Positions 1 to 64,000 of a DNA stretch of 64,000 bases are shown here, one piece after another (position 1 is the stretch's first letter; the number at the start of each line of letters is the position of its first letter). The translations under genes were made by a program, and so were the position numbers. This DNA is from Desulfoplanes formicivorans (lineage in GTDB: Bacteria > Desulfobacterota > Desulfovibrionia > Desulfovibrionales > Desulfomicrobiaceae). A model generated the notes under the pieces. That model was given only the letters and a program-made list of their open reading frames with translations, did not search any database and was not told where the DNA came from. The stretch is from NCBI RefSeq assembly GCF_001748225.1, contig NZ_BDFE01000017.1:372001-436000 (forward strand), written 5' to 3'.

Positions 1-900
<900 letters not shown>

Positions 901-1025
901 GAACAGGGAGCGTCTCCGGCTGTTCCCGGCGTTCCGGGCCGGACCCCGGCAGGATGTCCTCAATCCGGTCCTGTACCCGTGCACCCATGGAGCCCCAAAC
1001 ACTGCAAACCAGGAATCAGCCTGCC

Positions 1026-1409
1026 ATGCATCTGAGAATCTTTCTGCCCACAGAGATCTTTTTCGACCGCCAGGTGATCAAGATCACGGCCGAGGGGGAC
1101 AACGGCTGCTTCTGCATCCTTCCCCGGCATCAGGATTTTGTGACCTCTCTGGTCCCGGGCATTGTCTCTGTCACGGACACCACAGGCACGGCCATCCACA
1201 TGGGCGTGGACCATGGGGTGCTGGTCAAATGCATGGACAAGGTGAACATGGCTGTTGGCAACGCGGTTATCGGCCCGAGCCTGGGCGTTCTGGAGCGGAC
1301 CGTTGACGAAGAATTCAGCGTGCTCGACGACAAGGAACGCACGGCCCGTTCTGCCGTGGCCCGACTTGAGGCCGGCTTTATTCGCCAGTTTCTGAACATG
1401 GAACAATGA
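1026..1409 (+). CDS. atpC: N-type ATPase subunit epsilon
   Basis: This 127-residue protein matches the epsilon subunit of the central stalk. It has the N-terminal beta-sandwich pattern (LRIFLPTEIFFD, then ILPRHQDFVTSLVPG) and a short charged C-terminal part. I chose the ATG at 1026 because the protein then begins directly at the conserved beta-strand; an in-frame ATG at 954 would add an unlikely leader. A weak AGGA lies about 11 bases upstream. It sits 125 bases after atpD and ahead of atpQ, the usual N-ATPase order. Confidence 0.9.
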   Translation: MHLRIFLPTEIFFDRQVIKITAEGDNGCFCILPRHQDFVTSLVPGIVSVTDTTGTAIHMGVDHGVLVKCMDKVNMAVGNAVIGPSLGVLERTVDEEFSVLDDKERTARSAVARLEAGFIRQFLNMEQ

Positions 1410-1497
1410 GGCACACCCAACCCGTGCAGGATATGCGCACCAGACAATGCAGCAGGGACGAAAACAGACGTTCCCTGGGCCTTGCAGGGACAAGACC

Positions 1498-1827
1498 ATG
1501 AACATCCACTCCCCGTTTCGCAAGGAAATCGCCCGCAAGGAGCAAAAGCGGCTCGCCTCCCTCAAGCATCCCGATCCCCCGGTATGGTTCGGACTGGGAA
1601 CCTTTGGCATTGTGGGGTGGAGCGTGGTCATCCCCACGGTGGCAGGCATCGCCCTGGGCATATGGATCGACAAGACCTTCCCCAGCCGGTATTCATGGAC
1701 CCTCATCCTCCTGACCCTGGGGATCATGGCCGGTTGCGGCAATGCCTGGGTCTGGATTTCCAGGCAGCAGCGGGAAATCCAGCAGCACAATCAGGCACGA
1801 TCCCAAACCAAGGACGACCAGAAATGA
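1498..1827 (+). CDS. atpQ: N-ATPase accessory membrane protein AtpQ (AtpI/AtpZ-like)
   Basis: A 109-residue protein with a basic N-terminus and two hydrophobic helices (about residues 30-55 and 65-88). The Gly-rich pattern around WFGLGTFGIVGWSVVIP is typical of the AtpI/Z-like subunit that N-ATPase operons carry between atpC and atpR. Relatives are thought to help assemble the c-ring or carry cations; that role is family knowledge and not visible here. The stop overlaps the start of atpR as ATGA, so translation is probably coupled. Confidence 0.85.
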   Translation: MNIHSPFRKEIARKEQKRLASLKHPDPPVWFGLGTFGIVGWSVVIPTVAGIALGIWIDKTFPSRYSWTLILLTLGIMAGCGNAWVWISRQQREIQQHNQARSQTKDDQK

Positions 1828-2111
1828 ACCCGTGGCCAGACATCACCCGGGCCCTGCTCGCCGGGCTTGCAACCGGACTGTTCTTTTTCGGGGGGCTGTT
1901 GTGGACGGTCAGGCGGATTCCCGGTTGTGCCCGTCCCAAGATCCTGGTCTGGACAAGCTTTGTTGTGCGCCAGACCATCACGGTTGCCACCATGGTTTTC
2001 GTATGCCGTGACCAGTGGGAACGCTGGGCAGCAGCCATGATCGGTTTTCTGGTCATCCGCACCCTGCTGATCACCAGACAGCAGGCAGGCATGAAAAGGA
2101 AGAGAACATGA
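1824..2111 (+). CDS. atpR: N-ATPase accessory membrane protein AtpR
   Basis: A 95-residue membrane protein with about three hydrophobic segments: near the start (LLAGLATGLFFFGGLLW), around residues 45-60, and 68-85. Its size, topology and position between atpQ and atpB match AtpR, a subunit found only in N-type ATPase operons. The segment RRIPGCARPKIL followed by a membrane helix carrying Arg fits the proposed contact with subunit c. It overlaps atpQ by four bases at its start and atpB by four at its end. Confidence 0.85.
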   Translation: MNPWPDITRALLAGLATGLFFFGGLLWTVRRIPGCARPKILVWTSFVVRQTITVATMVFVCRDQWERWAAAMIGFLVIRTLLITRQQAGMKRKRT

Positions 2112-2848
2112 ACATCACCCCGGATCTGACCATCTTCTGGCAATACGGGTTCATCAAGGTCAACGAGACCATGGTGGGCACATGGATCGTCATGGCCCTT
2201 CTGGGGGTGCTTGCCGGGTGGACGGGCCAACGCATTGCCCGGGGCAAACCCGCTTCCTTCTGGCGCAGCGGCCTGGAAGTCATTGTTGTTTTCGTGCGCG
2301 AGATCATTGAAGACACCACCCACCACAAGGTGGATGCCATTCTGGTTTTCGCCGGTTCCATTTTTCTGTTCGTGGCCACGGCCAACATCCTCTCGGTCAT
2401 TCCGGGATACACCGCGCCCACAGGGTCGCTGTCCACCACGGCGGCCCTGGCCCTGTGCGTGTTCGTGGCCGTGCCGTGGTTCGGAATCTCCCAGGTGGGC
2501 ATTGGCAACTACCTGTCCAACTATCTCCATCCCACCTGGGTCATGCTCCCCTTCAACATCATCGGCGAGCTTTCCCGGACCCTGGCCCTGGCGGTCCGTC
2601 TTTTTGGCAACATGATGAGCGGCACCATGATCGGGGCGATTCTACTTCTGGTCATCCCGCTGGTCTTTCCGGTCCTCATGCAGCTTCTGGGGCTGCTCAC
2701 CGGGGTGATCCAGGCCTATATCTTTGCTGTCCTGGCCATTGTGTACATTGCCTCGGGCATGGAAACCCAGCAATCCACGTCCAACCCGCAACCTCAAACA
2801 ACCCCAAACACACAAACTGACAACCAGGAACTGAAACACCACCTGTAA
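2108..2848 (+). CDS. atpB: N-type ATPase subunit a
   Basis: This is the stator a subunit that forms the ion half-channels in the membrane (246 residues). The essential arginine lies in the helix ELSRTLALAVRLFGNMMSG, and the last helix carries the conserved LTGVIQAYIFAVL stretch. Several other membrane helices are evident. The N-terminus starts with the ATGA overlap with atpR. A polar Gln/Thr/Asn-rich tail of about 28 residues after the last helix is longer than in most a subunits. Confidence 0.95.
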   Translation: MNITPDLTIFWQYGFIKVNETMVGTWIVMALLGVLAGWTGQRIARGKPASFWRSGLEVIVVFVREIIEDTTHHKVDAILVFAGSIFLFVATANILSVIPGYTAPTGSLSTTAALALCVFVAVPWFGISQVGIGNYLSNYLHPTWVMLPFNIIGELSRTLALAVRLFGNMMSGTMIGAILLLVIPLVFPVLMQLLGLLTGVIQAYIFAVLAIVYIASGMETQQSTSNPQPQTTPNTQTDNQELKHHL

Positions 2849-2868
2849 CCATCTTTTTCGGAGTCCCC

Positions 2869-3144
2869 ATGAGTGATCTTGCACTGATAGGCATGGCCTC
2901 GGCCCTGGCATCGGGCCTGTGTATCGCCATCGGTTCCATCGGCTCAGCCATTGGCGAAGGCCGGGCACTGGCCCAGGCCCTGGCTTCCCTGGCCCAGCAA
3001 CCCGACGAAGGCAACACCATCACCCGCATCCTGTTCGTGGGCATGGCCATGGTGGAATCCACGGCCATCTATTGCTTTGTGGTCTCCATGATTCTGCTTT
3101 TTGCCAACCCCTTCTGGAATTACCTGCTTTCCCAGGTGAAGTAG
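2869..3144 (+). CDS. atpE: N-type ATPase subunit c (rotor ring)
   Basis: A 91-residue two-helix c subunit. Helix 1 contains Glu30 in the segment AIGEGRAL, at the place of Gln32 in the sodium ring of Ilyobacter. The polar loop has Gln-Gln-Pro. Helix 2 contains Glu63-Ser64-Thr65 with Tyr68, the pattern used to bind sodium. A double carboxylate plus the sodium-type ESTxxY pattern is characteristic of N-ATPase c subunits. Whether the ring carries Na+ or H+ cannot be settled from sequence alone. A long gap of about 210 bases follows before atpF. Confidence 0.96.
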   Translation: MSDLALIGMASALASGLCIAIGSIGSAIGEGRALAQALASLAQQPDEGNTITRILFVGMAMVESTAIYCFVVSMILLFANPFWNYLLSQVK

Positions 3145-3353
3145 GGGCCGGGCAGCGCACGCAGCCAGGTGAGCGCCATCACGCCCGGTTGTTTCCGGCC
3201 ATGATCAGGCCCGGAGGCGTGCAGGATTTTCCCTTCCCCAAACACGAACGCCCCTGCAGCAGGGTCTCACCAAACCTGCCTGCCATTCCATGCCAGGCAG
3301 GACATGAACCCCGGGGCCCAAGCAGCTTTGTGCATCGCAACCAAGGATGAACC
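3145..3353 (+). other. Non-coding spacer inside the N-ATPase operon
   Basis: The other F0 genes overlap or nearly touch, but atpE and atpF are separated by 209 bases. I see no convincing ORF, terminator with a T-run, or promoter. The only clear element is the AAGGA that serves atpF at its end. Such a spacer could permit a processing site that raises atpE relative to its neighbours, as the c subunit is needed in many copies; this is inference. Confidence 0.4.
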
Positions 3354-4103
3354 GTGCTCATTGATCCCTTTACCGTTTTCGTCCAGGTGCTCAATTTCCT
3401 GATCCTGGTCCTGATCCTGAAACGCTTTTTGTTTCGTCCCATCACCCGGGCCATGGCCCAACGGGAGGAACGCCTGGCCAGGGAACTGGACGAAGCCCAA
3501 AAGGCCAAGGAAAAAGCCGAACAGCATCTTGCGGACATCAAGGCCCGCAACGCCCGACTCAAGGACGAGGAAGCCCGGATGCTCCAGGAGATCAAAACCC
3601 GGGCAGCAACCCTGGAAAAAGAGCTCACCGCCTCGGTCAAGGCCGCGGTCAGGGCCAGGGAGCACGCCTTTATCCAATCCTTTGAACGGGAAAAACGCCG
3701 CCGGATCGAAACGCTGCAACAGGAAATGGCCACCCAGCTTTTCACTGTGGCCAACACGGCCCTGCACGATCTGGCGGGCATCTCCCTGCACGCATCCATG
3801 GTTGCCCATTTTCTGGACATGCTCGAACAGGATCCCGGAGCCCACAAGGACCGCTTCCCCAACCTCTTTACCGGCCAGGACACCCTGACCGTGAGCACGC
3901 CCTTTGAGCTGACAGGGGAAACCACCAACCGGCTGCGCGCCATCCTGGACAGGGACTTCGGGTTCAGCGGCAGGATCGTGTCTCACCTTGATCCCGGACT
4001 TCTGGCCGGGGTTTCCCTGAGCGGCAACGGCCACCGTTTGGACTGGACCATCCACCGCTATCTCGAGGATCTGAAAACCGGTCTTCTGGAGCAGGAATCG
4101 TGA
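3354..4103 (+). CDS. atpF: N-type ATPase subunit b (long, delta-like C-terminus)
   Basis: A 249-residue peripheral-stalk subunit. It starts at GTG 3354 with AAGGA 7 bases upstream. One membrane helix (about residues 4-24) is followed by a long charged coiled-coil (about 35-135), rich in Glu/Lys/Ala. A C-terminal region of about 100 residues resembles the delta/OSCP portion. There is no separate atpH in this operon, and N-ATPases are known to carry an extended b subunit that replaces it. It overlaps atpA by four bases (GTGA). Confidence 0.9.
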
Positions 4104-5647
4104 CACCAGACAACTATGACACCCATTTTCAGACGAGCATCCAGACAACGCGCGACAGCGTGAACAAGGCCCTTGAGGCGGCCCGGCCCACCCTTGATCC
4201 CAGGGAGGTGGGCCGCGTGACCACGGTTGGCCGCGGTGTGGCCATGGTCACGGGACTGTCGGGCGTCCGTTCCGAAGAGCTGCTCGTTTTTCCCGGCGAT
4301 CTCTACGGTATGGCCCTGAATGTGGACAAGGACGGTGCAGGAGTGGTTCTTCTGGGAGATTACGGCCATCTCGGAGCGGGCCAGGAAGTCAGACGCACCC
4401 GCCGGGTGGTGGATGTTCCCGTGGGCAACGAACTGCTGGGCCGGGTCATTGCCCCGACAGGATTTCCCCTGGACGACCTGGGACCGGTTGTCACCACCGA
4501 CCGGCTGCCCATTGAGCGGGAAGCACCCCCCATCATGCACCGGGATCCGGTGACCACGCCCCTGGAAACCGGCATCAAGTCCGTGGACGCCCTCATCCCC
4601 ATCGGCCGGGGACAGCGCGAACTCATCCTCGGCGACCGCCAGACCGGCAAAACATCCATTGCCGTGGACACCATCATCAACCAGAAGGACAAGGATGTCC
4701 TGTGCGTGTATTGCGCCATTGGCCAGCGGGCAGCAGGTACGGCCACGGTCATTCACGACCTGCGCGAACACGGAGCCATGGAGTACACCACCGTGGTGGT
4801 GGTCGACGGTGACGATCCCCCGGGGCTGCAATTCATTGCCCCGTACGCAGCCACGTCCATTGCCGAACATTTCATGGAACAGGGACATGACGTGCTCATT
4901 GTGTACGACGATCTGACCCGACACGCCCAGGCCTACCGGGAACTGTCCCTGCTTTTGGAACGCCCGCCCGGACGCGAGGCCTTTCCCGGAGACATATTCT
5001 ATGTTCATTCCCGGCTTCTGGAACGTTCAACCCATCTGCGCAAGGAGTATGGAGGCGGTTCCCTGACGGGCCTGCCCATCATTGAAACCGAGGCCCAGAA
5101 CATTTCCGCCTACATCCCCACCAACCTCATTTCCATTACCGACGGCCAGATCTACCTCTCGCCGGACCTGTTTCAGAAAGGGGTTCTCCCTGCCGTGGAC
5201 GTGGGCAAATCCGTGTCCCGGGTCGGGGGCAAGACCCAGTATCCGGCATTTCGCTCGGTTGCCGGGCAGCTCCGGCTTTCCTACTCCCAATTCGAGGAGC
5301 TGGAGGCCTTTTCCCGATTCGGAACCAGACTGGATGACGCCACCATGGCAACCATTGAACACGGCCGCAGGGTCAGGGAAGTACTCAAGCAGAAACCGTT
5401 CTCTCCGTTGAGCAGTGCCGAACAGATAGCCGTGCTTCTGGCCGTGTCCGGCAATCTTCTCGACACCGTGCCCCTGGAAGACATCCCGGCCATGGAAACA
5501 CGCATCAGGGAATTCATGCCCCAGCTTCCCGAAATCAGCGCTGCCATCCAGGACAACACCCCCCTTTCCAGCGACCAGCAGGGGACCCTGCTCGCCCGCA
5601 TGGCCGAGCACCTCGGCATCCAGCCTCCGGACCTGCCAACAACATGA
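4100..5647 (+). CDS. atpA: N-type ATPase subunit alpha
   Basis: The non-catalytic nucleotide-binding alpha subunit, 515 residues, start GTG 4100. Walker A reads [11 protein letters not shown]. The characteristic segments [28 protein letters not shown] (split as [11 protein letters not shown] and [11 protein letters not shown]), then [14 protein letters not shown], are intact. Length and domain order are normal. It is translationally coupled to atpF and followed after 10 bases by atpG. Confidence 0.96.
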
Positions 5648-5657
5648 CGGACCTGCC

Positions 5658-6563
5658 ATGGAAGCATTGAAAAAAAAGATCCACAGCGCAGGCGAACTCT
5701 TTTCCCTGGTCAAGACCATGAAGGCCCTGGCTGCGGTGAACATGCGCCAGTACGAGACCGCACTGGCGTCCCTGCAGGAGTATTTTGCAACAGTGGAAAC
5801 CGGATTGCAGGCCGTGCTTGCCCGGGTCCCCAAACGTCCGGCCGGCAGCAGGCTGCAGGGGCGGGATACCCGCGGCTATATTCTGTTCGGATCCGACCAG
5901 GGCATGTGCGGATCGTTCAATGAACAGGTGACCGAGGCCACGCGCACCCACTGGGAACACGCCAGGCAGCAGGAACAGAACATGAGCGTGCTCACCGTGG
6001 GAGAACGGTTGGTTCACGACCTTGCCGGCAGGGTGTATCACGCGTTTTCCCTGCCGACCCAGATACGGGGCATCACCACAAGGGCCCAGGAAATCCTGGC
6101 CGTCATGGATCGCTGGCAGCAGGAACAGGGCATCCGCACCATTGTCATCGTGCATAACAAGCCTGTCCATCCCACGGGATTCAAGACCACCACAACCCGA
6201 CTGCTGCCCATGGACCAGACCTGGTACGAGCAGCTGGCCCACAGAAAATGGCCTTCCAGACAGATCCCCCTGACTACCGTGGAACTGGACGTGCTCCTTT
6301 CCCGGTTCAGCAGCCAGTACCTGTTTGCTTCCCTCCACCGGATCATGGCCGAATCCATGGTGGCGGAAAACAGCGCCCGTTTGGCCGCCATGCAGGCGGC
6401 CGAAAGAAACATTGAGGAACTTCTGGGCGAACTGACCAGCCACTATCACAGGGAACGCCAGAACCGGATCACCGAAGAGCTCCTGGACATCATCGTGGGC
6501 TTTGCAACCATCCGCAAACAGCACCATCCCCGGGAAGAGATGCCCAAAACGTCCCGCCAGTAA
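5658..6563 (+). CDS. atpG: N-type ATPase subunit gamma
   Basis: The central-shaft gamma subunit, 301 residues. It has the conserved N-terminal helix (LKKKIHSAGELFSLVKTMKALAAVNMRQYE), given here only in part as KTMKALAAVNMRQYE, the Rossmann-like middle (GSDQGMCGSFNEQV) and the C-terminal helix with the MVAENSARLAAMQAAERN pattern. It closes the operon. No strong terminator is visible in the 52 bases before the convergent gene. Confidence 0.93.
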   Translation: MEALKKKIHSAGELFSLVKTMKALAAVNMRQYETALASLQEYFATVETGLQAVLARVPKRPAGSRLQGRDTRGYILFGSDQGMCGSFNEQVTEATRTHWEHARQQEQNMSVLTVGERLVHDLAGRVYHAFSLPTQIRGITTRAQEILAVMDRWQQEQGIRTIVIVHNKPVHPTGFKTTTTRLLPMDQTWYEQLAHRKWPSRQIPLTTVELDVLLSRFSSQYLFASLHRIMAESMVAENSARLAAMQAAERNIEELLGELTSHYHRERQNRITEELLDIIVGFATIRKQHHPREEMPKTSRQ

Positions 6564-6615
6564 CACGCGTACAGACAGCATCCGGTCATGAACCCCGCGT
6601 CCATGGACCCATCAA

Positions 6616-7386
6616 TCAATGCAGGGGCCGGATGTTGCTGCTGGATCCGAAAAGGATCATTTCCACCCAATCAAATCCAAACGCCAGGGTTTGTTCTTCT
6701 TCGTGCAAAATGGCCTGCTTGCGTGCAGAGGTCATGTCCAGACGATCCAGCAGGGACATGCGGGAGATGAAATCCTGGAATCCGTCCACATTGTACAGGG
6801 CCATGAGGACCATGCCCAGCTTTTGGGGAGTGATCCTGACTGCGGCGTTTTGCTGCCTGGTCATGAGACTCATGTACCTGTCATTACTGGCGTTGTATGG
6901 GATGAGTCCCTGATTGGCCATCCATGTGGTCGGGGTCCAAGTCTGGTGTTCCCCAAATCCCTTGCAATGGTTTTCCCGGATAAAGAAAAACCGTTCCTCC
7001 TTGTGCCCGTCAGTATCAATCCGGGCCGCCCGGCCCAGGGGATAGGCCCGGCAGGCCCCGGGGCGGTTGGTGTAGACCGAACACCCCTTTTCCCCAAGAA
7101 AGGGACACGATCCCTTTTCGTCTTCAAGCATCCGGAGATGAAAACAGGGCAGGCCCGTGTCCGGGGCAATGTGCAAATCCGCATACTCGTGCAGAACCTG
7201 GTCGGAAGGAAGGTGCAGGGAGCAATGCAGTCTGTAGACATCATAAGGGGTCAGAATGAGACGCAGTCTGCTGCAGCAGGCATTGAAACAGCACACCCCG
7301 GGGTGACAACTGAAGGTAAAGGGATCAAGGGGTTGCAGCTGCGAGTGTTGGTCCAGAAAGGCATCCGTACGATCATTGGTAGACAT
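6616..7386 (-). CDS. YkgJ-family cysteine cluster protein
   Basis: A 256-residue cytoplasmic protein of the YkgJ / CxxxxCC family (UPF0153), predicted to bind Zn or an Fe-S cluster through clustered cysteines. The N-terminal cluster is C27-x4-CC(32,33)-x3-CC(37,38); a second set lies around CPFLGEKGCSVYTNRPGACR. The C-terminal third has no motif I know. It is a single gene, convergent with atpG. Biochemical function of the family is unknown. Confidence 0.85.
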   Translation of the reverse strand: MSTNDRTDAFLDQHSQLQPLDPFTFSCHPGVCCFNACCSRLRLILTPYDVYRLHCSLHLPSDQVLHEYADLHIAPDTGLPCFHLRMLEDEKGSCPFLGEKGCSVYTNRPGACRAYPLGRAARIDTDGHKEERFFFIRENHCKGFGEHQTWTPTTWMANQGLIPYNASNDRYMSLMTRQQNAAVRITPQKLGMVLMALYNVDGFQDFISRMSLLDRLDMTSARKQAILHEEEQTLAFGFDWVEMILFGSSSNIRPLH

Positions 7387-7679
7387 GGTATGTATCCTTG
7401 AGGCGGCTTGTTGCCGTCCGCAAAGGTTTCAGATCAGCTCTTCCGCAGGGAACCTGTCCTGCCAATCCACACCAACGTGGAAAAGGGGGCAAGCCGTGAA
7501 CAGAGCACAAACGGATAAGATCTACGTGGATTCCCGACCGCATACAAGAAATATCCCCCAAAAAAAATTCGACATACCCCGCGTCTGCCTTGAAAAGGCC
7601 CGGCAGCAGGGCACCTGTTGCATGATGCCCCCCGTGTCCGGGGCTTGCCTTTTGAACGGTTTTCCCGGATGGGTGCCCC

Positions 7680-8816
7680 ATGGACTTCGCGCATTTGTTT
7701 CAAAACGCCCTGCTCGACTGGTTTGCCACCCACCGCCGGGACCTTCCCTGGCGGAGGGACTACGCCCCGTACAAGGTCTGGATCTCCGAAATCATGCTCC
7801 AGCAGACCCAGATGGAAAGGGGCGTGGAATACTTCAACCGGTGGATGGCACGCTTCCCGGACATCCGCAGCGTGGCCTTGGCCCACGAGGATGAAATCCT
7901 GCGTGCATGGGAAGGTCTCGGGTATTACAGAAGAGCCAGAAACCTGCACAAGACGGCCAGGATCATTGTTGCCGACCACAACGGCGTCTTTCCCCGACAG
8001 CCCGACGAACTGGCCGCCCTGCCCGGCATTGGTCCCTACACGGCTGCCGCCATTGCCAGCATTGCCTTTGAAAAACCCGTCCCTGTTGTTGACGCCAATG
8101 TATCCCGGGTTCTGGCACGGATCTTTGATGTCGATACCCTGATCACCGCCAGGGAGACCCGCTCGTTCATCACTGCCCAGGCGGCCCGTCTTCTGCCTGC
8201 CTCACGGGCCAGGGATTTCAACCAGGCCATCATGGAACTTGGCGCTCTGGTCTGCAAAAAATCTCCTGTATGCATACAATGCCCCCTGCAATCCCTGTGC
8301 GCGTCCCTGGAAAAGGGGAACATGCTTGAACGTCCGGTCACGCCAAAGCCCCCCACAACCATTCCCCTGACCATGGTTGCCGGGGTGCTTGTCCACCAGG
8401 GTCAGGTCTTTATCCAGAAACGACCTGACAATGCCGTGTGGGCCAACCTGTGGGAGTTTCCCGGTGGAAAGGTTATTCCGGGGGAACCCCTTGAAACAGC
8501 GGTTGCCAGGGAATTTTTCCGGCAAACCCGGTTGTCGGTCATACCCGGCCGCAAGGTGGCCGAGATCAAACACAGCTACACCCGATACAGGATCACCCTG
8601 CACGCCTTTTGCTGCTCCACCAATCCCCCCGTCCATCCGGTTCTGCACACGGCTCTGGAGTACAGGTGGGTCCGTCCGGACACGCTGAACCAGCTGGCCT
8701 TTCCCACCAGTCACAGAAAGCTGATCCGCCTGCTTTTTGGCAGCAGCCAGCACGGTCTGCACCCCGGAAGCGGATCCGTTCCCATACCCGAACAGGGGCC
8801 GGACATCGCCCCATAA
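7680..8816 (+). CDS. mutY: Adenine DNA glycosylase MutY
   Basis: Removes adenine mispaired with 8-oxoguanine in base-excision repair. The catalytic Glu37 lies in SEIMLQQTQ, the helix-hairpin-helix is LPGIGPYTAAAI (residues 114-125), and the catalytic Asp138 is in VDANVSRV. The [4Fe-4S] loop is C192-x6-C198-x2-C201-x5-C207. The C-terminal MutT-like domain (about 230-360) has a degenerate Nudix box (GGKVIPGEPLETAVARE), as expected, since this domain reads 8-oxoG and does not hydrolyse nucleotides. Length (378) is normal. Confidence 0.95.
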   Translation: MDFAHLFQNALLDWFATHRRDLPWRRDYAPYKVWISEIMLQQTQMERGVEYFNRWMARFPDIRSVALAHEDEILRAWEGLGYYRRARNLHKTARIIVADHNGVFPRQPDELAALPGIGPYTAAAIASIAFEKPVPVVDANVSRVLARIFDVDTLITARETRSFITAQAARLLPASRARDFNQAIMELGALVCKKSPVCIQCPLQSLCASLEKGNMLERPVTPKPPTTIPLTMVAGVLVHQGQVFIQKRPDNAVWANLWEFPGGKVIPGEPLETAVAREFFRQTRLSVIPGRKVAEIKHSYTRYRITLHAFCCSTNPPVHPVLHTALEYRWVRPDTLNQLAFPTSHRKLIRLLFGSSQHGLHPGSGSVPIPEQGPDIAP

Positions 8817-9008
8817 CGCCCTTGCCATGGAACATTGGAGAAATGGCAGGTCCCGACAGGCACGCCATATGGACAATTTCATGGACCTTTGCCACAATTC
8901 ACGCTACCTTTCAGGCACGGACAACCACACGGGGTGTGCTCCTGCAGACCCTGCCGGTTGTTTCTTCCACTGACCATCCTGCACAGAGCATCCACAGGGG
9001 ATTGACAC

Positions 9009-10304
9009 ATGTCCATACAGATCAACACATCCATTGATGTTCTCGGGACCCCCAAAATCAAGAGCACCCTTCCCTTTGGCCCGTTTGTGGCTCCCGAAGA
9101 AAAAGTCGTCATTCATGTGGGACCCGATGTCATTGACGAAGCGGGCAACGAACAATTGCTCCTTCCCTTTGAAGAGGCCGGGCCCAGGGAAACCATCTAT
9201 TTTGATCCGCCCAAGACCAAATGCGCTCTGGTAACCTGCGGCGGTCTCTGCCCCGGGCTCAATGATGTCATCAGGTCCATTGTCATGGAAGCCCATCATC
9301 ATTACCATGTTGCCGCAACCATAGGCATTCGCTATGGTTTGCAAGGGTTCATTCCGGACTATTGTCACGACATCATGGAATTGACCCCGGAAAACGTGAC
9401 CGCCATCCACGAATTCGGGGGAACCATTCTGGCCTCGTCCAGGGGCCCCCAGCCTCCCGAAGAAATTGTCGATGCACTGGAACGGATGAACATCAACATC
9501 CTGTTCATGATCGGCGGGGACGGCACCATGCGGGCGGCCAAAGCCATCAATCAGAAGATCAGGAACCGAAACCTGAAGATCGCTGTCATCGGCATCCCCA
9601 AAACCATCGACAACGACATTCATTTCGTGCCCAAGTCCTTTGGATTCGATTCAGCCGTGGCCAAGGCGACCGAGGCCATCAGGTGCGCCCATGTGGAGGC
9701 CCAGGGCGCTCCCTACGGCATTGGCATTGTCAAGCTCATGGGCCGGGAATCGGGGTTTATTGCTGCCGAGGCCACGTTGGCCCTCAAGGATGTCAATTTT
9801 GTGCTCATCCCCGAACAATCCTTTGAACTCAAGGGAGAAAACGGCTTTTTACAGGCTTTGGAAAACAGATTGATCAGTCGCAAGCACGCCGTTATCGTGG
9901 TGGCCGAAGGGGCTGGCCAGCATCTGTGCAACGTGAGCAGAAAAAAAGATGCCTCGGGCAATCCGGTTCTCGGGGATATCTGTGACGTGCTCCGCACGGA
10001 AATCAAAAAACACTTCAAAAAAAAGGGGTTGCCCATCACCCTGAAATACATTGATCCAAGCTACATCATCCGATCCATTCCGGCCAATGCCCATGATCGC
10101 GTATATTGCGGATTTCTGGGCCAGCACGCCGTGCATGCCGGCATGGCCGGCAAAACCAACATGGTGGTGACCCGACTGCAGGACCGCTATGTCTACCTGC
10201 CCTTGAACCTGGTCACCCAGAAACGACGAAAACTGAACATCCAATCCATGTACTGGCGTTCCGTGCTTGAATCCACGGGGCAACCCCAATTTCTCAAGCA
10301 ATGA
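9009..10304 (+). CDS. pfkA: 6-phosphofructokinase, long (TP0108-like) clade
   Basis: Phosphorylates fructose 6-phosphate in glycolysis. This is the long form (431 residues) with an N-terminal extension of about 70 residues before the first Rossmann strand (CALVTCGGLCPGLN). Donor-site residues are GGDGT (169-173) and PKTIDND (197-203). The Gly in GGDGT argues for ATP; a PPi enzyme would usually read GGDD. The Lys in PKTIDND is shared by PPi enzymes and by this ATP-using clade. Donor choice is therefore likely but not certain to be ATP. It is a single gene. Confidence 0.9.
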   Translation: MSIQINTSIDVLGTPKIKSTLPFGPFVAPEEKVVIHVGPDVIDEAGNEQLLLPFEEAGPRETIYFDPPKTKCALVTCGGLCPGLNDVIRSIVMEAHHHYHVAATIGIRYGLQGFIPDYCHDIMELTPENVTAIHEFGGTILASSRGPQPPEEIVDALERMNINILFMIGGDGTMRAAKAINQKIRNRNLKIAVIGIPKTIDNDIHFVPKSFGFDSAVAKATEAIRCAHVEAQGAPYGIGIVKLMGRESGFIAAEATLALKDVNFVLIPEQSFELKGENGFLQALENRLISRKHAVIVVAEGAGQHLCNVSRKKDASGNPVLGDICDVLRTEIKKHFKKKGLPITLKYIDPSYIIRSIPANAHDRVYCGFLGQHAVHAGMAGKTNMVVTRLQDRYVYLPLNLVTQKRRKLNIQSMYWRSVLESTGQPQFLKQ

Positions 10305-10363
10305 CATGACCCGGCAGAACAAGCCTGTCGAGCCTGTATCCACGCACATTCCACAGGGCAGAC

Positions 10364-11428
10364 ATGAAAAAACTGATTTTGATCATCAGCCTCACCTTGG
10401 TCACGGGAATGCTTGTTGCTGCAGGGATCTTCTTCCTGCACAAGGCAACCAGCAACGCGCCCTCGCCCCAGCCCAGGCCAGCCGCATCCAACGGGACCCG
10501 CGGGGCCATGACTGATCCCCAACGGTGGCAGATCACCCTTCAAAACCCGGTAAACAATGCTACCACCGATGGCACACAGATAACGCCCACCCTGTCCCGG
10601 GAAGCATCAAACACCACCAGTCCTGCTCCCACCGAGGACAGCCGTGTCACCCTGGATTTCATCGACGATCTGGTGGATCTGGCTCTTGAGCACTACCATC
10701 CGGCACACTCCCTGACCAATCCCGGTCCCAAGGGACGCCTGGACCTGACCAGCACAATGCTGAACATGCGTTACGGGCTTTCCCTGCAGGGCCTGGATCA
10801 GGACGGAGAGGACATGGGTGCGGTGCGCAAGGCCATTTTGGCCCACGTGCTCTCTCCCCGCACCCTGGATCTTTTGTTTCAGCTGTACGGCCAGGAATGT
10901 ATCCTGAGAGCCGACGAAAAACTGGGCCGTGTGCGCAAACCCTTTCCCGGCACATCCGGCACCCCGGTTGAAAAGCCCCTGACAACAAAACAGAAACAGG
11001 AGTTCTTTCATTTGTACGGGCAAAAACTCCGTGACATGGGCAACATCTTCCAGGCCATTGGCACGATGGACCATTTTGCCGACACCATGACCAACCATCT
11101 GCGCCTGCGCACGGAGCTCAACACGGCCTATTATACCTTCTGGCAGCTCAACGAAAGCAATGCATCAGAGGCGCGCATTGATGAGGCCGCCACGGACATC
11201 AAAAACGCGATCCTTGCCTTTGACCGGAACAAACGGGCCCTGGTGGCCAGCATCACCACCAAGGCCCATCCCCTGATGACCCGGGAAGGGGATATCCTGT
11301 ACATGGCCCAATGGGCATTTCGGCGAATCAGCACGCAATCCGTACCCATGGACATCATTGAGGCCCTGGGCAAGAACCTGACAACCCTGGGGGATGATTT
11401 TGCACGCCACGGCGATCAACTGGAGTAA
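10364..11428 (+). CDS. Membrane-anchored or secreted hypothetical protein
   Basis: A 354-residue protein that I do not recognise. The N-terminus is a clear signal/anchor (KKLILIISLTLVTGMLVAAG), then a Ser/Pro/Thr-rich linker to about residue 90. A mostly helical acidic/basic region follows, with many Leu heptads (for example around residues 210-300), suggestive of an all-alpha extracytoplasmic domain. It contains one Cys after the signal. It starts 59 bases after the phosphofructokinase gene and is followed after 3 bases by the VOC protein gene, so the two probably share a transcript. Confidence 0.75.
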   Translation: MKKLILIISLTLVTGMLVAAGIFFLHKATSNAPSPQPRPAASNGTRGAMTDPQRWQITLQNPVNNATTDGTQITPTLSREASNTTSPAPTEDSRVTLDFIDDLVDLALEHYHPAHSLTNPGPKGRLDLTSTMLNMRYGLSLQGLDQDGEDMGAVRKAILAHVLSPRTLDLLFQLYGQECILRADEKLGRVRKPFPGTSGTPVEKPLTTKQKQEFFHLYGQKLRDMGNIFQAIGTMDHFADTMTNHLRLRTELNTAYYTFWQLNESNASEARIDEAATDIKNAILAFDRNKRALVASITTKAHPLMTREGDILYMAQWAFRRISTQSVPMDIIEALGKNLTTLGDDFARHGDQLE

Positions 11429-11431
11429 GAC

Positions 11432-12016
11432 ATGATACACTATACGGGCATCAACCACCTGGCCATGGCCACCAAAGACATGGACACCACGATCCGATTC
11501 TGGAGGGATCTTCTGGAGATGCCCCTGGTCGCCGGGCTTGGCCATGAGGGCTACCGGCAATATTTTTTCTCCATCTCGGACCATGACATGATCGCCTTTT
11601 TTGAGTGGCCCCAGGTGGAAAACCTTCCCGAAAAGGACCACGGCGTTCCGGTCAAGGGACCCTTTGCCTTTGATCACATCGCCCTGGAGGTGGATGCACA
11701 AGAGGATCTGTGGCTGCTCAAGGACCGGCTGGAGGCCAACGACATCTGGGTTTCCGAGGTTGTTGACCACGGATTCATCCTGTCCATCTACACCTTTGAC
11801 CCCAACAACATCCCCATTGAATTCAGCACCCCGGTGAGGGAAGTGGATCTTCGCGCCCAACCCCAGATGCATGACAAAACGCCCACACCACGGGGCAGGG
11901 AGGGCTCCCTCCCCCGGCCCGACATGTGGAAGCAGCCAGACAGGCCCACTCCTCTCAAAGACCGCATGATCTATCCCGGTGAAGGGATGGTCTTCAGAAA
12001 ACCCATTGGCAAGTAG
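11432..12016 (+). CDS. VOC (glyoxalase/bleomycin-resistance fold) protein
   Basis: A 194-residue metal-dependent VOC-fold protein. Two beta-alpha-beta-beta-beta modules are recognisable. Likely metal ligands are His9 (GINHLAM), Glu in AFFEWP, His in FDHIALEV, and Glu in IPIEFS. After the fold (about residue 135) there is a Pro/Arg-rich tail with no known domain. The substrate is not predictable; family members include glyoxalases, dioxygenases and resistance proteins. It is probably co-transcribed with the upstream anchored hypothetical. Confidence 0.82.
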   Translation: MIHYTGINHLAMATKDMDTTIRFWRDLLEMPLVAGLGHEGYRQYFFSISDHDMIAFFEWPQVENLPEKDHGVPVKGPFAFDHIALEVDAQEDLWLLKDRLEANDIWVSEVVDHGFILSIYTFDPNNIPIEFSTPVREVDLRAQPQMHDKTPTPRGREGSLPRPDMWKQPDRPTPLKDRMIYPGEGMVFRKPIGK

Positions 12017-12026
12017 ACTCTCCCCC

Positions 12027-12794
12027 TCATGGGCCCGGCAGGGTTTCCTTCCCCCTTTCCACGGCATCCACCAGGGCCGAGACCATGTCCGTTGCTGTTC
12101 CCTGCAGAAACACATCCGTGATATCCTTGGTATAGGCGGATGGTTCCGTATTGATCTCCACCATGAAACACCCATTGTCTTTGGCCAGTGGGGGAAGCAG
12201 ACTGGCGGGCATAACCTCGCCGGTAGTGCCGATGATGAGCATGCAATCGGCCCTGCCCGCCTCTTCCCTGGAGAACTGGGCCGCCTGCTCGGGGATGGGT
12301 TCACCAAAAAACACGAAATCAGGCTTCATGACCCCGCCGCAATCCGCGCATCCAGGAGGCAGGGTTGTCAGGTCGGCCTTGATCGCTTCAATGGTTCTTC
12401 CGCACCCGGTGCAACTGAGCGTTCTGGTGGTTCCGTGATACTCGCAGACCACCCGGCTGCCGGCCTGCTGATGCAGGTTGTCAATGTTCTGGGTGATCAC
12501 CGATTTGACAATGTCCATCTGTTCCAGCCGGGCAATTCCCTGGTGGGCCCTGTTGGGTTCGGCCCTGCCCATGAAATCGTAGAAGATTTCCCGGATCGCC
12601 TTCCAGGCATCGCGCGGATGATTGTGAAAAAAGGAGATGTCCAGGCAGGCGGGATCATATCGCGACCACAGCCCGTCTGCCCCCCGAAACGGGGGAATAC
12701 CGCTTTCCACGGAAATGCCCGCTCCGGTAAAAACCACACAATGTGCCGATCTGCTCATGCGTTCGGCAACCCGTTCGATCTGATGAGTGTTCAT
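12027..12794 (-). CDS. cobB: NAD-dependent protein deacylase, Sir2 family
   Basis: A bacterial sirtuin, 255 residues, that removes acyl groups from lysines using NAD. The NAD site reads FTGAGISVESGIPPFRG (22-38) and TQNIDNLH (101-108). The catalytic base is His120 in CEYHG. Structural zinc is bound by C128-x2-C131 and C149-x2-C152. The class III desuccinylase Tyr/Arg pair is not obvious, so deacetylation is the safer guess. It is a single gene, convergent with the VOC gene 10 bases away. Confidence 0.93.
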   Translation of the reverse strand: MNTHQIERVAERMSRSAHCVVFTGAGISVESGIPPFRGADGLWSRYDPACLDISFFHNHPRDAWKAIREIFYDFMGRAEPNRAHQGIARLEQMDIVKSVITQNIDNLHQQAGSRVVCEYHGTTRTLSCTGCGRTIEAIKADLTTLPPGCADCGGVMKPDFVFFGEPIPEQAAQFSREEAGRADCMLIIGTTGEVMPASLLPPLAKDNGCFMVEINTEPSAYTKDITDVFLQGTATDMVSALVDAVERGKETLPGP

Positions 12795-13087
12795 AACGCC
12801 CTCCCTGGCAGCAGCAATCTGCGGTACAAGCTCAAGTCATTCCGTCATCCCGGATACGCCACGGATGCATACCCTGTTTTCATGAAAATCAAAACAGCAT
12901 GTCCAGCAGAACCTTTGCCCCGGCTCTGTTCTGGTCTGCCGGACAGAGTCGCCCTGTGTGCCCTCGCCCGATCCGCCATCCAGCGCACCATTCACAGGCT
13001 GGAAGGCCTGGAGTAACAGACAGGTTCCGGCCGGGCATTGTCTTTTGAGGCCGCCCACATATGAATGACCCAAGTTGCAATCACCTC
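12795..13087. other. Intergenic region with REP-like fragment
   Basis: No gene is convincing here. Around 12838-12853 there is a copy of the GTCATCCCGG-type motif that recurs at 19557 and 20480 in this window, which suggests a dispersed palindromic repeat family. The rest is plain spacer between the leftward sirtuin gene and the rightward greA promoter. Confidence 0.4.
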
Positions 13088-13116
13088 TTGACCATCGTTC
13101 ATTGATCCTCTATACA
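13088..13116 (+). promoter_or_regulatory. Sigma-70 type promoter of greA
   Basis: TTGACC at 13088-13093 and TATACA at 13111-13116 are separated by exactly 17 bases, a near-consensus housekeeping promoter. Transcription would begin near 13123, giving a leader of about 108 bases before the greA start. Confidence 0.75.
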
Positions 13117-13148
13117 TAGCATTACATCGTTGCTCATCAGAAAACCTG

Positions 13149-13190
13149 CCGCTCCTCGTCCACACGGGACGAGGAGCGGTTCTCTATTTT
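13149..13190 (+). promoter_or_regulatory. Strong hairpin in the greA leader (attenuator-like)
   Basis: A perfect 13-bp stem (CCGCTCCTCGTCC with its complement, 13149-13161 / 13167-13179) with a 5-base loop, followed by the U-rich TTCTCTATTTT. It lies between the promoter and the greA start codon, so it can terminate a share of transcripts. E. coli greA also has terminator-like leader hairpins producing the small RNA GraL; the similarity here is by position only. Confidence 0.65.
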
Positions 13191-13230
13191 CGTACATTCA
13201 GGAACGTTCAGAAAAATCGAGGTAGAAACC

Positions 13231-13716
13231 ATGGATAGCATCCCCATTTCCGTTCAAGGATTGGAAAAAGTGCACAAGGAACTTGAGGAGCTCAAAAAGG
13301 AGCGCCCTCTCGTTGTTCAGGCCATCAAGGAAGCCCGAGAAGAAGGCGACCTGCGGGAAAACGCCGGTTATGACGCAGCCAAGGAACGTCAAGGACTGCT
13401 GGAGGCCAAGATCAACTATCTTGAATCGCGGATTCCGCGTTTCAATGTCATTGATCTGGATACATTGGATGGCGATGTGGTTACCTTTGGGGCAACGGTC
13501 AAACTCGAAGATCTGGATACCGGCGAGGAAAAGACCTACACCCTGCTTGGTCCGGACGAATCCGATGTTGACCGGGGTATCATTTCTGTTCTCTCGCCCG
13601 TTGGCCAGGCCCTTTTGGGCAAGGAAGAAGGCGACGAGGTCATTGTGGACGCTCCCCGGGGCAAAATCGAATACGAAATCATATCCGTGACCTTCAAGGG
13701 ATCGGGCACCAAATAG
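13231..13716 (+). CDS. greA: Transcription elongation factor GreA
   Basis: A 161-residue secondary-channel factor that stimulates RNA polymerase to cleave backtracked transcripts. The N-terminal coiled coil (about 8-75) carries the tip motif EEGDLRENAGYDAAKE, including Asp40 and Glu43, which coordinate the cleavage Mg2+. The C-terminal FKBP-like domain (80-158) is intact. It has its own promoter, a structured leader, and a strong terminator. Confidence 0.96.
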   Translation: MDSIPISVQGLEKVHKELEELKKERPLVVQAIKEAREEGDLRENAGYDAAKERQGLLEAKINYLESRIPRFNVIDLDTLDGDVVTFGATVKLEDLDTGEEKTYTLLGPDESDVDRGIISVLSPVGQALLGKEEGDEVIVDAPRGKIEYEIISVTFKGSGTK

Positions 13717-13740
13717 CTGCTGTACAGACACCAGTGACTC

Positions 13741-13776
13741 AAGCCGGGTTTCCTGCACAGGGGAAACCCGGCTTTT
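13741..13776 (+). terminator. Intrinsic terminator of greA
   Basis: AAGCCGGGTTTCC (13741-13753) pairs perfectly with 13762-13774 across an 8-base loop and runs into a short T-tract. It lies 25 bases after the greA stop codon. Confidence 0.85.
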
Positions 13777-14004
13777 CGTGATCTGGCGAATGCCGTACTT
13801 CGGTGAAGCAGAAGGGATATCCCGGAATGGATGGCACAGGCCAAAAGGACCGTAATGTTACGAGCACTGTTCCTGCCCAAAACCCTTTGACAACCTGTTC
13901 CCGACAGGGGCAATCTCAATTGTTAGCGGTTCGGTTTTCCGATAGATACCAGCCTCAAACCTCAATCCGCCTGCACCATGCAGGCATATCCGGGAGCGGC
14001 AACC

Positions 14005-14994
14005 ATGCCCCATGTTCTGTGGACCGGGCAACAACTCTGTTACGATGCCTCGGGCAGACCCATTGATTGCCAGGGATCGGGACAGGACGCGGCAACAAGG
14101 GGAAGCCACACGTTCTCAAACCGTTTCATGCCTGAAGGAAACGGGCTTGTACGTGATCAGGCAACCGGGCTCATATGGACGCAAACAGCCAATTTCGGCC
14201 AGTTCCCCATGACCTGGCAGGATGCGCTGAACCTGGTCCGAACCATGAACAGGGACGGGTACGCCCATCACCGGGACTGGCGACTTCCCAACCGCAGGGA
14301 ATTGCGCAGCCTCATCAGCTACGGGAACAAAAACCCTGCCCTGCCCGCATCCCATCCCTTTGAAGAAGTCTTTTTGGGGTGGTACTGGTCCTCGACCACA
14401 GCAGCCATTGCCCCGGACCATGCCTGGTATGTCCATCTTGAAGGGGGGCGCATGTTCTACGGCAAAAAGGACCAGTTCGCCCTCACATGGCCTGTTTGCG
14501 GACAATCCATCAACCTGCCAAAAACCGGACAAACCCTGTGTCATGACAGCGCCGGTCGGAACATCCCCTGTACTGATTCGGGTCAGGATGGCGCGCTCCG
14601 GCAGGGATTGCCCTGGCCACATCCCCGTTTCACGCTCCAGGGGGACGTTGTTCACGACAACCTGACCGGGCTGGTCTGGCTTCGGAATGCCCGGGCGTTC
14701 CCGAAAACCATGACCTGGGAACAGGCCCTTGCAAGCGTGGCAGGCCTCACCACGGCGGGTCGATCCTGGCGGTTGCCAACCATCAACGAGCTGGAATCCC
14801 TGGTGGATGCCTCCACCTTCAGCCCGGCTTTGCCGGCCCATCATCCCTTCCTGTCGGTGCAGCAGGCCTACTGGTCGTCAACATCCAGCTTTTTTGAACC
14901 CGACTGGGCCCATGTCCTGTATCTGCACAAGGGTGCCGTGGGCGTGGGCTGGAAACCCAAACCCGAATTTCACGTCTGGCCCGTGAGCTGCTGA
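14005..14994 (+). CDS. Two-repeat DUF1566 (Lcl C-terminal fold) protein
   Basis: The protein (329 residues) contains two copies of the DUF1566 module, about residues 40-165 and 195-328. Each has the hallmarks LVRD/VHDN-x-TGLIW/VW, MTW..AL, WRLP..ELRSL/ELESLV, and the YWSST motif. The module has a C-type-lectin-like fold and is usually found on exported proteins. I chose ATG 14005 because GGGAG precedes it; an ATG at 13978 lacks a ribosome site. Neither start gives a signal peptide, and an in-frame stop lies just upstream, which is unusual for the family. Function unknown. Confidence 0.75.
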   Translation: MPHVLWTGQQLCYDASGRPIDCQGSGQDAATRGSHTFSNRFMPEGNGLVRDQATGLIWTQTANFGQFPMTWQDALNLVRTMNRDGYAHHRDWRLPNRRELRSLISYGNKNPALPASHPFEEVFLGWYWSSTTAAIAPDHAWYVHLEGGRMFYGKKDQFALTWPVCGQSINLPKTGQTLCHDSAGRNIPCTDSGQDGALRQGLPWPHPRFTLQGDVVHDNLTGLVWLRNARAFPKTMTWEQALASVAGLTTAGRSWRLPTINELESLVDASTFSPALPAHHPFLSVQQAYWSSTSSFFEPDWAHVLYLHKGAVGVGWKPKPEFHVWPVSC

Positions 14995-15090
14995 ATAACA
15001 GGGTCAATGTGCCGGATTCCCGCGTCTGCACGCCCCAGCACCATGCTGACAAACGGACAGAATCCGTTGGAGGCAACATCGTCTCTGTCC

Positions 15091-15119
15091 TTGACAGGGA
15101 GGAACGGATCACCTAGACA
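15091..15119 (+). promoter_or_regulatory. Probable trp operon promoter
   Basis: A perfect -35 TTGACA (15091-15096) is followed after 17 bases by TAGACA (15114-15119), a weaker -10. Transcription would start near 15126, about 40 bases before the first leader-peptide ATG. No clear TrpR operator is visible to me. Confidence 0.55.
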
Positions 15120-15164
15120 TTGATCCTACACATTTGAACATCGTTTTCACAGGATACTGTTATC

Positions 15165-15260
15165 ATGATCGCGCAAGTTTTCCAGACTACCCATTGTACA
15201 GCTTCCAACCTCTGGTGGTGGCACGGTTTGTCATATGGAATCCTGCGCATGCAGCGATAG
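15165..15260 (+). CDS. trpL: trp leader peptide 1 (three consecutive Trp codons)
   Basis: A 31-codon reading frame, ATG 15165 to TAG 15258-15260, preceded by AGGA at 15151-15154. Codons 17-19 are TGG-TGG-TGG (15213-15221). This is the signature of ribosome-mediated attenuation: stalling at scarce tRNA-Trp changes RNA folding downstream. GTGGC at the Trp codons can pair with GCCAC at 15286-15290, and CTGTGG at 15267-15272 can pair with CCGCAG in the terminator's left arm (15304-15309), which gives plausible alternative structures. It was not listed as a gene by length criteria and rests on codon content and context. Confidence 0.72.
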   Translation: MIAQVFQTTHCTASNLWWWHGLSYGILRMQR

Positions 15261-15297
15261 TGTTCGCTGTGGATCTCAATCAGACGCCACGCATACC

Positions 15298-15335
15298 AAG
15301 GGGCCGCAGGAGATAATCCTGCGGCCCCTTTTTTT
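15298..15335 (+). terminator. trp attenuator 1 (intrinsic terminator)
   Basis: A 14-bp stem (left arm AAGGGGCCGCAGGA, 15298-15311; right arm 15317-15330), a 5-base loop and seven T residues. It lies 37 bases after the stop of leader peptide 1, the standard attenuator arrangement. Confidence 0.85.
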
Positions 15336-15385
15336 ATAACCTCAACCCCTTGCCAACCATGACCTTCTCCCCCTTTGCCACAACC

Positions 15386-15505
15386 ATGTGCTCCACCCAA
15401 CACACGCTCTCTTCCTGCGGACGGGAACAGGCAGATGTTGTCCTGACTGCATGGCTGTGGTGGTGGCTTTTTTCCCGTGTCAGGGGAGATCCTGCTGCAT
15501 GGTGA
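15386..15505 (+). CDS. Candidate trp leader peptide 2 (Trp-Leu-Trp-Trp-Trp)
   Basis: A second Trp-rich frame, ATG 15386 to TGA 15503-15505 (39 codons). Trp codons occur at 23 and 25-27, within TGGCTGTGGTGGTGG (15452-15466), and again as the last codon. It is the only in-frame start and lacks an obvious ribosome site, so translation is less certain than for leader 1. TGGTGGTG (15458-15465) can pair with CACCACCA (15517-15524). The order TGG-TGG-TGG-C, a spacer, then ATCCTGC is shared with leader 1, suggesting a duplicated control unit. Confidence 0.5.
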   Translation: MCSTQHTLSSCGREQADVVLTAWLWWWLFSRVRGDPAAW

Positions 15506-15530
15506 CGCATCTTGCACACCACCATCATGT

Positions 15531-15572
15531 AAGCCGCCGGATTTTCCCCGTGAAAATCCGGCGGCTTTTTTT
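15531..15572 (+). terminator. trp attenuator 2 (intrinsic terminator)
   Basis: A perfect 16-bp stem, AAGCCGCCGGATTTTC at 15531-15546 with its complement at 15552-15567, then seven T residues. It is 84 bases before trpE and 25 bases after the second Trp-rich frame. Confidence 0.88.
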
Positions 15573-15656
15573 GCAAACCAGTCAAACCCCGACAAAATCA
15601 ACTCACACTGTTCAACGCCTTTAACGGCAAACCAATTGGAATCTTACGGAGAAACA

Positions 15657-17069
15657 ATGATCAATCTGGAACAACACGGTCAATGGATGCAGGCGGATAC
15701 CCAGACTCCGGTTTCCCTGTATCTCAGTCTGGTGGGGACCAAACCGGGTATTCTTCTGGAAAGTACCGAGGTGGACGGCCGCCTGGGGCGGTACAGTCTC
15801 ATGGGTTGGGACTTTCAGCTCCTGCTTGAATGCTTCAACGGCAACCTGAAGGTGACGGTCCTGGACGACCGGCTCGCTCCCCTGCAAACATTTCACGACA
15901 CCCCGTTTCTCAAGGGTATCAAAGAGCTGACACGGGAACTGAACATCATTCCTCCTGCGGAACTGAGTGAACTTCCCCCCATGACCAGATCCATCTGCGG
16001 CTATTTTGGCTACACCATGGGCGGCATCTTTGAACCGGCCCTGGCCGACCGGCTTCCACCCGAGCAGGGAGAGGCGTATTACGCCCTGCCCGGCAAGATT
16101 CTCCTCTTTGATCATCTCCATTCCAGATGCTGCTATCTGAGCATTACCAACGATCCGAATCCCGGACCTCTCTCTGCCGCGCCGGTTGAAGAAGAACCTT
16201 TGTGCGGCAGGATCACAGCCACCCCGGACAGATCAACCTTCATGGATGCCGTGACCAGGGCCAAGAAACTAATTACCCATGGCGAGGCCATTCAGATCGT
16301 GCTCTCGTCCAAACGACAATGTTCTTTTACCGGATCATCCTTTACCCTGTATCGCCGACTCCGACAGATCAACCCCTCGCCCTACACCTTTTACATCCAT
16401 TTCCCTGAAATCACCCTCATTGGATCGTCTCCCGAACTGCTGGTCAAAAGCACGGACAACCACCTGCTGCTCCGCCCCATTGCCGGCACCCGTCCCAGGG
16501 GAGCTAGCGATGAAGAGGACAAGCAACTGGCCGCAGAGATGATCGAAGACCCCAAAGAGCGGGCCGAACACGTCATGCTCGTGGATCTGGGCCGCAACGA
16601 TCTGGGCCGCATGGCCACCACCGGCAGCGTCAAGGTGACCCGGTTCATGGATGTGGAACGGTTTTCCCACGTCATGCACCTCACCTCCACCATCACCGCC
16701 GACCTCTTGCCGGGCCGGGACGCATTGGACGTCCTGACAGCCACCTTTCCGGCAGGAACCGTGAGCGGAGCCCCCAAGATCCGGGCCATGCAGATCATCG
16801 CAGACATGGAACTCCTGGAACGGGGACCCTATGCCGGGTCCATCGGCTGGATCGGGGTGGGTCAGGGACCGGTCAACCTGGACATGGGGCTGACCATCAG
16901 AACCATGTGGATCAGGGACGGGGTCCTCACCTGGCAGACCGGAGCGGGCATTGTGTTTGATTCCGAACCGGTCAGGGAATGGGAAGAATGTCAAAACAAA
17001 GCAGGGGCCCTGTTTGCGGCCATACAAACCAGTGGAGGCGGTGATGATTTTACTCGTGGACAACTTTGA
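15657..17069 (+). CDS. trpE: Anthranilate synthase component I
   Basis: Converts chorismate and ammonia to anthranilate, the first committed step of tryptophan synthesis (470 residues). The feedback-inhibition motif LLES is present at GILLESTEVDG. The chorismate-binding C-terminal half has IAGTRPRG, DLGRNDLGR and the segment TFPAGTVSGAPKIRAM. The ATG at 15657 is preceded by GGAG. An earlier in-frame opening runs back through the attenuator and is not the start. It overlaps trpG by 26 bases. Confidence 0.96.
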   Translation: MINLEQHGQWMQADTQTPVSLYLSLVGTKPGILLESTEVDGRLGRYSLMGWDFQLLLECFNGNLKVTVLDDRLAPLQTFHDTPFLKGIKELTRELNIIPPAELSELPPMTRSICGYFGYTMGGIFEPALADRLPPEQGEAYYALPGKILLFDHLHSRCCYLSITNDPNPGPLSAAPVEEEPLCGRITATPDRSTFMDAVTRAKKLITHGEAIQIVLSSKRQCSFTGSSFTLYRRLRQINPSPYTFYIHFPEITLIGSSPELLVKSTDNHLLLRPIAGTRPRGASDEEDKQLAAEMIEDPKERAEHVMLVDLGRNDLGRMATTGSVKVTRFMDVERFSHVMHLTSTITADLLPGRDALDVLTATFPAGTVSGAPKIRAMQIIADMELLERGPYAGSIGWIGVGQGPVNLDMGLTIRTMWIRDGVLTWQTGAGIVFDSEPVREWEECQNKAGALFAAIQTSGGGDDFTRGQL

Positions 17070-17646
17070 TTCCTTTACCTTCAATCTGGTGCAGACCTTC
17101 CAGACCCAGGGATGCAATCCCCTGGTGCACAGGAACAACGAACCCGAAATCCTGGATCTGGCCACAAGCCCGGATCTGCAAGGGGTCGTCCTGTCACCCG
17201 GTCCCAGCCATCCAGTCAATGCCGGACTGTGCCTGGAGCTGCTTACCAGGCTGCCCCGTCACATCCCCGTACTTGGCGTATGCCTGGGTCACCAGATCCT
17301 GGGATATTTTGCCGGAGCCCACGTGTCCAGGGCCAACCGCATCATGCACGGCAAGACATCCACCATTGAACATACCAATACAGGCCTCTTTGCCGGCCTG
17401 CCCCAACCCATGGTCATTGGCCGCTATCATTCACTGATCGTCTTCCCGGGCACCACCAGGCTGTCCTTCACGGTCACGGCCGCTACCCAGGACGGCTCCA
17501 TCATGGGCCTTGCCTATACGAACAGACCATGGATGGGCGTTCAGTTTCATCCCGAATCCGTGCTTACCCCTGACGGCCCCCGGCTGCTGAACAATTTCAT
17601 CAGGATCTGCCAGGATCAGGCAGACGGTACAAAAAATGTGGCCTGA
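17044..17646 (+). CDS. trpG: Anthranilate synthase component II (glutamine amidotransferase)
   Basis: Supplies ammonia from glutamine to TrpE (200 residues). The class I amidotransferase triad is visible: Cys in GVCLGHQ, and His/Glu in FHPES near the C-terminus. The N-terminus MILLVDNFDSFTFNL is typical. It is not fused to trpD, unlike in enterics. A GTG three bases upstream is an alternative start. Confidence 0.96.
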   Translation: MILLVDNFDSFTFNLVQTFQTQGCNPLVHRNNEPEILDLATSPDLQGVVLSPGPSHPVNAGLCLELLTRLPRHIPVLGVCLGHQILGYFAGAHVSRANRIMHGKTSTIEHTNTGLFAGLPQPMVIGRYHSLIVFPGTTRLSFTVTAATQDGSIMGLAYTNRPWMGVQFHPESVLTPDGPRLLNNFIRICQDQADGTKNVA

Positions 17647-17670
17647 AAAAAAGGGATACAGGAAACCGAA

Positions 17671-17697
17671 CCCGTAGGGGCACGGCGCGCCGTGTCC
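17671..17697 (+). repeat. Dispersed palindromic repeat, copy 1
   Basis: CCCGTAGGGGCACGG followed by CGCGCCGTGTCC; the GGGCACGG-type arm and its complement form a hairpin. A near-identical copy lies at 20365-20390 after trpF. Both are in spacers of the same operon. This copy lacks the T-run that makes copy 2 a terminator. Confidence 0.7.
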
Positions 17698-17753
17698 GCA
17701 GATCCACAGAACCACTTCATATCATACCATACTTTCACAGACAGGAGACCACA

Positions 17754-18755
17754 ATGGCTACCACCATACATACCATTCTTGACCATCTGAAAAACGGCAA
17801 CGATCTCACGCCCCAAATGGGCAGACAGGCCTTTGGCGCCCTGCTCAGGGGAGAATTGGAACCGGCCCAGGCAGGCGCCCTGCTCCTTGGCCTGAGCATG
17901 AAGGGGGAAACCGCCGAAGAACTGGGCGAGGCCGTGAATATGGCTCTTGAGCAAGCCAGAATCATTCCGGATCTCACGGAAAAACGCATCGACACCTGCG
18001 GCACGGGCGGGGACGGCAAGAACAGTTTCAACTGCTCCACCGCAGTATCCCTGTTCCTGGCCGACATGGGCTACAAGGTGGTCAAACACGGCAACAAGGG
18101 TGTTTCCAGCAAATGCGGAAGTGCGGATATCGTCAAGGCCCTGGGCTTTCCTTTTGTGAGTTCTCCGGAAGAGGCACATGCGGAACTGGCCAAACGCAAT
18201 TTCGTATTCCTGTTCGCTCCCCAGTTCCACCCGGCTTTCAGGTACGTGGCTCCCATCCGTCAGGCATTGGGCATACGCACCCTGTTCAATCTGGTGGGCC
18301 CCCTCATCAATCCGGCCCTGCCCACCCACCAGCTCATGGGAGTTCCCTCGCCGGATTTTGCCCCCCTCATGGCCACGGTCCTGGCCAAGCGGGGCATCAA
18401 AGCGGCTGTTGTCCACGGTGCCGGGGGATTCGATGAGCTCACTCCCTGCGGGATCTGCCAGGTGATCATGGTTGCCAACGGCAAGACAACCACCTCTTCA
18501 TTCGACCCCATGCCCCTGGGCTTTGAACGGTGCGCACCCGAAGATCTGCAGTGCAGCGGACCGGAGGACGCCCTGGAAAAGCAGAAACTCATTCTGGCGG
18601 GAACCGGGCCCAAAGCCATGCAGGACATGGTTGCCCTGAATCTGGGTATGGCCATCCACATTCTGGAAGAAGGCGTATCCATGGCCGAGGCCATGCATCA
18701 GGCCCGGACCAAGGTGCATGAAGGAGTCACGGAGGTGCTTTCCCATGCCTCTTAG
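17754..18755 (+). CDS. trpD: Anthranilate phosphoribosyltransferase
   Basis: Transfers phosphoribose from PRPP to anthranilate (333 residues). PRPP/anthranilate motifs are CGTGGDGKNSFNCST and KHGNKGVSSKCGSAD, followed by the second-metal region further on. AGGAG precedes the start. It overlaps the start of trpC by 11 bases. Confidence 0.96.
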   Translation: MATTIHTILDHLKNGNDLTPQMGRQAFGALLRGELEPAQAGALLLGLSMKGETAEELGEAVNMALEQARIIPDLTEKRIDTCGTGGDGKNSFNCSTAVSLFLADMGYKVVKHGNKGVSSKCGSADIVKALGFPFVSSPEEAHAELAKRNFVFLFAPQFHPAFRYVAPIRQALGIRTLFNLVGPLINPALPTHQLMGVPSPDFAPLMATVLAKRGIKAAVVHGAGGFDELTPCGICQVIMVANGKTTTSSFDPMPLGFERCAPEDLQCSGPEDALEKQKLILAGTGPKAMQDMVALNLGMAIHILEEGVSMAEAMHQARTKVHEGVTEVLSHAS

Positions 18756-19512
18756 CCGTTTTGTCAAGGCCAAGGAAGAGGAACTGACAAGGCTTCGGAG
18801 CCTGAAACAATTGCCCGCTCCCTACCGGGGAAAACGTCCCGGGTTTGCCGAGGCCATCCGGGGACAGATGCCGGGAGCCATCATTGCCGAGTACAAGAGG
18901 GCTTCCCCTTCCAAAGGAGACATCAACCTGACCATGTCTCCGGAGGAGGTGGGATCCATGTATGCCCGGGCAGGAGCATCGGCCATTTCCGTGCTCACGG
19001 AAGAAACCTACTTCAAGGGCGACCTCTCCTATCTGCACATCATGGCAAAGACCGGCCTGCCCCTGCTGCGCAAGGATTTCATCACCCATCCCCTGCAGGT
19101 GGCCATGACCGCTTCCACCCCGGCATCGGCCATTCTGGTCATTGTCCGGCTCTTTGAAACCGACGCGGAACTGAACGCAGTCCTGCGGGAATGCCAGACT
19201 TTCGGCCTGGAACCCGTGGTGGAGGCATTTGACGCCCACGATCTTCAAAGGGCTCAGTCTCTTGGCGCCAGGATCATCCAGATCAACAACCGGGATCTGG
19301 CCACCCTGGGTATCGATCTGAACCGATCCTACGAACTCGTTACAAGAAAACAAAAACACGAGACCTGGATCAGCGCCAGTGGCATCACCACCCCGCAAGC
19401 CGGACAAAAAATGTTCGAGGCGGGATTCGACGCGTTACTCATGGGCACGGCCCTGATGGCGTCGGATCATCCCGGCAGGATGGTCGAGAGATTCACTCGA
19501 AATGGATCATAG
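18745..19512 (+). CDS. trpC: Indole-3-glycerol phosphate synthase
   Basis: Closes the indole ring from CdRP (255 residues, TIM barrel). Catalytic signatures are IIAEYKRASPSKGDI (Lys and Glu), LLRKDFI, and IQINNRDLATL. The start at 18745 has GGAGG 9 bases upstream, within trpD. It is a separate gene and not fused to trpF. Confidence 0.96.
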   Translation: MPLSRFVKAKEEELTRLRSLKQLPAPYRGKRPGFAEAIRGQMPGAIIAEYKRASPSKGDINLTMSPEEVGSMYARAGASAISVLTEETYFKGDLSYLHIMAKTGLPLLRKDFITHPLQVAMTASTPASAILVIVRLFETDAELNAVLRECQTFGLEPVVEAFDAHDLQRAQSLGARIIQINNRDLATLGIDLNRSYELVTRKQKHETWISASGITTPQAGQKMFEAGFDALLMGTALMASDHPGRMVERFTRNGS

Positions 19513-19554
19513 GATCATTTTCCCCGGAGCCAAGGGCCTGCATATGGAAACAAG

Positions 19555-19660
19555 ACGTCATCCCGGAGGTGATCCGGGAACGCAACAGGCTCGGTCCGAG
19601 CCTGCGGTTTCCTGCATGATCCCGGTGTTCAAGGTCCCGACCTGCGCCGGGATGACGGTA
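19555..19660. repeat. REP-like intergenic palindromic element
   Basis: ACGTCATCCCGG near 19555-19566 is the inverse of CCGGGATGACGG near 19648-19659. In between lie smaller dyads (for example GGCTCGGTCCGAGCC). Related fragments occur at 12838 and around 20478-20500. It looks like a dispersed extragenic palindrome inserted between trpC and trpF. Confidence 0.6.
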
Positions 19661-19704
19661 ATCGGCGGAAATTCGTCAGATCTGATTGCAACCAGATACC
19701 AGCC

Positions 19705-20370
19705 ATGAAGATATCCGAACACAACACATCACCCCTGTTTTCCCGCAAACCCGTGGTCAAGGTCTGCGGCATGACCAGAAGCCAGGACATCCGGACCTGT
19801 ATCAACCTGGGCGTGAACCTTTTGGGATTCATCTTCCACCCCAAAAGCCCGCGAAATACCAACCCCCAGGACGTGCCCGACCTTTCCGGATCACCGGTGC
19901 GCAAGGTGGGCGTGTTCGTGAACCAGGGAGCAGAGGAGATCGCCCGGATCATGGACACGGCAAAGCTTGATCTGGCCCAGCTCCATGGGGATCATACTGT
20001 CGAGGCCTGCCGGACATTGGGTGCATCGCGGGTCATCAAGGTCTTCTGGCCCATGCGCTATGAACAGATGGACGATCTGTGCCGGGATATGGACCGATTC
20101 GCCCCGGTATGCACGGCCTTTCTCCTGGATGCGGGCATACAATCCGGAGGTCACGGGACCAGTCTGGATTTCACGACTCTCCAGGGCATGGCTCCCCCCC
20201 GGCCCTGGATCCTGGCAGGGGGCCTTGGCCCGGCCAACATCACCCATGCCCTGCAATGTGAACCCGATGGCGTGGACCTGAACTCCGGAGTGGAATCCGC
20301 CCCCGGCATCAAGGATGCAGAGGCAATAAAACAGGTCATGCGCATCATCCGACCCGACGCCAACCCGTAG
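19705..20370 (+). CDS. trpF: Phosphoribosylanthranilate isomerase
   Basis: Isomerises phosphoribosylanthranilate to CdRP (221 residues, TIM barrel). VKVCGMTR carries the catalytic Cys, and the catalytic Asp is in FLLDAGIQSGGHGTSLD. The phosphate loop ILAGGLGPANI is intact. It is separated from trpC by a 192-base spacer holding a REP-like element. Confidence 0.95.
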   Translation: MKISEHNTSPLFSRKPVVKVCGMTRSQDIRTCINLGVNLLGFIFHPKSPRNTNPQDVPDLSGSPVRKVGVFVNQGAEEIARIMDTAKLDLAQLHGDHTVEACRTLGASRVIKVFWPMRYEQMDDLCRDMDRFAPVCTAFLLDAGIQSGGHGTSLDFTTLQGMAPPRPWILAGGLGPANITHALQCEPDGVDLNSGVESAPGIKDAEAIKQVMRIIRPDANP

Positions 20371-20395
20371 GGGCACGGTGCGCCGTGCCCTTTTT
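20365..20395 (+). terminator. Repeat copy 2, acting as an intrinsic terminator inside trp operon
   Basis: Second copy of the CCCGTAGGGGCACGG repeat. The stem GGGCACGG / CCGTGCCC (20371-20378 / 20383-20390) with loop TGCG is followed by five T residues. It directly follows the trpF stop, 160 bases before trpB, so it may reduce trpBA relative to upstream genes unless an internal promoter compensates. Confidence 0.6.
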
Positions 20396-20554
20396 CCGCT
20401 CATCAAAACCAAGAGGACATGCCGCAAAAAGGGCGAGCACAGGAACCCGCCCTTACAAACGATCATATTTTCAGAGATCCCGGATCACGCCCGGATGACG
20501 CTTTTTCCGGTCTCCGGTTTCCTTTTATCCCATATCTTGAATCAAGGATTTCCC

Positions 20555-21793
20555 ATGACTACCAAAGCCATTGAACAACGCTTCGGCCCCTACGGCGGCC
20601 GGTATGTGCCCGAAATGCTCATCCCGGCCCTGGATGAACTCACCGAAGCCTATGCAGGACTTCGGAATGACCCCGGATTCCAGCAGGAACTCTCGGACCT
20701 GTTCACCACCTATTCGGGACGCCCCACCCCGCTCACCTATGCGGCCAACCTGACCAGACGTCTGGGCGGCTGCAAGATCTATCTGAAAATGGAGGGGCTC
20801 AACCACACCGGGGCCCACAAGATCACCAACGCCCTGGGCCAGGGACTGGTGGCCCGGAAAATGGGCAAAACCCGACTCATTGCCGAGACCGGTGCGGGCC
20901 AGCACGGGGTTGCCACGGCCACGGTGGCCGCCAAACTGGGCATGGCGTGTACCGTGTTCATGGGCCAAGTGGACATCCAGCGTCAGTACCCCAATGTCTA
21001 TGCCATGCGCCTTCTGGGAGCCGAGGTGGTTCCCGTGACCTTTGGCACCAGAACCCTCAAGGACGCGGTCAACGCGGCCCTGAAACACTGGATCGAACAC
21101 CTGGATGACACCCATTATCTCATCGGCTCGGCCCTGGGACCGGCACCCTATCCGGCCATGGTCCGGGATTTCCAGTCGGTTATCGGCCGCGAGGTGAAAA
21201 CCCAGATCATGGAGGCCGAAGGCCGACTGCCCGATTCCCTGGTGGCCTGCGTGGGCGGAGGCTCCAATTCCATCGGTCTGTTTGCCCCGTTTGTTGACGA
21301 ACCTTCGGTCCGATGCTTTGGCACCGAGGCAGGCGGCACCGGGCCAAAGCCCGGAGAAAACGCGGCTCGGTTCGGCGAAAATCCTCAAATAGGCATTGTC
21401 CAGGGCTACAAGAGTTACTTCCTGCAGAATGACGACGGCCAGGTTCAGGAGACCCATTCCATCAGCGCGGGTCTTGATTACGCAGGCATAGGCCCGGAAC
21501 TGGCCCAACTGCACGATGAAGGACGCATTCATTTTTCCAGTGTTCTGGACTCGGAGGTGCTTGAGGCCTTCAAAATCCTGTGCAGGGAGGAAGGAATCAT
21601 CCCGGCCCTGGAATCAGCCCATGCCGTTGCCCGGGCCATGCAGCTTGCTCCCGGACTACCCAAGGATCACATCATGGTCATCAATATCTCGGGCCGGGGC
21701 GACAAGGACATCTTTATCACGGCCAAGCATCTGGATGAAACCCGATGGGTCGAATTTCTCAAATCGGAGGTACAGGACATTGAAAACCATTGA
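20555..21793 (+). CDS. trpB: Tryptophan synthase beta chain
   Basis: Condenses indole with serine using PLP (412 residues). Lys89 in HTGAHK forms the Schiff base, GAGQHGVATATVA is the substrate site, and GGGSNSIGLF binds the PLP phosphate. The N-terminus RFGPYGGRYVPEMLIPAL is typical of TrpB1. The start at 20555 gives a normal length. Confidence 0.96.
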   Translation: MTTKAIEQRFGPYGGRYVPEMLIPALDELTEAYAGLRNDPGFQQELSDLFTTYSGRPTPLTYAANLTRRLGGCKIYLKMEGLNHTGAHKITNALGQGLVARKMGKTRLIAETGAGQHGVATATVAAKLGMACTVFMGQVDIQRQYPNVYAMRLLGAEVVPVTFGTRTLKDAVNAALKHWIEHLDDTHYLIGSALGPAPYPAMVRDFQSVIGREVKTQIMEAEGRLPDSLVACVGGGSNSIGLFAPFVDEPSVRCFGTEAGGTGPKPGENAARFGENPQIGIVQGYKSYFLQNDDGQVQETHSISAGLDYAGIGPELAQLHDEGRIHFSSVLDSEVLEAFKILCREEGIIPALESAHAVARAMQLAPGLPKDHIMVINISGRGDKDIFITAKHLDETRWVEFLKSEVQDIENH

Positions 21794-22553
21794 TCAGGTC
21801 TTTGCGACCAACAAAAAAATCGGGCTCATGACCCATGTGGTGGCCGGGTACCCCGATCTTGCGGCAACAGCCGACCTCATCCGGCTCATGGCGGACTCGG
21901 GCGTGGACCTGGTTGAAATCCAGATCCCCTTTTCCGATCCCCTGGCCGACGGCCCCACCATCATGCGCGCCAGCCAGCACGCCCTGGACAACGGTATCAC
22001 CACCAACGACTGCTTCAGGCTGGCCGAGGACATGGCAAACAAGGTGGATATTCCCCTCTTGTTCATGACCTACGGCAACATTCCCTTTGCCATGGGCATG
22101 GAACGGTTCATGCGCCGCAGCGCCGGTGCAGGCATTCAGGGACTGATCATCCCGGATCTCCCCTTTGACGAGGAGACCGACGATCATCTGACTCTGGCCC
22201 ACAAGGCAGGCCTCAAGGTCATCCAGGTGACCTCGCCGTCAACAAACAAAAAGCGTCTGGAAAAGGTATGCTCCATTGCGGAAGGGTTCATCTATTCCAC
22301 CCTCAAGGTGGGCATCACCGGTGCGGGCACGGATATCGACGACCAGGGCATCGCCTTTCTGAACCGGATACGCTCCCTGACCGACCTGCCCATAGCCGCT
22401 GGATTCGGCATCAGCTCCCCGGAACACGTGGAAAAACTCATGGGCAAAACCGACATGGCCGTGATCGGCAGCCATGTGATCAATCTGTATGAAAAAAAGG
22501 GCCCACAAGGCGTGGCCCGATTTCTGGAACAATGCCGACACGTGGGAAGCTAA
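21780..22553 (+). CDS. trpA: Tryptophan synthase alpha chain
   Basis: Cleaves indole-3-glycerol phosphate to indole (257 residues). The catalytic Glu46 lies in DLVEIQIPFSDPLADGP; the second acid is in IIPDLPFDEE. I place the start at TTG 21780, with GGAGG 8 bases upstream. It overlaps trpB by 14 bases and starts right at the conserved N-terminal helix. No ATG is available until after the first conserved strand. Confidence 0.92.
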   Translation: MKTIDQVFATNKKIGLMTHVVAGYPDLAATADLIRLMADSGVDLVEIQIPFSDPLADGPTIMRASQHALDNGITTNDCFRLAEDMANKVDIPLLFMTYGNIPFAMGMERFMRRSAGAGIQGLIIPDLPFDEETDDHLTLAHKAGLKVIQVTSPSTNKKRLEKVCSIAEGFIYSTLKVGITGAGTDIDDQGIAFLNRIRSLTDLPIAAGFGISSPEHVEKLMGKTDMAVIGSHVINLYEKKGPQGVARFLEQCRHVGS

Positions 22554-22921
22554 TTTCCAGGCCACAACGTCCCCGGCCATCTGCACCACCTTTTCCCCAA
22601 AGTCCCTGTAGCCCCCTCTGCAGACAGGGGCTGAGGCAGGGGGCCATGTCGCCCCCTGCCCACACGGGTTTTCCGTAAACAATCACGCAAAAGGGCCTGT
22701 TTCTCTTCCCTTCCCTTGCAGGACAGGCCGGAGCAGGGTATCCATGGAAGACCATTGCCTTCTCCATCTTGGGGAAGCCTTGCATGAAAACCAGAAGATT
22801 CTGCGTTTCAACCCGCAGAACCCCTGTGACGCTGCCATCCCGGTGACATCCACGGCACCATCACCTGTTGTGTCTTCTCCCTGGAAACACCCACCTTTTG
22901 CCCCATGACCAACGGATACCC
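22554..22921. other. Spacer with hairpins after the trp operon
   Basis: Two stable dyads are visible: CCCCT..AGGGG around 22612-22630, and GGCAGGGGGC (22635-22644) with its perfect 10-base complement at 22651-22660. Neither has a strong T-run, although GGGTTTT follows the second closely. They may end trp transcription. No gene is credible in the remainder. Confidence 0.4.
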
Positions 22922-24373
22922 ATGCACCTCTCCAACTCCTACGCCAGCCTTGGCGAACAATTTTACGAAACAATAAAACCCACCCCGGTGCGAGATCCCC
23001 GCCTTTTCCTGTGGAACTCCAGCCTGGCCGATCAGCTGGTGATCCCAAAGGATCTGCAAAACGACCCGGCAGCATTGGCCCGGATCTTTTCCGGCAATCG
23101 CCTCCTTCCAGGCTCGCAACCCATTGCCACGGCCTATGCCGGTCACCAGTTCGGCAATTTTGTGCCCCAATTGGGTGACGGCCGGGCCCATCTTCTGGGA
23201 GATGTTGCAGACCGCAACGGCAAACCATGGGATATCCAGCTCAAGGGGTCCGGGCCCACGTCCTTTTCCAGGGGAGGTGACGGGAGATGCGCCCTTGGAC
23301 CGGCCCTGCGCGAGTACATCATGAGCGAGGCCATGCATTATCTCGGAGTACCCACCACCCGGGCCCTGTGTGTGGTGACCACGGGAGAAACCGTTTTCCG
23401 TGAACAACCCTTGCCCGGTGCTGTCATAACCCGGGTGGCTTCTGGTCATGTGCGCATCGGAACCTTTCAGTATTTTGCTGCCCGGGGGAACAAAAAGGCC
23501 CTTGAAGCGCTTTTTGATTATACCCTGAAGCGTCACTATCCCTCATTATCCACGGCCGACAATCCTTATACGGCCCTGCTCCAGCAATGCATGGACATGC
23601 AGATCCGCCTCATTGTCCACTGGATGCGGGTGGGCTTCATTCACGGTGTCATGAATACCGACAACACCTCCCTTGCCGGCGAAACCATTGACTATGGGCC
23701 CTGCGCCATGCTGGGCATTTATGATCCCGCCACGGTGTACAGTTCCATTGACGTGGCCGGCCGGTATGCCTTTGGCAATCAGCCGGCCATGGCCCAGTGG
23801 AACCTGACCCGGTTCGCCCAGTGCCTGCTTCCCCTTGTTCATGACGATCCCAAAAGGGCTGCAGACCAGATCCGCCCTGTTCTTGCGACCTTTGCCCAAC
23901 GTTTTGAACAGGCCTACATGGCCATGATAGGGCACAAGCTCGGCCTGCATCTTGTCCGGCCCGAAGACCAGGACCTCATAACCTCCCTGCTCCACCTCCT
24001 TGAAGACAAAAGGCTGGATTACACCATCACCTTTCAGCTCCTGACCCGGGCGGTGACGGACCGGACCGCAGCCGCGGATCTGGAAAAGGATCTTGGTCCC
24101 TGGATGGCCCGGTGGAAAAAACGACTTGCCAGGGAATCCCCGGCACCCGAAAAAATACAGGCCTTGATGCAACGCAATAATCCCGTGGTCATTCCCAGAA
24201 ACCATCACGTGGAAAAAGTCATCAAAGAGTGTACGCAACTGGGCAGAGCAGATCCGGCCCAATCATTCCTGCAGGTTCTTGCCTCTCCCTACCGGGAACA
24301 ACAAGGCACATCCCGTTACCAGGATCCGCCCGCTGACAATGACAGGAACTATCATACCTTTTGCGGCACCTGA
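22922..24373 (+). CDS. selO: SelO-family protein adenylyltransferase (YdiU)
   Basis: A pseudokinase-fold enzyme, 483 residues, that transfers AMP from ATP to proteins, with a role in oxidative stress in studied bacteria. Key segments are [43 protein letters not shown] (seen in part as RDGR-like [13 protein letters not shown]), and [22 protein letters not shown]. The C-terminus ends in FCGT, with Cys where eukaryotic SelO has selenocysteine. I chose ATG 22922, which starts at the conserved N-terminal segment. It is a single gene. Confidence 0.9.
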
Positions 24374-24478
24374 AGTGAACATACGAAGTTTCCATAATCA
24401 TTGACTTGCAGGATGTGCGTACTTATTTTCATCCATCTTAGCCAATCGTGGTAAGCCTTCTCATACAGGAGAACCATC

Positions 24479-24688
24479 ATGACAGCCATCAAAGTTGAAG
24501 GAATGAGTTGCGAACATTGCGTGCAGTCGGTAACCAAGGCCCTCGAATCCATCCCGGGCCTTGAAAACATTCATGTGGATCTGCAAAAAAAACAGGCCCA
24601 GTTCACTGCCAAAGGCCCCATTTCCATGGACCTGGTCCATCAGGCCATCCGCAAAATCGGATTTGAAAGCAGCGACATGGATTCATAA
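24479..24688 (+). CDS. Small HMA-domain heavy-metal chaperone
   Basis: A 69-residue ferredoxin-like HMA domain. The metal site GMSCEHC (residues 8-14) binds Cu(I) or a similar soft metal. The order beta-alpha-beta-beta-alpha-beta is complete, with no fusion. CopZ-like proteins hand copper to P-type ATPases or regulators; no such partner is next to it. AGGAG precedes the start. It lies just upstream of the zinc importer but probably on its own transcript. Confidence 0.88.
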   Translation: MTAIKVEGMSCEHCVQSVTKALESIPGLENIHVDLQKKQAQFTAKGPISMDLVHQAIRKIGFESSDMDS

Positions 24689-24811
24689 CCACCCGGTTGT
24701 GGGTCACAGGGACAAAACCCTTTGCTTGGGCATTGCGCTTTGCCCTCCATGCCCTACGCCCTTCTTCAACCCATCCCTTCCCTTTCCCAGGCCGTCATCC
24801 AGGAGGATATC

Positions 24812-25705
24812 ATGTATTGCCTGCGCGTCCTGCTCGTTCTTGTTTGTGTTCTGATCTTTCCCCTTGGCCAGGCTGCGGCGGCCCCTCTGCAGGTTACCGT
24901 GTCTGTTGTCCCCCAGGCCTATTTTGTCCGCCAGATCGCCCACGACCTGGTCCAGGTCTCGGTCATGGTTCTTCCCGGGGCAAGTCCGGCCACCTACGAA
25001 CCCAAACCCAACCAGATGAAGGCCCTTTCCTCCTCGGCCGCTTATTTTGCCGTGGGAGCGCCCTTTGAAACCACCTGGCTGGACAAAATCTGTGCGGCCA
25101 ACCCGAACATGCTCATTGTTCGCACCCAGGAAGGGATAACCAAGGTGCCCATGGCCCGGCATCATCACGACCTAGAAGCATCCAGGGACCACGACCAACA
25201 TCACGAGTCACACGCCATTCTTGATCCCCACATCTGGCTTGCCCCGGATCTGGTGGCCATCCAGGCCAGGAACATCTGCAAGGGCCTGGTGGCTGTGGAT
25301 CCGGATCACAAGGAAATCTACGAGACCAATCTGGCCGCATTTGAACAGGAACTCACCCGCCTTGATACCCGCATTCGTGCCATTCTGGGCGACACCTCCA
25401 CCAACAACCGGTTTCTGATCTTTCATCCGGCATGGGGCTATTTTGCCCGGGCCTATGGCCTCAGGCAGATCCCCGTGGAAATGGAAGGCAAATCCCCCAG
25501 TCCCAAGGATCTGAGCCAACTCATCCAACTGGCCCGCTCCCATGATCTGGACACCGTATTCGTGCAGCCCCAGTTCTCCCAGAAAAGCGCAGTGGTCATT
25601 GCCGGTGCCATCAATGGCAGGGTTGTCAGGCTTGATCCGCTGGCCAAGGACTGGGCGACCAATCTCGTAAATGCGGCCACAAGCATCAAGGAGGCCCTTC
25701 GGTGA
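24812..25705 (+). CDS. znuA: Zinc/manganese-type ABC transporter substrate-binding protein
   Basis: Periplasmic cluster-9 binding protein (297 residues) with a signal peptide (residues 1-24). A His/Asp-rich loop (RHHHDLEASRDHDQHHESH) is typical of zinc proteins. Metal ligands include His in LDPHIWL, His in FHPAWGYFARAYGL, and a C-terminal acid. The first usual His (PGxxPHxYEP) is replaced: the sequence reads PGASPATYEPKP. AGGAGG precedes the ATG. It overlaps the ATPase gene by four bases. Confidence 0.87.
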   Translation: MYCLRVLLVLVCVLIFPLGQAAAAPLQVTVSVVPQAYFVRQIAHDLVQVSVMVLPGASPATYEPKPNQMKALSSSAAYFAVGAPFETTWLDKICAANPNMLIVRTQEGITKVPMARHHHDLEASRDHDQHHESHAILDPHIWLAPDLVAIQARNICKGLVAVDPDHKEIYETNLAAFEQELTRLDTRIRAILGDTSTNNRFLIFHPAWGYFARAYGLRQIPVEMEGKSPSPKDLSQLIQLARSHDLDTVFVQPQFSQKSAVVIAGAINGRVVRLDPLAKDWATNLVNAATSIKEALR

Positions 25706-26511
25706 CATCTCCGGATTCTCACAAATCGATCCCGGCTGTTGCCATCCGGGATCTTAATTTTTCCTATGACGGAGCGCGGCCCATCCTGAACAACATTCAT
25801 CTCACCCTGGCCCAGGGATCGTTTACCGCCATTGTGGGACCCAACGGCAGCGGCAAGACCACTTTGATCAGGCTCATCCTCGGCCTGCTGACCCCGGATA
25901 CGGGCATCGTGGAAGTCTTTGGTGAGCGAGCAGGCCATGGCAGCCACCCCATCGGATATGTCCCCCAATACACTGCATCACGGCCGGATTTCCCGGTCAC
26001 GGTCATGGAGGTGGTGCTCATGGGGCTTCGTCCGGGACTGCACGGATTCATCTACTCCCAAAAGGAACGGGAGCTTGCCGCCGCAGCCCTGCACAAGGCC
26101 GGGATCGAGGAAAGCCTTTTTACCCGGCGCATGGACCGGTTGTCCGGAGGCCAGAGGCAGCGGGTGATCATTGCCCGGGCCCTTGTGGGCAATCCCGACC
26201 TGCTGGTGTTTGACGAACCCACCTCCAACATCGATCCTGAAGGACGGTTCTGTTTTTTCGAGCTCATGGACAGGCTCAAAAGCTCCCTGACCATCATCGT
26301 GGTCAGCCATGATCTGAGCATTGTGGCCTCACGGGTCACGGACATCGCCTGCGTGAACAAACGACTCATCCACAGTACCCAGGGGGTGTTTACCAGGGAG
26401 ATGCTCTCCCTCCTGTACGGAGCCCACGAGCACACCTGTCCCATGGCCGATTACCTGCAGGATGTGTCCACGGTCCTCAACATTCCACCCCAGGACATTG
26501 CCCATGATTGA
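25702..26511 (+). CDS. znuC: Zinc-type ABC transporter ATPase
   Basis: Cytoplasmic ATPase of the importer (269 residues, GTG start). Walker A is GPNGSGKTT, the Q-loop lies in YVPQY, the signature is LSGGQRQRV and Walker B is LLVFDEPTSN. Translation is coupled to znuA by a GTGA overlap and to znuB by an 8-base overlap. Confidence 0.92.
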   Translation: MTSPDSHKSIPAVAIRDLNFSYDGARPILNNIHLTLAQGSFTAIVGPNGSGKTTLIRLILGLLTPDTGIVEVFGERAGHGSHPIGYVPQYTASRPDFPVTVMEVVLMGLRPGLHGFIYSQKERELAAAALHKAGIEESLFTRRMDRLSGGQRQRVIIARALVGNPDLLVFDEPTSNIDPEGRFCFFELMDRLKSSLTIIVVSHDLSIVASRVTDIACVNKRLIHSTQGVFTREMLSLLYGAHEHTCPMADYLQDVSTVLNIPPQDIAHD

Positions 26512-27310
26512 AGCCTTTTCCCTTGAATTCATGCAAAACGCCCTCATGGCCGGGATCCTGGCGTCCATTGCCTGCGGCATGATCGGCTCTCTGGTGGTGG
26601 TCAACCGCCAGGTATTTCTGGCCGGAGGCATTGCCCATTCGGCCTACGGCGGTATTGGGCTGGCCTTTTTTCTGGGCCTGCCGGTACTGCCCACCACTCT
26701 GGGATTCACCCTGGCCGCTGCTGGCATCATGGCCCTCATCACCCTGAAAAAGCCCCAGCAAAGCGACACCATCATCGGCGTTCTCTGGGCTGCGGGCATG
26801 GCCACCGGAATCATCCTCATAGACATCACCCCGGGATACAATGTGGATCTCATGAGCTATCTCTTTGGGAGCATCCTGACGGTACCCCAAAATGATCTCT
26901 GGATCATGCTGGTACTCATCGTGGTCATTTTTCTGGTCATTACCCTGCTCTACCGACAGTTTCTGCTTCTGTCCTTTGAACCGGAATTTGCCCGCACCCA
27001 AGGGGTGCCCGTGGCCCTGCTCCATTTTGTCCAGCTGGCCATGGTTGCTGTTTCCGTAGTCATGATCATTCAGGTGGTGGGGCTCATCCTGGTCATCGCC
27101 CTGTTGAGCATTCCCCCGTACCTGGCCGGACAACGGGCCCGATCCCTGTTCACCATGATGATCATGGCCTCCTTGTGGAGCATGGCCTTTTGCACCATCG
27201 GCCTGATTCTCTCCTACCAGTTCGACCTGACCACCGGGGCGACCATCATTGCCGTGGCAACGGTGACCTTTTTCATTGTCCTGTCCATCCGGGCCCTGCT
27301 GGCCAAATAG
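26504..27310 (+). CDS. znuB: Zinc-type ABC transporter permease
   Basis: Membrane permease of the ABC-3 family (268 residues) with about eight to nine hydrophobic helices. The family motif GGIAHSAYGGIGLAFFLG is near the N-terminus, and the segment VVGLILVIALLSIPPYLA occurs in the second half. It is the last gene of the znuACB operon, before the tRNA-Lys promoter. Confidence 0.92.
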   Translation: MIEAFSLEFMQNALMAGILASIACGMIGSLVVVNRQVFLAGGIAHSAYGGIGLAFFLGLPVLPTTLGFTLAAAGIMALITLKKPQQSDTIIGVLWAAGMATGIILIDITPGYNVDLMSYLFGSILTVPQNDLWIMLVLIVVIFLVITLLYRQFLLLSFEPEFARTQGVPVALLHFVQLAMVAVSVVMIIQVVGLILVIALLSIPPYLAGQRARSLFTMMIMASLWSMAFCTIGLILSYQFDLTTGATIIAVATVTFFIVLSIRALLAK

Positions 27311-27372
27311 AACCACCACATGCAGGCGCATGGTGGGCGCAGCAAAAAAATGCATTCTTTCAAATAATATTC

Positions 27373-27401
27373 TTGACACCCCCCTTCAAACTCCCTAAAG
27401 A
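27373..27401 (+). promoter_or_regulatory. Promoter of tRNA-Lys
   Basis: Perfect TTGACA (27373-27378), 17 bases, then TAAAGA (27396-27401). The following bases contain a short dyad (GCCTGG-gaga-CCAGGC, 27414-27429). The promoter stands 60 bases before the mature tRNA. Confidence 0.6.
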
Positions 27402-27420
27402 GACGTTCTCGCTGCCTGGG

Positions 27421-27461
27421 AGACCAGGCAACCCCAGCGGGGAGACCAGGCAACCCCAGCG

Positions 27462-27464
<3 letters not shown>
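27421..27464 (+). repeat. 22-bp tandem direct repeat reaching into the tRNA 5' end
   Basis: Two identical 22-base units, starting AGACCAGGCAACC and ending GCGGGG, at 27421-27442 and 27443-27464. The last three bases of unit 2 are the first bases of the tRNA acceptor stem. Confidence 0.8.
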
Positions 27465-27537
<73 letters not shown>

Positions 27538-27545
27538 AAGAAATC

Positions 27546-27579
27546 AAGAGGTTAGATGAAAATCTAACCTCTTTTTTTT
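27546..27579 (+). terminator. Terminator of tRNA-Lys
   Basis: AAGAGGTTAGAT (27546-27557), a GAAA tetraloop, the perfect 12-base complement and a run of eight T residues. Confidence 0.9.
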
Positions 27580-27886
27580 ATGTCCGGCCCCCTGTCGTGA
27601 CAATGCCGGGACAACCGTCTTCCCTGACAGGGTCCATCCCCTGCCGGTCTCAATCATCACTCCAGGAACAAAGGACACCTCGTCCTTGTGCTCCCTCCAA
27701 CGTGCACCTGCCCCCTTTTCACGAAGACAACCAGGTTTGGAACAGCCTGGAGGGAAATCCCTTTCTCTGCCCATCCCTAAAAAAACTACAAAATTCTCAA
27801 ATTACCTGAAAATAGAACGGTAATTTTATTTTTTTAGATAGCTTGTAGTATTTTTCCATTTTATAATTAAAATTTATTCCTTTAAT
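27580..27886. other. Spacer, GC-rich then very AT-rich
   Basis: I see no gene here. The first 200 bases resemble local genomic DNA. From about 27780 the sequence turns strongly AT-rich, leading into the control region of the rpiR-type gene. Confidence 0.5.
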
Positions 27887-27904
27887 TTGAAATAGTTATT
27901 TCAA
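27887..27904. promoter_or_regulatory. Candidate operator of the RpiR-family regulator
   Basis: A perfect palindrome, TTGAAATA-GT-TATTTCAA, lying 22 bases upstream of the -35 element. RpiR-family proteins commonly bind AT-rich inverted repeats with GAAAT/ATTTC-type half sites. It is the only such dyad in this AT-rich region. Confidence 0.6.
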
Positions 27905-27926
27905 TTTTTCAAAAAAGGAAACTCCA

Positions 27927-27955
27927 TTGACATGAAACTGTAATAATGTTGTAAT
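27927..27955 (+). promoter_or_regulatory. Promoter upstream of the RpiR-family gene
   Basis: TTGACA (27927-27932), a 17-base spacer and TGTAAT (27950-27955), matching the sigma-70 consensus in 11 of 12 positions. Transcription would start about 155 bases before the regulator gene. Confidence 0.7.
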
Positions 27956-28114
27956 TTTACCAGAACAAAGGTTATCATGGTAAGGCAAGGTCTAACGCAC
28001 CCTTGGCAGATGGAAACAAGGGGTTGCGGGCAAGAGCCAGGAAACCTGTCATCCAAGGGCTCATCTCCTCCCATGACCTGCATTGGTACAGACCGTTGAA
28101 CACACGAGAAACCA

Positions 28115-28954
28115 GTGGATATTTTTGAAAAAATCCGTTCAGAAATGCCGACGATGAGAAAATCGGAACAAAAGATTGCCGATCTTGTTCTCACATCGCC
28201 AGACGTTGTCATGAACGGCTCCATATCCGAGGCAGCCAGTCTGGCCGGAGTCAGCGATCCCACTGTTGTCCGTTTTTGCAAGCAACTGGGTCTCAAAGGA
28301 TTCATGGAGCTCAAACTGCGTCTTGCCAGTGCTCATCCCGTTGAAACCAAGGTTCTGGAAGACATCACCGAGACCGATTCGGTAGAGTCCATATTCACCC
28401 ATGTCATGCGCTCAACCGTGGAGGCCGTAAGCTGCACCGAACGCGGCATGGATCGTCGCATGCTCGAACAGGCAGTGGACGCCATGGTCGCGGCCACCCG
28501 CTGGGAGTTTTACGGCATGGGCGGTTCCGGTATCATTGCCCTTGATGCCCATCACAAATTTTTTCGTCTTGGCGTACCCAGTGTCGCCTACAACGATTCC
28601 CACATGCAGGCCATGAGCGCGGCCCAGCTCGATAAACAGGCCGTTGCCGTGGTCATCTCCCACTCGGGTGCCACCAAGGATATCATCGAGTCCGCTGATA
28701 TCGCCAAAAACGCAGGCGCCACCCTCATCGGTATTCTGGGCAAGAAAAACTCCGAGTTGGCCAAACACTGTGACATCCCCTTATGTGTTTTCTCACGGGA
28801 AACTGCGCTTCGACTCGCCCCCAAAACAGGCCGAATCATGCAGCTTGCCCTGCTCGACGCCCTGTTTCTCGCGGTTGCCATGCGCATCGTGCATAAGGAG
28901 GGCTTTGACCGCCTGGACAAGGTGAAGCGTGCCCTTCTCGGAAAAGTTGTTTGA
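28115..28954 (+). CDS. RpiR-family transcriptional regulator (HTH + SIS)
   Basis: A 279-residue sugar-phosphate responsive regulator. The N-terminal HTH_6 domain (1-77) includes the recognition region SISEAASLAGVSDPTVVRFCKQLG. The C-terminal SIS domain (about 120-260) has the phospho-sugar loop GMGGSGI and VVISHSGATKD. GTG 28115 fits the family's N-terminus (DIFEKIRSEMPTMRKSE). It heads the importer and aldolase/kinase genes and likely controls them in response to a phosphorylated sugar acid, for example KDPG; the ligand is inference. Confidence 0.9.
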   Translation: MDIFEKIRSEMPTMRKSEQKIADLVLTSPDVVMNGSISEAASLAGVSDPTVVRFCKQLGLKGFMELKLRLASAHPVETKVLEDITETDSVESIFTHVMRSTVEAVSCTERGMDRRMLEQAVDAMVAATRWEFYGMGGSGIIALDAHHKFFRLGVPSVAYNDSHMQAMSAAQLDKQAVAVVISHSGATKDIIESADIAKNAGATLIGILGKKNSELAKHCDIPLCVFSRETALRLAPKTGRIMQLALLDALFLAVAMRIVHKEGFDRLDKVKRALLGKVV

Positions 28955-29038
28955 TCATGCCGGTCCCACGGTCTCGCATGAAAACAATAGCTATGGTTCC
29001 ACCACTTACGGTTCAACCATCTAACACAGGAGAATTCC

Positions 29039-29845
29039 ATGCGTAAAATCTGGTTGTTGGCTATCCTTTCCCTCGTCACCATCCTTGGCTTTGGATCTGT
29101 GGCTTCGGCCCAGACCGACCTGCTGGACAAGATCAAAAGCGACGGCAAGATCGTCATCGGTACCACCCTGGCTGCCCCGCCCTTTGCCTACCGCAATGAC
29201 AAGGGCGAACCCGAAGGCCTTGAAATCGACCTGATGAACAAGCTCGGCGAGTACATGGGCGTTGAAGTCGAGGTCGCCGACATGGCATGGGGCGGTCTCA
29301 TCCCTGCCCTGCTTTCCCAGCGCATCGACCTGATTGGTGCCCGCATGTCAGCCACCATGGAGCGCGCCACCAAAGTGGTCTTTGCCCACCCCTGGCTCAT
29401 GACAGGTACCTTTGCGGTTGCCCGTGACGGCAAGGGCTTCAAAACCTGGCAGGATCTGAACAAGCCCGGCGTAAAGGTCTGTGCCATTGCAGGGGCCATT
29501 GGCGCCACCGTGGCCAAGGCCAAGATCCCCAATGCGGAACTGGTCACCTATGAGCTGGACGGCGACCAGCTCAAGGCCCTCAAGGACGGCCGGGTGGACG
29601 CAGCTCTCAATGATGAGCTCATCGTCATGGGTTTTGCCAAGAAGGTCAAAGGGCTGACCATGCTCGAGGGCAACATTCAGCCCGACGCCTACGCCTATGC
29701 GGTCCGTCCGGACTTTGAATCCTACCGCATGAAGAACTGGCTGGACCTGTTCTTTGCCACTATCATGCGTACCGGCGAGTATGGTGAAATCTACGAAAAA
29801 TGGCTTGGCAAGCCCTGGCAGCCCGACTGGAACATGCACCCGTAA
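29039..29845 (+). CDS. Polar amino acid-type ABC transporter substrate-binding protein
   Basis: Periplasmic family-3 binding protein (268 residues) with a Sec signal peptide cleaved after ASA (about residue 24). It carries the family pattern PPFAYRNDKGEPEGLEIDLM and the GARMSATMERA segment. The ligand is probably a small polar molecule with an amino group, by family. AGGAG precedes the start. A strong hairpin terminator separates it from the permeases. Confidence 0.9.
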   Translation: MRKIWLLAILSLVTILGFGSVASAQTDLLDKIKSDGKIVIGTTLAAPPFAYRNDKGEPEGLEIDLMNKLGEYMGVEVEVADMAWGGLIPALLSQRIDLIGARMSATMERATKVVFAHPWLMTGTFAVARDGKGFKTWQDLNKPGVKVCAIAGAIGATVAKAKIPNAELVTYELDGDQLKALKDGRVDAALNDELIVMGFAKKVKGLTMLEGNIQPDAYAYAVRPDFESYRMKNWLDLFFATIMRTGEYGEIYEKWLGKPWQPDWNMHP

Positions 29846-29866
29846 GCACTTGGCGCAACACGTCAC

Positions 29867-29898
29867 CGGGGCAGAGAATTTTCTCTGCCCCGTTTTTT
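29867..29898 (+). terminator. Intercistronic terminator after the binding-protein gene
   Basis: CGGGGCAGAGAA (29867-29878) pairs with its complement at 29881-29892, followed by six T residues. Being within the operon, it would let the binding protein be made in excess over the membrane parts. Confidence 0.85.
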
Positions 29899-29920
29899 CA
29901 CCCGTCAAAACGATCATATC

Positions 29921-30580
29921 ATGAACTACGATTTCAACTACCAGATGATGGTCAATCATCTGCCGGCCATCCTCACAGGCCTGCAGAACACCATCCTCAT
30001 CTCCCTCATCAGCATCGTGCTCGCCGTCTTGTGGGGAGTGCTGGTCGCCCTGGCCCGCCTCTCGCACAAACCATGGCTGAGGCGTTCGGCAACCGTGTAC
30101 GTGGAATTCATCCGCTCAACACCCCTTCTGGTGCAGGTGTATTTCCTCTTTTTCGGTCTGCCTGAATTCGGCATCATCCTGCCCGCCTTTCTGGTGGGCG
30201 TCATTGCCCTGATGCTCAACTCGGGAGCCTATGCCGCCGAGATCATTCGGGCGGGCATCGAATCCATCCACACCACGCAATATGAAGCCGCCGACTGCTT
30301 GGCCATGTCCTATGGGCAAAAGATGCGCTACGTGATCCTGCCCCAGGCATTTCGAAACATTTTTCCCCCGCTCATCGGACAGGCATCCTATCTGGTCAAG
30401 GACTCGGCCCTGGTCTCTGTCATGGGCGTGGTCGACCTGACCAAGGCTGCCGCCGTCACCCAGGCCGTTACCTTCCGTCCGCTGGAAGCATTCCTGCCTG
30501 CCATGGCCTTTTACCTGGTCATCATCCTCACTCTCATTTACGGGACCTCGTTTCTCGAAAAACGCATGAGGAGATGGTAA
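29921..30580 (+). CDS. Amino acid-type ABC transporter permease 1
   Basis: A HisM/GlnP-type permease (219 residues) with five helices. It has the three-residue-rich start of the family (YQMMVNHLPAILTGLQNTI), the motif EFIRSTPLLVQVYFLFFGLP and the EAA loop YEAADCLAMSYGQKMRYVILPQAF. It pairs with the next permease to form the heterodimeric channel. Confidence 0.92.
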   Translation: MNYDFNYQMMVNHLPAILTGLQNTILISLISIVLAVLWGVLVALARLSHKPWLRRSATVYVEFIRSTPLLVQVYFLFFGLPEFGIILPAFLVGVIALMLNSGAYAAEIIRAGIESIHTTQYEAADCLAMSYGQKMRYVILPQAFRNIFPPLIGQASYLVKDSALVSVMGVVDLTKAAAVTQAVTFRPLEAFLPAMAFYLVIILTLIYGTSFLEKRMRRW

Positions 30581-30584
30581 GATA

Positions 30585-31244
30585 ATGGATATTCTTTCAA
30601 TGACCGGCAATCTTTTCATTCTTCTTGCAGAGCGCGGACTGCCCGTAACGGTTCTTCTGGCCGTGGCCGGGTTCGCCTTTGCCATTCTCCTGGGAACCAT
30701 CACCGGTCTGGTACGATTTCTCAGGATACCGGTTCTTTCCCAGCTTCTTCGTGTCTATGTGGATTTCATGCGCGGGCTGCCCTTCCTCATGATCCTGTTC
30801 TTCCTGTTCTACGTGCTGCCGTTCTTTGGCCTCAGGCTTTCGGCCCTGACAACGGGTATCCTGGCCCTGTCGTTGCATTCGGGCGCCTATGTCTCGGAAA
30901 TCATCCGCAGCGCCCTCCAGTCCATCCCCAAGGTCCAGCACGAAGCGGCCAAGGTCCTGGCCATGACCACCTATCAGCGCATGCGGTACGTCATCATTCC
31001 CCAGGCCATCAGGCTGACCCTGCCTCCCCTTTCCGGGCAGATCGTCCTGCATATCAAGGACACGTCCGTGGTTTCCGTCATCGCCCTGACGGAGTTGACC
31101 CGCGTGGCCCGGGTCCAGATGCAGTCCAACCTGGAACCGCTCATCACCTTTGCGGTCCTGTCCGTCTTCTACATTGCGCTCTGCTACCCCATTCTCCATC
31201 TTTCCGCGAATCTGGAAAAACGGCTCAAACACAAGACAACCTAG
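30585..31244 (+). CDS. Amino acid-type ABC transporter permease 2
   Basis: Second HisM/GlnP-type permease (219 residues), 4 bases after the first. The YVDFMRGLPFLMILFFLFYV and EAA-loop (HEAAKVLAMTTYQRMRYVIIPQ) features are present; each is quoted only in part of the full region. Being distinct in sequence from permease 1, it makes a heterodimer. Confidence 0.92.
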   Translation: MDILSMTGNLFILLAERGLPVTVLLAVAGFAFAILLGTITGLVRFLRIPVLSQLLRVYVDFMRGLPFLMILFFLFYVLPFFGLRLSALTTGILALSLHSGAYVSEIIRSALQSIPKVQHEAAKVLAMTTYQRMRYVIIPQAIRLTLPPLSGQIVLHIKDTSVVSVIALTELTRVARVQMQSNLEPLITFAVLSVFYIALCYPILHLSANLEKRLKHKTT

Positions 31245-31260
31245 TTTCAAGGATCCTATC

Positions 31261-31995
31261 ATGCCCATAGTATCTGTTCACGATCTGCATAAAAGCTTCG
31301 GCACCCTTGAAGTCCTTCGAGGGGTCAGCTTTGATGTCGAACCCGGAGAAACCGTCATCCTTGCCGGACCCAGCGGTTCGGGCAAATCGACCATGCTCCG
31401 CTGCCTCAACGGCCTGGAAAAGATTCAGGCTGGTGAAGTCATTGTTGACGGGACCTCGGTGCACGCCCCGGACACGGACCTCCTCGATCTGCGGCGCCGC
31501 GTCGGCATGGTCTTCCAGAGCTTCAACCTGTTCCCCCATCTGACCATCATGGAAAACATCACCATGCCCCTGACCAAGGTTCTGGGAAAGGACCTTGACG
31601 AGGCCCGGGAAATCGGTCGGTCCCTGCTGGACAAGGTGGGCATCGTGGACAAGGTAGATGTCTATCCGGACAATCTTTCCGGGGGCCAGCAGCAGCGTGC
31701 GGCCATTGCCCGGGGTCTGGCCATGAATCCCCATGTCATGCTCTTTGACGAACCCACCTCGGCCCTGGACCCGGAACTCACCGGCGGTATTCTGGATGTC
31801 ATGGGCGAACTCAGCCAGTCGGGCATGACCATGCTTGTGGTCACCCATGAAATGGGATTTGCCCGCAAGGCAGCCGACAGGATGATCTTCATGGATGGTG
31901 GAGTCATTGTTGAAGAAGGCTCGCCCAGTCAGCTCATTGACAATCCCCAGAACGAACGCACACGCCAATTCATGCGCCAGATTACCCACGATTAA
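31261..31995 (+). CDS. Amino acid-type ABC transporter ATPase
   Basis: A GlnQ/HisP-type ATPase (244 residues). Walker A is GPSGSGKST, Q-loop FQSFNLFPHLT, signature LSGGQQQRAAIARGLA and Walker B VMLFDEPTSALDP. It is the last of the transporter genes and is followed after 23 bases by the aldolase gene, so uptake and catabolism are probably co-expressed. Confidence 0.94.
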   Translation: MPIVSVHDLHKSFGTLEVLRGVSFDVEPGETVILAGPSGSGKSTMLRCLNGLEKIQAGEVIVDGTSVHAPDTDLLDLRRRVGMVFQSFNLFPHLTIMENITMPLTKVLGKDLDEAREIGRSLLDKVGIVDKVDVYPDNLSGGQQQRAAIARGLAMNPHVMLFDEPTSALDPELTGGILDVMGELSQSGMTMLVVTHEMGFARKAADRMIFMDGGVIVEEGSPSQLIDNPQNERTRQFMRQITHD

Positions 31996-32018
31996 TCCAG
32001 CCCATTCAAGGACAGACC

Positions 32019-32939
32019 ATGCAGAACATACTCAAAGCAATCCAGACCGCCGGCATCTTCCCGGTGGTTGAAATCGAACGACTTGAAGACGCCCTTCCCG
32101 TTGCCAAGGCCCTGCGTGACGGCGGCATCGCCGCCATGGAAATCACCCTCCGCACCCCGGTGGCCTGCGAGGCCATCAAGGCCGTTCGCCAGGCCTATCC
32201 CGACATGCTCGTTGGTGCCGGAACCGTGCTGACTCCCGAACAGGTGGACCAGGTCAGGGAGGCAGGTGCCCGTTACATTGTCACTCCGGGTTTCAACCCC
32301 AGCGTTGTCAACTACTGTGTTGCCAATGATCTGCTGATCATCCCCGGCATTGACAGTCCCACAGGTATCGAACTGGCTCTGGAAGCAGGCCTCTCGGCCG
32401 TCAAATTCTTTCCCGCCGAATCCCGAGGCGGCATCAAGGGACTGGCATCCATGGCCGCTCCCTTTAAGGGACGCATCCGATTTCTTCCCCTGGGCGGCAT
32501 CAATCCGGACAATCTGATCAGTTACGCCAAAAATGACTGCGTTCTGGCTGTGGGCGGCACATGGATTGCCAAACGAAACTATATTGATGCCGGCCGGTTC
32601 GACCAGATCACCCGCAACGCCCAGGAAGCCCTGGCCCGTCTGCACGGCTTTGAACTCCTTGCAGCAGAGGTGGGCACCAACAACGACCAAACCGGTCTGG
32701 CCCTGCTCCAGACCCTGGCCAAGGTTTTTGTGCCTACTCCTGTTCCGGGACTTGTGCCCCTTGCCGCTTCCAAGACAGAGGCAGGCAGCCTGTGCATTGC
32801 ATGCAACAACATTCAACGGGCAGCTGTCTGGCTTGAAAGCAACGGCCAGAACGTGGGCCCCATTGACCCCACCACCCGTTCGGCCCGAATGAGTGCAACC
32901 ATAGGCAATCTCTCCATTCAACTCGTTGAAAAACCATAG
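32019..32939 (+). CDS. eda: KDPG/KHG aldolase with C-terminal extension
   Basis: Cleaves 2-keto-3-deoxy-6-phosphogluconate (or 4-hydroxy-2-oxoglutarate) to pyruvate plus an aldehyde. The class I barrel (residues 1-205) has Glu in AMEITLRTP, GTVLTPEQV, the Schiff-base Lys in AVKFFPAE and the phosphate loop LPLGGINPDN. The usual length is about 210 residues; here another 95 residues follow. That tail contains GSLCIACNNIQRAAVWLESNG and looks like an alpha/beta add-on, perhaps half a VOC-like unit, of unknown role. A sugar kinase follows directly. Confidence 0.9.
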   Translation: MQNILKAIQTAGIFPVVEIERLEDALPVAKALRDGGIAAMEITLRTPVACEAIKAVRQAYPDMLVGAGTVLTPEQVDQVREAGARYIVTPGFNPSVVNYCVANDLLIIPGIDSPTGIELALEAGLSAVKFFPAESRGGIKGLASMAAPFKGRIRFLPLGGINPDNLISYAKNDCVLAVGGTWIAKRNYIDAGRFDQITRNAQEALARLHGFELLAAEVGTNNDQTGLALLQTLAKVFVPTPVPGLVPLAASKTEAGSLCIACNNIQRAAVWLESNGQNVGPIDPTTRSARMSATIGNLSIQLVEKP

Positions 32940-32948
32940 GAGCCAACC

Positions 32949-33974
32949 ATGACCCGCTATGCCATGTTTGGTGAAATCATGATGCGGCTCAAGGCCCCCG
33001 GATACGAACGGCTTTTCCAGACCCCATCCCTTGAAGTGACCATGGCTGGCGCCGAAGCCAATGTGGCTGTAGGCCTGGCCCGTCTTGGCGAAGATGTCTC
33101 TTTTGTCACGGCCCTGCCAACCAACGACCTTGGCATTGCCGTGCGGGATGAACTGCGCAAACACGGGGTGGATGTCTCCAAAATCGCCTTTTGCAAAGGT
33201 CGTCTTGGTCTGTACTTTGTGGAGTCCGGTGCCAACCAGCGGCCCATCAAGGTGGTGTACGACAGGGCCGATTCCTGCATTGCCAGGGCCGAGCCCCGAG
33301 TTTTCAACTGGCGCGAGCTCCTGGCCCATCGGGACTGGTTCCACATAACAGGCATCACCCCGGCCATTTCCGAAACAGCCATGCATTGCACCCTTGAGGC
33401 CATGAAAACCGCCAGGGACATGGGACTCACTGTTTCCTGCGACCTGAACCTGCGCGCAACCCTCTGGCAGTACCAGGTCAACCATGTTGACGTGTACCGT
33501 CGCATGATGGAATACGTGGACGTGCTCATCGGCAATGAGGGGCACTTTCAATCCTGTCTGGGCCTTTCTGCCCGGGTTGACGAAGAGGATATCTACCACA
33601 ACCCGACAGCATACCGCCCCATGGCCGATGAGGTTTTTGAGCATTGGCCAAATATCAAAAAGATCGCCATCACGGTCCGCCGGACCCGATCCGCAGACCA
33701 TCAGTCCACTGCCGCCCTGCTGGTCACCCCGGAGGCCATGTGGACCTCATCTGTTTTTGAAATGAAAGACATTGTGGACCGTATCGGCGGAGGCGACGCC
33801 TTTACTGCCGGTTTGCTGCATGCATTGGACAAGACAGGCGACTCCCGGGAAACCATTGATTTTGCAGTGGCTGCCGGGGCCCTGAAACACTCCATTCCCG
33901 GTGATTTCCTCCGGGCAACACATGAAGAAATACAGACCCTTGCCCAAGGTGCAGCGGGTCGGGATCAAAGATAA
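32949..33974 (+). CDS. kdgK: PfkB-family sugar-acid kinase (KDG kinase-like)
   Basis: A ribokinase-fold kinase, 341 residues, best placed as 2-keto-3-deoxygluconate kinase. It starts with FGEIMMRLKAPGYERLFQ, typical of KdgK, has AGAEANVAVGLARLG, and ends with the catalytic DRIGGGDAFTAGLLHAL, where Asp is the base. The common GAGD is GGGD here. Paired with the aldolase it gives the lower Entner-Doudoroff steps: KDG to KDPG, then pyruvate and glyceraldehyde 3-phosphate. Confidence 0.85.
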   Translation: MTRYAMFGEIMMRLKAPGYERLFQTPSLEVTMAGAEANVAVGLARLGEDVSFVTALPTNDLGIAVRDELRKHGVDVSKIAFCKGRLGLYFVESGANQRPIKVVYDRADSCIARAEPRVFNWRELLAHRDWFHITGITPAISETAMHCTLEAMKTARDMGLTVSCDLNLRATLWQYQVNHVDVYRRMMEYVDVLIGNEGHFQSCLGLSARVDEEDIYHNPTAYRPMADEVFEHWPNIKKIAITVRRTRSADHQSTAALLVTPEAMWTSSVFEMKDIVDRIGGGDAFTAGLLHALDKTGDSRETIDFAVAAGALKHSIPGDFLRATHEEIQTLAQGAAGRDQR

Positions 33975-33999
33975 CCTCAAAGTACTCCAGGAATACCTC

Positions 34000-35148
34000 A
34001 TGAAAACTCTTTGCGAATCTCTCAACAAGATGCCCCGTTCCGGAATCCGTGTCATCATGGATCTGGCCTCGGGCATGGACGATGTCATCCACATGGAACT
34101 GGGCGAGCCCGGCTTCCAGACCCCCGATCACATTAAAGAGGCCGCCTGCAAGGCGATTCACGACGGTTTTACCAAATATACCGCCAACAACGGTCTGCTT
34201 TCCCTGCGTGAAGCCTGTCTGGGCAAGATACAAAGGGACGGTGGCCAGGTCGGCATCCAACAGATCGGTATTGCCCCGGGTTCCGTGTTTGCCCTGGCCC
34301 AGGCCATGATGGCCGTGACCAATCCCGGCGATGAAGTCCTGCTGTCTGATCCGGGCTGGCCCAACTATTACATGCAGACCATTGCCATGGAACGCACCCC
34401 GGTTTTCTACCCCCTGCGGGAGGAAAACGGTTTTGAGCCCATGATGGAGGATCTGGAGCCTTTGATCACCCCCCGCACCAGGGTCATGATCATCAACACC
34501 CCGTCCAATCCCACCGGAGGCGTGTATTCCCAAAAAACCATCGAAAAACTGGTGGAATTCGCCAAAAAACATGACATCTACATCCTTTCCGATGAAGTGT
34601 ACGACAAGATCGTTTTTGACGGAGAACACCACTCGCCCCTGAATATCGATCCCAACGGCCATGTCATTTCCATCTACGGGGTATCCAAGGCCTACGCCAT
34701 GACCGGCTGGCGCGTGGGCTATTACAGCGCTCCCACCGAGGTAGCCCCCCAGATGAACAAGATTCTGGAACCCTATGTATCCTGTGCCTCGGCAGTATCC
34801 CAGAAGGCAGCCGAGGCCGCGTTAAACGGTCCCCAGGACTGCATTGGCACCATGGTGGAAGCCTACCGGGAACGCCGAGATCTGGTCATGGACAAACTGC
34901 AACAGGAAGGTTTTGAATTCTCCCGTCCCAAGGGAGCCTTCTACCTCATGGCCAATATTTCCAAGGCCGGCATGGATTCCTACACCTTTGCCAAGGAACT
35001 GCTCAAGGCAACCGGCGTTGCCACGGCCCCGGGCCTGACCTTTGGCCAGGATTCGGACAAGTTCATCCGCTTCTCCTTTTGCGCGGACACCGAACAGATC
35101 CGGGAAGGCATCAACCGATTTTGCACGTTCTACAACAGCAAGGTGTAA
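34000..35148 (+). CDS. Class I/II PLP-dependent aminotransferase
   Basis: A 382-residue fold-type I aminotransferase of the aspartate/aromatic group. PLP Lys lies in GVSKAYAMTGWRVGY. NTPSNPTGGVYS, SDEVYDKIVFDG and the C-terminal Arg in KFIRFSFC are conserved. The ATG at 34000 has AGGA 8 bases upstream; openings further upstream overlap the kinase gene. It likely removes the amino group of the imported compound or of its product, but the true substrate is unknown. Its 3' end and terminator are duplicated, in decayed form, at 35834-36027. Confidence 0.9.
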   Translation: MKTLCESLNKMPRSGIRVIMDLASGMDDVIHMELGEPGFQTPDHIKEAACKAIHDGFTKYTANNGLLSLREACLGKIQRDGGQVGIQQIGIAPGSVFALAQAMMAVTNPGDEVLLSDPGWPNYYMQTIAMERTPVFYPLREENGFEPMMEDLEPLITPRTRVMIINTPSNPTGGVYSQKTIEKLVEFAKKHDIYILSDEVYDKIVFDGEHHSPLNIDPNGHVISIYGVSKAYAMTGWRVGYYSAPTEVAPQMNKILEPYVSCASAVSQKAAEAALNGPQDCIGTMVEAYRERRDLVMDKLQQEGFEFSRPKGAFYLMANISKAGMDSYTFAKELLKATGVATAPGLTFGQDSDKFIRFSFCADTEQIREGINRFCTFYNSKV

Positions 35149-35184
35149 GACACTGGACACCGGTAATTGATGGACGTACACCCA

Positions 35185-35218
35185 AACGGCCCGGAAGGTT
35201 CTCCTTCCGGGCCGTTTT
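35185..35218 (+). terminator. Terminator of the importer/aldolase/aminotransferase unit
   Basis: AACGGCCCGGAAGG (35185-35198) pairs perfectly with 35203-35216 across a TTCT loop; a short T-tract follows. A diverged copy with the same core stem stands at 35993-36027. Confidence 0.88.
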
Positions 35219-35316
35219 CCGTTCAAAACAGTTGCTCACAACGCCTGTCAGGGATGGCTATGCGCTGGGCTTCATAAACACCAGTGACCTCACCTTTACC
35301 ACAAGAGAGAAAAACA

Positions 35317-35757
35317 ATGATAAAATGCATCTTGCACATAGTATGTTTGACATGCATACTTTCAACCAATGCTTTTGCACTCAATGAACAAAGTGTCACT
35401 GTTGATGTTTTAACCAAAACAACATCAAGCTGGAACGGTGAAACCTTACCAGCCTATCCCAATGGGCAGCCAGAAGTAACAATACTCAAGATTGAAATTC
35501 CACCCAAAATGAAACTTCCGCTACATGAACACCCTGTAATTAACGCAGGTGTTTTATTGAAAGGTGAATTAACTGTTGTTACTACGGATAATAAAACCCT
35601 GCACCTCAAAGCCGGAGATCCCATTGTTGAAGTGGTTGATAGTCTTCACTACGGTATAAACGAAGGCACTGAACCAGCGGAAATAATGGTCTTTTATGCC
35701 GGAGTTAAGGACAAGCTCATAACCATAAAAAACATCAAAGACACGAATCGGAAATAA
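35317..35757 (+). CDS. Secreted single-domain cupin protein
   Basis: A 146-residue protein with a signal peptide (residues 1-22, ending NAFA) and one cupin barrel. The metal motif is LPLHEHPVINAGVLLKGEL (two His plus Glu), then the second-motif His in SLHYGINEGT. Base use is clearly more AT-rich than in neighbouring genes. It is inserted between the aminotransferase gene and a remnant of a second copy of that gene, indicating acquisition. The function of such small periplasmic cupins is not defined. Confidence 0.82.
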   Translation: MIKCILHIVCLTCILSTNAFALNEQSVTVDVLTKTTSSWNGETLPAYPNGQPEVTILKIEIPPKMKLPLHEHPVINAGVLLKGELTVVTTDNKTLHLKAGDPIVEVVDSLHYGINEGTEPAEIMVFYAGVKDKLITIKNIKDTNRK

Positions 35758-35833
35758 ACAGCGCAGAACCGGACAACACGGATTTGATGAAATTGTCGAT
35801 GAAACTCCTGGTGTTTCCAGACGGTTCTCACCC

Positions 35834-35962
35834 GCAACAACGACCAGCGGTCTGACCTGGCCATAACTCGGACAAATTCATCCTCTCTCCTGTTGCGCGG
35901 ATACCGAGCAGATTCGGGAAGGCATCAACCGGTTTTGCAAGTTCTGCAACCTCAAGGTGTAA
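35834..35962 (+). pseudogene. Remnant of a second aminotransferase gene (3' end only)
   Basis: About 130 bases align, with substitutions and small gaps, to the last part of the aminotransferase gene at 35009-35148. Shared stretches include GGCATCAACCG, GACAA(A/G)TTCATCC, and the final CTCAAGGTGTAA (AGCAAGGTGTAA in the intact gene). The frame is broken in the 5' part. It is followed by a matching terminator. It shows that a paralogous copy once lay here and was mostly lost. Confidence 0.85.
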
Positions 35963-35992
35963 ACACAGCCCAACCCACGCAGTTCCTACTGG

Positions 35993-36027
35993 AAACGGCC
36001 CGAAAGATAATCCTTTCGGGCCGTTTT
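35993..36027 (+). terminator. Terminator of the aminotransferase remnant
   Basis: AAACGGCCCGAAAG (35993-36006) pairs with CTTTCGGGCCGTTT across a 6-base loop. It is a diverged copy of the terminator at 35185-35218. Confidence 0.85.
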
Positions 36028-36488
36028 GTATTAGGCGGCCACCAAAGAAGAATTTAAAACAATTCCAGAAGGATAACCTCGAACGGGGGCAACGCAACAC
36101 ATCAAAATGCACTTTCCAAGCTCTTGTGTCATGCAATTAGGTGATGCGATAGAAACGAATTATTACAAAATGATGCCCAACCGACGGGTGAATATAAAGA
36201 CCCCCCTTTCCGGTTATCGGATTGCTATGCCAGCGTTTATGAAAACAAAAATACCCTATAAAACCTGTCAATTACGATGAACATAGGGTGATTACCCGCA
36301 ATCAGATTATCAATACAAACTTTCAGATCTCTCGGCACACACGTCATGCAGATAAAGATGACAACAGCCCAAATACGACAGCAACCACCTGCAGTAAACA
36401 TACAAAATTGTTTCCGTGGACAATTCATCCACTTATCTTAGCTGACTGTTAAAATAAAAGCCTAACACCGACCCATCGTGTCTATAGC
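36028..36488. other. AT-rich spacer before the FRG gene
   Basis: No gene, RNA or terminator is convincing in these 461 bases. Composition shifts from GC-rich to AT-rich, marking the edge of an acquired segment. An 11-base match (CCACCAAAGAA, 36039-36049) to the end of tRNA-Lys is present, but is too short to call an attachment site. Confidence 0.5.
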
Positions 36489-37592
36489 ATGACCACTAAC
36501 AGTGACAACTACATAACCGTGCAATTAAATACAGCCAAAATGAAAAAACAACAAAAAAGACATGGCAAGCATGTTTTATCATTTCAAGAATATATTGGGA
36601 TGTTACTTCCTTTTAATGTTTCTAATGACAATGTAATTATTAATCAAATTGGATGTATAACATCAGGTAATGAAGATGATTTATTTTTAGTACAAACATC
36701 TGAAAATACGTACCGCATGATGCCTGGACCAGAATTTAGTCCGCGTCTATACAGAGGGCAATCAGAATATTATCCTAACTGTAAGCCAAGCTTGTTTCGC
36801 GATCAATACACATATAAAGATCAAATATACTGGACTATTAAGCGATTAGATTTATTCAATTTAATAAAATTTCATCCTGCAGTGAACGACATTATGATGA
36901 ATTGGCGTTTTGATGGCCTACAATTTGATTTTAACTTGCAGGCAATTGCTCAGCACTACCAATACCCTACCAAAATGCTAGACCTTACCAGATCAAAAAA
37001 AGTGGCCATGTTCTTTGCTACCCATGATTTCTCACAAGGTATTGACAATCCAAAAGCTGCAGTGGGTAATTTAGCAGTTCTATATACCATAGATATTGCA
37101 AAAATGATTAAAACAAGACATAAAACTACAGATATGATGCCAATTGGCCTAGATCCATTTCCTAGACCTTTTGCACAAAAGGCTTTTGGCTTGGAGCTAG
37201 GTAAAAATGAAAATCTAGAACATTTTCCTGGTGTTTATACTGAAAAATTTATTGTTACAGAAGATCTTGCACAAAAATATAGCGATGCCGTTGGTGGAGC
37301 CATTTCACTTTTTCCAAAAGACCCATTTGAAGACCTTATAGATTCCTTGAGACAAAACAAAACAGTGACATACAAATCAATTGAATTATCGATTCAAAAC
37401 AATTTACTACCTAGTGAACTTTCATATGAAGATGTAAAATCAATAATTCTAAATGAAGGTTATAAAATAACAAACCAACCCATTCAATGCCCTGAAAATG
37501 ATATTCTCAAGAAAACCGCAAATGAATGGCGCAGAAGGCGTGACCTTTATATAAAAAACATTAAATATCGTGGTTGTTCAGATCCTTTATAA
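36489..37592 (+). CDS. FRG-domain protein
   Basis: A 367-residue soluble protein. The FRG domain begins near residue 85 with RLYRGQSEYYPNCKPSLFRD and contains the second signature QHYQYPTKMLDLTRSKKVAMFFA (quoted here as the core HYQYPTKMLDLT and AMFFAT). FRG domains occur in proteins found in defence islands and in some toxins, but no activity is established. The gene is far more AT-rich than the genome around it and stands alone, consistent with horizontal transfer. No partner gene is adjacent. Confidence 0.8.
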   Translation: MTTNSDNYITVQLNTAKMKKQQKRHGKHVLSFQEYIGMLLPFNVSNDNVIINQIGCITSGNEDDLFLVQTSENTYRMMPGPEFSPRLYRGQSEYYPNCKPSLFRDQYTYKDQIYWTIKRLDLFNLIKFHPAVNDIMMNWRFDGLQFDFNLQAIAQHYQYPTKMLDLTRSKKVAMFFATHDFSQGIDNPKAAVGNLAVLYTIDIAKMIKTRHKTTDMMPIGLDPFPRPFAQKAFGLELGKNENLEHFPGVYTEKFIVTEDLAQKYSDAVGGAISLFPKDPFEDLIDSLRQNKTVTYKSIELSIQNNLLPSELSYEDVKSIILNEGYKITNQPIQCPENDILKKTANEWRRRRDLYIKNIKYRGCSDPL

Positions 37593-37859
37593 TATTGCTG
37601 TTTTTAATTCTCTTATCAGTTCACTCACTTGAATTTACTCGCCATTTCCTTCGTTAGCGGGACCACACTGAAACTATAACCCCTCAAAAATCCTTCTCCA
37701 TCACCCCCCTGTATTCTCCCAATGCCATGTGATCCCCTGGTCGTCACAAAAAAATCCTTTTCCAATTTCCCCGAAATCGTGCACATAGGATCAAGTGATT
37801 TTTTTAATCAGCAAGGGGTCCGACTACGAGACCGAAAAGATACAACAGGGGGAACGACT

Positions 37860-38996
37860 ATGCGATCATTGCGCTTCATGAACTACCTTTTTCTGTGGTT
37901 TGTCCTGCTGGCATCCGGTGCCTGTGCCGAGTCTTCCCGGACCACAATTGACGGTACTGCCGGATCAAAACTTTCTGCCCAGAGCTTTGGCACATTCAAC
38001 GAACCCTGGGCCATGACCTTTCTGCCCGATGGCAACCTGCTCATAACCGAAAAACAGGGCACTCTGCTCCTTTTTCACGTGGATGACCGCTCCAAGACAC
38101 CTGTCGCCAATGTTCCCCTGGTGGCCTACGGGGGTCAGGGCGGTTTGGGGGATATCATTCTCCACCCCGACTACGCCCAAAATCACTGGGTCTACCTGTC
38201 CTATGCCGAGGAGGATGCATCCGGGAAACGGGGAGCTGTTGTTGCCAGGGCCCGGCTGCGTCTCCCCTCTGCATCACCCCGACTGGAAGACCTTGAAGTC
38301 ATCTGGCGGCAGCAACCCAAAGTCACGGGTAATGGGCATTACTCCCACCGCCTGGCCTTCAGCCCGGATGGGCATCTCTTCATCACCTCGGGTGAACGGC
38401 AAAAGCAAACACCTGCCCAAAGCTGGGAGCAGAATCTGGGCAAGATCATCCGGCTCAACCCTGACGGATCAGTCCCCCATGACAATCCGTTTCAGGACAA
38501 GGGCCAACTGGCCAAAACCTTCTGGACTCTGGGCCACCGCAATATGCTTGGCATTGCCTTTGACAGCCAGGGACAATTGTGGGTCCATGAAATGGGACCC
38601 CGGCATGGTGACGAATTCAACCGTATCGTGCGCGGCCACAATTACGGTTGGCCCATTGTATCCTGGGGCGACAACTACTCCGGCATTCCCATCCCGGATC
38701 ATGATACCCGTCCGGAATTCCATGCCCCTACCCTCTACTGGATCCCCACTGTGGCCCCATCAGGTCTGATCATCTACTCCGGATCCATGTTCCCTCAATG
38801 GCAGGGCAATGGATTTATCGGCGGACTCCGCTCACAATGTCTGCTGCGCATCACCATGCAGGGTGAGCATGCCCACGAGGCTGAACGTTTTGCCATGGGC
38901 CAGCGCATTCGAGAGGTTGAGCAGGGCCCTCAAGGCGCCCTATGGGTGCTGGAGGATGAACAAGGCGGCCGCCTGATTCGGCTCACACCCATGTAG
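37860..38996 (+). CDS. PQQ-dependent sugar dehydrogenase-like (soluble GDH family) protein
   Basis: A 378-residue secreted six-bladed beta-propeller of the glucose/sorbosone dehydrogenase family. It has a signal peptide (residues 1-23, ending ACA). Family landmarks are [57 protein letters not shown] and [12 protein letters not shown], including the catalytic-type His. AGGGGGA precedes the ATG at 37860. Relatives oxidise aldoses with PQQ and pass electrons to the respiratory chain. Whether this cell makes PQQ cannot be seen here. Confidence 0.88.
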
Positions 38997-39295
38997 GAAA
39001 AGGCATATGAAGTATGCCGGGCGTTGAGTATCTTTTTTACACCATGCAGTTTTCTTGTTTTTATCACAGATCTTCACAAGTATGTACACAAAAGCGTCAT
39101 CGCTCAGGATTTCACCAAGGACTTATTGACAATTTTGCCAATACGCCTCCCCACACATACCTTGGGTTTATTCCAACCCTCCCTCTCCCCTGAAATATTA
39201 TATTTTTGGTACAAAGCTTGCTTAACCATCGACGCCTTTGAACCGGGCATACCCATTTGCGGTTCACCTTCAACCACATAAACGGAGAAAACTTC
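38997..39295. other. Upstream region of the BMP-type importer operon
   Basis: I see no gene. AT-rich runs such as TATTATATTTTTGG near 39196 could hold a -10 element, but I find no well-spaced -35. TTGACA at 39126 has no -10 at the right distance. AACGGAG at the end serves the next gene. Confidence 0.35.
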
Positions 39296-40288
39296 ATGAA
39301 TGGAATAGGCAAAACCCTGGCGCTCCTCTTCATCGTGGGCCTGGCCATCCTTCCAATGAGCGCCCATGCCGGAAAAATCAAGGTGGCCGGCATCTATACC
39401 CAACCCATCCAGCAGAAATGGGACGCAACCCTGCACAAAGCCCTGACCAAAAGCGCGGCGGCCGGCGAGATCGACTATGTCTGGTCCGAAAAAATTTCCA
39501 ATACCGACTATATCAGGGTTCTGCGCGAGTACTGCGAAAGCGGCGCCGATCTCATCGTGGGCGAGGCCTTCGGTATCACCCGTGATGTGCGCAAGGTGGC
39601 GGCTGATTATCCCAAAGTGGCTTTTCTCATGGGCGACTCCTTCGGTCCCCACGGTAGCAATCTGTCCGTCTTCGACAACTATATCCACGAACCCTGTTAT
39701 CTCATGGGCATGATTGCCGCCAAGATGAGCAAAACCGGCAAGATCGGCATGGTCGGCGGCTACCCTATCGGGGAAGTCAACCGGCTGTTCAATGCCTTCA
39801 TGCTCGGGGCAAAGGCAGTCAACCCCGACGTTCAATTCAAGGTTTCCTTCATAGGCTCTTGGTATGATCCGCCGAAGGCCAAGGAATTTGCTTTTGCCCA
39901 GGTGGAAGCAGGTGTAGACGTTCTCTACGCCGAACGCGGCGGGGTGGTGGACGCAGCCCGGAAAAAAGGGATCATTGCCTTTGGCAACGTCAACGACATG
40001 AACCTGGAAGAAAACGGCAAGGACGTGGTGGTCACATCGGCTCTGTGGCACATGGACGCTGCTCTCGGACACGCCATTGAAAAGGTCAAAGCAGGCACCT
40101 TCACGGCTGAAGACTACCGTGAGTGGACCATGATGGCCAAAGGCGGCTCGTCCCTGGCCCCCTTCCACGAGTTTGAGAGCCGGATTCCGGACGAGGTCAA
40201 AAAGCTCATCGCCCAACAGGAACAGGCCATCAAATCTGGGGCACTGGTAATCCCCATCAACGATGAGGAACCCAAATCCACCTTTTAA
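39296..40288 (+). CDS. BMP-family ABC transporter substrate-binding protein
   Basis: A 330-residue periplasmic protein of the basic-membrane-protein (PnrA/Med) family, which binds purine nucleosides or related bases. The signal peptide ends AHA (residue 25). Landmarks are VAGIYTQPIQQKWDATLHKAL, the GEAFGITRDVRKVA loop, and KIGMVGGYPIGEVNRL. It lacks a lipobox Cys. GGAG precedes the ATG at 39296. It heads an importer operon with a nucleobase deaminase-like gene at its end. Confidence 0.88.
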   Translation: MNGIGKTLALLFIVGLAILPMSAHAGKIKVAGIYTQPIQQKWDATLHKALTKSAAAGEIDYVWSEKISNTDYIRVLREYCESGADLIVGEAFGITRDVRKVAADYPKVAFLMGDSFGPHGSNLSVFDNYIHEPCYLMGMIAAKMSKTGKIGMVGGYPIGEVNRLFNAFMLGAKAVNPDVQFKVSFIGSWYDPPKAKEFAFAQVEAGVDVLYAERGGVVDAARKKGIIAFGNVNDMNLEENGKDVVVTSALWHMDAALGHAIEKVKAGTFTAEDYREWTMMAKGGSSLAPFHEFESRIPDEVKKLIAQQEQAIKSGALVIPINDEEPKSTF

Positions 40289-40309
40289 TCCCGTCTTTCC
40301 CGTGCAATG

Positions 40310-40357
40310 AACCCGCCGGACGCCCGTCAGGTCCGCCCGGCGGGTTATCGCTTTTTT
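40310..40357 (+). terminator. Hairpin between binding-protein and ATPase genes
   Basis: AACCCGCCGG (40310-40319) pairs perfectly with 40337-40346, then ATCGC and six T residues. The gap before the T-run makes it a weak terminator. It would favour the binding protein over downstream genes. Confidence 0.55.
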
Positions 40358-40382
40358 ACGGGTTCTTCCCACAAGGTTTCTC

Positions 40383-41918
40383 ATGACCCAAAATAGCGTC
40401 CTCAGTCTCCAAAACATCACCAAGAGCTTCGGCCCGGTGTTGGCCAACGACAACATTTCCATCGATCTTGCCAAGGGCGAAATGCTGGCGCTGCTGGGTG
40501 AAAACGGGGCCGGCAAGACCACCCTCATGAACATTCTGTTCGGCCATTATGTGGCTGATAAAGGCAGGGTACTTCTCTTTGGCAGGGAACTTCCCCAAGG
40601 CTCGCCAAGGGCTGCCCTGGAACGCGGTGTAGGCATGGTCCATCAGCATTTCACTCTGGCTGAAAACATGACCGTGCTTGAAAACATCGTCCTTGGAACC
40701 CGTTCCTTGCTTTCCCTGCGCCTACACCTTGGGGCCGCTGCCAAACGTATCCGGAAAATAGGAAGGACTTTTGGTCTCACCGTTGATCCCGGAGCCAGAG
40801 TTGCCGACCTCTCCGTGGGCCAGCGCCAGCGCGTAGAAATTCTCAAAGCCCTGTACCGGGATGCGAAAATTCTCATTTTGGACGAACCCACGGCCGTGCT
40901 CACTCCCCAGGAAAGCGACCAGCTCTTTGCCACCCTGCGGACCATGACCGAGAAGGGACTCTCTGTCATTTTCATCACCCACAAACTGCGGGAAGTCATG
41001 CGCGCGTCAGACAGGTGCGTGGTCCTGCGTCACGGTAAGGTTGTCCATGAAACGGACACGGCCGCAACCTCTTCCCGGGATCTGGCCCACGCCATGATCG
41101 GCGGGTCTGTTCCCGTTCCCCACCGCGAATCACGCAAATCAGGCAGAACAGTTCTGGCTCTGGACGGAGTCAGCGTGACCGATCCGGACGGAACCAGCCA
41201 GCTCAAAGCTGTCGATCTCACCATGCATGAAGGAGAAATCCTGGGGATCGCCGGAGTCTCCGGGAACGGACAGGCCCGGCTGGCAGATCTGCTTTGCGGC
41301 CTGATCACTCCCGATGAAGGCACTATCCTCCTCAACGGACGTTCCATGACATCCACCTCACCCATGACCATGATCCGTCATGGCATGGGCCGCATTCCCG
41401 ATGACCGACAGGGCACAGGACTCATCGGAGACATGAGCGTACTTGAAAACCTCTCCTCAGAAATTATCCACTCACCACAGGGCACAACCTGGGGATGCAT
41501 CAATTTCAAAAAACTCCGCCGCCGGGCTGAAAAACTCATAGCCGCCTTCGATATCCGTTGTCCCGGCCTGGACGGTCCGGTACGCAATCTTTCCGGCGGC
41601 AACATGCAAAAACTCATCCTGGCTCGCATCCTCTCGGAAAACCCTCTCTTGATCCTGGCCAACCAGCCCACCTGGGGATTGGACGTGGGCGCCACCGCCT
41701 TTGTTCACCAACAGCTCCTTGCGGCCCGCAAACAGGGGGCCGCCCTTGTGGTCATTTCCGAAGACCTGGACGAATTGTTTCTTCTGGCCGACCGCATCCA
41801 GGTGATGCACGAAGGCCGCCTGAGTCCCCCGGTACGGACCGAAGATACGGACCGTACCCGTATCGGTCTGCTCATGAGCGACCAAGACGGACGTACACGA
41901 TCACAGGGGGCGGCATGA
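40383..41918 (+). CDS. Nucleoside-type ABC transporter ATPase (two ABC domains)
   Basis: A 511-residue tandem ATPase (RbsA/YufO type). Domain 1 has Walker A GENGAGKTT, signature LSVGQRQRVEILKAL and Walker B ILILDEPTAVL. Domain 2 has a degenerate Walker A (GVSGNGQARL) and signature LSGGNMQKLILARIL, with ANQPTWGLD in place of DEPTxGLD. One functional and one degenerate site is usual. It overlaps the next gene by four bases. Confidence 0.93.
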   Translation: MTQNSVLSLQNITKSFGPVLANDNISIDLAKGEMLALLGENGAGKTTLMNILFGHYVADKGRVLLFGRELPQGSPRAALERGVGMVHQHFTLAENMTVLENIVLGTRSLLSLRLHLGAAAKRIRKIGRTFGLTVDPGARVADLSVGQRQRVEILKALYRDAKILILDEPTAVLTPQESDQLFATLRTMTEKGLSVIFITHKLREVMRASDRCVVLRHGKVVHETDTAATSSRDLAHAMIGGSVPVPHRESRKSGRTVLALDGVSVTDPDGTSQLKAVDLTMHEGEILGIAGVSGNGQARLADLLCGLITPDEGTILLNGRSMTSTSPMTMIRHGMGRIPDDRQGTGLIGDMSVLENLSSEIIHSPQGTTWGCINFKKLRRRAEKLIAAFDIRCPGLDGPVRNLSGGNMQKLILARILSENPLLILANQPTWGLDVGATAFVHQQLLAARKQGAALVVISEDLDELFLLADRIQVMHEGRLSPPVRTEDTDRTRIGLLMSDQDGRTRSQGAA

Positions 41919-42964
41919 GACTCGAACCCCGTCAGAATGTCTCCCTAACCCGTAAACTGCTGGCCCCTCTTATGGCGGTTTTCATTGCCCTGGCCTTGTG
42001 TTCCCTGCTCATCGTCTGGGCCGGAGCCTCCCCGTTCACGGCATTTTACCTTCTCATCAAAGGGGCCCTGGGCTCGACCTTTGCCCTGAGCGAAACCCTG
42101 ACCAGAACCACGCCTCTCATTTTCACAGGACTTGCAGCTGCCGTGGCCTTCCGGGCCAAATTGTGGAACATTGGCGGCGAAGGCCAGCTCTATGCCGGAG
42201 CCTGCCTGGCTACCTGGCTGGGTACCGGAGCCATTGATCTCCCGGCTCCGGTGATGATTCCTTTTCTTTTTCTGAGCGGCGGGCTGGCCGGGGGATTGCT
42301 CCTGCTCTTGCCGACTCTGCTCAAAACCCATCTCAAAGCCGACGAAGTTGTCACCACCCTGCTGCTCAATTTCATTGTTCTTCTGGTGGTCAACTGGCTG
42401 GTCTTCGGGCCGTGGAAAGATCCCATGGCCATGGGATGGCCTCAGGCAAATCCGGTGGTGGATGCAGCCATCCTCCCCACTTTGCTGCCCAAAATGCGTA
42501 TCCATCTGGGACTGATCATCGCCCTTGTCTGCGCCCTGGGAACCTGGGTGCTCATGCGCGCCACGGTATGGGGATTCGATATCCGGGCCGTGGGTGCCAA
42601 CCTCAAGGCGAGCACCTTTGCCGGTCTTCCCGTTACCTCCACCATCATTCGTACGGCCATCATAAGCGGCGGACTGGCCGGATGCGCCGGGGTCAGTGAG
42701 CTCTGCGGCCTGCGGGGCTACCTGACCATCGATCTCTCACCGGGATTCGGCTATTCGGGCATTGTCGTCGCCATGCTGGCGGCCCTGAATCCTTTAGGGG
42801 TGATACTGGCAGCGTTTTTCGTGGCCGTGATCCAGATCGGGGCCGATTCCATGAGCCGTGCCCTGAACATTTCCACATATATCGCCGATGTGACCACGGC
42901 CCTCTCCCTGCTGGCCGTCATCGTAAGCATGCTTCTGGTCCGCTACCGGATCAGGTGGAGGTAA
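41915..42964 (+). CDS. Nucleoside-type ABC transporter permease 1
   Basis: A 349-residue permease of the branched-chain/ribose superfamily (YufP-like) with about nine membrane helices. The family segment FRAKLWNIGGEGQLYAGA is present, as is the loop GFDIRAVGANLKASTFAG. It is translationally coupled to the ATPase gene. Confidence 0.92.
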   Translation: MRLEPRQNVSLTRKLLAPLMAVFIALALCSLLIVWAGASPFTAFYLLIKGALGSTFALSETLTRTTPLIFTGLAAAVAFRAKLWNIGGEGQLYAGACLATWLGTGAIDLPAPVMIPFLFLSGGLAGGLLLLLPTLLKTHLKADEVVTTLLLNFIVLLVVNWLVFGPWKDPMAMGWPQANPVVDAAILPTLLPKMRIHLGLIIALVCALGTWVLMRATVWGFDIRAVGANLKASTFAGLPVTSTIIRTAIISGGLAGCAGVSELCGLRGYLTIDLSPGFGYSGIVVAMLAALNPLGVILAAFFVAVIQIGADSMSRALNISTYIADVTTALSLLAVIVSMLLVRYRIRWR

Positions 42965-42968
42965 CCAT

Positions 42969-43910
42969 ATGGATCTGACAGCACTTCTTTTTGAAAGCGG
43001 ATTCTGGATCGCCACCATCCGGATGGCCACGCCTCTGCTCTTTGGAACCTTGGGTGAACTCATCTGCGAACGGGCCGGAGTGCTCAACCTGGGCATTGAA
43101 GGAATCATGGCCGCGGGATGCATGTCCGGCTGGATGTGGGTCTACCAGGGTGGCACGTTGTGGGGCGGGGTTGTTTTCGCGGCCTTTATCGGCGCCCTCT
43201 TCGGCCTCATCCACGCCCTGTTTACCGTCTATCTGGGACTTTCCCAGCACGTAACAGGCATCGGCATCACCATGCTGGCCTCGAGCCTGAGCTCCTTTGT
43301 CTTCAGAATGCTCCTCCCCGAGGCCACTACTCCTCCCAAAATCATTCCCTTTGAAGCCGTGGATATTCCGTTTCTTTCGGATATTCCCGGCATCGGCCCG
43401 ATTCTGTTCAGCCTATCCCCCATGACCTTGCTGGCCCTCACGGTCCTTGGGGTTGTCTGGTACGGACTGTACCGCACCCCGGCAGGCCTGGCTCTGCGCA
43501 TGGTGGGAGAAAATCCCATGGCCGCTGAATCCCAGGGAGTTGACGTCTTTTTGATCCGGACCCTGGCCGTCATGACCGGTTCGGCTCTCATGGCTGTTGG
43601 CGGAGCCTATCTGACCCTCTCTGCCTTTGACGCCTTCTATATCGGCATGATCAACGGCCGTGGATGGATCTGCATCGCATTGGTGGTTTTCGCCTCCTGG
43701 AAACCGGGCAAGGCACTGCTCGGCGCCCTGTTTTTCGCAGGTTTCGACGCCATCCAGATGCGCGTTCAGCAGCAATCAATCTCCCTCATCCCGTATCAGG
43801 TCTATCTGATGATGCCCTATGTCTTTTCCATCATTGCCCTGGTGATCATGTCCAGAAAGGCCAGTTATCCCAAAGCGCTGCTGGTGCCGTTTCGCAAGGG
43901 AGAACGATAA
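42969..43910 (+). CDS. Nucleoside-type ABC transporter permease 2
   Basis: A 313-residue YufQ-like permease. LICERAGVLNLGIEGIMAAG and GLALRMVGENPMAAESQGV are family hallmarks. It forms a heterodimer with permease 1 and lies four bases after it. A long perfect inverted repeat separates it from the deaminase-like gene. Confidence 0.92.
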   Translation: MDLTALLFESGFWIATIRMATPLLFGTLGELICERAGVLNLGIEGIMAAGCMSGWMWVYQGGTLWGGVVFAAFIGALFGLIHALFTVYLGLSQHVTGIGITMLASSLSSFVFRMLLPEATTPPKIIPFEAVDIPFLSDIPGIGPILFSLSPMTLLALTVLGVVWYGLYRTPAGLALRMVGENPMAAESQGVDVFLIRTLAVMTGSALMAVGGAYLTLSAFDAFYIGMINGRGWICIALVVFASWKPGKALLGALFFAGFDAIQMRVQQQSISLIPYQVYLMMPYVFSIIALVIMSRKASYPKALLVPFRKGER

Positions 43911-43990
43911 GGCGGCAACTGTGCCGCAGGGAAGTTCCACGGAACAAACCCGACGTGCAAGGACAGCTCGACACACGCTTCATCACGAAA

Positions 43991-44034
43991 AACGCAAGGG
44001 GCATGACAAGTACCGCCGTCATGCCCCTTGCGTT
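43991..44034. repeat. 17-bp perfect inverted repeat between permease and amidohydrolase genes
   Basis: AACGCAAGGGGCATGAC (43991-44007), a 10-base loop and the perfect complement at 44018-44034. There is no T-run after it, so RNA stabilisation or processing is more likely than termination. Confidence 0.8.
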
Positions 44035-44067
44035 CCTGAAAAATATCACCACGAGGAGAAAACATTC

Positions 44068-45354
44068 ATGTTCGATCTGATCATCAAAAACGCCACCATT
44101 CCAGGCCGGGACCAACGTGTGGACATCGGCTGCATGGAAGGACGCATTGAAACCATAGCCCCCAACATCGAGGTAGAGGGTGCTCGGGAAATCCATGCGG
44201 ACGGTAATCTGGTCTGCCCGCCTTTTGTGGACCCGCATTTTCACATGGATGCCTGCCTCTCCCTGGGGCTGCCCCGATTGAACCGCAGTGGTACCCTGCT
44301 CGAAGGCATAAAGATCTGGGGAGAGCTCAAGCCTGATCTTACCGCCCAGGCCATCAAGGACAGGGCCATGGAAATGCTGACTTGGTCCCTGGCCAAAGGC
44401 ACTCTCGCCATCCGAACCCATGTGGACGTATGCGATCCTTCTCTCATGGCCGTGGATGTGCTTCTGGAGGTCCGGGAAGAGATGAAGGATCTTGTCGACA
44501 TACAGATCGTGGCCTTTCCCCAGGACGGAGTCCTACGCTCCCCCGGAGCCTTGGATCTCCTCGTACGGGCCCTGGATAAGGGCGTTGACGTCGTGGGTGG
44601 CATTCCCCATTTTGAGCGCACTATGGATCAGGGGCGGGAATCCGTCCGGATACTCTGTGAAATCGCTGCCCAGCGGGGGTTGATGGTGGATATGCATTGC
44701 GACGAAAGCGACGATCCCCACTCCCGCCATGTGGAAAGTCTGGCCTATGAGACCACCCGCCTCGGACTTCACGGCAGGGTAACCGGCTCTCATCTGACCT
44801 CCATGCACTCCATGGACAATTACTACGTCACCAAGCTTATCCCGCTCATGGCCGAGGCGGGGCTGCACTGCGTCAGCAACCCCCTGGTAAACATTGCCTT
44901 GCAGGGACGTCAGGATACCTATCCCAAACGCCGCGGACTGACCCGGGTTCCTGAACTCATGGCCGGGGGGGTGAACGTGGCCCTGGGTCATGACTGCGTC
45001 ATGGATCCCTGGTATCCCATGGGCAGTCACGACATGCTCGAAGTGGCCCACATGGCTGCCCATTGTCTGCACATGACAGGAGTTGATGGCCAGGAACAAC
45101 TCTTCGGTGCGGTCACGACAAACGGAGCCCGGATCATGGGTCTCTCGGGCTACGGCCTTCAACCCGGGTGCAACGCGGACTTGATCATGCTCCAGGCCGG
45201 GAGCGTCATGGAGGCCATCCGCTTGAAACCGCCCCGCCTGGCCGTCATCCGGCGAGGCCATGTGATCGCGGAAACCGATCCAGTCCGAGCACGCGTTCAT
45301 CTCCCTGGAAAAACGAAAGAGGTTGATTTCCGCCTTGGAAGAAAAGACCGGTAG
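44068..45354 (+). CDS. Cytosine deaminase-like amidohydrolase
   Basis: A 428-residue metal-dependent hydrolase of the CodA branch. Metal ligands are in DPHFHMDACL, HCDESDDPHSRH, GSHLTSMHSM, and the catalytic Asp in GHDCVMDPWYPMGSHDML. The GIPHFER segment that shapes the pyrimidine pocket is present. Members deaminate cytosine, isocytosine, creatinine or triazines. Its position behind a nucleoside-type importer supports salvage of an imported base. AGGAG precedes the start. Confidence 0.87.
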   Translation: MFDLIIKNATIPGRDQRVDIGCMEGRIETIAPNIEVEGAREIHADGNLVCPPFVDPHFHMDACLSLGLPRLNRSGTLLEGIKIWGELKPDLTAQAIKDRAMEMLTWSLAKGTLAIRTHVDVCDPSLMAVDVLLEVREEMKDLVDIQIVAFPQDGVLRSPGALDLLVRALDKGVDVVGGIPHFERTMDQGRESVRILCEIAAQRGLMVDMHCDESDDPHSRHVESLAYETTRLGLHGRVTGSHLTSMHSMDNYYVTKLIPLMAEAGLHCVSNPLVNIALQGRQDTYPKRRGLTRVPELMAGGVNVALGHDCVMDPWYPMGSHDMLEVAHMAAHCLHMTGVDGQEQLFGAVTTNGARIMGLSGYGLQPGCNADLIMLQAGSVMEAIRLKPPRLAVIRRGHVIAETDPVRARVHLPGKTKEVDFRLGRKDR

Positions 45355-45582
45355 CACGACCCTCCCGGTTCCCATGGCCTTGCAACAAGAAAGGTTCATC
45401 TCCCTCGGCTTGCCAACACGTTCTTTGGCGGAGTTTGCACAGTCGACAAACCTCTGCCTATAACCCCTGTCACAACAATCCTGAAATGGTAGAATATTCA
45501 CCATGGGGCAGTGACAATTTCCATATCAGAGTTTATAGATACCACTACCCCGGAATCATTTAACGAAAAAAGAGGATCTCCC

Positions 45583-46095
45583 ATGCTTTCGAAAAAACTG
45601 GAAAAGGCATTCAATGATCAGGTCAATGCTGAAATGTACTCATCGTATCTCTATCTTTCCATGGCGGCCTTTTTTCAAAACCAAAACCTCCCGGGCTTTG
45701 CCGGCTGGATGAAGGCCCAGGCTCAGGAAGAACTCTTCCACGCCATGAAATTTTATGATTACATCATGGAGCGGGGTGGTCAGGTTGTACTGGCTCCCAT
45801 TGCAGGCCCTCCCACCGAGTGGGAATCCCCCCGGGCTGTCATGGAGGCAACTCTGGAACATGAACAGAAAGTGACGGGCCTGATCAATAATCTGGTCAAT
45901 CTGGCCATGGAAGAAAAAGACCACGCGTCCACGATCTTCCTCCAGTGGTTTGTCAGTGAACAGGTAGAAGAAGAGGACTCTGTGGGTGACGTGCTGAACA
46001 AGATCAAACTGATGGGTGACTCCGGCAGCGGCCTTTTCATGCTCGACCGGGACATGGGGCAACGCGTGTTTACCCCACCCCAGACTGAAGCGTAA
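45583..46095 (+). CDS. ftnA: Ferritin
   Basis: A non-heme ferritin subunit (170 residues), four-helix bundle plus the short fifth helix. The ferroxidase ligands Glu17, Glu50 and His53 ([19 protein letters not shown]) and the second-half acids in EQKV and EQVEEE are present. It stores iron as ferric mineral and detoxifies ferrous iron. AGAGGA precedes the ATG. It is a single gene with an imperfect hairpin after the stop near 46112-46145. Confidence 0.94.
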
Positions 46096-46260
46096 CCCGG
46101 ACTACCGGATACGAATCCCCTGGAGATCTTCTCTTGGGGTTTCGTATGTCTCATCAGCTTCAAACCTTCTGAAAATATTCCCACAAAAAAACACATCACA
46201 CCTGTTCGCCAAATATACGTATAGGTGCAATGTGTTTTTTGCTTATAAACGGGGAAAAAA

Positions 46261-47193
46261 CTACATCAACCATTTCCACCAGACAAATACGGCCAGAAAT
46301 CCGAACAGATAGATCAGGCCTATCCAGCTCAGGGCCTTCATGCGGGCGGTTAAGGCCAGTTCGCCCTTTAACCGGGATTGCATTACCAGGCGATAATTGA
46401 GCAGGGCAAACACTGGTGTGGTCATAAAGGATAGGATCATTGCGAAATTGAGCATGGTCATCAGCTTGGATGTAAAGAAAAGCAAAATGATCATTGCGAC
46501 AACACTGACAATGAGCATCCACGTGTTATGATAGGTAAGCTTTTCGATCCTTCTGGATTGCATAAGGCGCTGTGCTTCGGCAATAGCTCGCGAATACCCG
46601 TCGATAACCGTAATGGTACTTCCAAATATACAAAAAAAAGCAATAACAGCAATCAGGTAACGTGACCACTCCCCAATGGTTGAGGCATACATGCTCACCA
46701 ACTGATGGGAAAAACCGATGCCGGAAGTTTTCAATTCCTGCCCATTGCCATGGAGGACAAGGGCGCCAAGGGCCAGAAAGACCACGGCCAGAAATGCTGT
46801 TCCCACGTACCCCACATTGAAATCGAACAAGGCTGAACTCGGGGTGACATTCTGCTTGCTTTTCTGACTTTTCAGCCACATGGAGGTAAGGCAGGAAATC
46901 TCAATGGGAGCGGGCATCCAACCCATCATGATAACGACAAATCCGATGGATGCAATGCTCCATATGGAAGGTGTCTGATAATCAGGCGGGGCAACCGCGC
47001 CATTTTCCGACGCGATGATCACAGCGGAAATGGTGGCCAGAACAAGGTCAACGCATGGGAGGTCAAAAGAAACTCCCTGCGGTATACCCGGACTGCTCTG
47101 CTGGCCTCGCCTGGCCCGGGCCCATGCCTGTTGTCTCCTCCTGCAAGGCCGTGATTCCGGGAGCACCCTCCGGCCATCACGCCTTGATTGCAA
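46261..47193 (-). pseudogene. 5'-truncated Nramp-family divalent metal transporter
   Basis: From about residue 48 on, the frame encodes the C-terminal two thirds of an Nramp transporter. It has ASENGAV, MGWMPAPIEISCLTSMWLKS, ALFDFNVGYVGTAFLAVVF, TITVIDGYSRAIAEA, then three more helices. The N-terminal helices with the DPGN-type metal motif are absent. The first 45 residues are Arg-rich and unlike a membrane protein, and I find no missing part in other frames upstream. It is probably a deletion relic beside an ArsR-type gene. Confidence 0.75.
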
Positions 47194-47393
47194 AATCCCG
47201 GGTATTCAATACCCCCTGCCATGACCGTTCTCCTGCCGGTTACGTCAGTCCGCCTCCCCGAAACAGCCCGAGGAAGACGTGATCCTTTGTTCTCACTTTC
47301 AAACCCTTTGGGTATACCTGTTGCTGGCCAGGATATATCCTGCAGAAATAACACGGTTTCTTGCCGACAGCTGGCAAAGTTGAAAAATACCAC

Positions 47394-47419
47394 TTGACAT
47401 TGTTCAATTGATGTTGAAA
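47394..47419 (+). promoter_or_regulatory. Candidate promoter/operator of the arsR-type gene
   Basis: TTGACA (47394-47399) is followed by TTCAA-TTGATG-TTGAA (47404-47419), an inverted repeat like ArsR-family operators. I cannot place a good -10 element, so the exact start is open. Confidence 0.45.
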
Positions 47420-47428
47420 TTTCATCAC

Positions 47429-47782
47429 ATGGAAAGCAAACAGGCCAGCAAAATTTTTGAAGCGCTCGCATCGGATGTGCGCCTCGACCTGTTCCGGCTC
47501 CTGGTCAAAAACGCTCCCAACGGCCTGGTGGCTGGGGACATTGCCAAGCAGCTCGATATTCCATCCACCAACCTGTCATTCCACCTGAAAGTTGTTGTGC
47601 AAAGCGGTCTGGCCGATGTGGAACGCCAGGGACGGTTCATGCGCTACAAGGCAAATATCCCGTTAATGCTGGACATTGTCGCCTATCTGACTTCCGAGTG
47701 TTGCGCGGACAATCCTGCAACATGCCAGAAATTCAGAGAGACCAGCAAGCTGGCGCCAGGACTGCTTCCGGATCGTGTGTAA
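47429..47782 (+). CDS. arsR: ArsR-family metal(loid)-responsive repressor
   Basis: A winged-helix repressor of about 117 residues. The fold runs from SKIFEALASDVRLDLFRLLV through the HTH AGDIAKQLDIPSTNLSFHLKVV to the wing RQGRFMRYKAN. C-terminal cysteines in ECCADNPATC are placed to bind As(III), Sb(III) or a soft metal. The ATG at 47429 begins at the conserved helix; ATG 47411 is possible. It lies 65 bases before the permease gene it probably controls. Confidence 0.87.
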   Translation: MESKQASKIFEALASDVRLDLFRLLVKNAPNGLVAGDIAKQLDIPSTNLSFHLKVVVQSGLADVERQGRFMRYKANIPLMLDIVAYLTSECCADNPATCQKFRETSKLAPGLLPDRV

Positions 47783-47807
47783 ACGGACCTTGAGGCCTGT
47801 TTTTTTA

Positions 47808-47842
47808 TTTCAATATATCAACATTTCAACGAACGTTGATCA
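47808..47842 (+). promoter_or_regulatory. Inverted repeat before the ArsP-like permease
   Basis: TATCAAC near 47816 and GTTGATC near 47835 form an inverted repeat, with half sites resembling those upstream of the arsR-type gene. It may be a second binding site for the same repressor. Confidence 0.4.
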
Positions 47843-47847
47843 AACCC

Positions 47848-49005
47848 ATGAGTAATTCAAGCGAGAAAACCATGTCTACTCCATCCAAAAACACCGATTG
47901 TTGCTGCTCGTCTCCCCGTGTTGCGGCTTCCCTTATGGATGATGGCGCCAAAAACTGGAATTTCAGATATCTTGCCGTCATCACCTTTCTGGCCGTCCTC
48001 TGGTGGCTTGCCTACGGTAATATCCTGCCTGCTTCCAACTGGCTGGTCTTTGACTTGTGGGGCATGGATTCCGATTCCCATCTAGCCATGTCCCTGCAGT
48101 TTTTCATCTATGACACGGTGAAAATCCTGCTCCTTCTGGTGGCCCTTATTTACGGTATAGCCTGGATACGTGCGTCTTTGAACGTGGAGCGGGTCCGTGA
48201 TTATCTCGCAGGCAAGCGACGCGGTCTCGGTTATTTTCTGGGCGCTGTTTTTGGTGCCATCACCCCCTTTTGCTCCTGCTCGAGCATTCCCCTGTTCCTG
48301 GGATTCACCACGGCCCGTATCCCCATCGGCATAACCATGGCCTTTTTAATGACCTCTCCCCTTATCAATGAAATTGCCGTGGTCCTGTTGTGGGGGTTGC
48401 TCGGATGGAAATTCACGGTGATTTACATGCTGGTGGGCATGACCGCAGGTATCTTTGGCGGCTTTATCATGGACACATTAAAAGCCGATCGCTGGTTGCA
48501 GCCGTTCATGATTGAAGCCATGAAAAAAGCCCCGGCACATGAGTTTGTCAACGAGGCCGGGGAGATCCAGAAACTAAGCGTGCGCCAGCGCCACACCTTT
48601 GCCTATGAGGAAATGGTCTCCATTTTCAAGCGCGTCTGGAAATGGGTGATCATCGGCGTGGGTATCGGTGCCCTGCTCCACGGATTGGTGCCGGACAACT
48701 GGTTTGCCGAAAACTTCGGCGCCGGCGAGTGGTGGACTGTTCCTGCCTCGGTTATGGTGGCCATTCCCCTGTACTCCAATGTAACCGGCATAGTCCCCAT
48801 CATGGAAAGCCTGCTCCTCAAGGGTCTGCCCATTGGCACCACCATGGCATTCTGCATGAGCGCCGTGGCCGCCAGTATCCCGGAGGTGATGATGTTGCGG
48901 CAGGTCATGACCCTCAAACTCCAGGCAACCTTTATAGGCTATCTATGGATCATCTTCACCCTGGTGGGCTGGCTGTTCAACATCCTTGGCCCGTACGTCG
49001 TCTAA
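47848..49005 (+). CDS. ArsP/DUF318-type permease
   Basis: A membrane permease (385 residues from ATG 47848; 47872 is an alternative) with about eight to ten helices. The N-terminus carries CCCSSPRV. The family motif FCSCSSIPLFLGF is present, as is the second-half signature MVAIPLYSNVTGIVPIMESLLLKG. Relatives export trivalent organoarsenicals. The ArsR-type gene and a redox thioredoxin-like protein flank it, which fits a metal(loid) resistance cassette. Substrate unproven. Confidence 0.83.
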   Translation: MSNSSEKTMSTPSKNTDCCCSSPRVAASLMDDGAKNWNFRYLAVITFLAVLWWLAYGNILPASNWLVFDLWGMDSDSHLAMSLQFFIYDTVKILLLLVALIYGIAWIRASLNVERVRDYLAGKRRGLGYFLGAVFGAITPFCSCSSIPLFLGFTTARIPIGITMAFLMTSPLINEIAVVLLWGLLGWKFTVIYMLVGMTAGIFGGFIMDTLKADRWLQPFMIEAMKKAPAHEFVNEAGEIQKLSVRQRHTFAYEEMVSIFKRVWKWVIIGVGIGALLHGLVPDNWFAENFGAGEWWTVPASVMVAIPLYSNVTGIVPIMESLLLKGLPIGTTMAFCMSAVAASIPEVMMLRQVMTLKLQATFIGYLWIIFTLVGWLFNILGPYVV

Positions 49006-49043
49006 ACACAATCTGCCAACAAACAACCAAACGGGAGAACATT

Positions 49044-49340
49044 ATGGAAATCAAAGTATTCGGACCTGGCTGCGCCAAATGCAAGGAAACGGAAAAACTC
49101 ATCAGGGAGGCCGTCAAGGCCTCGGGCAAGGACATCACCGTGGAAAAAGTGTCTGATCTCCAGCAAATGCTGGCTGCAGGGGTCATGTCCACCCCGGCCG
49201 TTGCCATTGACGGAGTTGTGAAAACCACCGGTAGGGTTCCTTCCAAAAAGGACATTGCCGCATGGATAGACGGGGCTGGTGATGCCCCTTCTTCACCTGC
49301 TTCTTGTGGCGGATGCTGCTCCTGCGGCGGCAACTGCTAG
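49044..49340 (+). CDS. Small redox thioredoxin-like protein with Cys-rich tail
   Basis: A 98-residue thioredoxin-fold protein (redox-active disulfide family). The active site is GPGCAKCKETE, and STPAVAIDG carries the cis-Pro. The C-terminus adds a tail SCGGCCSCGGNC, five cysteines in 12 residues, likely to bind a soft metal or metalloid. It lies 38 bases after the permease gene. A role in reducing or handing metal(loid)s to the permease is inference. Confidence 0.87.
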   Translation: MEIKVFGPGCAKCKETEKLIREAVKASGKDITVEKVSDLQQMLAAGVMSTPAVAIDGVVKTTGRVPSKKDIAAWIDGAGDAPSSPASCGGCCSCGGNC

Positions 49341-49483
49341 GGGATGCCATATGGTGAACAAGAACCCCGGAAGAACAACCATGTCCACGGATCCTTTGCT
49401 CACAGGCCCAGGAGACTGGAAAAGACACCATGTTCACCAGGGTCGAGTTCATCAATAAATCATTCCTCCTTCCCAACCAAGTC

Positions 49484-49512
49484 AAAAAAGCCCCTCAATG
49501 AGGGGCTTTTTT
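49484..49512. terminator. Bidirectional terminator
   Basis: AAAAAAGCCCCTC (49484-49496), a three-base loop and its perfect complement ending in TTTTTT. It serves the rightward ArsR/permease unit and can serve the leftward MATE gene. Confidence 0.88.
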
Positions 49513-49595
49513 CTGGGCAGGTAGTGCCCCAAAAGTCTGCAGAGCATGACCCGCATCAGGGTTGCTCCTTGTGCATTCAAAACATTTCTGCCGCC

Positions 49596-50948
49596 TTACT
49601 TCTCCCTTCCAAGTCTACCGTCTTCACCCAGTTCCCGCACCAGCAGCACACCGGCAATGGCTGCCGAGGCCAGATCCGAAGCAGGTCCGGCCAGCCATAC
49701 CCCCTGCAATCCCCAGAACATGGGCAGGATCACCAACAGGGGCAGAAGAAACATTACCTGCCTGGTCATGGAAAGAAACATGGCCACCCGGGGATTGTCG
49801 ATGGCCTGGAAATAGTTGGCCGTTACAAAATGGAACGCGATCAAGGGAACCATGGCCATATTGATGCGGATGGCCTGGGTGCCCATGGCCACAAAAGAGG
49901 TGTCTGCGGCATTGAAAAGCTGAAAAATCCGTCCGGCACCAAGCTGGATCATCAGAAACATGCACAGGGCAAAGCCGGTTCCAAAGGCAAGGGTCAAAAT
50001 CAGGGCCTTTCTGACCCGATCCGGTCGGCCAGCCCCGTGATTATACCCGAAAATGGGCTGGGCTCCCTGGCACAGCCCATTTAAGGGCATCATCAAAAGC
50101 ATGGACGCGCTGAAAATGACCCCCATGACCGAAACACCCACATCCCCGCCGTACCGGACCAGGGCATGGTTGGTTATGGCTACAATCAGGCAGCCCGCCA
50201 GATTCATGACCAGCGGAGGCGATCCGATTTTCATGATCGCCTTGACAATGGGCCACCGGGGAAAAAAATGGCGCCATCGAAGATCAAGCAGGGCCGTCCC
50301 GCTGGCATAATACTGCAACACCCACAAGGCGGACACGGTCTGGCTCAGGACGGTTGCCAGGGCAGCCCCCCGGATGCCCATGTCCAGAACAAAGATGAAC
50401 AGGGGATCAAGAATGACATTGAGAAGCGCCCCGATGAGCATGGTCGCCATGGCCTTGGTGGGATTGCCCTCCCCCCGGATGAAATTGTTCATGCCAAAGG
50501 AAATCTCATGCATGAGGCTCCCCAGAAGGATAATGAAGAGATATTCCCTGGCCAGAGGGAGGATGGCCTTGCTGGCCCCGAAAAACACAAGCAATGGATC
50601 AAGAAAGATGAGGCCAAAAAAGGTGAATCCCACTCCCAGAAGCATATACAGGCCAAAGGCATTGCCCAGAATCATCTCGGCCTCGGCCTGTTTGTTTTCC
50701 CCCAGCCTGATGGATACCAGGGCATTGCCGCCTCGTCCGATGAGCATGCCAAAGGCCATCATGATCATCATGATGGGAAAACAGATGGACACGGCAGCAA
50801 TGCCCTGGGAGCCCACTCCATTGCCGATGAATATGCGGTCAACCACATTGTACATGGAGGTGACAACCGCAGCGATGATGGAGGGCACGGAAAAGGATAT
50901 GAGCAGTTTGCCGATATGTTCCGTGCCCATGCGTTGTGAATCTTTCAT
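49596..50948 (-). CDS. MATE-family multidrug/cation efflux pump
   Basis: A 450-residue transporter with 12 helices in two homologous halves. SVPSIIAAVVTSMYNVVDRIFIGN, FIRGEGNPTKAM and GLCQGAQPIFGYNHGAG are family landmarks (each quoted in part). It expels cationic drugs using Na+ or H+. I chose the ATG at 50948 because it has AGGA upstream and starts just before helix 1. It is a single gene. Confidence 0.9.
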   Translation of the reverse strand: MKDSQRMGTEHIGKLLISFSVPSIIAAVVTSMYNVVDRIFIGNGVGSQGIAAVSICFPIMMIMMAFGMLIGRGGNALVSIRLGENKQAEAEMILGNAFGLYMLLGVGFTFFGLIFLDPLLVFFGASKAILPLAREYLFIILLGSLMHEISFGMNNFIRGEGNPTKAMATMLIGALLNVILDPLFIFVLDMGIRGAALATVLSQTVSALWVLQYYASGTALLDLRWRHFFPRWPIVKAIMKIGSPPLVMNLAGCLIVAITNHALVRYGGDVGVSVMGVIFSASMLLMMPLNGLCQGAQPIFGYNHGAGRPDRVRKALILTLAFGTGFALCMFLMIQLGAGRIFQLFNAADTSFVAMGTQAIRINMAMVPLIAFHFVTANYFQAIDNPRVAMFLSMTRQVMFLLPLLVILPMFWGLQGVWLAGPASDLASAAIAGVLLVRELGEDGRLGREK

Positions 50949-51074
50949 GATCTTCCTTGAAAAACAGGGAATTGTGCACCATGCAGGAGCATGTGTCAAA
51001 AAAGTTTAAGGTGGCCCCCAACCGCTTCGAATTCTTGAGATGATATTACCGTTGCCCTGCGCCAAAAGAATTAT

Positions 51075-51113
51075 AACCAGAAAAATCACAGTTATACTGT
51101 AACTTTTCTGGTT
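51075..51113. repeat. Nested inverted repeat after the response-regulator gene
   Basis: AACCAGAAAA (51075-51084) and its complement TTTTCTGGTT (51104-51113) enclose a smaller palindrome ACAGT-TAT-ACTGT (51088-51100). It sits 39 bases beyond the stop of the regulator gene and upstream of the MATE gene. It may end the leftward operon or be an operator for the MATE gene. Confidence 0.6.
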
Positions 51114-51152
51114 ATTCAAAACATATGGTCCTGGGATAATGACCAAATAATT

Positions 51153-52535
51153 TCAAGCTGTTGACGGAGTTTCCCGACTATTAAAATCGTACAATTCCAG
51201 CTTGTCGTACAAAGTACGGCGGCTTATGCCAAGTACCCGGGCGGCTTTGGACCGGTTACCTGCAGCCTCTTTCAGGGCCTTACGGATGGCTGCTCTTTCG
51301 GCCTGTTCCACTGCTTCTTTAAGGGATGAGGAGGTATCGATTTCCGAGGCCACGGGTGGTGTGGAAGGTCTGACATAATGATATAACGAATCAACCGCGA
51401 TGACCGTATCATCGGTCAGGAGCACTGCCCGCTCAATAATATTTTCCAGTTCCCGGATATTTCCCTTCCAGGAAGAATTCATAAGCACCTGCATGGCTGC
51501 TGGATCCAATTCCGTAACTTTCTTATTATACATTTTGTTACATTTACGAATGAAATGGTCCACAAAAAAACCCAGGTCTTCCTTGCGTTCTCGCAACGCT
51601 GGCAGATGCAATGGGATGACGGCCAGACGATAATAAAGGTCTTTGCGAAAGCCGTTTTTTTCCACTTCTTCACTTAAATTACGACTGGTCGCGGAGATAA
51701 ATCGAACATCGATATGTATGGGAATGTTGCCCCCTACGGGTTTGATTTCTTTTTCCTGAATGGCTCGCAGGAGTTTGACCTGGGTTGAGGGGGTGAGTTC
51801 GCCGATTTCATCCAGAAATATAGTTCCGCCCTGAGCTTCTTCCAAAAGCCCTCGCTTGGCCCGAACCGCTCCGGTAAAAGCCCCTTTGACATGACCAAAG
51901 AGCTCGCTTTCCAAAAGGTGTTCGGACAATGCTCCACAGTCGATGGTAAAAAAAGGCTTGTCCTTGCGGGCACTGATCTTGTGAATATGCTTGGCAAACA
52001 TGGATTTCCCGGTCCCGGTTTCCCCTTGGATGAGAATAGATGCCTCTGAGTCTGCAACCTTTTTAATGGTGGAAAGCATTTGCTTGATAACGGGGTTGTT
52101 TCCCACGACCATACCGGCAGTGGCATTTTGCTTCTCGCGAGAATCGTAATCTTCCAGCCGGCGATGCAATTTACCATACTCAATGGCCCGCCCGGCCAAA
52201 AGTGCCAGTTCCTGGGTTTTGAAAGGTTTGGTAATGTAGGTGAAGGCCCCCATGCGCATGGCTTCCACTGCGCTTTCAATGCTGCCTGCACCGGTCATGA
52301 TGATGAAGGGCTGGTGGTGGTCTATACTGCGGATGCGCTGGAGCAATTCCAGACCGTCCACCGGCTGCATGGCCTGATCGCTTATGACCAGATCAAACAT
52401 GGTTTCAACAAGGGCATTCCAGCCTTCTTCTCCGTTTTCGGCAGTGTAAACTTTATAGCCCTGTCGTGTCAGAGATTTTTTCAGAACGGTCAGCAACTCT
52501 TTTTCATCGTCCACCAGAAGAATCTTATCGGGCAT
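51153..52535 (-). CDS. Sigma-54-dependent response regulator (NtrC family)
   Basis: A 460-residue activator. The receiver domain (1-120) has Asp9-Asp10, phospho-acceptor Asp53 (ISDQAMQP) and the Lys in TKPF. The AAA+ domain (about 142-380) has Walker A GETGTGKS (171-178), the sigma-54 loop GAFTGA (218-223) and Walker B TIFLDEIGEL. The Fis-type HTH is at the C-terminus (RSKAARVLGISRRTLYDKL). It follows the kinase gene by 17 bases and is the last gene of the leftward operon. Both operon promoters have -24/-12 type elements, its expected targets. Confidence 0.94.
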   Translation of the reverse strand: MPDKILLVDDEKELLTVLKKSLTRQGYKVYTAENGEEGWNALVETMFDLVISDQAMQPVDGLELLQRIRSIDHHQPFIIMTGAGSIESAVEAMRMGAFTYITKPFKTQELALLAGRAIEYGKLHRRLEDYDSREKQNATAGMVVGNNPVIKQMLSTIKKVADSEASILIQGETGTGKSMFAKHIHKISARKDKPFFTIDCGALSEHLLESELFGHVKGAFTGAVRAKRGLLEEAQGGTIFLDEIGELTPSTQVKLLRAIQEKEIKPVGGNIPIHIDVRFISATSRNLSEEVEKNGFRKDLYYRLAVIPLHLPALRERKEDLGFFVDHFIRKCNKMYNKKVTELDPAAMQVLMNSSWKGNIRELENIIERAVLLTDDTVIAVDSLYHYVRPSTPPVASEIDTSSSLKEAVEQAERAAIRKALKEAAGNRSKAARVLGISRRTLYDKLELYDFNSRETPSTA

Positions 52536-52552
52536 GGTTATTTTCCATTAGT

Positions 52553-54523
52553 TTAAACAGCTGGAAATTCCAGGATTATCGAAGTTCCTCTGTCGGGTTC
52601 AGATTCCGCATAAATCAGGCCGTTATTCCGTTCCACCATCCGTCTGGTGATAAAAAGGCCCAATCCGAAACCGCCCTTGCGAGAAGTAAAAAACGGTTCA
52701 AAAATCTGGCGAAGATTTTCTCTGGCAATGCCTTTGCCCTGGTCCCGGACCACAATCTGGATAGTACTGTTTTCTCCGCTCCCGGTCTTGTCGGCACTCA
52801 GGGTTATTTCTTTGCCGGGGTCCATGTTTTCAATGGCATTAAAGAGCAGATTCATGAAGACTTGCTGCAGGGAACGGATATCACCGTAAATAAAGAGTGG
52901 GTCATCACTCACATTGATGCGGATGGTATCCTTTTTGGCTTTGGGGCCGACCAGCATGACGCTTTCCTCAAGCAAATCAAGGACATTGATTCTTTCTTTG
53001 CATTGCGCTTTGGGGGCCGCCTGAGCCAGAACTCCGCCGGTTATTTCCCCGGCTCGTTCAGCATTACGCAGAATGGCTGAAAGACCTTCCCGAAGATCTT
53101 CGGAAAGGTCGTCGGCATAAAGCAGTTCTTCGGCGTTCGCCTGAATAATACTCAGTGGATTATTTATTTCGTGGGCTACCGAGGCGGCCATCTTGCCGAT
53201 AATTGCCAGCCGTTCAGACTGGATGAGATCTTCTTCCATTTTGTTGCGTTCGCTCACATCGCGGGCAAAAAGACACCCCAGAGCTTCTGTCTGTTCTTCT
53301 TGAATGAGCTGCCCTGCAATCTCTGCCAACACCTTGTTTCCTGAAAGGCTTTGCAGAGTAAACTCGTGTTTGCCATAGCCTTCGCTGAAAACATGACACA
53401 GAAATGATGCCATTGCCGGCACCTCCCCTTGCACCAAGATCTGGTCCAACCGCAGATTATCATGACCTGCTGCAAGGGCTAACATGACACAGGCCTGTTT
53501 GTTGGCATGCAGAATACGACCTTCTTTATTGACCAGAAAAATCATGTCCGGTGAAGATTCAATCAGTACCCGATAACGTTGTTCCGTGCGCTGTAAATCT
53601 TTCGTTACCTTGGCCACTTTGCGGCGAAGAAGAAAACTCCAGGCCATGGCGAGCATAAGAAACGTTGCCAGCCCGACCAAGACGAAAAGCAGATGCCGGA
53701 TATACCGTCCCAACCGGAAGGTTTCTGTAATGGAACGACCAAACCATTTTTCACGGAGTTGTTCCAGTGATCCGTTTTTCTTCAGATCCTCCACTGCCTT
53801 TTCAAGTTTTTGGGTAAGATCAGGAGTGTTTGGTGGAACCATAATTCCTAAAGGTATCTCTTTGAGAGGCATACCTTTTTTCAAAACATTTTTGAATTCC
53901 TGGTCCGCAATAATATAATCTGCTTCCTTCTCCGAAGGCGCAATAAACACGTCCACAACACCTCTATTGAGCATATTCAAGGCTTCCAGACACGAAGGAA
54001 CGTTGATGGACTTGCGAAGACTACGCATAGAGGATTCATAATCGACCCCCTGCATGATAATGACCCGTTTGTTGTGCAGATCTTTCAGGCAGGTGACCGA
54101 GGTACACCCTTTATGGACATAGAGATGTTGTTTCAAACTGTAATTTACCGGGATAAATGTGTATCCCAGTTCATCAGCCAGCTTTTGCGTACCGTGGGAA
54201 ATAAAATGTATCTTGCCGTTTTTAAGCAGTTCTTTGCGTTTGTTCAGGTCAGGAATTTGGACAAATTTGATATCAGCCTGGATAATTTTTCCGATCATCA
54301 GCCATTCGTCAATGGTATATCCGCGGATGATTTGTTGGCCATCTTGTATGGACAGAAAAGAAAAGGGAGGGGAAATGGCCCGGACCCCGATGGTATAGGT
54401 TGGTCGGGACGAGGCATGTACCGGCGGCAAACCCGGCAGGAGAAGAATCAGAAGCAAAAAAACAGGAATGCGTGTGCAAAACATGGGTGCCTTGTACGGT
54501 TTATGCTTCTCTTTCGCCACCAT
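52553..54523 (-). CDS. Sensor histidine kinase with periplasmic solute-binding domain
   Basis: A 656-residue hybrid of binding protein and kinase. It has a signal/anchor (17-38), an extracytoplasmic family-3 solute-binding domain (about 40-262), one membrane helix (277-299), a PAS domain (310-420), HisKA with phospho-acceptor His451 in SVAHEINNPL, and an HATPase domain with NLLFNAIEN, DQGKGIA and GGFGLGLF. It should sense a small periplasmic ligand and phosphorylate the adjacent NtrC-type regulator. Two Cys (140 and 145) lie in the sensor domain. The start may be Met14. Confidence 0.92.
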   Translation of the reverse strand: MVAKEKHKPYKAPMFCTRIPVFLLLILLLPGLPPVHASSRPTYTIGVRAISPPFSFLSIQDGQQIIRGYTIDEWLMIGKIIQADIKFVQIPDLNKRKELLKNGKIHFISHGTQKLADELGYTFIPVNYSLKQHLYVHKGCTSVTCLKDLHNKRVIIMQGVDYESSMRSLRKSINVPSCLEALNMLNRGVVDVFIAPSEKEADYIIADQEFKNVLKKGMPLKEIPLGIMVPPNTPDLTQKLEKAVEDLKKNGSLEQLREKWFGRSITETFRLGRYIRHLLFVLVGLATFLMLAMAWSFLLRRKVAKVTKDLQRTEQRYRVLIESSPDMIFLVNKEGRILHANKQACVMLALAAGHDNLRLDQILVQGEVPAMASFLCHVFSEGYGKHEFTLQSLSGNKVLAEIAGQLIQEEQTEALGCLFARDVSERNKMEEDLIQSERLAIIGKMAASVAHEINNPLSIIQANAEELLYADDLSEDLREGLSAILRNAERAGEITGGVLAQAAPKAQCKERINVLDLLEESVMLVGPKAKKDTIRINVSDDPLFIYGDIRSLQQVFMNLLFNAIENMDPGKEITLSADKTGSGENSTIQIVVRDQGKGIARENLRQIFEPFFTSRKGGFGLGLFITRRMVERNNGLIYAESEPDRGTSIILEFPAV

Positions 54524-54619
54524 AAAAAGTGCTGTTTTTTCAAAAATTCCCGATTTCCTCTCCTGCAGAAAGGTGCATGAAAAAGAAACCGGGAATAAAG
54601 GGATGGAGGGGGTCTTTGC

Positions 54620-55312
54620 TTACTTGGCTGTTCCGGAAAGAACAACCTTGTACCCCTTGCCGATGTCATTGCGCGCATCCGAATATACGAGAAGGATGTC
54701 AAGGAATCTTCCGGATCGGACCGGGCGTACGCCAAAGGTTACAGGGAGGCTCCTTCCGGCCGGAATAACCAGTTCGCCCGTGAAGTAGGTGCTCTTGAAC
54801 TTCATGGAGGTAATGGAAGTGACGGTCAGAGGGGCGTCGCCGGTATTTTTGATCATGATCTGCACCTGATTTTGCCTGTCAGGCGTGAGTTCGCCCACGT
54901 CGACCTTCCGGGGGCTGACCTCGATTACACCCATGGGAATGGCTTCTACAAAGCCCGTGATATGAATAATATGGGCATCTTCCTTGCTGTCTCCGGTAAA
55001 AACCGTCACTGTTTTATCAAATTTTCCCGCATACTTGAACGTTCTATAGGTGATAACTAATGTGGTTTTCTCATCGGGTTGCAAACGACGCTTTCCAAGC
55101 GTCGTTGTCGTGCAGCTTCAGGAAGTAGTAACGTTGGTGATGGTCACCGGTTCGCTGCCGATGTTGGACAGAATCACTTTTTTTTGGGCGGTCGGACCTT
55201 CGCGCAGTGTTCCGAAATCTATGGTTTTCGTACTGAACCCCAGGCCGCCGGCAAAGGCAGGAAGGGTCAGGCTGCAAAAGAGCATGGCCAATGCGAATAT
55301 CTTTTTAACCAT
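54620..55312 (-). CDS. DUF1573 protein with predicted selenocysteine (in-frame TGA)
   Basis: A secreted 230-residue protein read through a TGA at codon 65 (55120-55118). The signal peptide is residues 1-21 (ending AFA). The DUF1573 domain follows: IDFGTLREG, an N-x-GSEPVTITNV strand, then TTS-U-SCT, and KFDKTVTVFTGD. In ordinary members this site reads TSCGCT, so U replaces the first conserved Cys. A hairpin typical of bacterial SECIS starts 12 bases after the TGA. The frame is open on both sides and family homology continues across. A second Ig-like module (about 125-230) completes the protein. It lies between a cytochrome gene and the kinase gene. Confidence 0.85.
55085..55105 (-). promoter_or_regulatory. 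Bacterial SECIS element
   Basis: On the minus strand, ACGACGCTT-GGA-AAGCGTCGT forms a perfect 9-bp stem with a GGA loop. The loop starts 21 bases after the TGA; known bacterial SECIS loops stand roughly 16-37 bases after it and have a G among the first two loop bases. Both conditions are met. Confidence 0.82.
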
Positions 55313-55323
55313 ATGTTTTTTCC

Positions 55324-55794
55324 TTATTTTTCAATACAACGTTCACCATGCACGAATTTTGACTTGATAGCATAGTTGAAGTTTTTGTCTTGCCCCGGGG
55401 TGTGACAGGTTCGACACGAAGCTTCATCAGGATGTCTGATGATATCTCCCGGATCTTCACTTTCAACATGTCTGGCTCCGGGGCCGTGACAGCTTTCACA
55501 CTGCACATTAATAAGTTCCGGTGTCAGATCCATATCGATGAAACCGCCCTCTGCCTCCATGGCCACCACATGACATTTTACGCAACCGGGCGTGGTTTGT
55601 TTTTCTTCTCCCTGTTCTGCCAGATCGGCAAAAGCACGGGCATGGGGGGTCGTCATCCAGCCATGAACCTTGGCTTCATGGCAGTCCGCACACGCCTTAA
55701 CTCCGACATATTCCCCAAAAAACTCTGCCTGGGCAAAGGAAACAATGCATACGTTGACGACCACGGCACACAAAAGAACGTATAGGCGATTCAT
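55324..55794 (-). CDS. Tetraheme c-type cytochrome (cytochrome c554-like)
   Basis: A 156-residue periplasmic protein with a signal peptide (residues 1-23, ending AQA). Four heme sites are visible: CADCH, CVKCH, CESCH (within QCESCHGPGARHVE) and CRTCH. The CESCHGPG and the spacing match the cytochrome c554/multiheme family. It likely moves electrons in the periplasm. It is 11 bases upstream (in transcript order) of the DUF1573 gene, so the two are surely co-expressed. Confidence 0.92.
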   Translation of the reverse strand: MNRLYVLLCAVVVNVCIVSFAQAEFFGEYVGVKACADCHEAKVHGWMTTPHARAFADLAEQGEEKQTTPGCVKCHVVAMEAEGGFIDMDLTPELINVQCESCHGPGARHVESEDPGDIIRHPDEASCRTCHTPGQDKNFNYAIKSKFVHGERCIEK

Positions 55795-55814
55795 GATTTT
55801 TTCCTTTTCCCGGA

Positions 55815-56111
55815 CTAACAGTTACAGCTGGAAGCGGCTTCCAGATACAGATGCTTTTTGAGCTTTCGCAGCTTGCTGTTGTCGATGCCATCCACGTCCA
55901 GCAGTTCATCCATGTCCACGAATTCCCCATTTTCAGAACGGGCATCAATAATTTTTTGGGCCAGTTCCTGACCAACCCCCGGGACCTCGGCAAGCTGCTC
56001 CACCGTGATTGTGTTGAGGTTTTGCTTGCCGTCGTGATCCCCGGCAAAGCCTGGGACAGCTGCCAAGAGCAGAACTGCGAACAGTGGCAGGATTACCATG
56101 ATTTGTTTCAT
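55815..56111 (-). CDS. Secreted helix-hairpin-helix protein, C-terminal Cys-Asn-Cys
   Basis: A 98-residue protein with a signal peptide (1-23, ending GFA) and a ComEA-type HhH module: LNTITVEQLAEVPGVGQELAQKI, then DMDELLDVDGIDNSKLRKLK (quoted in part). It ends SSCNC. HhH modules usually bind DNA, but this one is alone and exported; a protein- or metal-binding role is equally possible. A second protein of the same design lies in the divergent operon (62664-62993). Confidence 0.85.
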   Translation of the reverse strand: MKQIMVILPLFAVLLLAAVPGFAGDHDGKQNLNTITVEQLAEVPGVGQELAQKIIDARSENGEFVDMDELLDVDGIDNSKLRKLKKHLYLEAASSCNC

Positions 56112-56144
56112 TCTACATTCTCCTTCCGGTGTTTTTATTTTGGG

Positions 56145-56348
56145 TTACCAGCCAAGATATTGATGACTGTATAAAAAGGACCAGGCCACCACGGAGAGGA
56201 CTCCGCTGGCAATCCCGGAACATACTTTGGTAAAAAAAGATGCGCTGGTGCGGTCAGCCTTGAAAACTCCCATATACAGAGCTGCCAGGGTCATAAGCAT
56301 CAGAAAAATCGCAAACAACGGTTTCAGGTAATAATAGATTCCGTGCAT
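56145..56348 (-). CDS. Small membrane protein, two helices
   Basis: A 67-residue protein that I do not recognise. Two hydrophobic helices (about 8-28 and 43-62) are separated by a short charged loop. It sits in the operon between the 50-residue membrane protein and the HhH protein. It may be a subunit of the YeiH-type transporter complex. Confidence 0.7.
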   Translation of the reverse strand: MHGIYYYLKPLFAIFLMLMTLAALYMGVFKADRTSASFFTKVCSGIASGVLSVVAWSFLYSHQYLGW

Positions 56349-56357
56349 GGTTTTCTC

Positions 56358-56510
56358 CTAGAGCAGGCCAACATACTGGCAGAAGGTTATAAAGGCAGTG
56401 ATGGCCAGGGCCAGGACAATACCGATCATATCCCGGTCACATTCTTCCCGGCCGGTATTGGCCATATAATCGAAACCGTCCTGATCCGTGGTATGTTCGT
56501 TGATCGTCAT
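56358..56510 (-). CDS. Small single-helix membrane protein
   Basis: A 50-residue protein with an acidic N-terminus (TTDQDGFDYMANTGREECDRD) and one hydrophobic helix (about 30-48). I do not recognise it. The start is the ATG at 56510 with AGGAGG just upstream. It is 10 bases after the transporter gene in transcript order. Such tiny proteins often accompany membrane transporters. Confidence 0.65.
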   Translation of the reverse strand: MTINEHTTDQDGFDYMANTGREECDRDMIGIVLALAITAFITFCQYVGLL

Positions 56511-56520
56511 AAAAACCTCC

Positions 56521-57681
56521 TTAGGCCGGAAGCAATCCGGTTTGAACACAAATGAGAATGACAGCGAGCAGCAGGGCCATGCGCACAAACCCAGCAATGC
56601 AGGTCACGGCAAAACATCGAAGACCATTTTGAGCGATGTCCCGTAACGGCAGGCTCAACCCCAGGGCTGCGGCGGCCATGGAAAAATCCCATTGCACCAT
56701 ATTGAAAATGGCGTGGGCAGCCGGCTGCCTGAACACGTGCAGGCACGCCAGGACCCAACAAAAAATGAATACCATAAGCCAGACGGGAAAGGTTTTCATA
56801 TCCCCGGTGGAATAGATGATATTATTTCCCTTGTTTCTGAGCTTGCGGATGAACATGACCACAAAGACATAGATGAAACCTGCAGGCATGATCACATGAC
56901 GACCCACGTCAAACCATGTGGCATATCGTCCCGCCTCATAGCTCATGCTGAAGGCTGCAAAAAGCCCCTGTGCACCATTGCCCACCGTGGTAACTGCGGC
57001 CAGACCGAAATATTTGTCCGGAATGCCAACGAGTGGACCGACCAGTGGGAGAACCAGCATGGCAATAATTCCAAAGAGGATCACACAGGCCGAAGCCCCA
57101 ATGACCTGCCCGCCTTTGGCCTTGATCAACGGCATGAGAATGACCCCTGCATGAGGGTCTCCTGTTGCAAGACCGCCTGCAACAATGGATGTTTGCCGGT
57201 CATCGAGTTTCAGCAGTTTGCCGGTGTACAACGTAATCGTGGCCGTGACGAACAGGGCGGCTACACAGATCAGAATGGGGATGAAACCCAGTTTGGCCGC
57301 ATGTCCGAACATGAAATGCGGGGCCAGCATGATAATGCCCAGGGGCATCATCAGGTGGATATAGGAAAGGCCTCGTTTCCAGGCGTCGGGAACTCCAAAG
57401 ACGTTGCCGATAACCAACCCCATCAAAAAGGGGTTCCAGACAAAGTTGGAGTTCATAATCTGAAAGAAGGACTGGTGGTGCAGGGGCCCGATGACCCCGT
57501 CCAGCCAGGCAAAAAGATTTTGCAGGGTGAAAGGGTTGGGAACCCCGACCAGGTTATTGCTGAAAATGGCTATAAAGAACATGGCCAGCAGTCCGGGCAG
57601 CACAGTTTTCAGACTGTACAGGGCACTGAAAAAAGAACTTCTGTTTATTTCGTACGTGGCGGTTGATAGTGTATTCATCAT
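56521..57681 (-). CDS. YeiH/UPF0324-type membrane transporter
   Basis: A 386-residue protein with about ten membrane helices. Its C-terminal half follows the YeiH pattern: MPLIKAKGGQVIGASACVILFG, PLVGPLVGIPDKYFGL, and the second re-entrant region with AAFSMSYEAGRYATWFDVGRH (quoted in part). YeiH proteins are called putative sulfate exporters by database tradition, with little experimental support. It differs from YeiH by a longer N-terminus. Its place in an operon beside sulfotransferase genes is suggestive. Confidence 0.72.
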   Translation of the reverse strand: MMNTLSTATYEINRSSFFSALYSLKTVLPGLLAMFFIAIFSNNLVGVPNPFTLQNLFAWLDGVIGPLHHQSFFQIMNSNFVWNPFLMGLVIGNVFGVPDAWKRGLSYIHLMMPLGIIMLAPHFMFGHAAKLGFIPILICVAALFVTATITLYTGKLLKLDDRQTSIVAGGLATGDPHAGVILMPLIKAKGGQVIGASACVILFGIIAMLVLPLVGPLVGIPDKYFGLAAVTTVGNGAQGLFAAFSMSYEAGRYATWFDVGRHVIMPAGFIYVFVVMFIRKLRNKGNNIIYSTGDMKTFPVWLMVFIFCWVLACLHVFRQPAAHAIFNMVQWDFSMAAAALGLSLPLRDIAQNGLRCFAVTCIAGFVRMALLLAVILICVQTGLLPA

Positions 57682-57693
57682 TTGAGTCCTTTG

Positions 57694-60603
57694 TTATCTG
57701 CGGATATGGGCGGAACCGCCTGTATTAACTGCACCACTGATGGTTGTAGCCGGGGCAGCATGTCCGGTTCTCCAGGCATCTCTGAACGCCAGCCTGGGAA
57801 GCATGGACAGACGGAGAAAGCCTTCGATCGTTCCGTTGATGCCCAAGAGCACGTCCACATTATTCCGAGGTCTAAACGCCAAGTTGCCGGTGGTACACAC
57901 CCTGCCCCGGTGATGGCCTTCGATGTGCCAGGCCATGATCATTTCGCCATCAAAACTGTCGATGACAATTTTGAACAACGGTTGACCGTCAGCATCTTTG
58001 GGGCCTTCGTAGGTGGGATGATCCTTGTCCAGAACGATCTGCTGGGGGTTGTCCAGCAACAGTTCGTTAAACTGATAGCAATGGCCACAGACATCCGGAC
58101 GGACCATAAAACGCGGATCATGCTTATAGGGGGTATCACGCTTCATATCTTCGATGCCGGTATACGTGTAGAGCTGGGCTTTGCCCTGCTTGAAAGGCTT
58201 TTTCACATCCATTTCCACCATGACAGGACCCAGGCGCAGCTGCATCTTTCGGGCAGTTTCCATATGCTGAGGCAACAGGGAGTTTGTCACGGTATTAAGC
58301 GGACCTAGCACCTTGCTGGCCAGGACGGTTCCCGAGGCATCGATAATTTCCACCCCCACGGTTCCGCATTGTTCATCCACACTGGTGCAGCGCAGGATCT
58401 TGTCACCGAGCGGCACCGTGTCACCGCTTTGCAGAAGCTCGCTTTTGGGTTTGCTTAAGGTGTAACTAATGGCATTGATGGACGGAGTGGCGAATTCCTT
58501 GATCCGTACATAATTGGAACCCACATATTCAGGCACAATAAAGGTGGCACCTTCGGCAAACACCTCGGGCATGTAATACCGATTGCCCGGATCGTTCTGA
58601 TCAAACCCCTGGGCAATGAAGAAATGGGAACCCCAGCGGTTGCCTGAATATTTCATCAGGCTCAAGGAACCGACCGGACGGTCATCAAGATAGGTCATAC
58701 CGGTATAACGCAGGGCCTTGTTGCGTACGCCCAAAAGCTGATCCTGCCAGTACATGAGATTCCCGTCTCCCATGGGTTGGTTTTTCCAAAAATCCAGATT
58801 GAGATTCTTGAGGACATAGGTACCGGACGTGAAGGTAGTCAGATACGCTTTTTTGCCGAGCATGAAAAAGGGTTCAGCCGCAAGAGTACGTATGTTCCGG
58901 GCGTTTCTGGTTGTATAGCACAAGCCTGCTGGAGGGATAACAATGCGACCGTTTTTGTAGTCGACATAGCTCCCCCGGATAAACACGGCCTCGGCCGAAA
59001 GGAGCTTTTCATGGTTGCGGTTGCGAAAAATTTTCCGCTTCAGCCCCTTAAATCGAGCTACCAGCGGAGCGGTGTGGTCTGGTTCGTAGAATTCACTGCT
59101 GGAAACTACCTTGGGATAGGAAGAAAAGCGTGATTCTTCGATGATGGCCCCCAGAGATGAATCAGCCAACCGTTGCAGAAAGCTGCTTTCAATAATGGGT
59201 TCCAGCACAGGGGAAGAACCCAGAAAAAAATCCAGGTTTTCTTTGCCTTCGCTGGGCCACATGACCATGTTATCGGTCCGCATACCATAATAATCCCGCA
59301 CATAAAGGGTATGCACTGTTTTGGGCCCAAAATCTTTGGCCACGACTTTGAAAGCCGGACGGTTCCAGATTTCCGAATATTTTGTCGGGCCGTCATAGGA
59401 TGCATTGGCAGCATCAAGGGTAATGGTTTCATTGTTTTCCAGGAGCAGACGTTGAAGCATACCGGTTTTGGGGTTGGCTTCCAAAACCACGTTGTACCGT
59501 TTGTCCAGGGGCCAAGGCTGATTGTTTTCTACGGAGATCAAATTCCGGTAGATGACAAAAGACAGGTGCCCGCTGCCAAAACCATGAGCCTTATGCGTGG
59601 CCCACGGGGTAAAGTCGGAATTTTTAAGAAAGGTCGGATCAATAACAAGTTCCACTCGCATGTCTTCTTCGGGTACATTGAGGACATACCTGTCTTTTGC
59701 ATCGTTCCGATTTTTATAATTCTGAGCAGTGGCCGGCTGTATCAGCTTTTCTGCCAGGACCTTGCTGCCGGTAAAGTTGGTGACCTTGACCAAAAATCCA
59801 TTGGGCTGGCGATAGGCGTAGATACGTTTATCCATGTACAACCGGTAGTCTTCCTGGCGGACCTCCAGAGTCACTGGCCGTTCCAGGGCAAAAGTGGCCC
59901 TGGTGACTACGGGGAACTCAATGGAACTGAATGTGGCTGTATCGAACTCTATGTCTTTGGCTACGTACTTGCTCGCCCCGAGATAGTAGGTCTTGTCCAT
60001 ATAAAACTGGAGCAATTGTGATGTCATGCCTTCTTTGAGGTCCAGAGTGCGGGTGTCTTCACGCCCACTGAATTTTGAGGCAATGGGGAACTCCAGCGGC
60101 CAGCCCCCGGAAGGAGAAATGACGGCAAATTCGCCATAGGGCTTTTGGTAATGATCTGTGGAGTAATCGAACCAGAGACGGTACCCTGTTGTACCAAAAG
60201 GTTTCCGTTCTCCTTTGGTAATGGAAACATCGTTAAAAATTTTTTTCTCTGTGCTCAGATCCACCAGATACGCATGTTCGCCCAGAAGCAGAAAAGGGTC
60301 GCGCATGAGAGGTCTGGCATCTCCGGAAGTTTCGGAGATATAAAACAGTCCCCCGGGAAGGACTTTTGCCTGACCATTTTTGATGGTGCTTTGGCGCAGC
60401 ACAATGGCCTCGGAGAGGTGTTTGCTCTGCCCGTCTCTGTTTTTGAAAACCTTATTCCGTAAACCGGCTAAATGCGGCAGAAAGGTCATGTCATTTGCTG
60501 GCGAAAGTCCATGCGGGTCAGTTCCCGCACAGGTCCCGCTCTGCGTAAAGCCCATGACAAAGATCAGGGCCAGAACCAAGACTATTGATGTGTTTTTTTT
60601 CAT
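57694..60603 (-). CDS. Large secreted protein of two diverged homologous halves
   Basis: A 969-residue protein with a signal peptide (residues 1-26). I know no family for it. The two halves (about 43-490 and 512-950) are related. Near their starts, LAGLRNKVFKNRDGQ matches FKGLKRKIFRNRNHE, and RDPFLLLGEHAYL matches AEPFFMLGKKAYL. Near their ends, LLLENNETITLDAANASYDGP matches LLLDNPQQIVLDKDHPTYEGP. The second half adds Cys739, Cys746 and a CGHC site (839-842). It is rich in beta-strand patterns. It is the first gene of the leftward operon and, by size, could be a surface or periplasmic scaffold. Confidence 0.85.
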   Translation of the reverse strand: MKKNTSIVLVLALIFVMGFTQSGTCAGTDPHGLSPANDMTFLPHLAGLRNKVFKNRDGQSKHLSEAIVLRQSTIKNGQAKVLPGGLFYISETSGDARPLMRDPFLLLGEHAYLVDLSTEKKIFNDVSITKGERKPFGTTGYRLWFDYSTDHYQKPYGEFAVISPSGGWPLEFPIASKFSGREDTRTLDLKEGMTSQLLQFYMDKTYYLGASKYVAKDIEFDTATFSSIEFPVVTRATFALERPVTLEVRQEDYRLYMDKRIYAYRQPNGFLVKVTNFTGSKVLAEKLIQPATAQNYKNRNDAKDRYVLNVPEEDMRVELVIDPTFLKNSDFTPWATHKAHGFGSGHLSFVIYRNLISVENNQPWPLDKRYNVVLEANPKTGMLQRLLLENNETITLDAANASYDGPTKYSEIWNRPAFKVVAKDFGPKTVHTLYVRDYYGMRTDNMVMWPSEGKENLDFFLGSSPVLEPIIESSFLQRLADSSLGAIIEESRFSSYPKVVSSSEFYEPDHTAPLVARFKGLKRKIFRNRNHEKLLSAEAVFIRGSYVDYKNGRIVIPPAGLCYTTRNARNIRTLAAEPFFMLGKKAYLTTFTSGTYVLKNLNLDFWKNQPMGDGNLMYWQDQLLGVRNKALRYTGMTYLDDRPVGSLSLMKYSGNRWGSHFFIAQGFDQNDPGNRYYMPEVFAEGATFIVPEYVGSNYVRIKEFATPSINAISYTLSKPKSELLQSGDTVPLGDKILRCTSVDEQCGTVGVEIIDASGTVLASKVLGPLNTVTNSLLPQHMETARKMQLRLGPVMVEMDVKKPFKQGKAQLYTYTGIEDMKRDTPYKHDPRFMVRPDVCGHCYQFNELLLDNPQQIVLDKDHPTYEGPKDADGQPLFKIVIDSFDGEMIMAWHIEGHHRGRVCTTGNLAFRPRNNVDVLLGINGTIEGFLRLSMLPRLAFRDAWRTGHAAPATTISGAVNTGGSAHIRR

Positions 60604-60655
60604 GTGTTGTTCTTCCTGCTGAAGTCTGAATGCGTGAAATGTCTCTCAAGAACAA

Positions 60656-60670
60656 ACAAAAAATATGCCA
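60656..60670 (-). promoter_or_regulatory. Sigma-54-like promoter of the leftward operon
   Basis: On the minus strand TGGCATATTTTTTGT matches the consensus TGGCAC-N5-TTGC at all of -24 and at TTG of -12; the final C is T. The start would be near 60645, about 42 bases before the gene for the 969-residue protein. Confidence 0.5.
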
Positions 60671-60976
60671 GGCTGTCGTACACATCTTAACATATTGAAT
60701 TTACATAATTATTAAAAATATCTCTCCAACTTATGACTTCAACTGTATGAATGCCCGCACAAGCTTCCCATGCCATGGCCTGTATCGCGTGAATTTGAGA
60801 GCGAACATCCTTGCTGACTACGCTGAAATCCTTCTACAGACCATCCATGGAATGTGTATGGACATTCCTGTCTCCCCGGAAATCCCGGCTCCCGGGGAAT
60901 GAAATCCGTCTTTTCTGCACTGAACGCACCCTGAAAAACAAACATTATCGGGGTGTTATCATCGCATCCGACAATT

Positions 60977-61032
60977 ACTTGAACCCCCCAAAAGACCTGT
61001 CTCACACCACAGGTCTTTTGGGGGGTTCAAGT
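60977..61032. repeat. 24-bp perfect inverted repeat
   Basis: Arms at 60977-61000 and 61009-61032 are perfect complements, with an 8-base loop. The arm contains a run of six C and AAAAGACC. There is no T-run, so it is not a standard terminator. It could be a transposon end pair, a miniature element, or a cruciform regulatory site. Confidence 0.8.
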
Positions 61033-61133
61033 GTATGGAAACTCATACAGGCTCGCGTGAAGATGTATGTGAAATCATACACAATGGCCCTCAACTGCAA
61101 TATATCCATCTGATTTTGAACGATTTATTCTTT

Positions 61134-61148
61134 AGGCATACTTTGTGC
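61134..61148 (+). promoter_or_regulatory. Sigma-54-like promoter of the rightward operon
   Basis: AGGCATACTTTGTGC has GG and GC separated by exactly 10 bases, as sigma-54 requires. The -24 half (GGCATA) is identical to that of the leftward promoter. The start would be near 61160, 50 bases before the sulfotransferase ATG. Confidence 0.45.
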
Positions 61149-61209
61149 TTTATTCCACAAGAAACATCTTATGGTGTGAATTTTTGGTAAGCGCAAATAA
61201 GGAGCGAGC

Positions 61210-62652
61210 ATGAAAAGAAGGCAATTTCTGCTTGGAGCTGCAGCCGTTGCTGCGGCAACAGCAGTACGTCCATGGAAGGCTCTGGCCTTTCCAACAGTGT
61301 ATCCGCACGGAACCACCATCTATGATCCGAATAAATGCTGGAATGGATACACCCTTTTTGGAACCGAAGTTCCAAGCGAAGGCACGGTTCTGATTGATAT
61401 GAATGGCAATGTGGTCAAACAATGGAAAAACATGTGCCAGGCCGAACATCCGCCCAAACTCTTGAAGGGCGGCTATCTGGCCGGGGCCATGCGTCCAGCT
61501 CCGGACAAGAAAGGACGGGTTTGGGACGACCCGAGTTCCACGGATCTGGTGGTCATGGATTGGAAGGAAAATGTGGTTCGCCGGATTCCTCGGGCTGGCG
61601 CGCACCATGACTTCCAGTTTGAAGGCAACTCTGTGGGATATTATACCCCTGCGGCACCTCTTGATAACTATAAGGGTAAAATGCTGATCCTGACCCATAA
61701 ATTTGTCAGAAATGACAAAATTACCAATAAGATGCTGTACGATGATTACATTGTCGAAGTTGATAAAAATGGGAAGGTCATCTGGGATTGGCTGGCATCA
61801 GATCATTTTGATGAGATGCATTTTTCAGAAACTGCCAAAAAAACCATTCGCAAGTATCCCACCTATTCCATGACCCGCACTCCGGGGAAGAAAGGGGCTG
61901 ACTGGACCCATACCAATTCGGCCTCCTATCTTGGGCCCAATCACTGGTACACAGAAGATCCGATTGGAAATGCCGCCTTTCATCCGGACAATATCATCAT
62001 TTCCAACCGTCAAACAAATATTGTCTGCATTATCGACAAGAAAACCAAAAAGATCGTCTGGCAGGTTGGCCCCACCTTCTACCCTGAAGATGAATGGACC
62101 TTCAATGGCAAGACCCACAAACGAGCCCTGTACCGACTGGGTCAGTTCATCGGTCAGCATCATGCCCATATGATTCCCGAAGGTTTGCCTGGAGCCGGTA
62201 ATATCATGGTCTATGACAACGGCGGATTTGCCGGCTATGGAGCTCCCAACCAGGGTGCGCCTTTTGGTTGGTCCAGCGGTCGCCGTGATTATTCGCGTGT
62301 TGTGGAATTTAACCCCACCAACCTGCATAAGGTCTGGGAACAATCCGGTAAAACCATGGGGCTCAGAGACGAATGCAAATTCTACAGCTCGTATGTCAGT
62401 TCAGCCCAGAGGCTGCCCAATGGCAACACCCTGATTACAAACGGTTCTGTGGGCCAGTTCCAGGAAGTTACACCCAGTCATGAAATCGTCTGGGAATACA
62501 TCAGTCCCTATTATACCAAAAGCGGGAATTACAACCTTGTCTACCGTGCCTACCGGGTACCTTACGACTATGTTCCACAGCTTGAAAAACCAGAAGAACA
62601 TGCAGTCATTCCGCCAAACAACACCACTTGGCGGATACCTGCTCAACAATAA
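61210..62652 (+). CDS. Arylsulfate sulfotransferase (ASST), Tat-type signal
   Basis: A 480-residue periplasmic enzyme family that moves sulfate from an aryl sulfate ester to another phenol without PAPS. The N-terminus KRRQFLLGAAAVAAATAV is Tat-like (twin Arg, then F-L). Family features are FPTVYPHGTTIYDP, LIDMNGNVVKQW, HHDFQ, HTNSASYLGPNHWY, FHPDNIIISNRQTN, GQHHAHMIPEG and a C-terminal propeller blade with NGNTLITNGSVG. His residues suitable as catalytic nucleophile and partners are present, but exact assignment needs alignment. AAGGAG precedes the ATG. Confidence 0.88.
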   Translation: MKRRQFLLGAAAVAAATAVRPWKALAFPTVYPHGTTIYDPNKCWNGYTLFGTEVPSEGTVLIDMNGNVVKQWKNMCQAEHPPKLLKGGYLAGAMRPAPDKKGRVWDDPSSTDLVVMDWKENVVRRIPRAGAHHDFQFEGNSVGYYTPAAPLDNYKGKMLILTHKFVRNDKITNKMLYDDYIVEVDKNGKVIWDWLASDHFDEMHFSETAKKTIRKYPTYSMTRTPGKKGADWTHTNSASYLGPNHWYTEDPIGNAAFHPDNIIISNRQTNIVCIIDKKTKKIVWQVGPTFYPEDEWTFNGKTHKRALYRLGQFIGQHHAHMIPEGLPGAGNIMVYDNGGFAGYGAPNQGAPFGWSSGRRDYSRVVEFNPTNLHKVWEQSGKTMGLRDECKFYSSYVSSAQRLPNGNTLITNGSVGQFQEVTPSHEIVWEYISPYYTKSGNYNLVYRAYRVPYDYVPQLEKPEEHAVIPPNNTTWRIPAQQ

Positions 62653-62663
62653 ATGGAGACCCC

Positions 62664-62993
62664 ATGAAGTGTATTATCCCCTTACTCGTGATGTTGCTCA
62701 TTGTCTGTTTGTCAGGCCAGGTTTTTGCCCAAGATGAACCTGAACCGTTTGATTTGAACCATGCAACGATCGAACAGCTAATGAGTATCCCTGATGCAGA
62801 TATTACTGAAGATATCGCTAAAGCTATCATTGCAGCTGCCAAAGAAAAGCCATTCAAATATGCTGAGGATCTTATGGATGTCCCAGGAATCGACAACAGC
62901 ATACTTGAAAGCATTAACCCTGTAGAAGAAAATGGAAGCCTTTGGTATGATCCAGATAACGCTGAAATGACTTTTGCTCCTTCAAAGTGTTAA
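62664..62993 (+). CDS. Secreted helix-hairpin-helix protein, C-terminal Cys
   Basis: A 109-residue protein with a signal peptide (1-22, ending VFA) and an HhH-type region: LNHATIEQLMSIPDADITEDIA, then DLMDVPGIDNSILES (quoted in part). It ends PSKC. The design mirrors the 98-residue protein of the leftward operon. GGAGA precedes the ATG, 11 bases after the sulfotransferase stop. Function unknown. Confidence 0.82.
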   Translation: MKCIIPLLVMLLIVCLSGQVFAQDEPEPFDLNHATIEQLMSIPDADITEDIAKAIIAAAKEKPFKYAEDLMDVPGIDNSILESINPVEENGSLWYDPDNAEMTFAPSKC

Positions 62994-63042
62994 TGAGAAG
63001 ATATTGTCACGTATTAATAAAATCAAAACAGAGGATATAAAA

Positions 63043-63552
63043 ATGACCAGATGGTTTAATGTACAACTTTTATTGTTACCATTATTATTGGCAACATTTG
63101 TATTTGGATTTTCAACAAACAGTCATGCAGATTCAGGCGACAAGCTTATCGTTGTCGTTGGCGACACTCAAAAAGAAGCTCTCAAAGGTTGGATCAACTT
63201 CCTGAAGGAAAGTGAGTTTCCTGTGAAGGAAATTACAACAGCCGAATTTGATGCCTATAAAAAATCTCCCTACATTGTTTTGAATGGTGTTCCCGGAGAT
63301 GCGCAGAACAACGGCCCTGTTCTTAAAAAAATACTGACAGATCAAGAACTCAAGAAAGTCTCTGAATCGGGTAATCGAGAGTATTTCATCAAAGATGATG
63401 TTTTCACCAAAGGACAGACCATCGTCGTCTTTGCCGGCACACCGTACTCTTCGGCAGAAGGTATCCGCAAGAATACGCAGAGTGACTGGCTGATCATGAT
63501 GAGCGGTTGGTTCGATATCGAACTGAGTCCTCAGGCCATGTACGGATATTAG
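63043..63552 (+). CDS. Secreted hypothetical protein
   Basis: A 169-residue protein with a signal peptide (residues 1-29, ending SHA). The mature part starts with a beta-alpha-beta pattern (DKLIVVVGDTQKEALKGWINFL) and contains YIVLNGVPGD and TIVVFAGTPYSSAEGIRKNT, reminiscent of the periplasmic S-layer or copper-amine-type alpha/beta repeats, but I cannot name a family. It has no Cys. AGAGGA precedes the ATG. Base use is AT-rich compared with the first 50 kb. Confidence 0.7.
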   Translation: MTRWFNVQLLLLPLLLATFVFGFSTNSHADSGDKLIVVVGDTQKEALKGWINFLKESEFPVKEITTAEFDAYKKSPYIVLNGVPGDAQNNGPVLKKILTDQELKKVSESGNREYFIKDDVFTKGQTIVVFAGTPYSSAEGIRKNTQSDWLIMMSGWFDIELSPQAMYGY

Positions 63553-63558
63553 TATTTC

Positions 63559-63603
63559 TGAACAGGCCAGAAAGCATAATCTGGAAACTGCCTGGCCTGT
63601 TCA
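63559..63603. repeat. 12-bp inverted repeat between operon genes
   Basis: TGAACAGGCCAG (63559-63570) and its perfect complement (63592-63603) with a 21-base loop that can itself pair (CCAG..CTGG). There is no T-run. It lies between the secreted unknown and the second sulfotransferase gene. Confidence 0.7.
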
Positions 63604-63645
63604 TGTAGGTATTCAACCACTATTATTTTTGAAAGGAGTTGTATA

Positions 63646-64000
63646 ATGAAATTAAAACAGGTATTGGCCACAACAGCAGCTGCTGCGATTTTTTCTGTAG
63701 GCTGTGCTGTTTCCGCATGGGCATTTCCTTCTGTCTTTCCCACAGGAACGACTATTTATAATCCTTCAAAGGCATATAACAGCTATGTTCTGGTCCCGCA
63801 GGATGATAAACTCTATAATAGCCGTGACGCCAAACATCGTGATATGCGAGCCAAAAAAGGGACAAAGTCCATCAAGAGTTCAGGAACGGCTTCAGGTTCC
63901 GTGAGCAATATGGCTACTTCGGTCAAACTGATTGATATGAATGGCAATGTCATGCACACATGGTCCGTCAAACCTACCCCCAACCGTCGAGATGTCCTGC
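63646..64000 (+). CDS. Second arylsulfate sulfotransferase (3' end cut by window)
   Basis: The first 118 codons of another ASST. It has a Sec-type signal (KLKQVLATTAAAAIFSVGC..., cleaved near AWA), then FPSVFPTGTTIYNPSKAYNSYVLV and LIDMNGNVMHTW, clearly paralogous to the first enzyme. An extra basic insert (about residues 55-85: RDAKHRDMRAKKGTKSIKSS) separates the two motifs. Unlike the first copy the signal has no twin arginine. AAAGGAG precedes the ATG. The catalytic part lies beyond the window. Confidence 0.88.
   Translation, partial: MKLKQVLATTAAAAIFSVGCAVSAWAFPSVFPTGTTIYNPSKAYNSYVLVPQDDKLYNSRDAKHRDMRAKKGTKSIKSSGTASGSVSNMATSVKLIDMNGNVMHTWSVKPTPNRRDVL

Follow-up and report, generated by a model that had tools for sequence, protein, structure and literature searches.

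We asked whether the trp operon of Desulfoplanes formicivorans is controlled by two attenuators acting one after the other. A first-pass annotation of the window (the whole stretch of 64,000 nucleotides analysed here) had noticed two leader frames with Trp runs, each with its own terminator, in front of trpE and had read them as two Trp attenuators in series before one trp operon. When both strands of the window were scanned for three adjacent Trp codons (WWW) lying 30-150 nt 5' of a terminator, exactly two units were found, both of them the trp leaders, and the same scan found none on the plus strand of ten block-shuffled windows. The anatomy of the region, its conservation in the genus mate, the model-based kinship of the units and the split of an ancestral gene cluster, all read from sequence, support this interpretation: it is probable that two ribosome-mediated attenuators lie in series on one trp transcript and that they derive from the head unit and the tyrA-tail unit of an ancestral supraoperon. 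The leader region is flanked by an Lcl_C-domain gene on its 5' side and by trpE on its 3' side, and is organised as follows (window coordinates).

15091..15119, + strand: putative promoter, TTGACA (15091-15096), N17, TAGACA (15114-15119), called by eye from conservation in the genus mate
15165..15260, + strand: leader peptide 1, 31 aa, with WWW and an AGGA ribosome site 5' of it (Shine-Dalgarno energy -4.1 kcal/mol)
15213..15221, + strand: the three Trp codons of leader 1
15241..15247, + strand: predicted antiterminator arm 1 (TCCTGCG), partner 15305-15311, from the fold with the ribosome stalled at Trp
15298..15330, + strand: intrinsic terminator 1, head type (GGGGCCGCAGGAG...), 14 pairs and a T-run; head model match 15204-15337
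15331..15419, + strand: unstructured spacer, rich in C and poor in G (9%), with the start region of leader 2
15359..15505, + strand: leader frame 2, ATG at 15359 or 15386, with WLWWW and no Shine-Dalgarno sequence
15458..15466, + strand: three Trp codons of leader 2, with an extra TGG at 15452-15454
15483..15492, + strand: predicted antiterminator arm 2 (GGGGAGATCC), partner 15539-15548, from the fold (shuffle P 0.002)
15531..15567, + strand: intrinsic terminator 2, tyrA-tail type, 16 pairs and a T-run; tail model match 15445-15570
15657..17069, + strand: trpE (anthranilate synthase I; Pfam PF04715, PF00425), with a GGAG ribosome site
17044..17646, + strand: trpG (glutamine amidotransferase; PF00117)
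17754..18755, + strand: trpD (PF00591, PF02885)
18718..19512, + strand: trpC (PF00218)
19705..20370, + strand: trpF (PF00697)
20378..21793, + strand: reading frame containing trpB (PF00291), true start probably more internal
21516..22553, + strand: reading frame containing trpA (PF00290), true start probably more internal

Leader 1 runs from its ATG at 15165 to a stop codon at 15258-15260 and encodes MIAQVFQTTHCTASNLWWWHGLSYGILRMQR. Its three adjacent Trp codons and the intrinsic terminator 37 bases further on are where the first-pass annotation had placed them, and the Trp codons, the ribosome site and an equivalent terminator are also present in the genus mate. Leader 2 ends at the stop codon at 15503-15505 and reads TGG-CTG-TGG-TGG-TGG; here too the earlier description (a Trp-Leu-Trp-Trp-Trp frame with a terminator 25 bases on) was correct, and terminator 2 likewise has an equivalent in the genus mate. 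The annotation had also pointed to an ATCCTGC shared by the two leaders after TGGTGGTGGC. The motif is indeed present in both, but the likeness is partly coincidental, as the leader 1 copy overlaps the predicted antiterminator arm whereas the leader 2 arm is a different segment. No member of an Rfam attenuator family was found at E<=1 in window positions 14000-17000, nor of an Rfam leader family at E<=0.1 in four loci of relatives (L041, L091, L099 and L123).

A simple consensus promoter scan returned 0 sites, because its -10 rule requires a final T. The putative promoter of the window has the same spacing as a TTGACA-N17-TAGACG sequence in the genus mate and resembles the promoter of a head attenuator in a relative (G002, locus L129; CCTAGACA); the call thus depends on conservation judged by eye. 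An inverted repeat, GGATCA-N9-TGATCC (15106-15126), overlaps the putative -10 and is not obvious in the genus mate.

The family was represented by 22 genomes, 2 of them in the genus, and the genus mate (G001, trpE locus L041) is a separate, fragmented assembly. This only other genus genome compared has kept both units and the putative promoter (TTGACA-N17-TAGAC), in the order leader ...SIPSLWWWRGVSYSLL, head-like terminator, leader ...VRLLWWWPEFFFRGEPAVM, terminator and trpE. The blocks conserved by BLASTN between the two species were the stretches from WWW to segment 2, the two terminators and trpE, with no conservation in the spacers. The second Trp run, whose loss would have counted against the tandem reading, is kept together with its terminator, and it is found by a model built from single trp attenuators of relatives. 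Five of the 10 pairs of the leader 2 antiterminator, as read off the folds, differ between the two species with the pairing preserved.

Folding with and without a stalled ribosome, which the first-pass annotation had proposed, was carried out for eight units: leaders 1 and 2 of the window, of the genus mate and of a member of another genus (G018), and the head and tail units of locus L091. When the RNA beyond a ribosome positioned at the Trp or aromatic run was folded, the 2:3 antiterminator formed in 8/8 units, and the same units lost most of the 2:3 pairing when the ribosome was placed at the stop codon. The terminator was thermodynamically favoured in every state of the full-length RNA, so the decision must fall during transcription. 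Against shuffled sequences, the antiterminator pairing of leader 2 exceeded chance in both species (P 0.002 in the window, 0.0045 in the genus mate). Leader 1 gave P 0.20 in the window, where the best duplex with the terminator arm differs from the duplex in the fold, and P 0.022 in the genus mate; the G018 leaders gave 0.071 (marginal) and 0.031, and P was <=0.05 in 60 of 68 units of the other loci.

These folds are compatible with the following scheme. Under a shortage of charged tRNA-Trp, a ribosome would stall on the Trp run of leader 1 and segment 2 would pair with terminator 1 at its 5' arm, letting RNA polymerase go on; leader 2 would have to repeat the same relief before the polymerase reaches trpE. 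With plentiful Trp, the ribosome would reach the stop codon and cover segment 2, allowing the terminator to form. If both units respond to Trp in this way, read-through would be roughly the product of two probabilities, which may lower the basal level of expression and extend the range.

Is leader 2 translated? It has no Shine-Dalgarno sequence in either species (+2.2 kcal/mol at both candidate ATGs of the window, +1.2 in the genus mate), and a search for alternative starts led by such a sequence found none, so that we infer its translation; the missing ribosome site, named in the first-pass annotation as a possible objection, thus counts in part against the tandem reading. The open frame is weak evidence, because a second frame is nearly open too in this C-rich stretch. 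trpF and the Lcl_C gene of the window also have no clear Shine-Dalgarno sequence at their assumed starts. The lack of one before leader 2, together with the N-terminal half of this leader, which was not conserved in the two-species comparison, would suit a reading in which leader 1 is the sole working Trp sensor and leader 2 a decaying, poorly translated relic of a tyrA tail, with terminator 2 as a fixed partial brake. We regard this as unlikely: WWW, segment 2 and terminator 2 of leader 2 are conserved, the pairing survives base changes, and of the two antiterminators its own has the better statistical support. Moreover, a never-relieved terminator of 16 pairs with a T-run in front of a biosynthetic operon should be lost.

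The composition of the region around the leader 2 start raises another alternative. Only 0.03% of window positions show as large an excess of C over G as the 80 nt from 15331, and the folding energy of the 50 nt around ATG 15359 is 0.0 kcal/mol, so that few stretches of the window are less structured or more biased towards C over G; this would fit initiation without a Shine-Dalgarno sequence or, possibly, a rut-like loading site for Rho. If 15331-15419 were such a site, an extra Rho-dependent gate, shielded by translation of leader 2, would be added to the tandem attenuators rather than replace them. Rho control has been suggested for the Salmonella mgtCBR leader in the portion of PMC3641672 drawn on here. 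Still, the same composition would serve a start region that lacks a Shine-Dalgarno sequence, and the spacer of the genus mate has a more moderate bias (34% C, 13% G), which makes a Rho gate doubtful.

As for the separate promoter that the first-pass annotation had considered, none is evident between the units, by scan or by eye on the two-species alignment, and the two units are predicted to be co-transcribed. That an internal promoter feeds leader 2 and trpE while leader 1 sits in a separate short RNA, a leader-terminator RNA of the rnTrpL type such as leader 1 alone would give, is very improbable, since the gap between terminator 1 and ATG 15359 is only 28 nt, no promoter-like site was found there by the scan, and the alignment contains no conserved hexamers between the units.

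Where, then, do the two units of the tandem attenuator come from? Relatives in the order have a single long aro-phe-tyr-trp cluster with an attenuator at its head and a second one just 5' of trpE. The head leader peptide is aromatic (e.g. SLYFFWYFYF), and in most relatives examined the Trp run of the second attenuator is the C-terminal end of the tyrA frame (e.g. ...LSQKALWWWRKQHDAGGPAS), followed by one terminator and trpE; the tyrA protein of these relatives carries a prephenate dehydrogenase domain. A predicted head attenuator had been listed earlier for the aroA'-aroB'-pheA-aroF-tyrA-[trp] supraoperon of D. vulgaris (PMC1173090, in the part of the text consulted). We sampled trpE upstream regions from 50 of 56 other genomes matched in one search and from 40 of 265 in another, the latter hand-picked across genera. 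Under a strict rule, 68/91 regions had one unit (57 with a long frame, 11 with a short one), 3/91 had two and 20/91 had none; the one unit called in L136 probably arose by chance, and at least one locus counted as having no terminator (L058) does have one, its T-tract having been missed by the rule.

Heads lie ∼5 kb further 5', at the start of the aro-phe-tyr genes. In 20 of 21 heads the leader was rich in aromatic residues, with 5 to 8 of them in a stretch of 8, the remaining one having 4, and the terminator core GGGCCGC(A/G)GGC was present in all 21. A conserved head motif, CCTGTGGTC, is complementary to the 5' arm of the terminator, as judged by eye on the alignment. TTGAC begins 35-40 nt 5' of the leader ATG in 16 of 17 heads (L091, L096-L098, L100-L104, L107-L109, L123 and L126-L129), and the head leader mRNA may therefore be nearly leaderless. 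A palindrome, TGACC-N3-GGTCA, lies just 5' of the -35 in five of these 17 (L091, L096, L097, L098 and L128) and is a candidate operator.

At the other attenuator, WWW in the tyrA tail went together with a terminator: it was present in 45/47 loci with a terminator before trpE vs 9/18 without (Fisher P 6e-5, phylogeny ignored; tyrA tail recognised in 66/91 loci, tandem loci, one of the 66, excluded). The window genome fits a broken cluster, with pheA and tyrA on one contig (C15) and the trp operon on another (C17). The aro-phe-tyr cluster on C15 has its own head attenuator (MNTPNQTLFSNAYFFFWYYFVLTCGLDGKV), while its tyrA ends in KALHWWQ (KALSWWK in the genus mate) and the regulatory tail is absent. 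Two genomes without a detected trpE have tyrA ends reading KARLWWQETRG.... The third Trp of TyrA is thus missing in both genus genomes, where trp is no longer next to tyrA, as well as in the two trpE-less genomes examined, and is retained in G018. These sequences suggest that the WWW tail of tyrA has its role in regulation and not in the enzyme.

Two models were built with the window, L041 and L057 excluded, one from 49 tyrA-tail units (7 of 56 units dropped before alignment as near copies) and one from 20 heads (1 of 21 dropped before alignment). The tail model matched leader 2 (E 4.9e-8 in the window, 1e-7 in L041, 2e-16 in G018) and the head model matched leader 1 (E 2.5e-5, 4.6e-6 and 2.9e-19, respectively), all E-values being rough. 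The tail model also had a weak match to leader 1 of L041 (E 7e-4), and the kinship of leader 1 is therefore not exclusive. We had considered leader 2 as a duplicate of leader 1; separate origins are favoured by the model scores, though with that weak match. The tail model further matched, on both strands, a bidirectional terminator-like hairpin between two genes at 13741-13784 of the window.

In G018, which belongs to another genus, the region 5' of trpE comprises a copy of the head unit (SLYFFWCFY), a degenerate remnant of tyrA containing WWW, and the two terminators; an intact tyrA with the WWW tail lies elsewhere in the genome. By its sequence, G018 would represent the same junction at an earlier, intermediate stage. 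The tandem arrangement thus probably arose twice. Leader 1 and leader 2 thus appear to descend from the head attenuator and the tyrA-tail attenuator, respectively, juxtaposed as the ancestral supraoperon broke up, an origin beyond the reach of the first-pass annotation. Leader 1 would have been retuned from Phe/Tyr/Trp to Trp, with trp parted from the aro-phe-tyr genes. The tail-type unit of one genus (g12) is now a stand-alone leader with a Shine-Dalgarno sequence, unlike leader 2. Locus L133 (G123) has a single short WW leader and a head-like terminator directly 5' of trpE (768-937), which may be a head unit that came to read Trp with no tail unit beside it.

Tandem T-boxes also place two elements with terminators in series, and their RNA senses tRNA directly with no leader peptide. 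Likewise, the tandem riboswitches of B. clausii metE (cited in the part of PMC3641672 used here) consist of one control element with a terminator behind another, but their RNA senses the ligand directly, whereas the window units have leader peptides. The closest described system is the Salmonella mgtCBR leader, in which two short ORFs, mgtM and mgtP, each lie in their own attenuator, one of them reading a charged tRNA (Pro); according to the same excerpts, it senses two signals, ATP and Pro, through stem-loops unlike intrinsic terminators, while the two window units, each with its intrinsic terminator, are both predicted to read Trp. G018, with its aromatic first unit, would be nearer to this two-signal logic. 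The classical trp attenuator (E. coli; Corynebacterium and Streptomyces, excerpts of PMC1262725) shares the short Trp-run leader, the 2:3 and 3:4 alternatives and the terminator before the first trp gene, and is one unit rather than two in series. The D. vulgaris supraoperon has the same gene cluster and presumably the same head attenuator as the relatives here; in the part of PMC1173090 drawn on, one attenuator is mentioned, at the head, a tyrA-tail attenuator is not described, and the terms 'leader peptide' and 'WWW' do not occur. The first-pass annotation knew of no described case of tandem trp leader peptides, and searches of the open-licence PMC literature, outside which most subscription papers lie, likewise returned neither a series of two Trp-run leaders nor a tyrA-tail attenuator.

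Taken across the order, it is likely that in most sampled genera the C-terminal WWW tail of TyrA doubles as a Trp-sensing leader for the trp genes, inside a transcript gated by an aromatic-sensing head attenuator, and that a break of the cluster fuses the two gates into a tandem leader. Dynamic range vs sharpness of response has been modelled for single attenuators (PMC1183508, in the part seen), and tandem attenuation by one amino acid would offer a natural way to ask whether gating in series makes the dynamic range wider or the response sharper. In its origin, two changes could also be traced: the tail of a structural gene becoming a leader peptide, and an attenuator switching the amino acids that it reads.

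Follow-up and report, generated by a model that had tools for sequence, protein, structure and literature searches.

A probable divergent DUF1573 selenoprotein encoded next to a tetraheme cytochrome gene in Desulfoplanes formicivorans

A DUF1573 gene with an in-frame TGA, carried on the minus strand of the 64,000-nucleotide stretch of Desulfoplanes formicivorans DNA analysed here (the window), very probably encodes a selenoprotein that is exported to the periplasm and has selenocysteine (Sec) at residue 65. Judging from sequence comparison, the gene represents a divergent branch of a selenoprotein family known since 2007-2008. It adds to a family already listed in reviews a branch with several Sec/Cys exchanges open to comparison, and it is a gene that ordinary annotation would truncate or split in two. 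The reading as Sec was decided by comparison with relatives, in which the TGA is kept within the genus, the corresponding alignment column contains only Sec or Cys, and a downstream hairpin shows compensatory changes.

A reading frame across TGA and its homologues

Read along the minus strand from 55312 down to 54620, the gene starts at an ATG preceded by a Shine-Dalgarno-like AAGGA (read directly from the sequence) and comprises 64 sense codons, the TGA at 55118..55120, 165 further codons and a TAA stop. The predicted product has a signal-peptide-like start followed by two PapD/ASH-like Ig domains. Conceptual translation places U65 in the context NVTTS-U-SCTTTTLGKR, with Cys67, its partner in a U-x-C pair, encoded at 55112..55114 on the same strand. 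Thus, the two in-frame segments parted by a single TGA that a first-pass annotation of this DNA had described form one frame of 230 residues. Its claim that DUF1573 homology runs through the TGA also held, as the PF07610 match covers residues 26-122 and crosses that codon (E 4.7e-27), with a score of 94.3 bits that lies above the gathering score of 26.1.

In the source genome, selB (409.7 bits), selA (617 bits), selD (333 bits) and tRNA-Sec (82.4 bits) were all detected above curated cut-offs. A same-genus orthologue (73% identity) has TGA at the identical codon and an otherwise intact frame. Between these two genus members amino-acid identity is 69% before the TGA and 76% after it, and third-position changes dominate on both sides, which argues that the part downstream of the TGA is under selection as protein. 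We then collected and aligned 78 DUF1573 genes from Desulfobacterota: in the TGA column 36 of them have Sec and the remaining 42 all have Cys, in agreement with the earlier placement of the TGA at the family's conserved Cys. TGA is also kept in the homologues from G106, OB3 and G374, with Cys instead in L026-L028. In alignment A1 the invariant columns are N50, C65 and P79, and the nearly invariant ones G39, G52, C67 and G80. A quick tree required 8 Sec/Cys changes, or at least 6 when only well supported branches were counted, both values being approximate as they come from a short search. As a separate observation, selD of the source genome (G000:C17:78963-79883) is likewise crossed by a single in-frame TGA, as would fit a Sec-type SelD.

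A lone TGA replacing a Cys codon is also what one base error would be expected to leave behind, either as a plain nonsense mutation in a pseudogene or as a miscalled TGC or TGT. However, the identical TGA recurs in the independent same-genus genome and, in the Cys column, in many homologues of the phylum; the hairpin covaries, and the codons beyond the TGA are under selection. The independent orthologues rule out a pseudogene or base error as the cause of the TGA, and we regard this explanation as vanishingly improbable. The first-pass annotation, which had proposed Sec insertion at a conserved Cys with a SECIS element, had itself named three findings that would speak against it: a genome lacking selB or tRNA-Sec, relatives with the frame disrupted elsewhere, and unrelated residues replacing the TGA. 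All three failed to appear, with selB and tRNA-Sec both present, the same-genus relative intact and Cys the sole alternative to Sec, and its proposal is strongly supported.

The hairpin downstream of the TGA

A bacterial SECIS-like hairpin (AACGACGCTT-GGA-AAGCGTCGTT) lies at 55084..55106 on the minus strand, its loop starting 22 nt after the TGA, with a G in the apical loop as in bacterial SECIS elements. The hairpin, the GGA loop and the suitable distance are as previously described, except that the stem, given as a perfect 9 bp, is 10 bp long. Folding gave z = -2.9, and 1 of 200 shuffles folded as well. Taken by itself, the hairpin was ruled out as proof of Sec: 19 of the 2344 TGAs in the window (about 1 in 120) have a stem of at least 10 bp at SECIS distance. 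Among those listed of the 19, only this TGA has 70 open codons before it and more than 100 after it.

Stronger evidence came from comparing the window gene with four other Sec members of its branch, where in 7 of the 10 hairpin pairs both partners have changed in a compensatory way. Covariation scored 0.54, versus 0.18 in shuffles (none of 500 as good), and slid-partner controls ranged from 0.04 to 0.16. Between the two genus members one pair changes from G-C to T-A, the pairing being kept although the encoded residue changes from R to S. The Cys orthologues L026 and L028, which adjoin the same cytochrome gene, can form only 4 and 3 of the 10 pairs, respectively. Across the whole homologue set, a significant hairpin at SECIS distance was present in 69% of Sec genes versus 5% of Cys genes, with some Sec members having none recognisable under the simple hairpin rule used. 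We propose that the UGA would be decoded as Sec65 by SelB and tRNA-Sec, aided by this hairpin just downstream.

Position within the known DUF1573 selenoproteins

The suggestion in the first-pass annotation of a probable new selenoprotein family did not survive a look at the literature. OS_HP2 was tabulated as a selenoprotein in 2008, with pfam07610 and the motif UxC (PMC2398784). A 2022 review lists DUF1573 (pfam07610, motif UGC) and credits it to the Olavius symbiont study of Zhang and Gladyshev in 2007 (PMC9312934), and a 2026 paper likewise has DUF1573 as a selenoprotein with UGC (PMC13188914). The family also has an NCBIfam model, NF041425, named 'OS_HP2 family (seleno)protein', which all 32 proteins of an alignment match with E values no higher than 0.001. 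Entered with C substituted for U, the window protein scores 58.7 bits against this model, below its cut-off of 100 bits. By this measure the protein falls outside the NCBI subfamily as curated and is assigned to the wider DUF1573 selenoprotein family, of which the low score marks it as a divergent branch.

The same shortfall could be taken to indicate a genuinely new family, as could the identity of about 20-27% to other Sec-containing DUF1573 branches and the possession of an operon of its own. Yet the Pfam domain, the Sec column and the UxC motif, to which U-S-C of the window protein conforms, all match the published OS_HP2/DUF1573 family (PF07610, NF041425), as does the existence of Cys-containing homologues, and we consider a new family highly improbable. 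What sets the window branch apart from OS_HP2/DUF1573, besides its score, is U-S/A-C in place of U-G-C and its location in a cytochrome- and arylsulfotransferase-linked operon.

A further Sec-DUF1573 branch (L059, L062, L066, L072, L079, L082 and L083) deviates from the published UxC motif: its site reads P-C-U-G-V/A, with the Cys adjoining Sec and without U-x-C. In this branch strong hairpins lie about 19 nt past the TGA, and a downstream gene is MurJ-like.

Operon, predicted structure and possible function

Directly upstream of the DUF1573 gene, and likewise on the minus strand, lies a gene for a secreted, tetraheme c554-like cytochrome with four CXXCH motifs (55324..55794), preceded by genes for a secreted ComEA-like helix-hairpin-helix protein (55815..56111), a PF03601/YeiH-like membrane protein (56521..57681) and a secreted 969-aa protein (57694..60603) that had no match in Pfam or NCBIfam. 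Downstream on the same strand are genes for a sensor kinase with SBP_bac_3, PAS and HisKA domains (52553..54523) and for an NtrC-type sigma-54 response regulator (51153..52535). An arylsulfotransferase-like gene with a Tat signal (PF05935; 61210..62652, plus strand) is divergent from this operon. Also divergent from it, positions 63646-63999 hold the start of a second protein whose N-terminal sequence is similar to that of the arylsulfotransferase-like protein.

The cytochrome gene is directly upstream of DUF1573 in all seven window-branch loci with upstream DNA (the window, L010, L026, L028, L029, L030 and L031), Sec and Cys forms alike. Several loci of the branch also share the 969-aa protein, the PF03601 membrane protein, the ComEA-like protein, the conserved downstream sensor kinase and the NtrC-type regulator; several Desulfobacterota retain the gene for the 969-aa protein in this operon. 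Genes with N-terminal sequence similar to the arylsulfotransferase-like gene occur in L029 and L099. The cytochrome neighbour was not found in other DUF1573 branches, whose loci sit by varied genes; no family-wide link of Sec-DUF1573 to one neighbour was found, so that the cytochrome link holds for the window branch only. Our literature search on arylsulfotransferases with cytochromes in Desulfovibrio returned nothing useful, and we found no description of an arylsulfotransferase-tied operon with a tetraheme cytochrome and DUF1573. The pairing of cytochrome and DUF1573, within a conserved operon that lies close to an arylsulfotransferase gene, seems to be new, if modestly so.

An AlphaFold2 (AF2) model of the window protein, with U entered as C, had a mean pLDDT of 92.6 and displayed two PapD/ASH-like beta-sandwich domains, in the first of which strands 56-63 and 68-72 flank residues 65 and 67. 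The predicted fold is similar to HYDIN/CEP192 ASH and PapD-like domains (PDB 7ptb, 2ys4, 2e6j; Z about 12-13), and matches in a PDB sequence search were all weak (best E 0.007). With these domains the similarity is one of fold only, their biology being different. To our knowledge, no Sec/Cys site occurs in these ASH and PapD-like domains.

A U-x-C pair on a loop of an exported protein, together with the adjoining tetraheme cytochrome, suggests a redox site of the selenenylsulfide type that exchanges electrons with heme. Sec65 and Cys67, predicted to lie in a loop that joins two strands within the first PapD/ASH-like domain, would form a reversible selenenylsulfide and trade electrons with the neighbouring cytochrome in the periplasm. 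The pair would work within the arylsulfotransferase-linked operon, whose probable regulator is its own two-component system. On the strength of gene context and motif, we give this mechanism about an even chance.

The closely spaced Cys and Sec ligands could also belong to a selenoprotein in which U65 and C67 form a metal or metalloid site and no redox pair; about 20% of selenoprotein families have a predicted binding capacity, mostly for metals (PMC13188914). Beyond the residues listed above, however, alignment A1 has no other conserved Cys or His that could act as a ligand, and the cytochrome context points towards electron transfer, so that we hold a metal site to be unlikely. Slightly less likely still, the selenoprotein may serve the cytochrome or the 969-aa protein as a periplasmic chaperone of the PapD type or as an assembly factor, its Sec/Cys pair being the thiol handle by which it holds the apo-protein. 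The PapD/ASH-like fold and the adjoining multiheme cytochrome gene would suit such a role, but this fold is common to many non-chaperones, CEP192 and HYDIN among them.

Returning to electron exchange with heme, relatives of the cytochrome in other loci often occur as fusions with UshA-like proteins that have PCGU or PCGC. The UshA-like (seleno)protein NF041198 (PCGU) carries at its C-terminus a cytochrome domain homologous to the product of the window's neighbour gene (117 bits) and combines Sec/Cys and heme motifs in one protein, although this is a UshA-type protein and not a DUF1573 Ig-like one. In L089, L093 and L098, a Cys-type DUF1573 domain and CXXCH cytochrome c motifs are encoded in a single frame. 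We tentatively suggest, at somewhat less than even confidence, that the Ig/PapD-fold U-x-C protein of the window branch may be a dedicated selenol redox partner of the tetraheme cytochrome in an arylsulfotransferase-tied operon, and that the UshA-like (PCGU) fusions of the cytochrome domain may reflect a recurrent periplasmic heme-selenol electron-transfer unit in Desulfobacterota. The conserved cytochrome neighbour offers a concrete hint of the electron partner and makes the function of the DUF1573 family testable.

At one further locus (L031/L100, G374:C77), a distant member of the branch is followed by a frame with U-GSC, apparently the known UGSC selenoprotein. Two selenoprotein genes and a tetraheme cytochrome gene thus occur together there, near a rhodanese-like gene.
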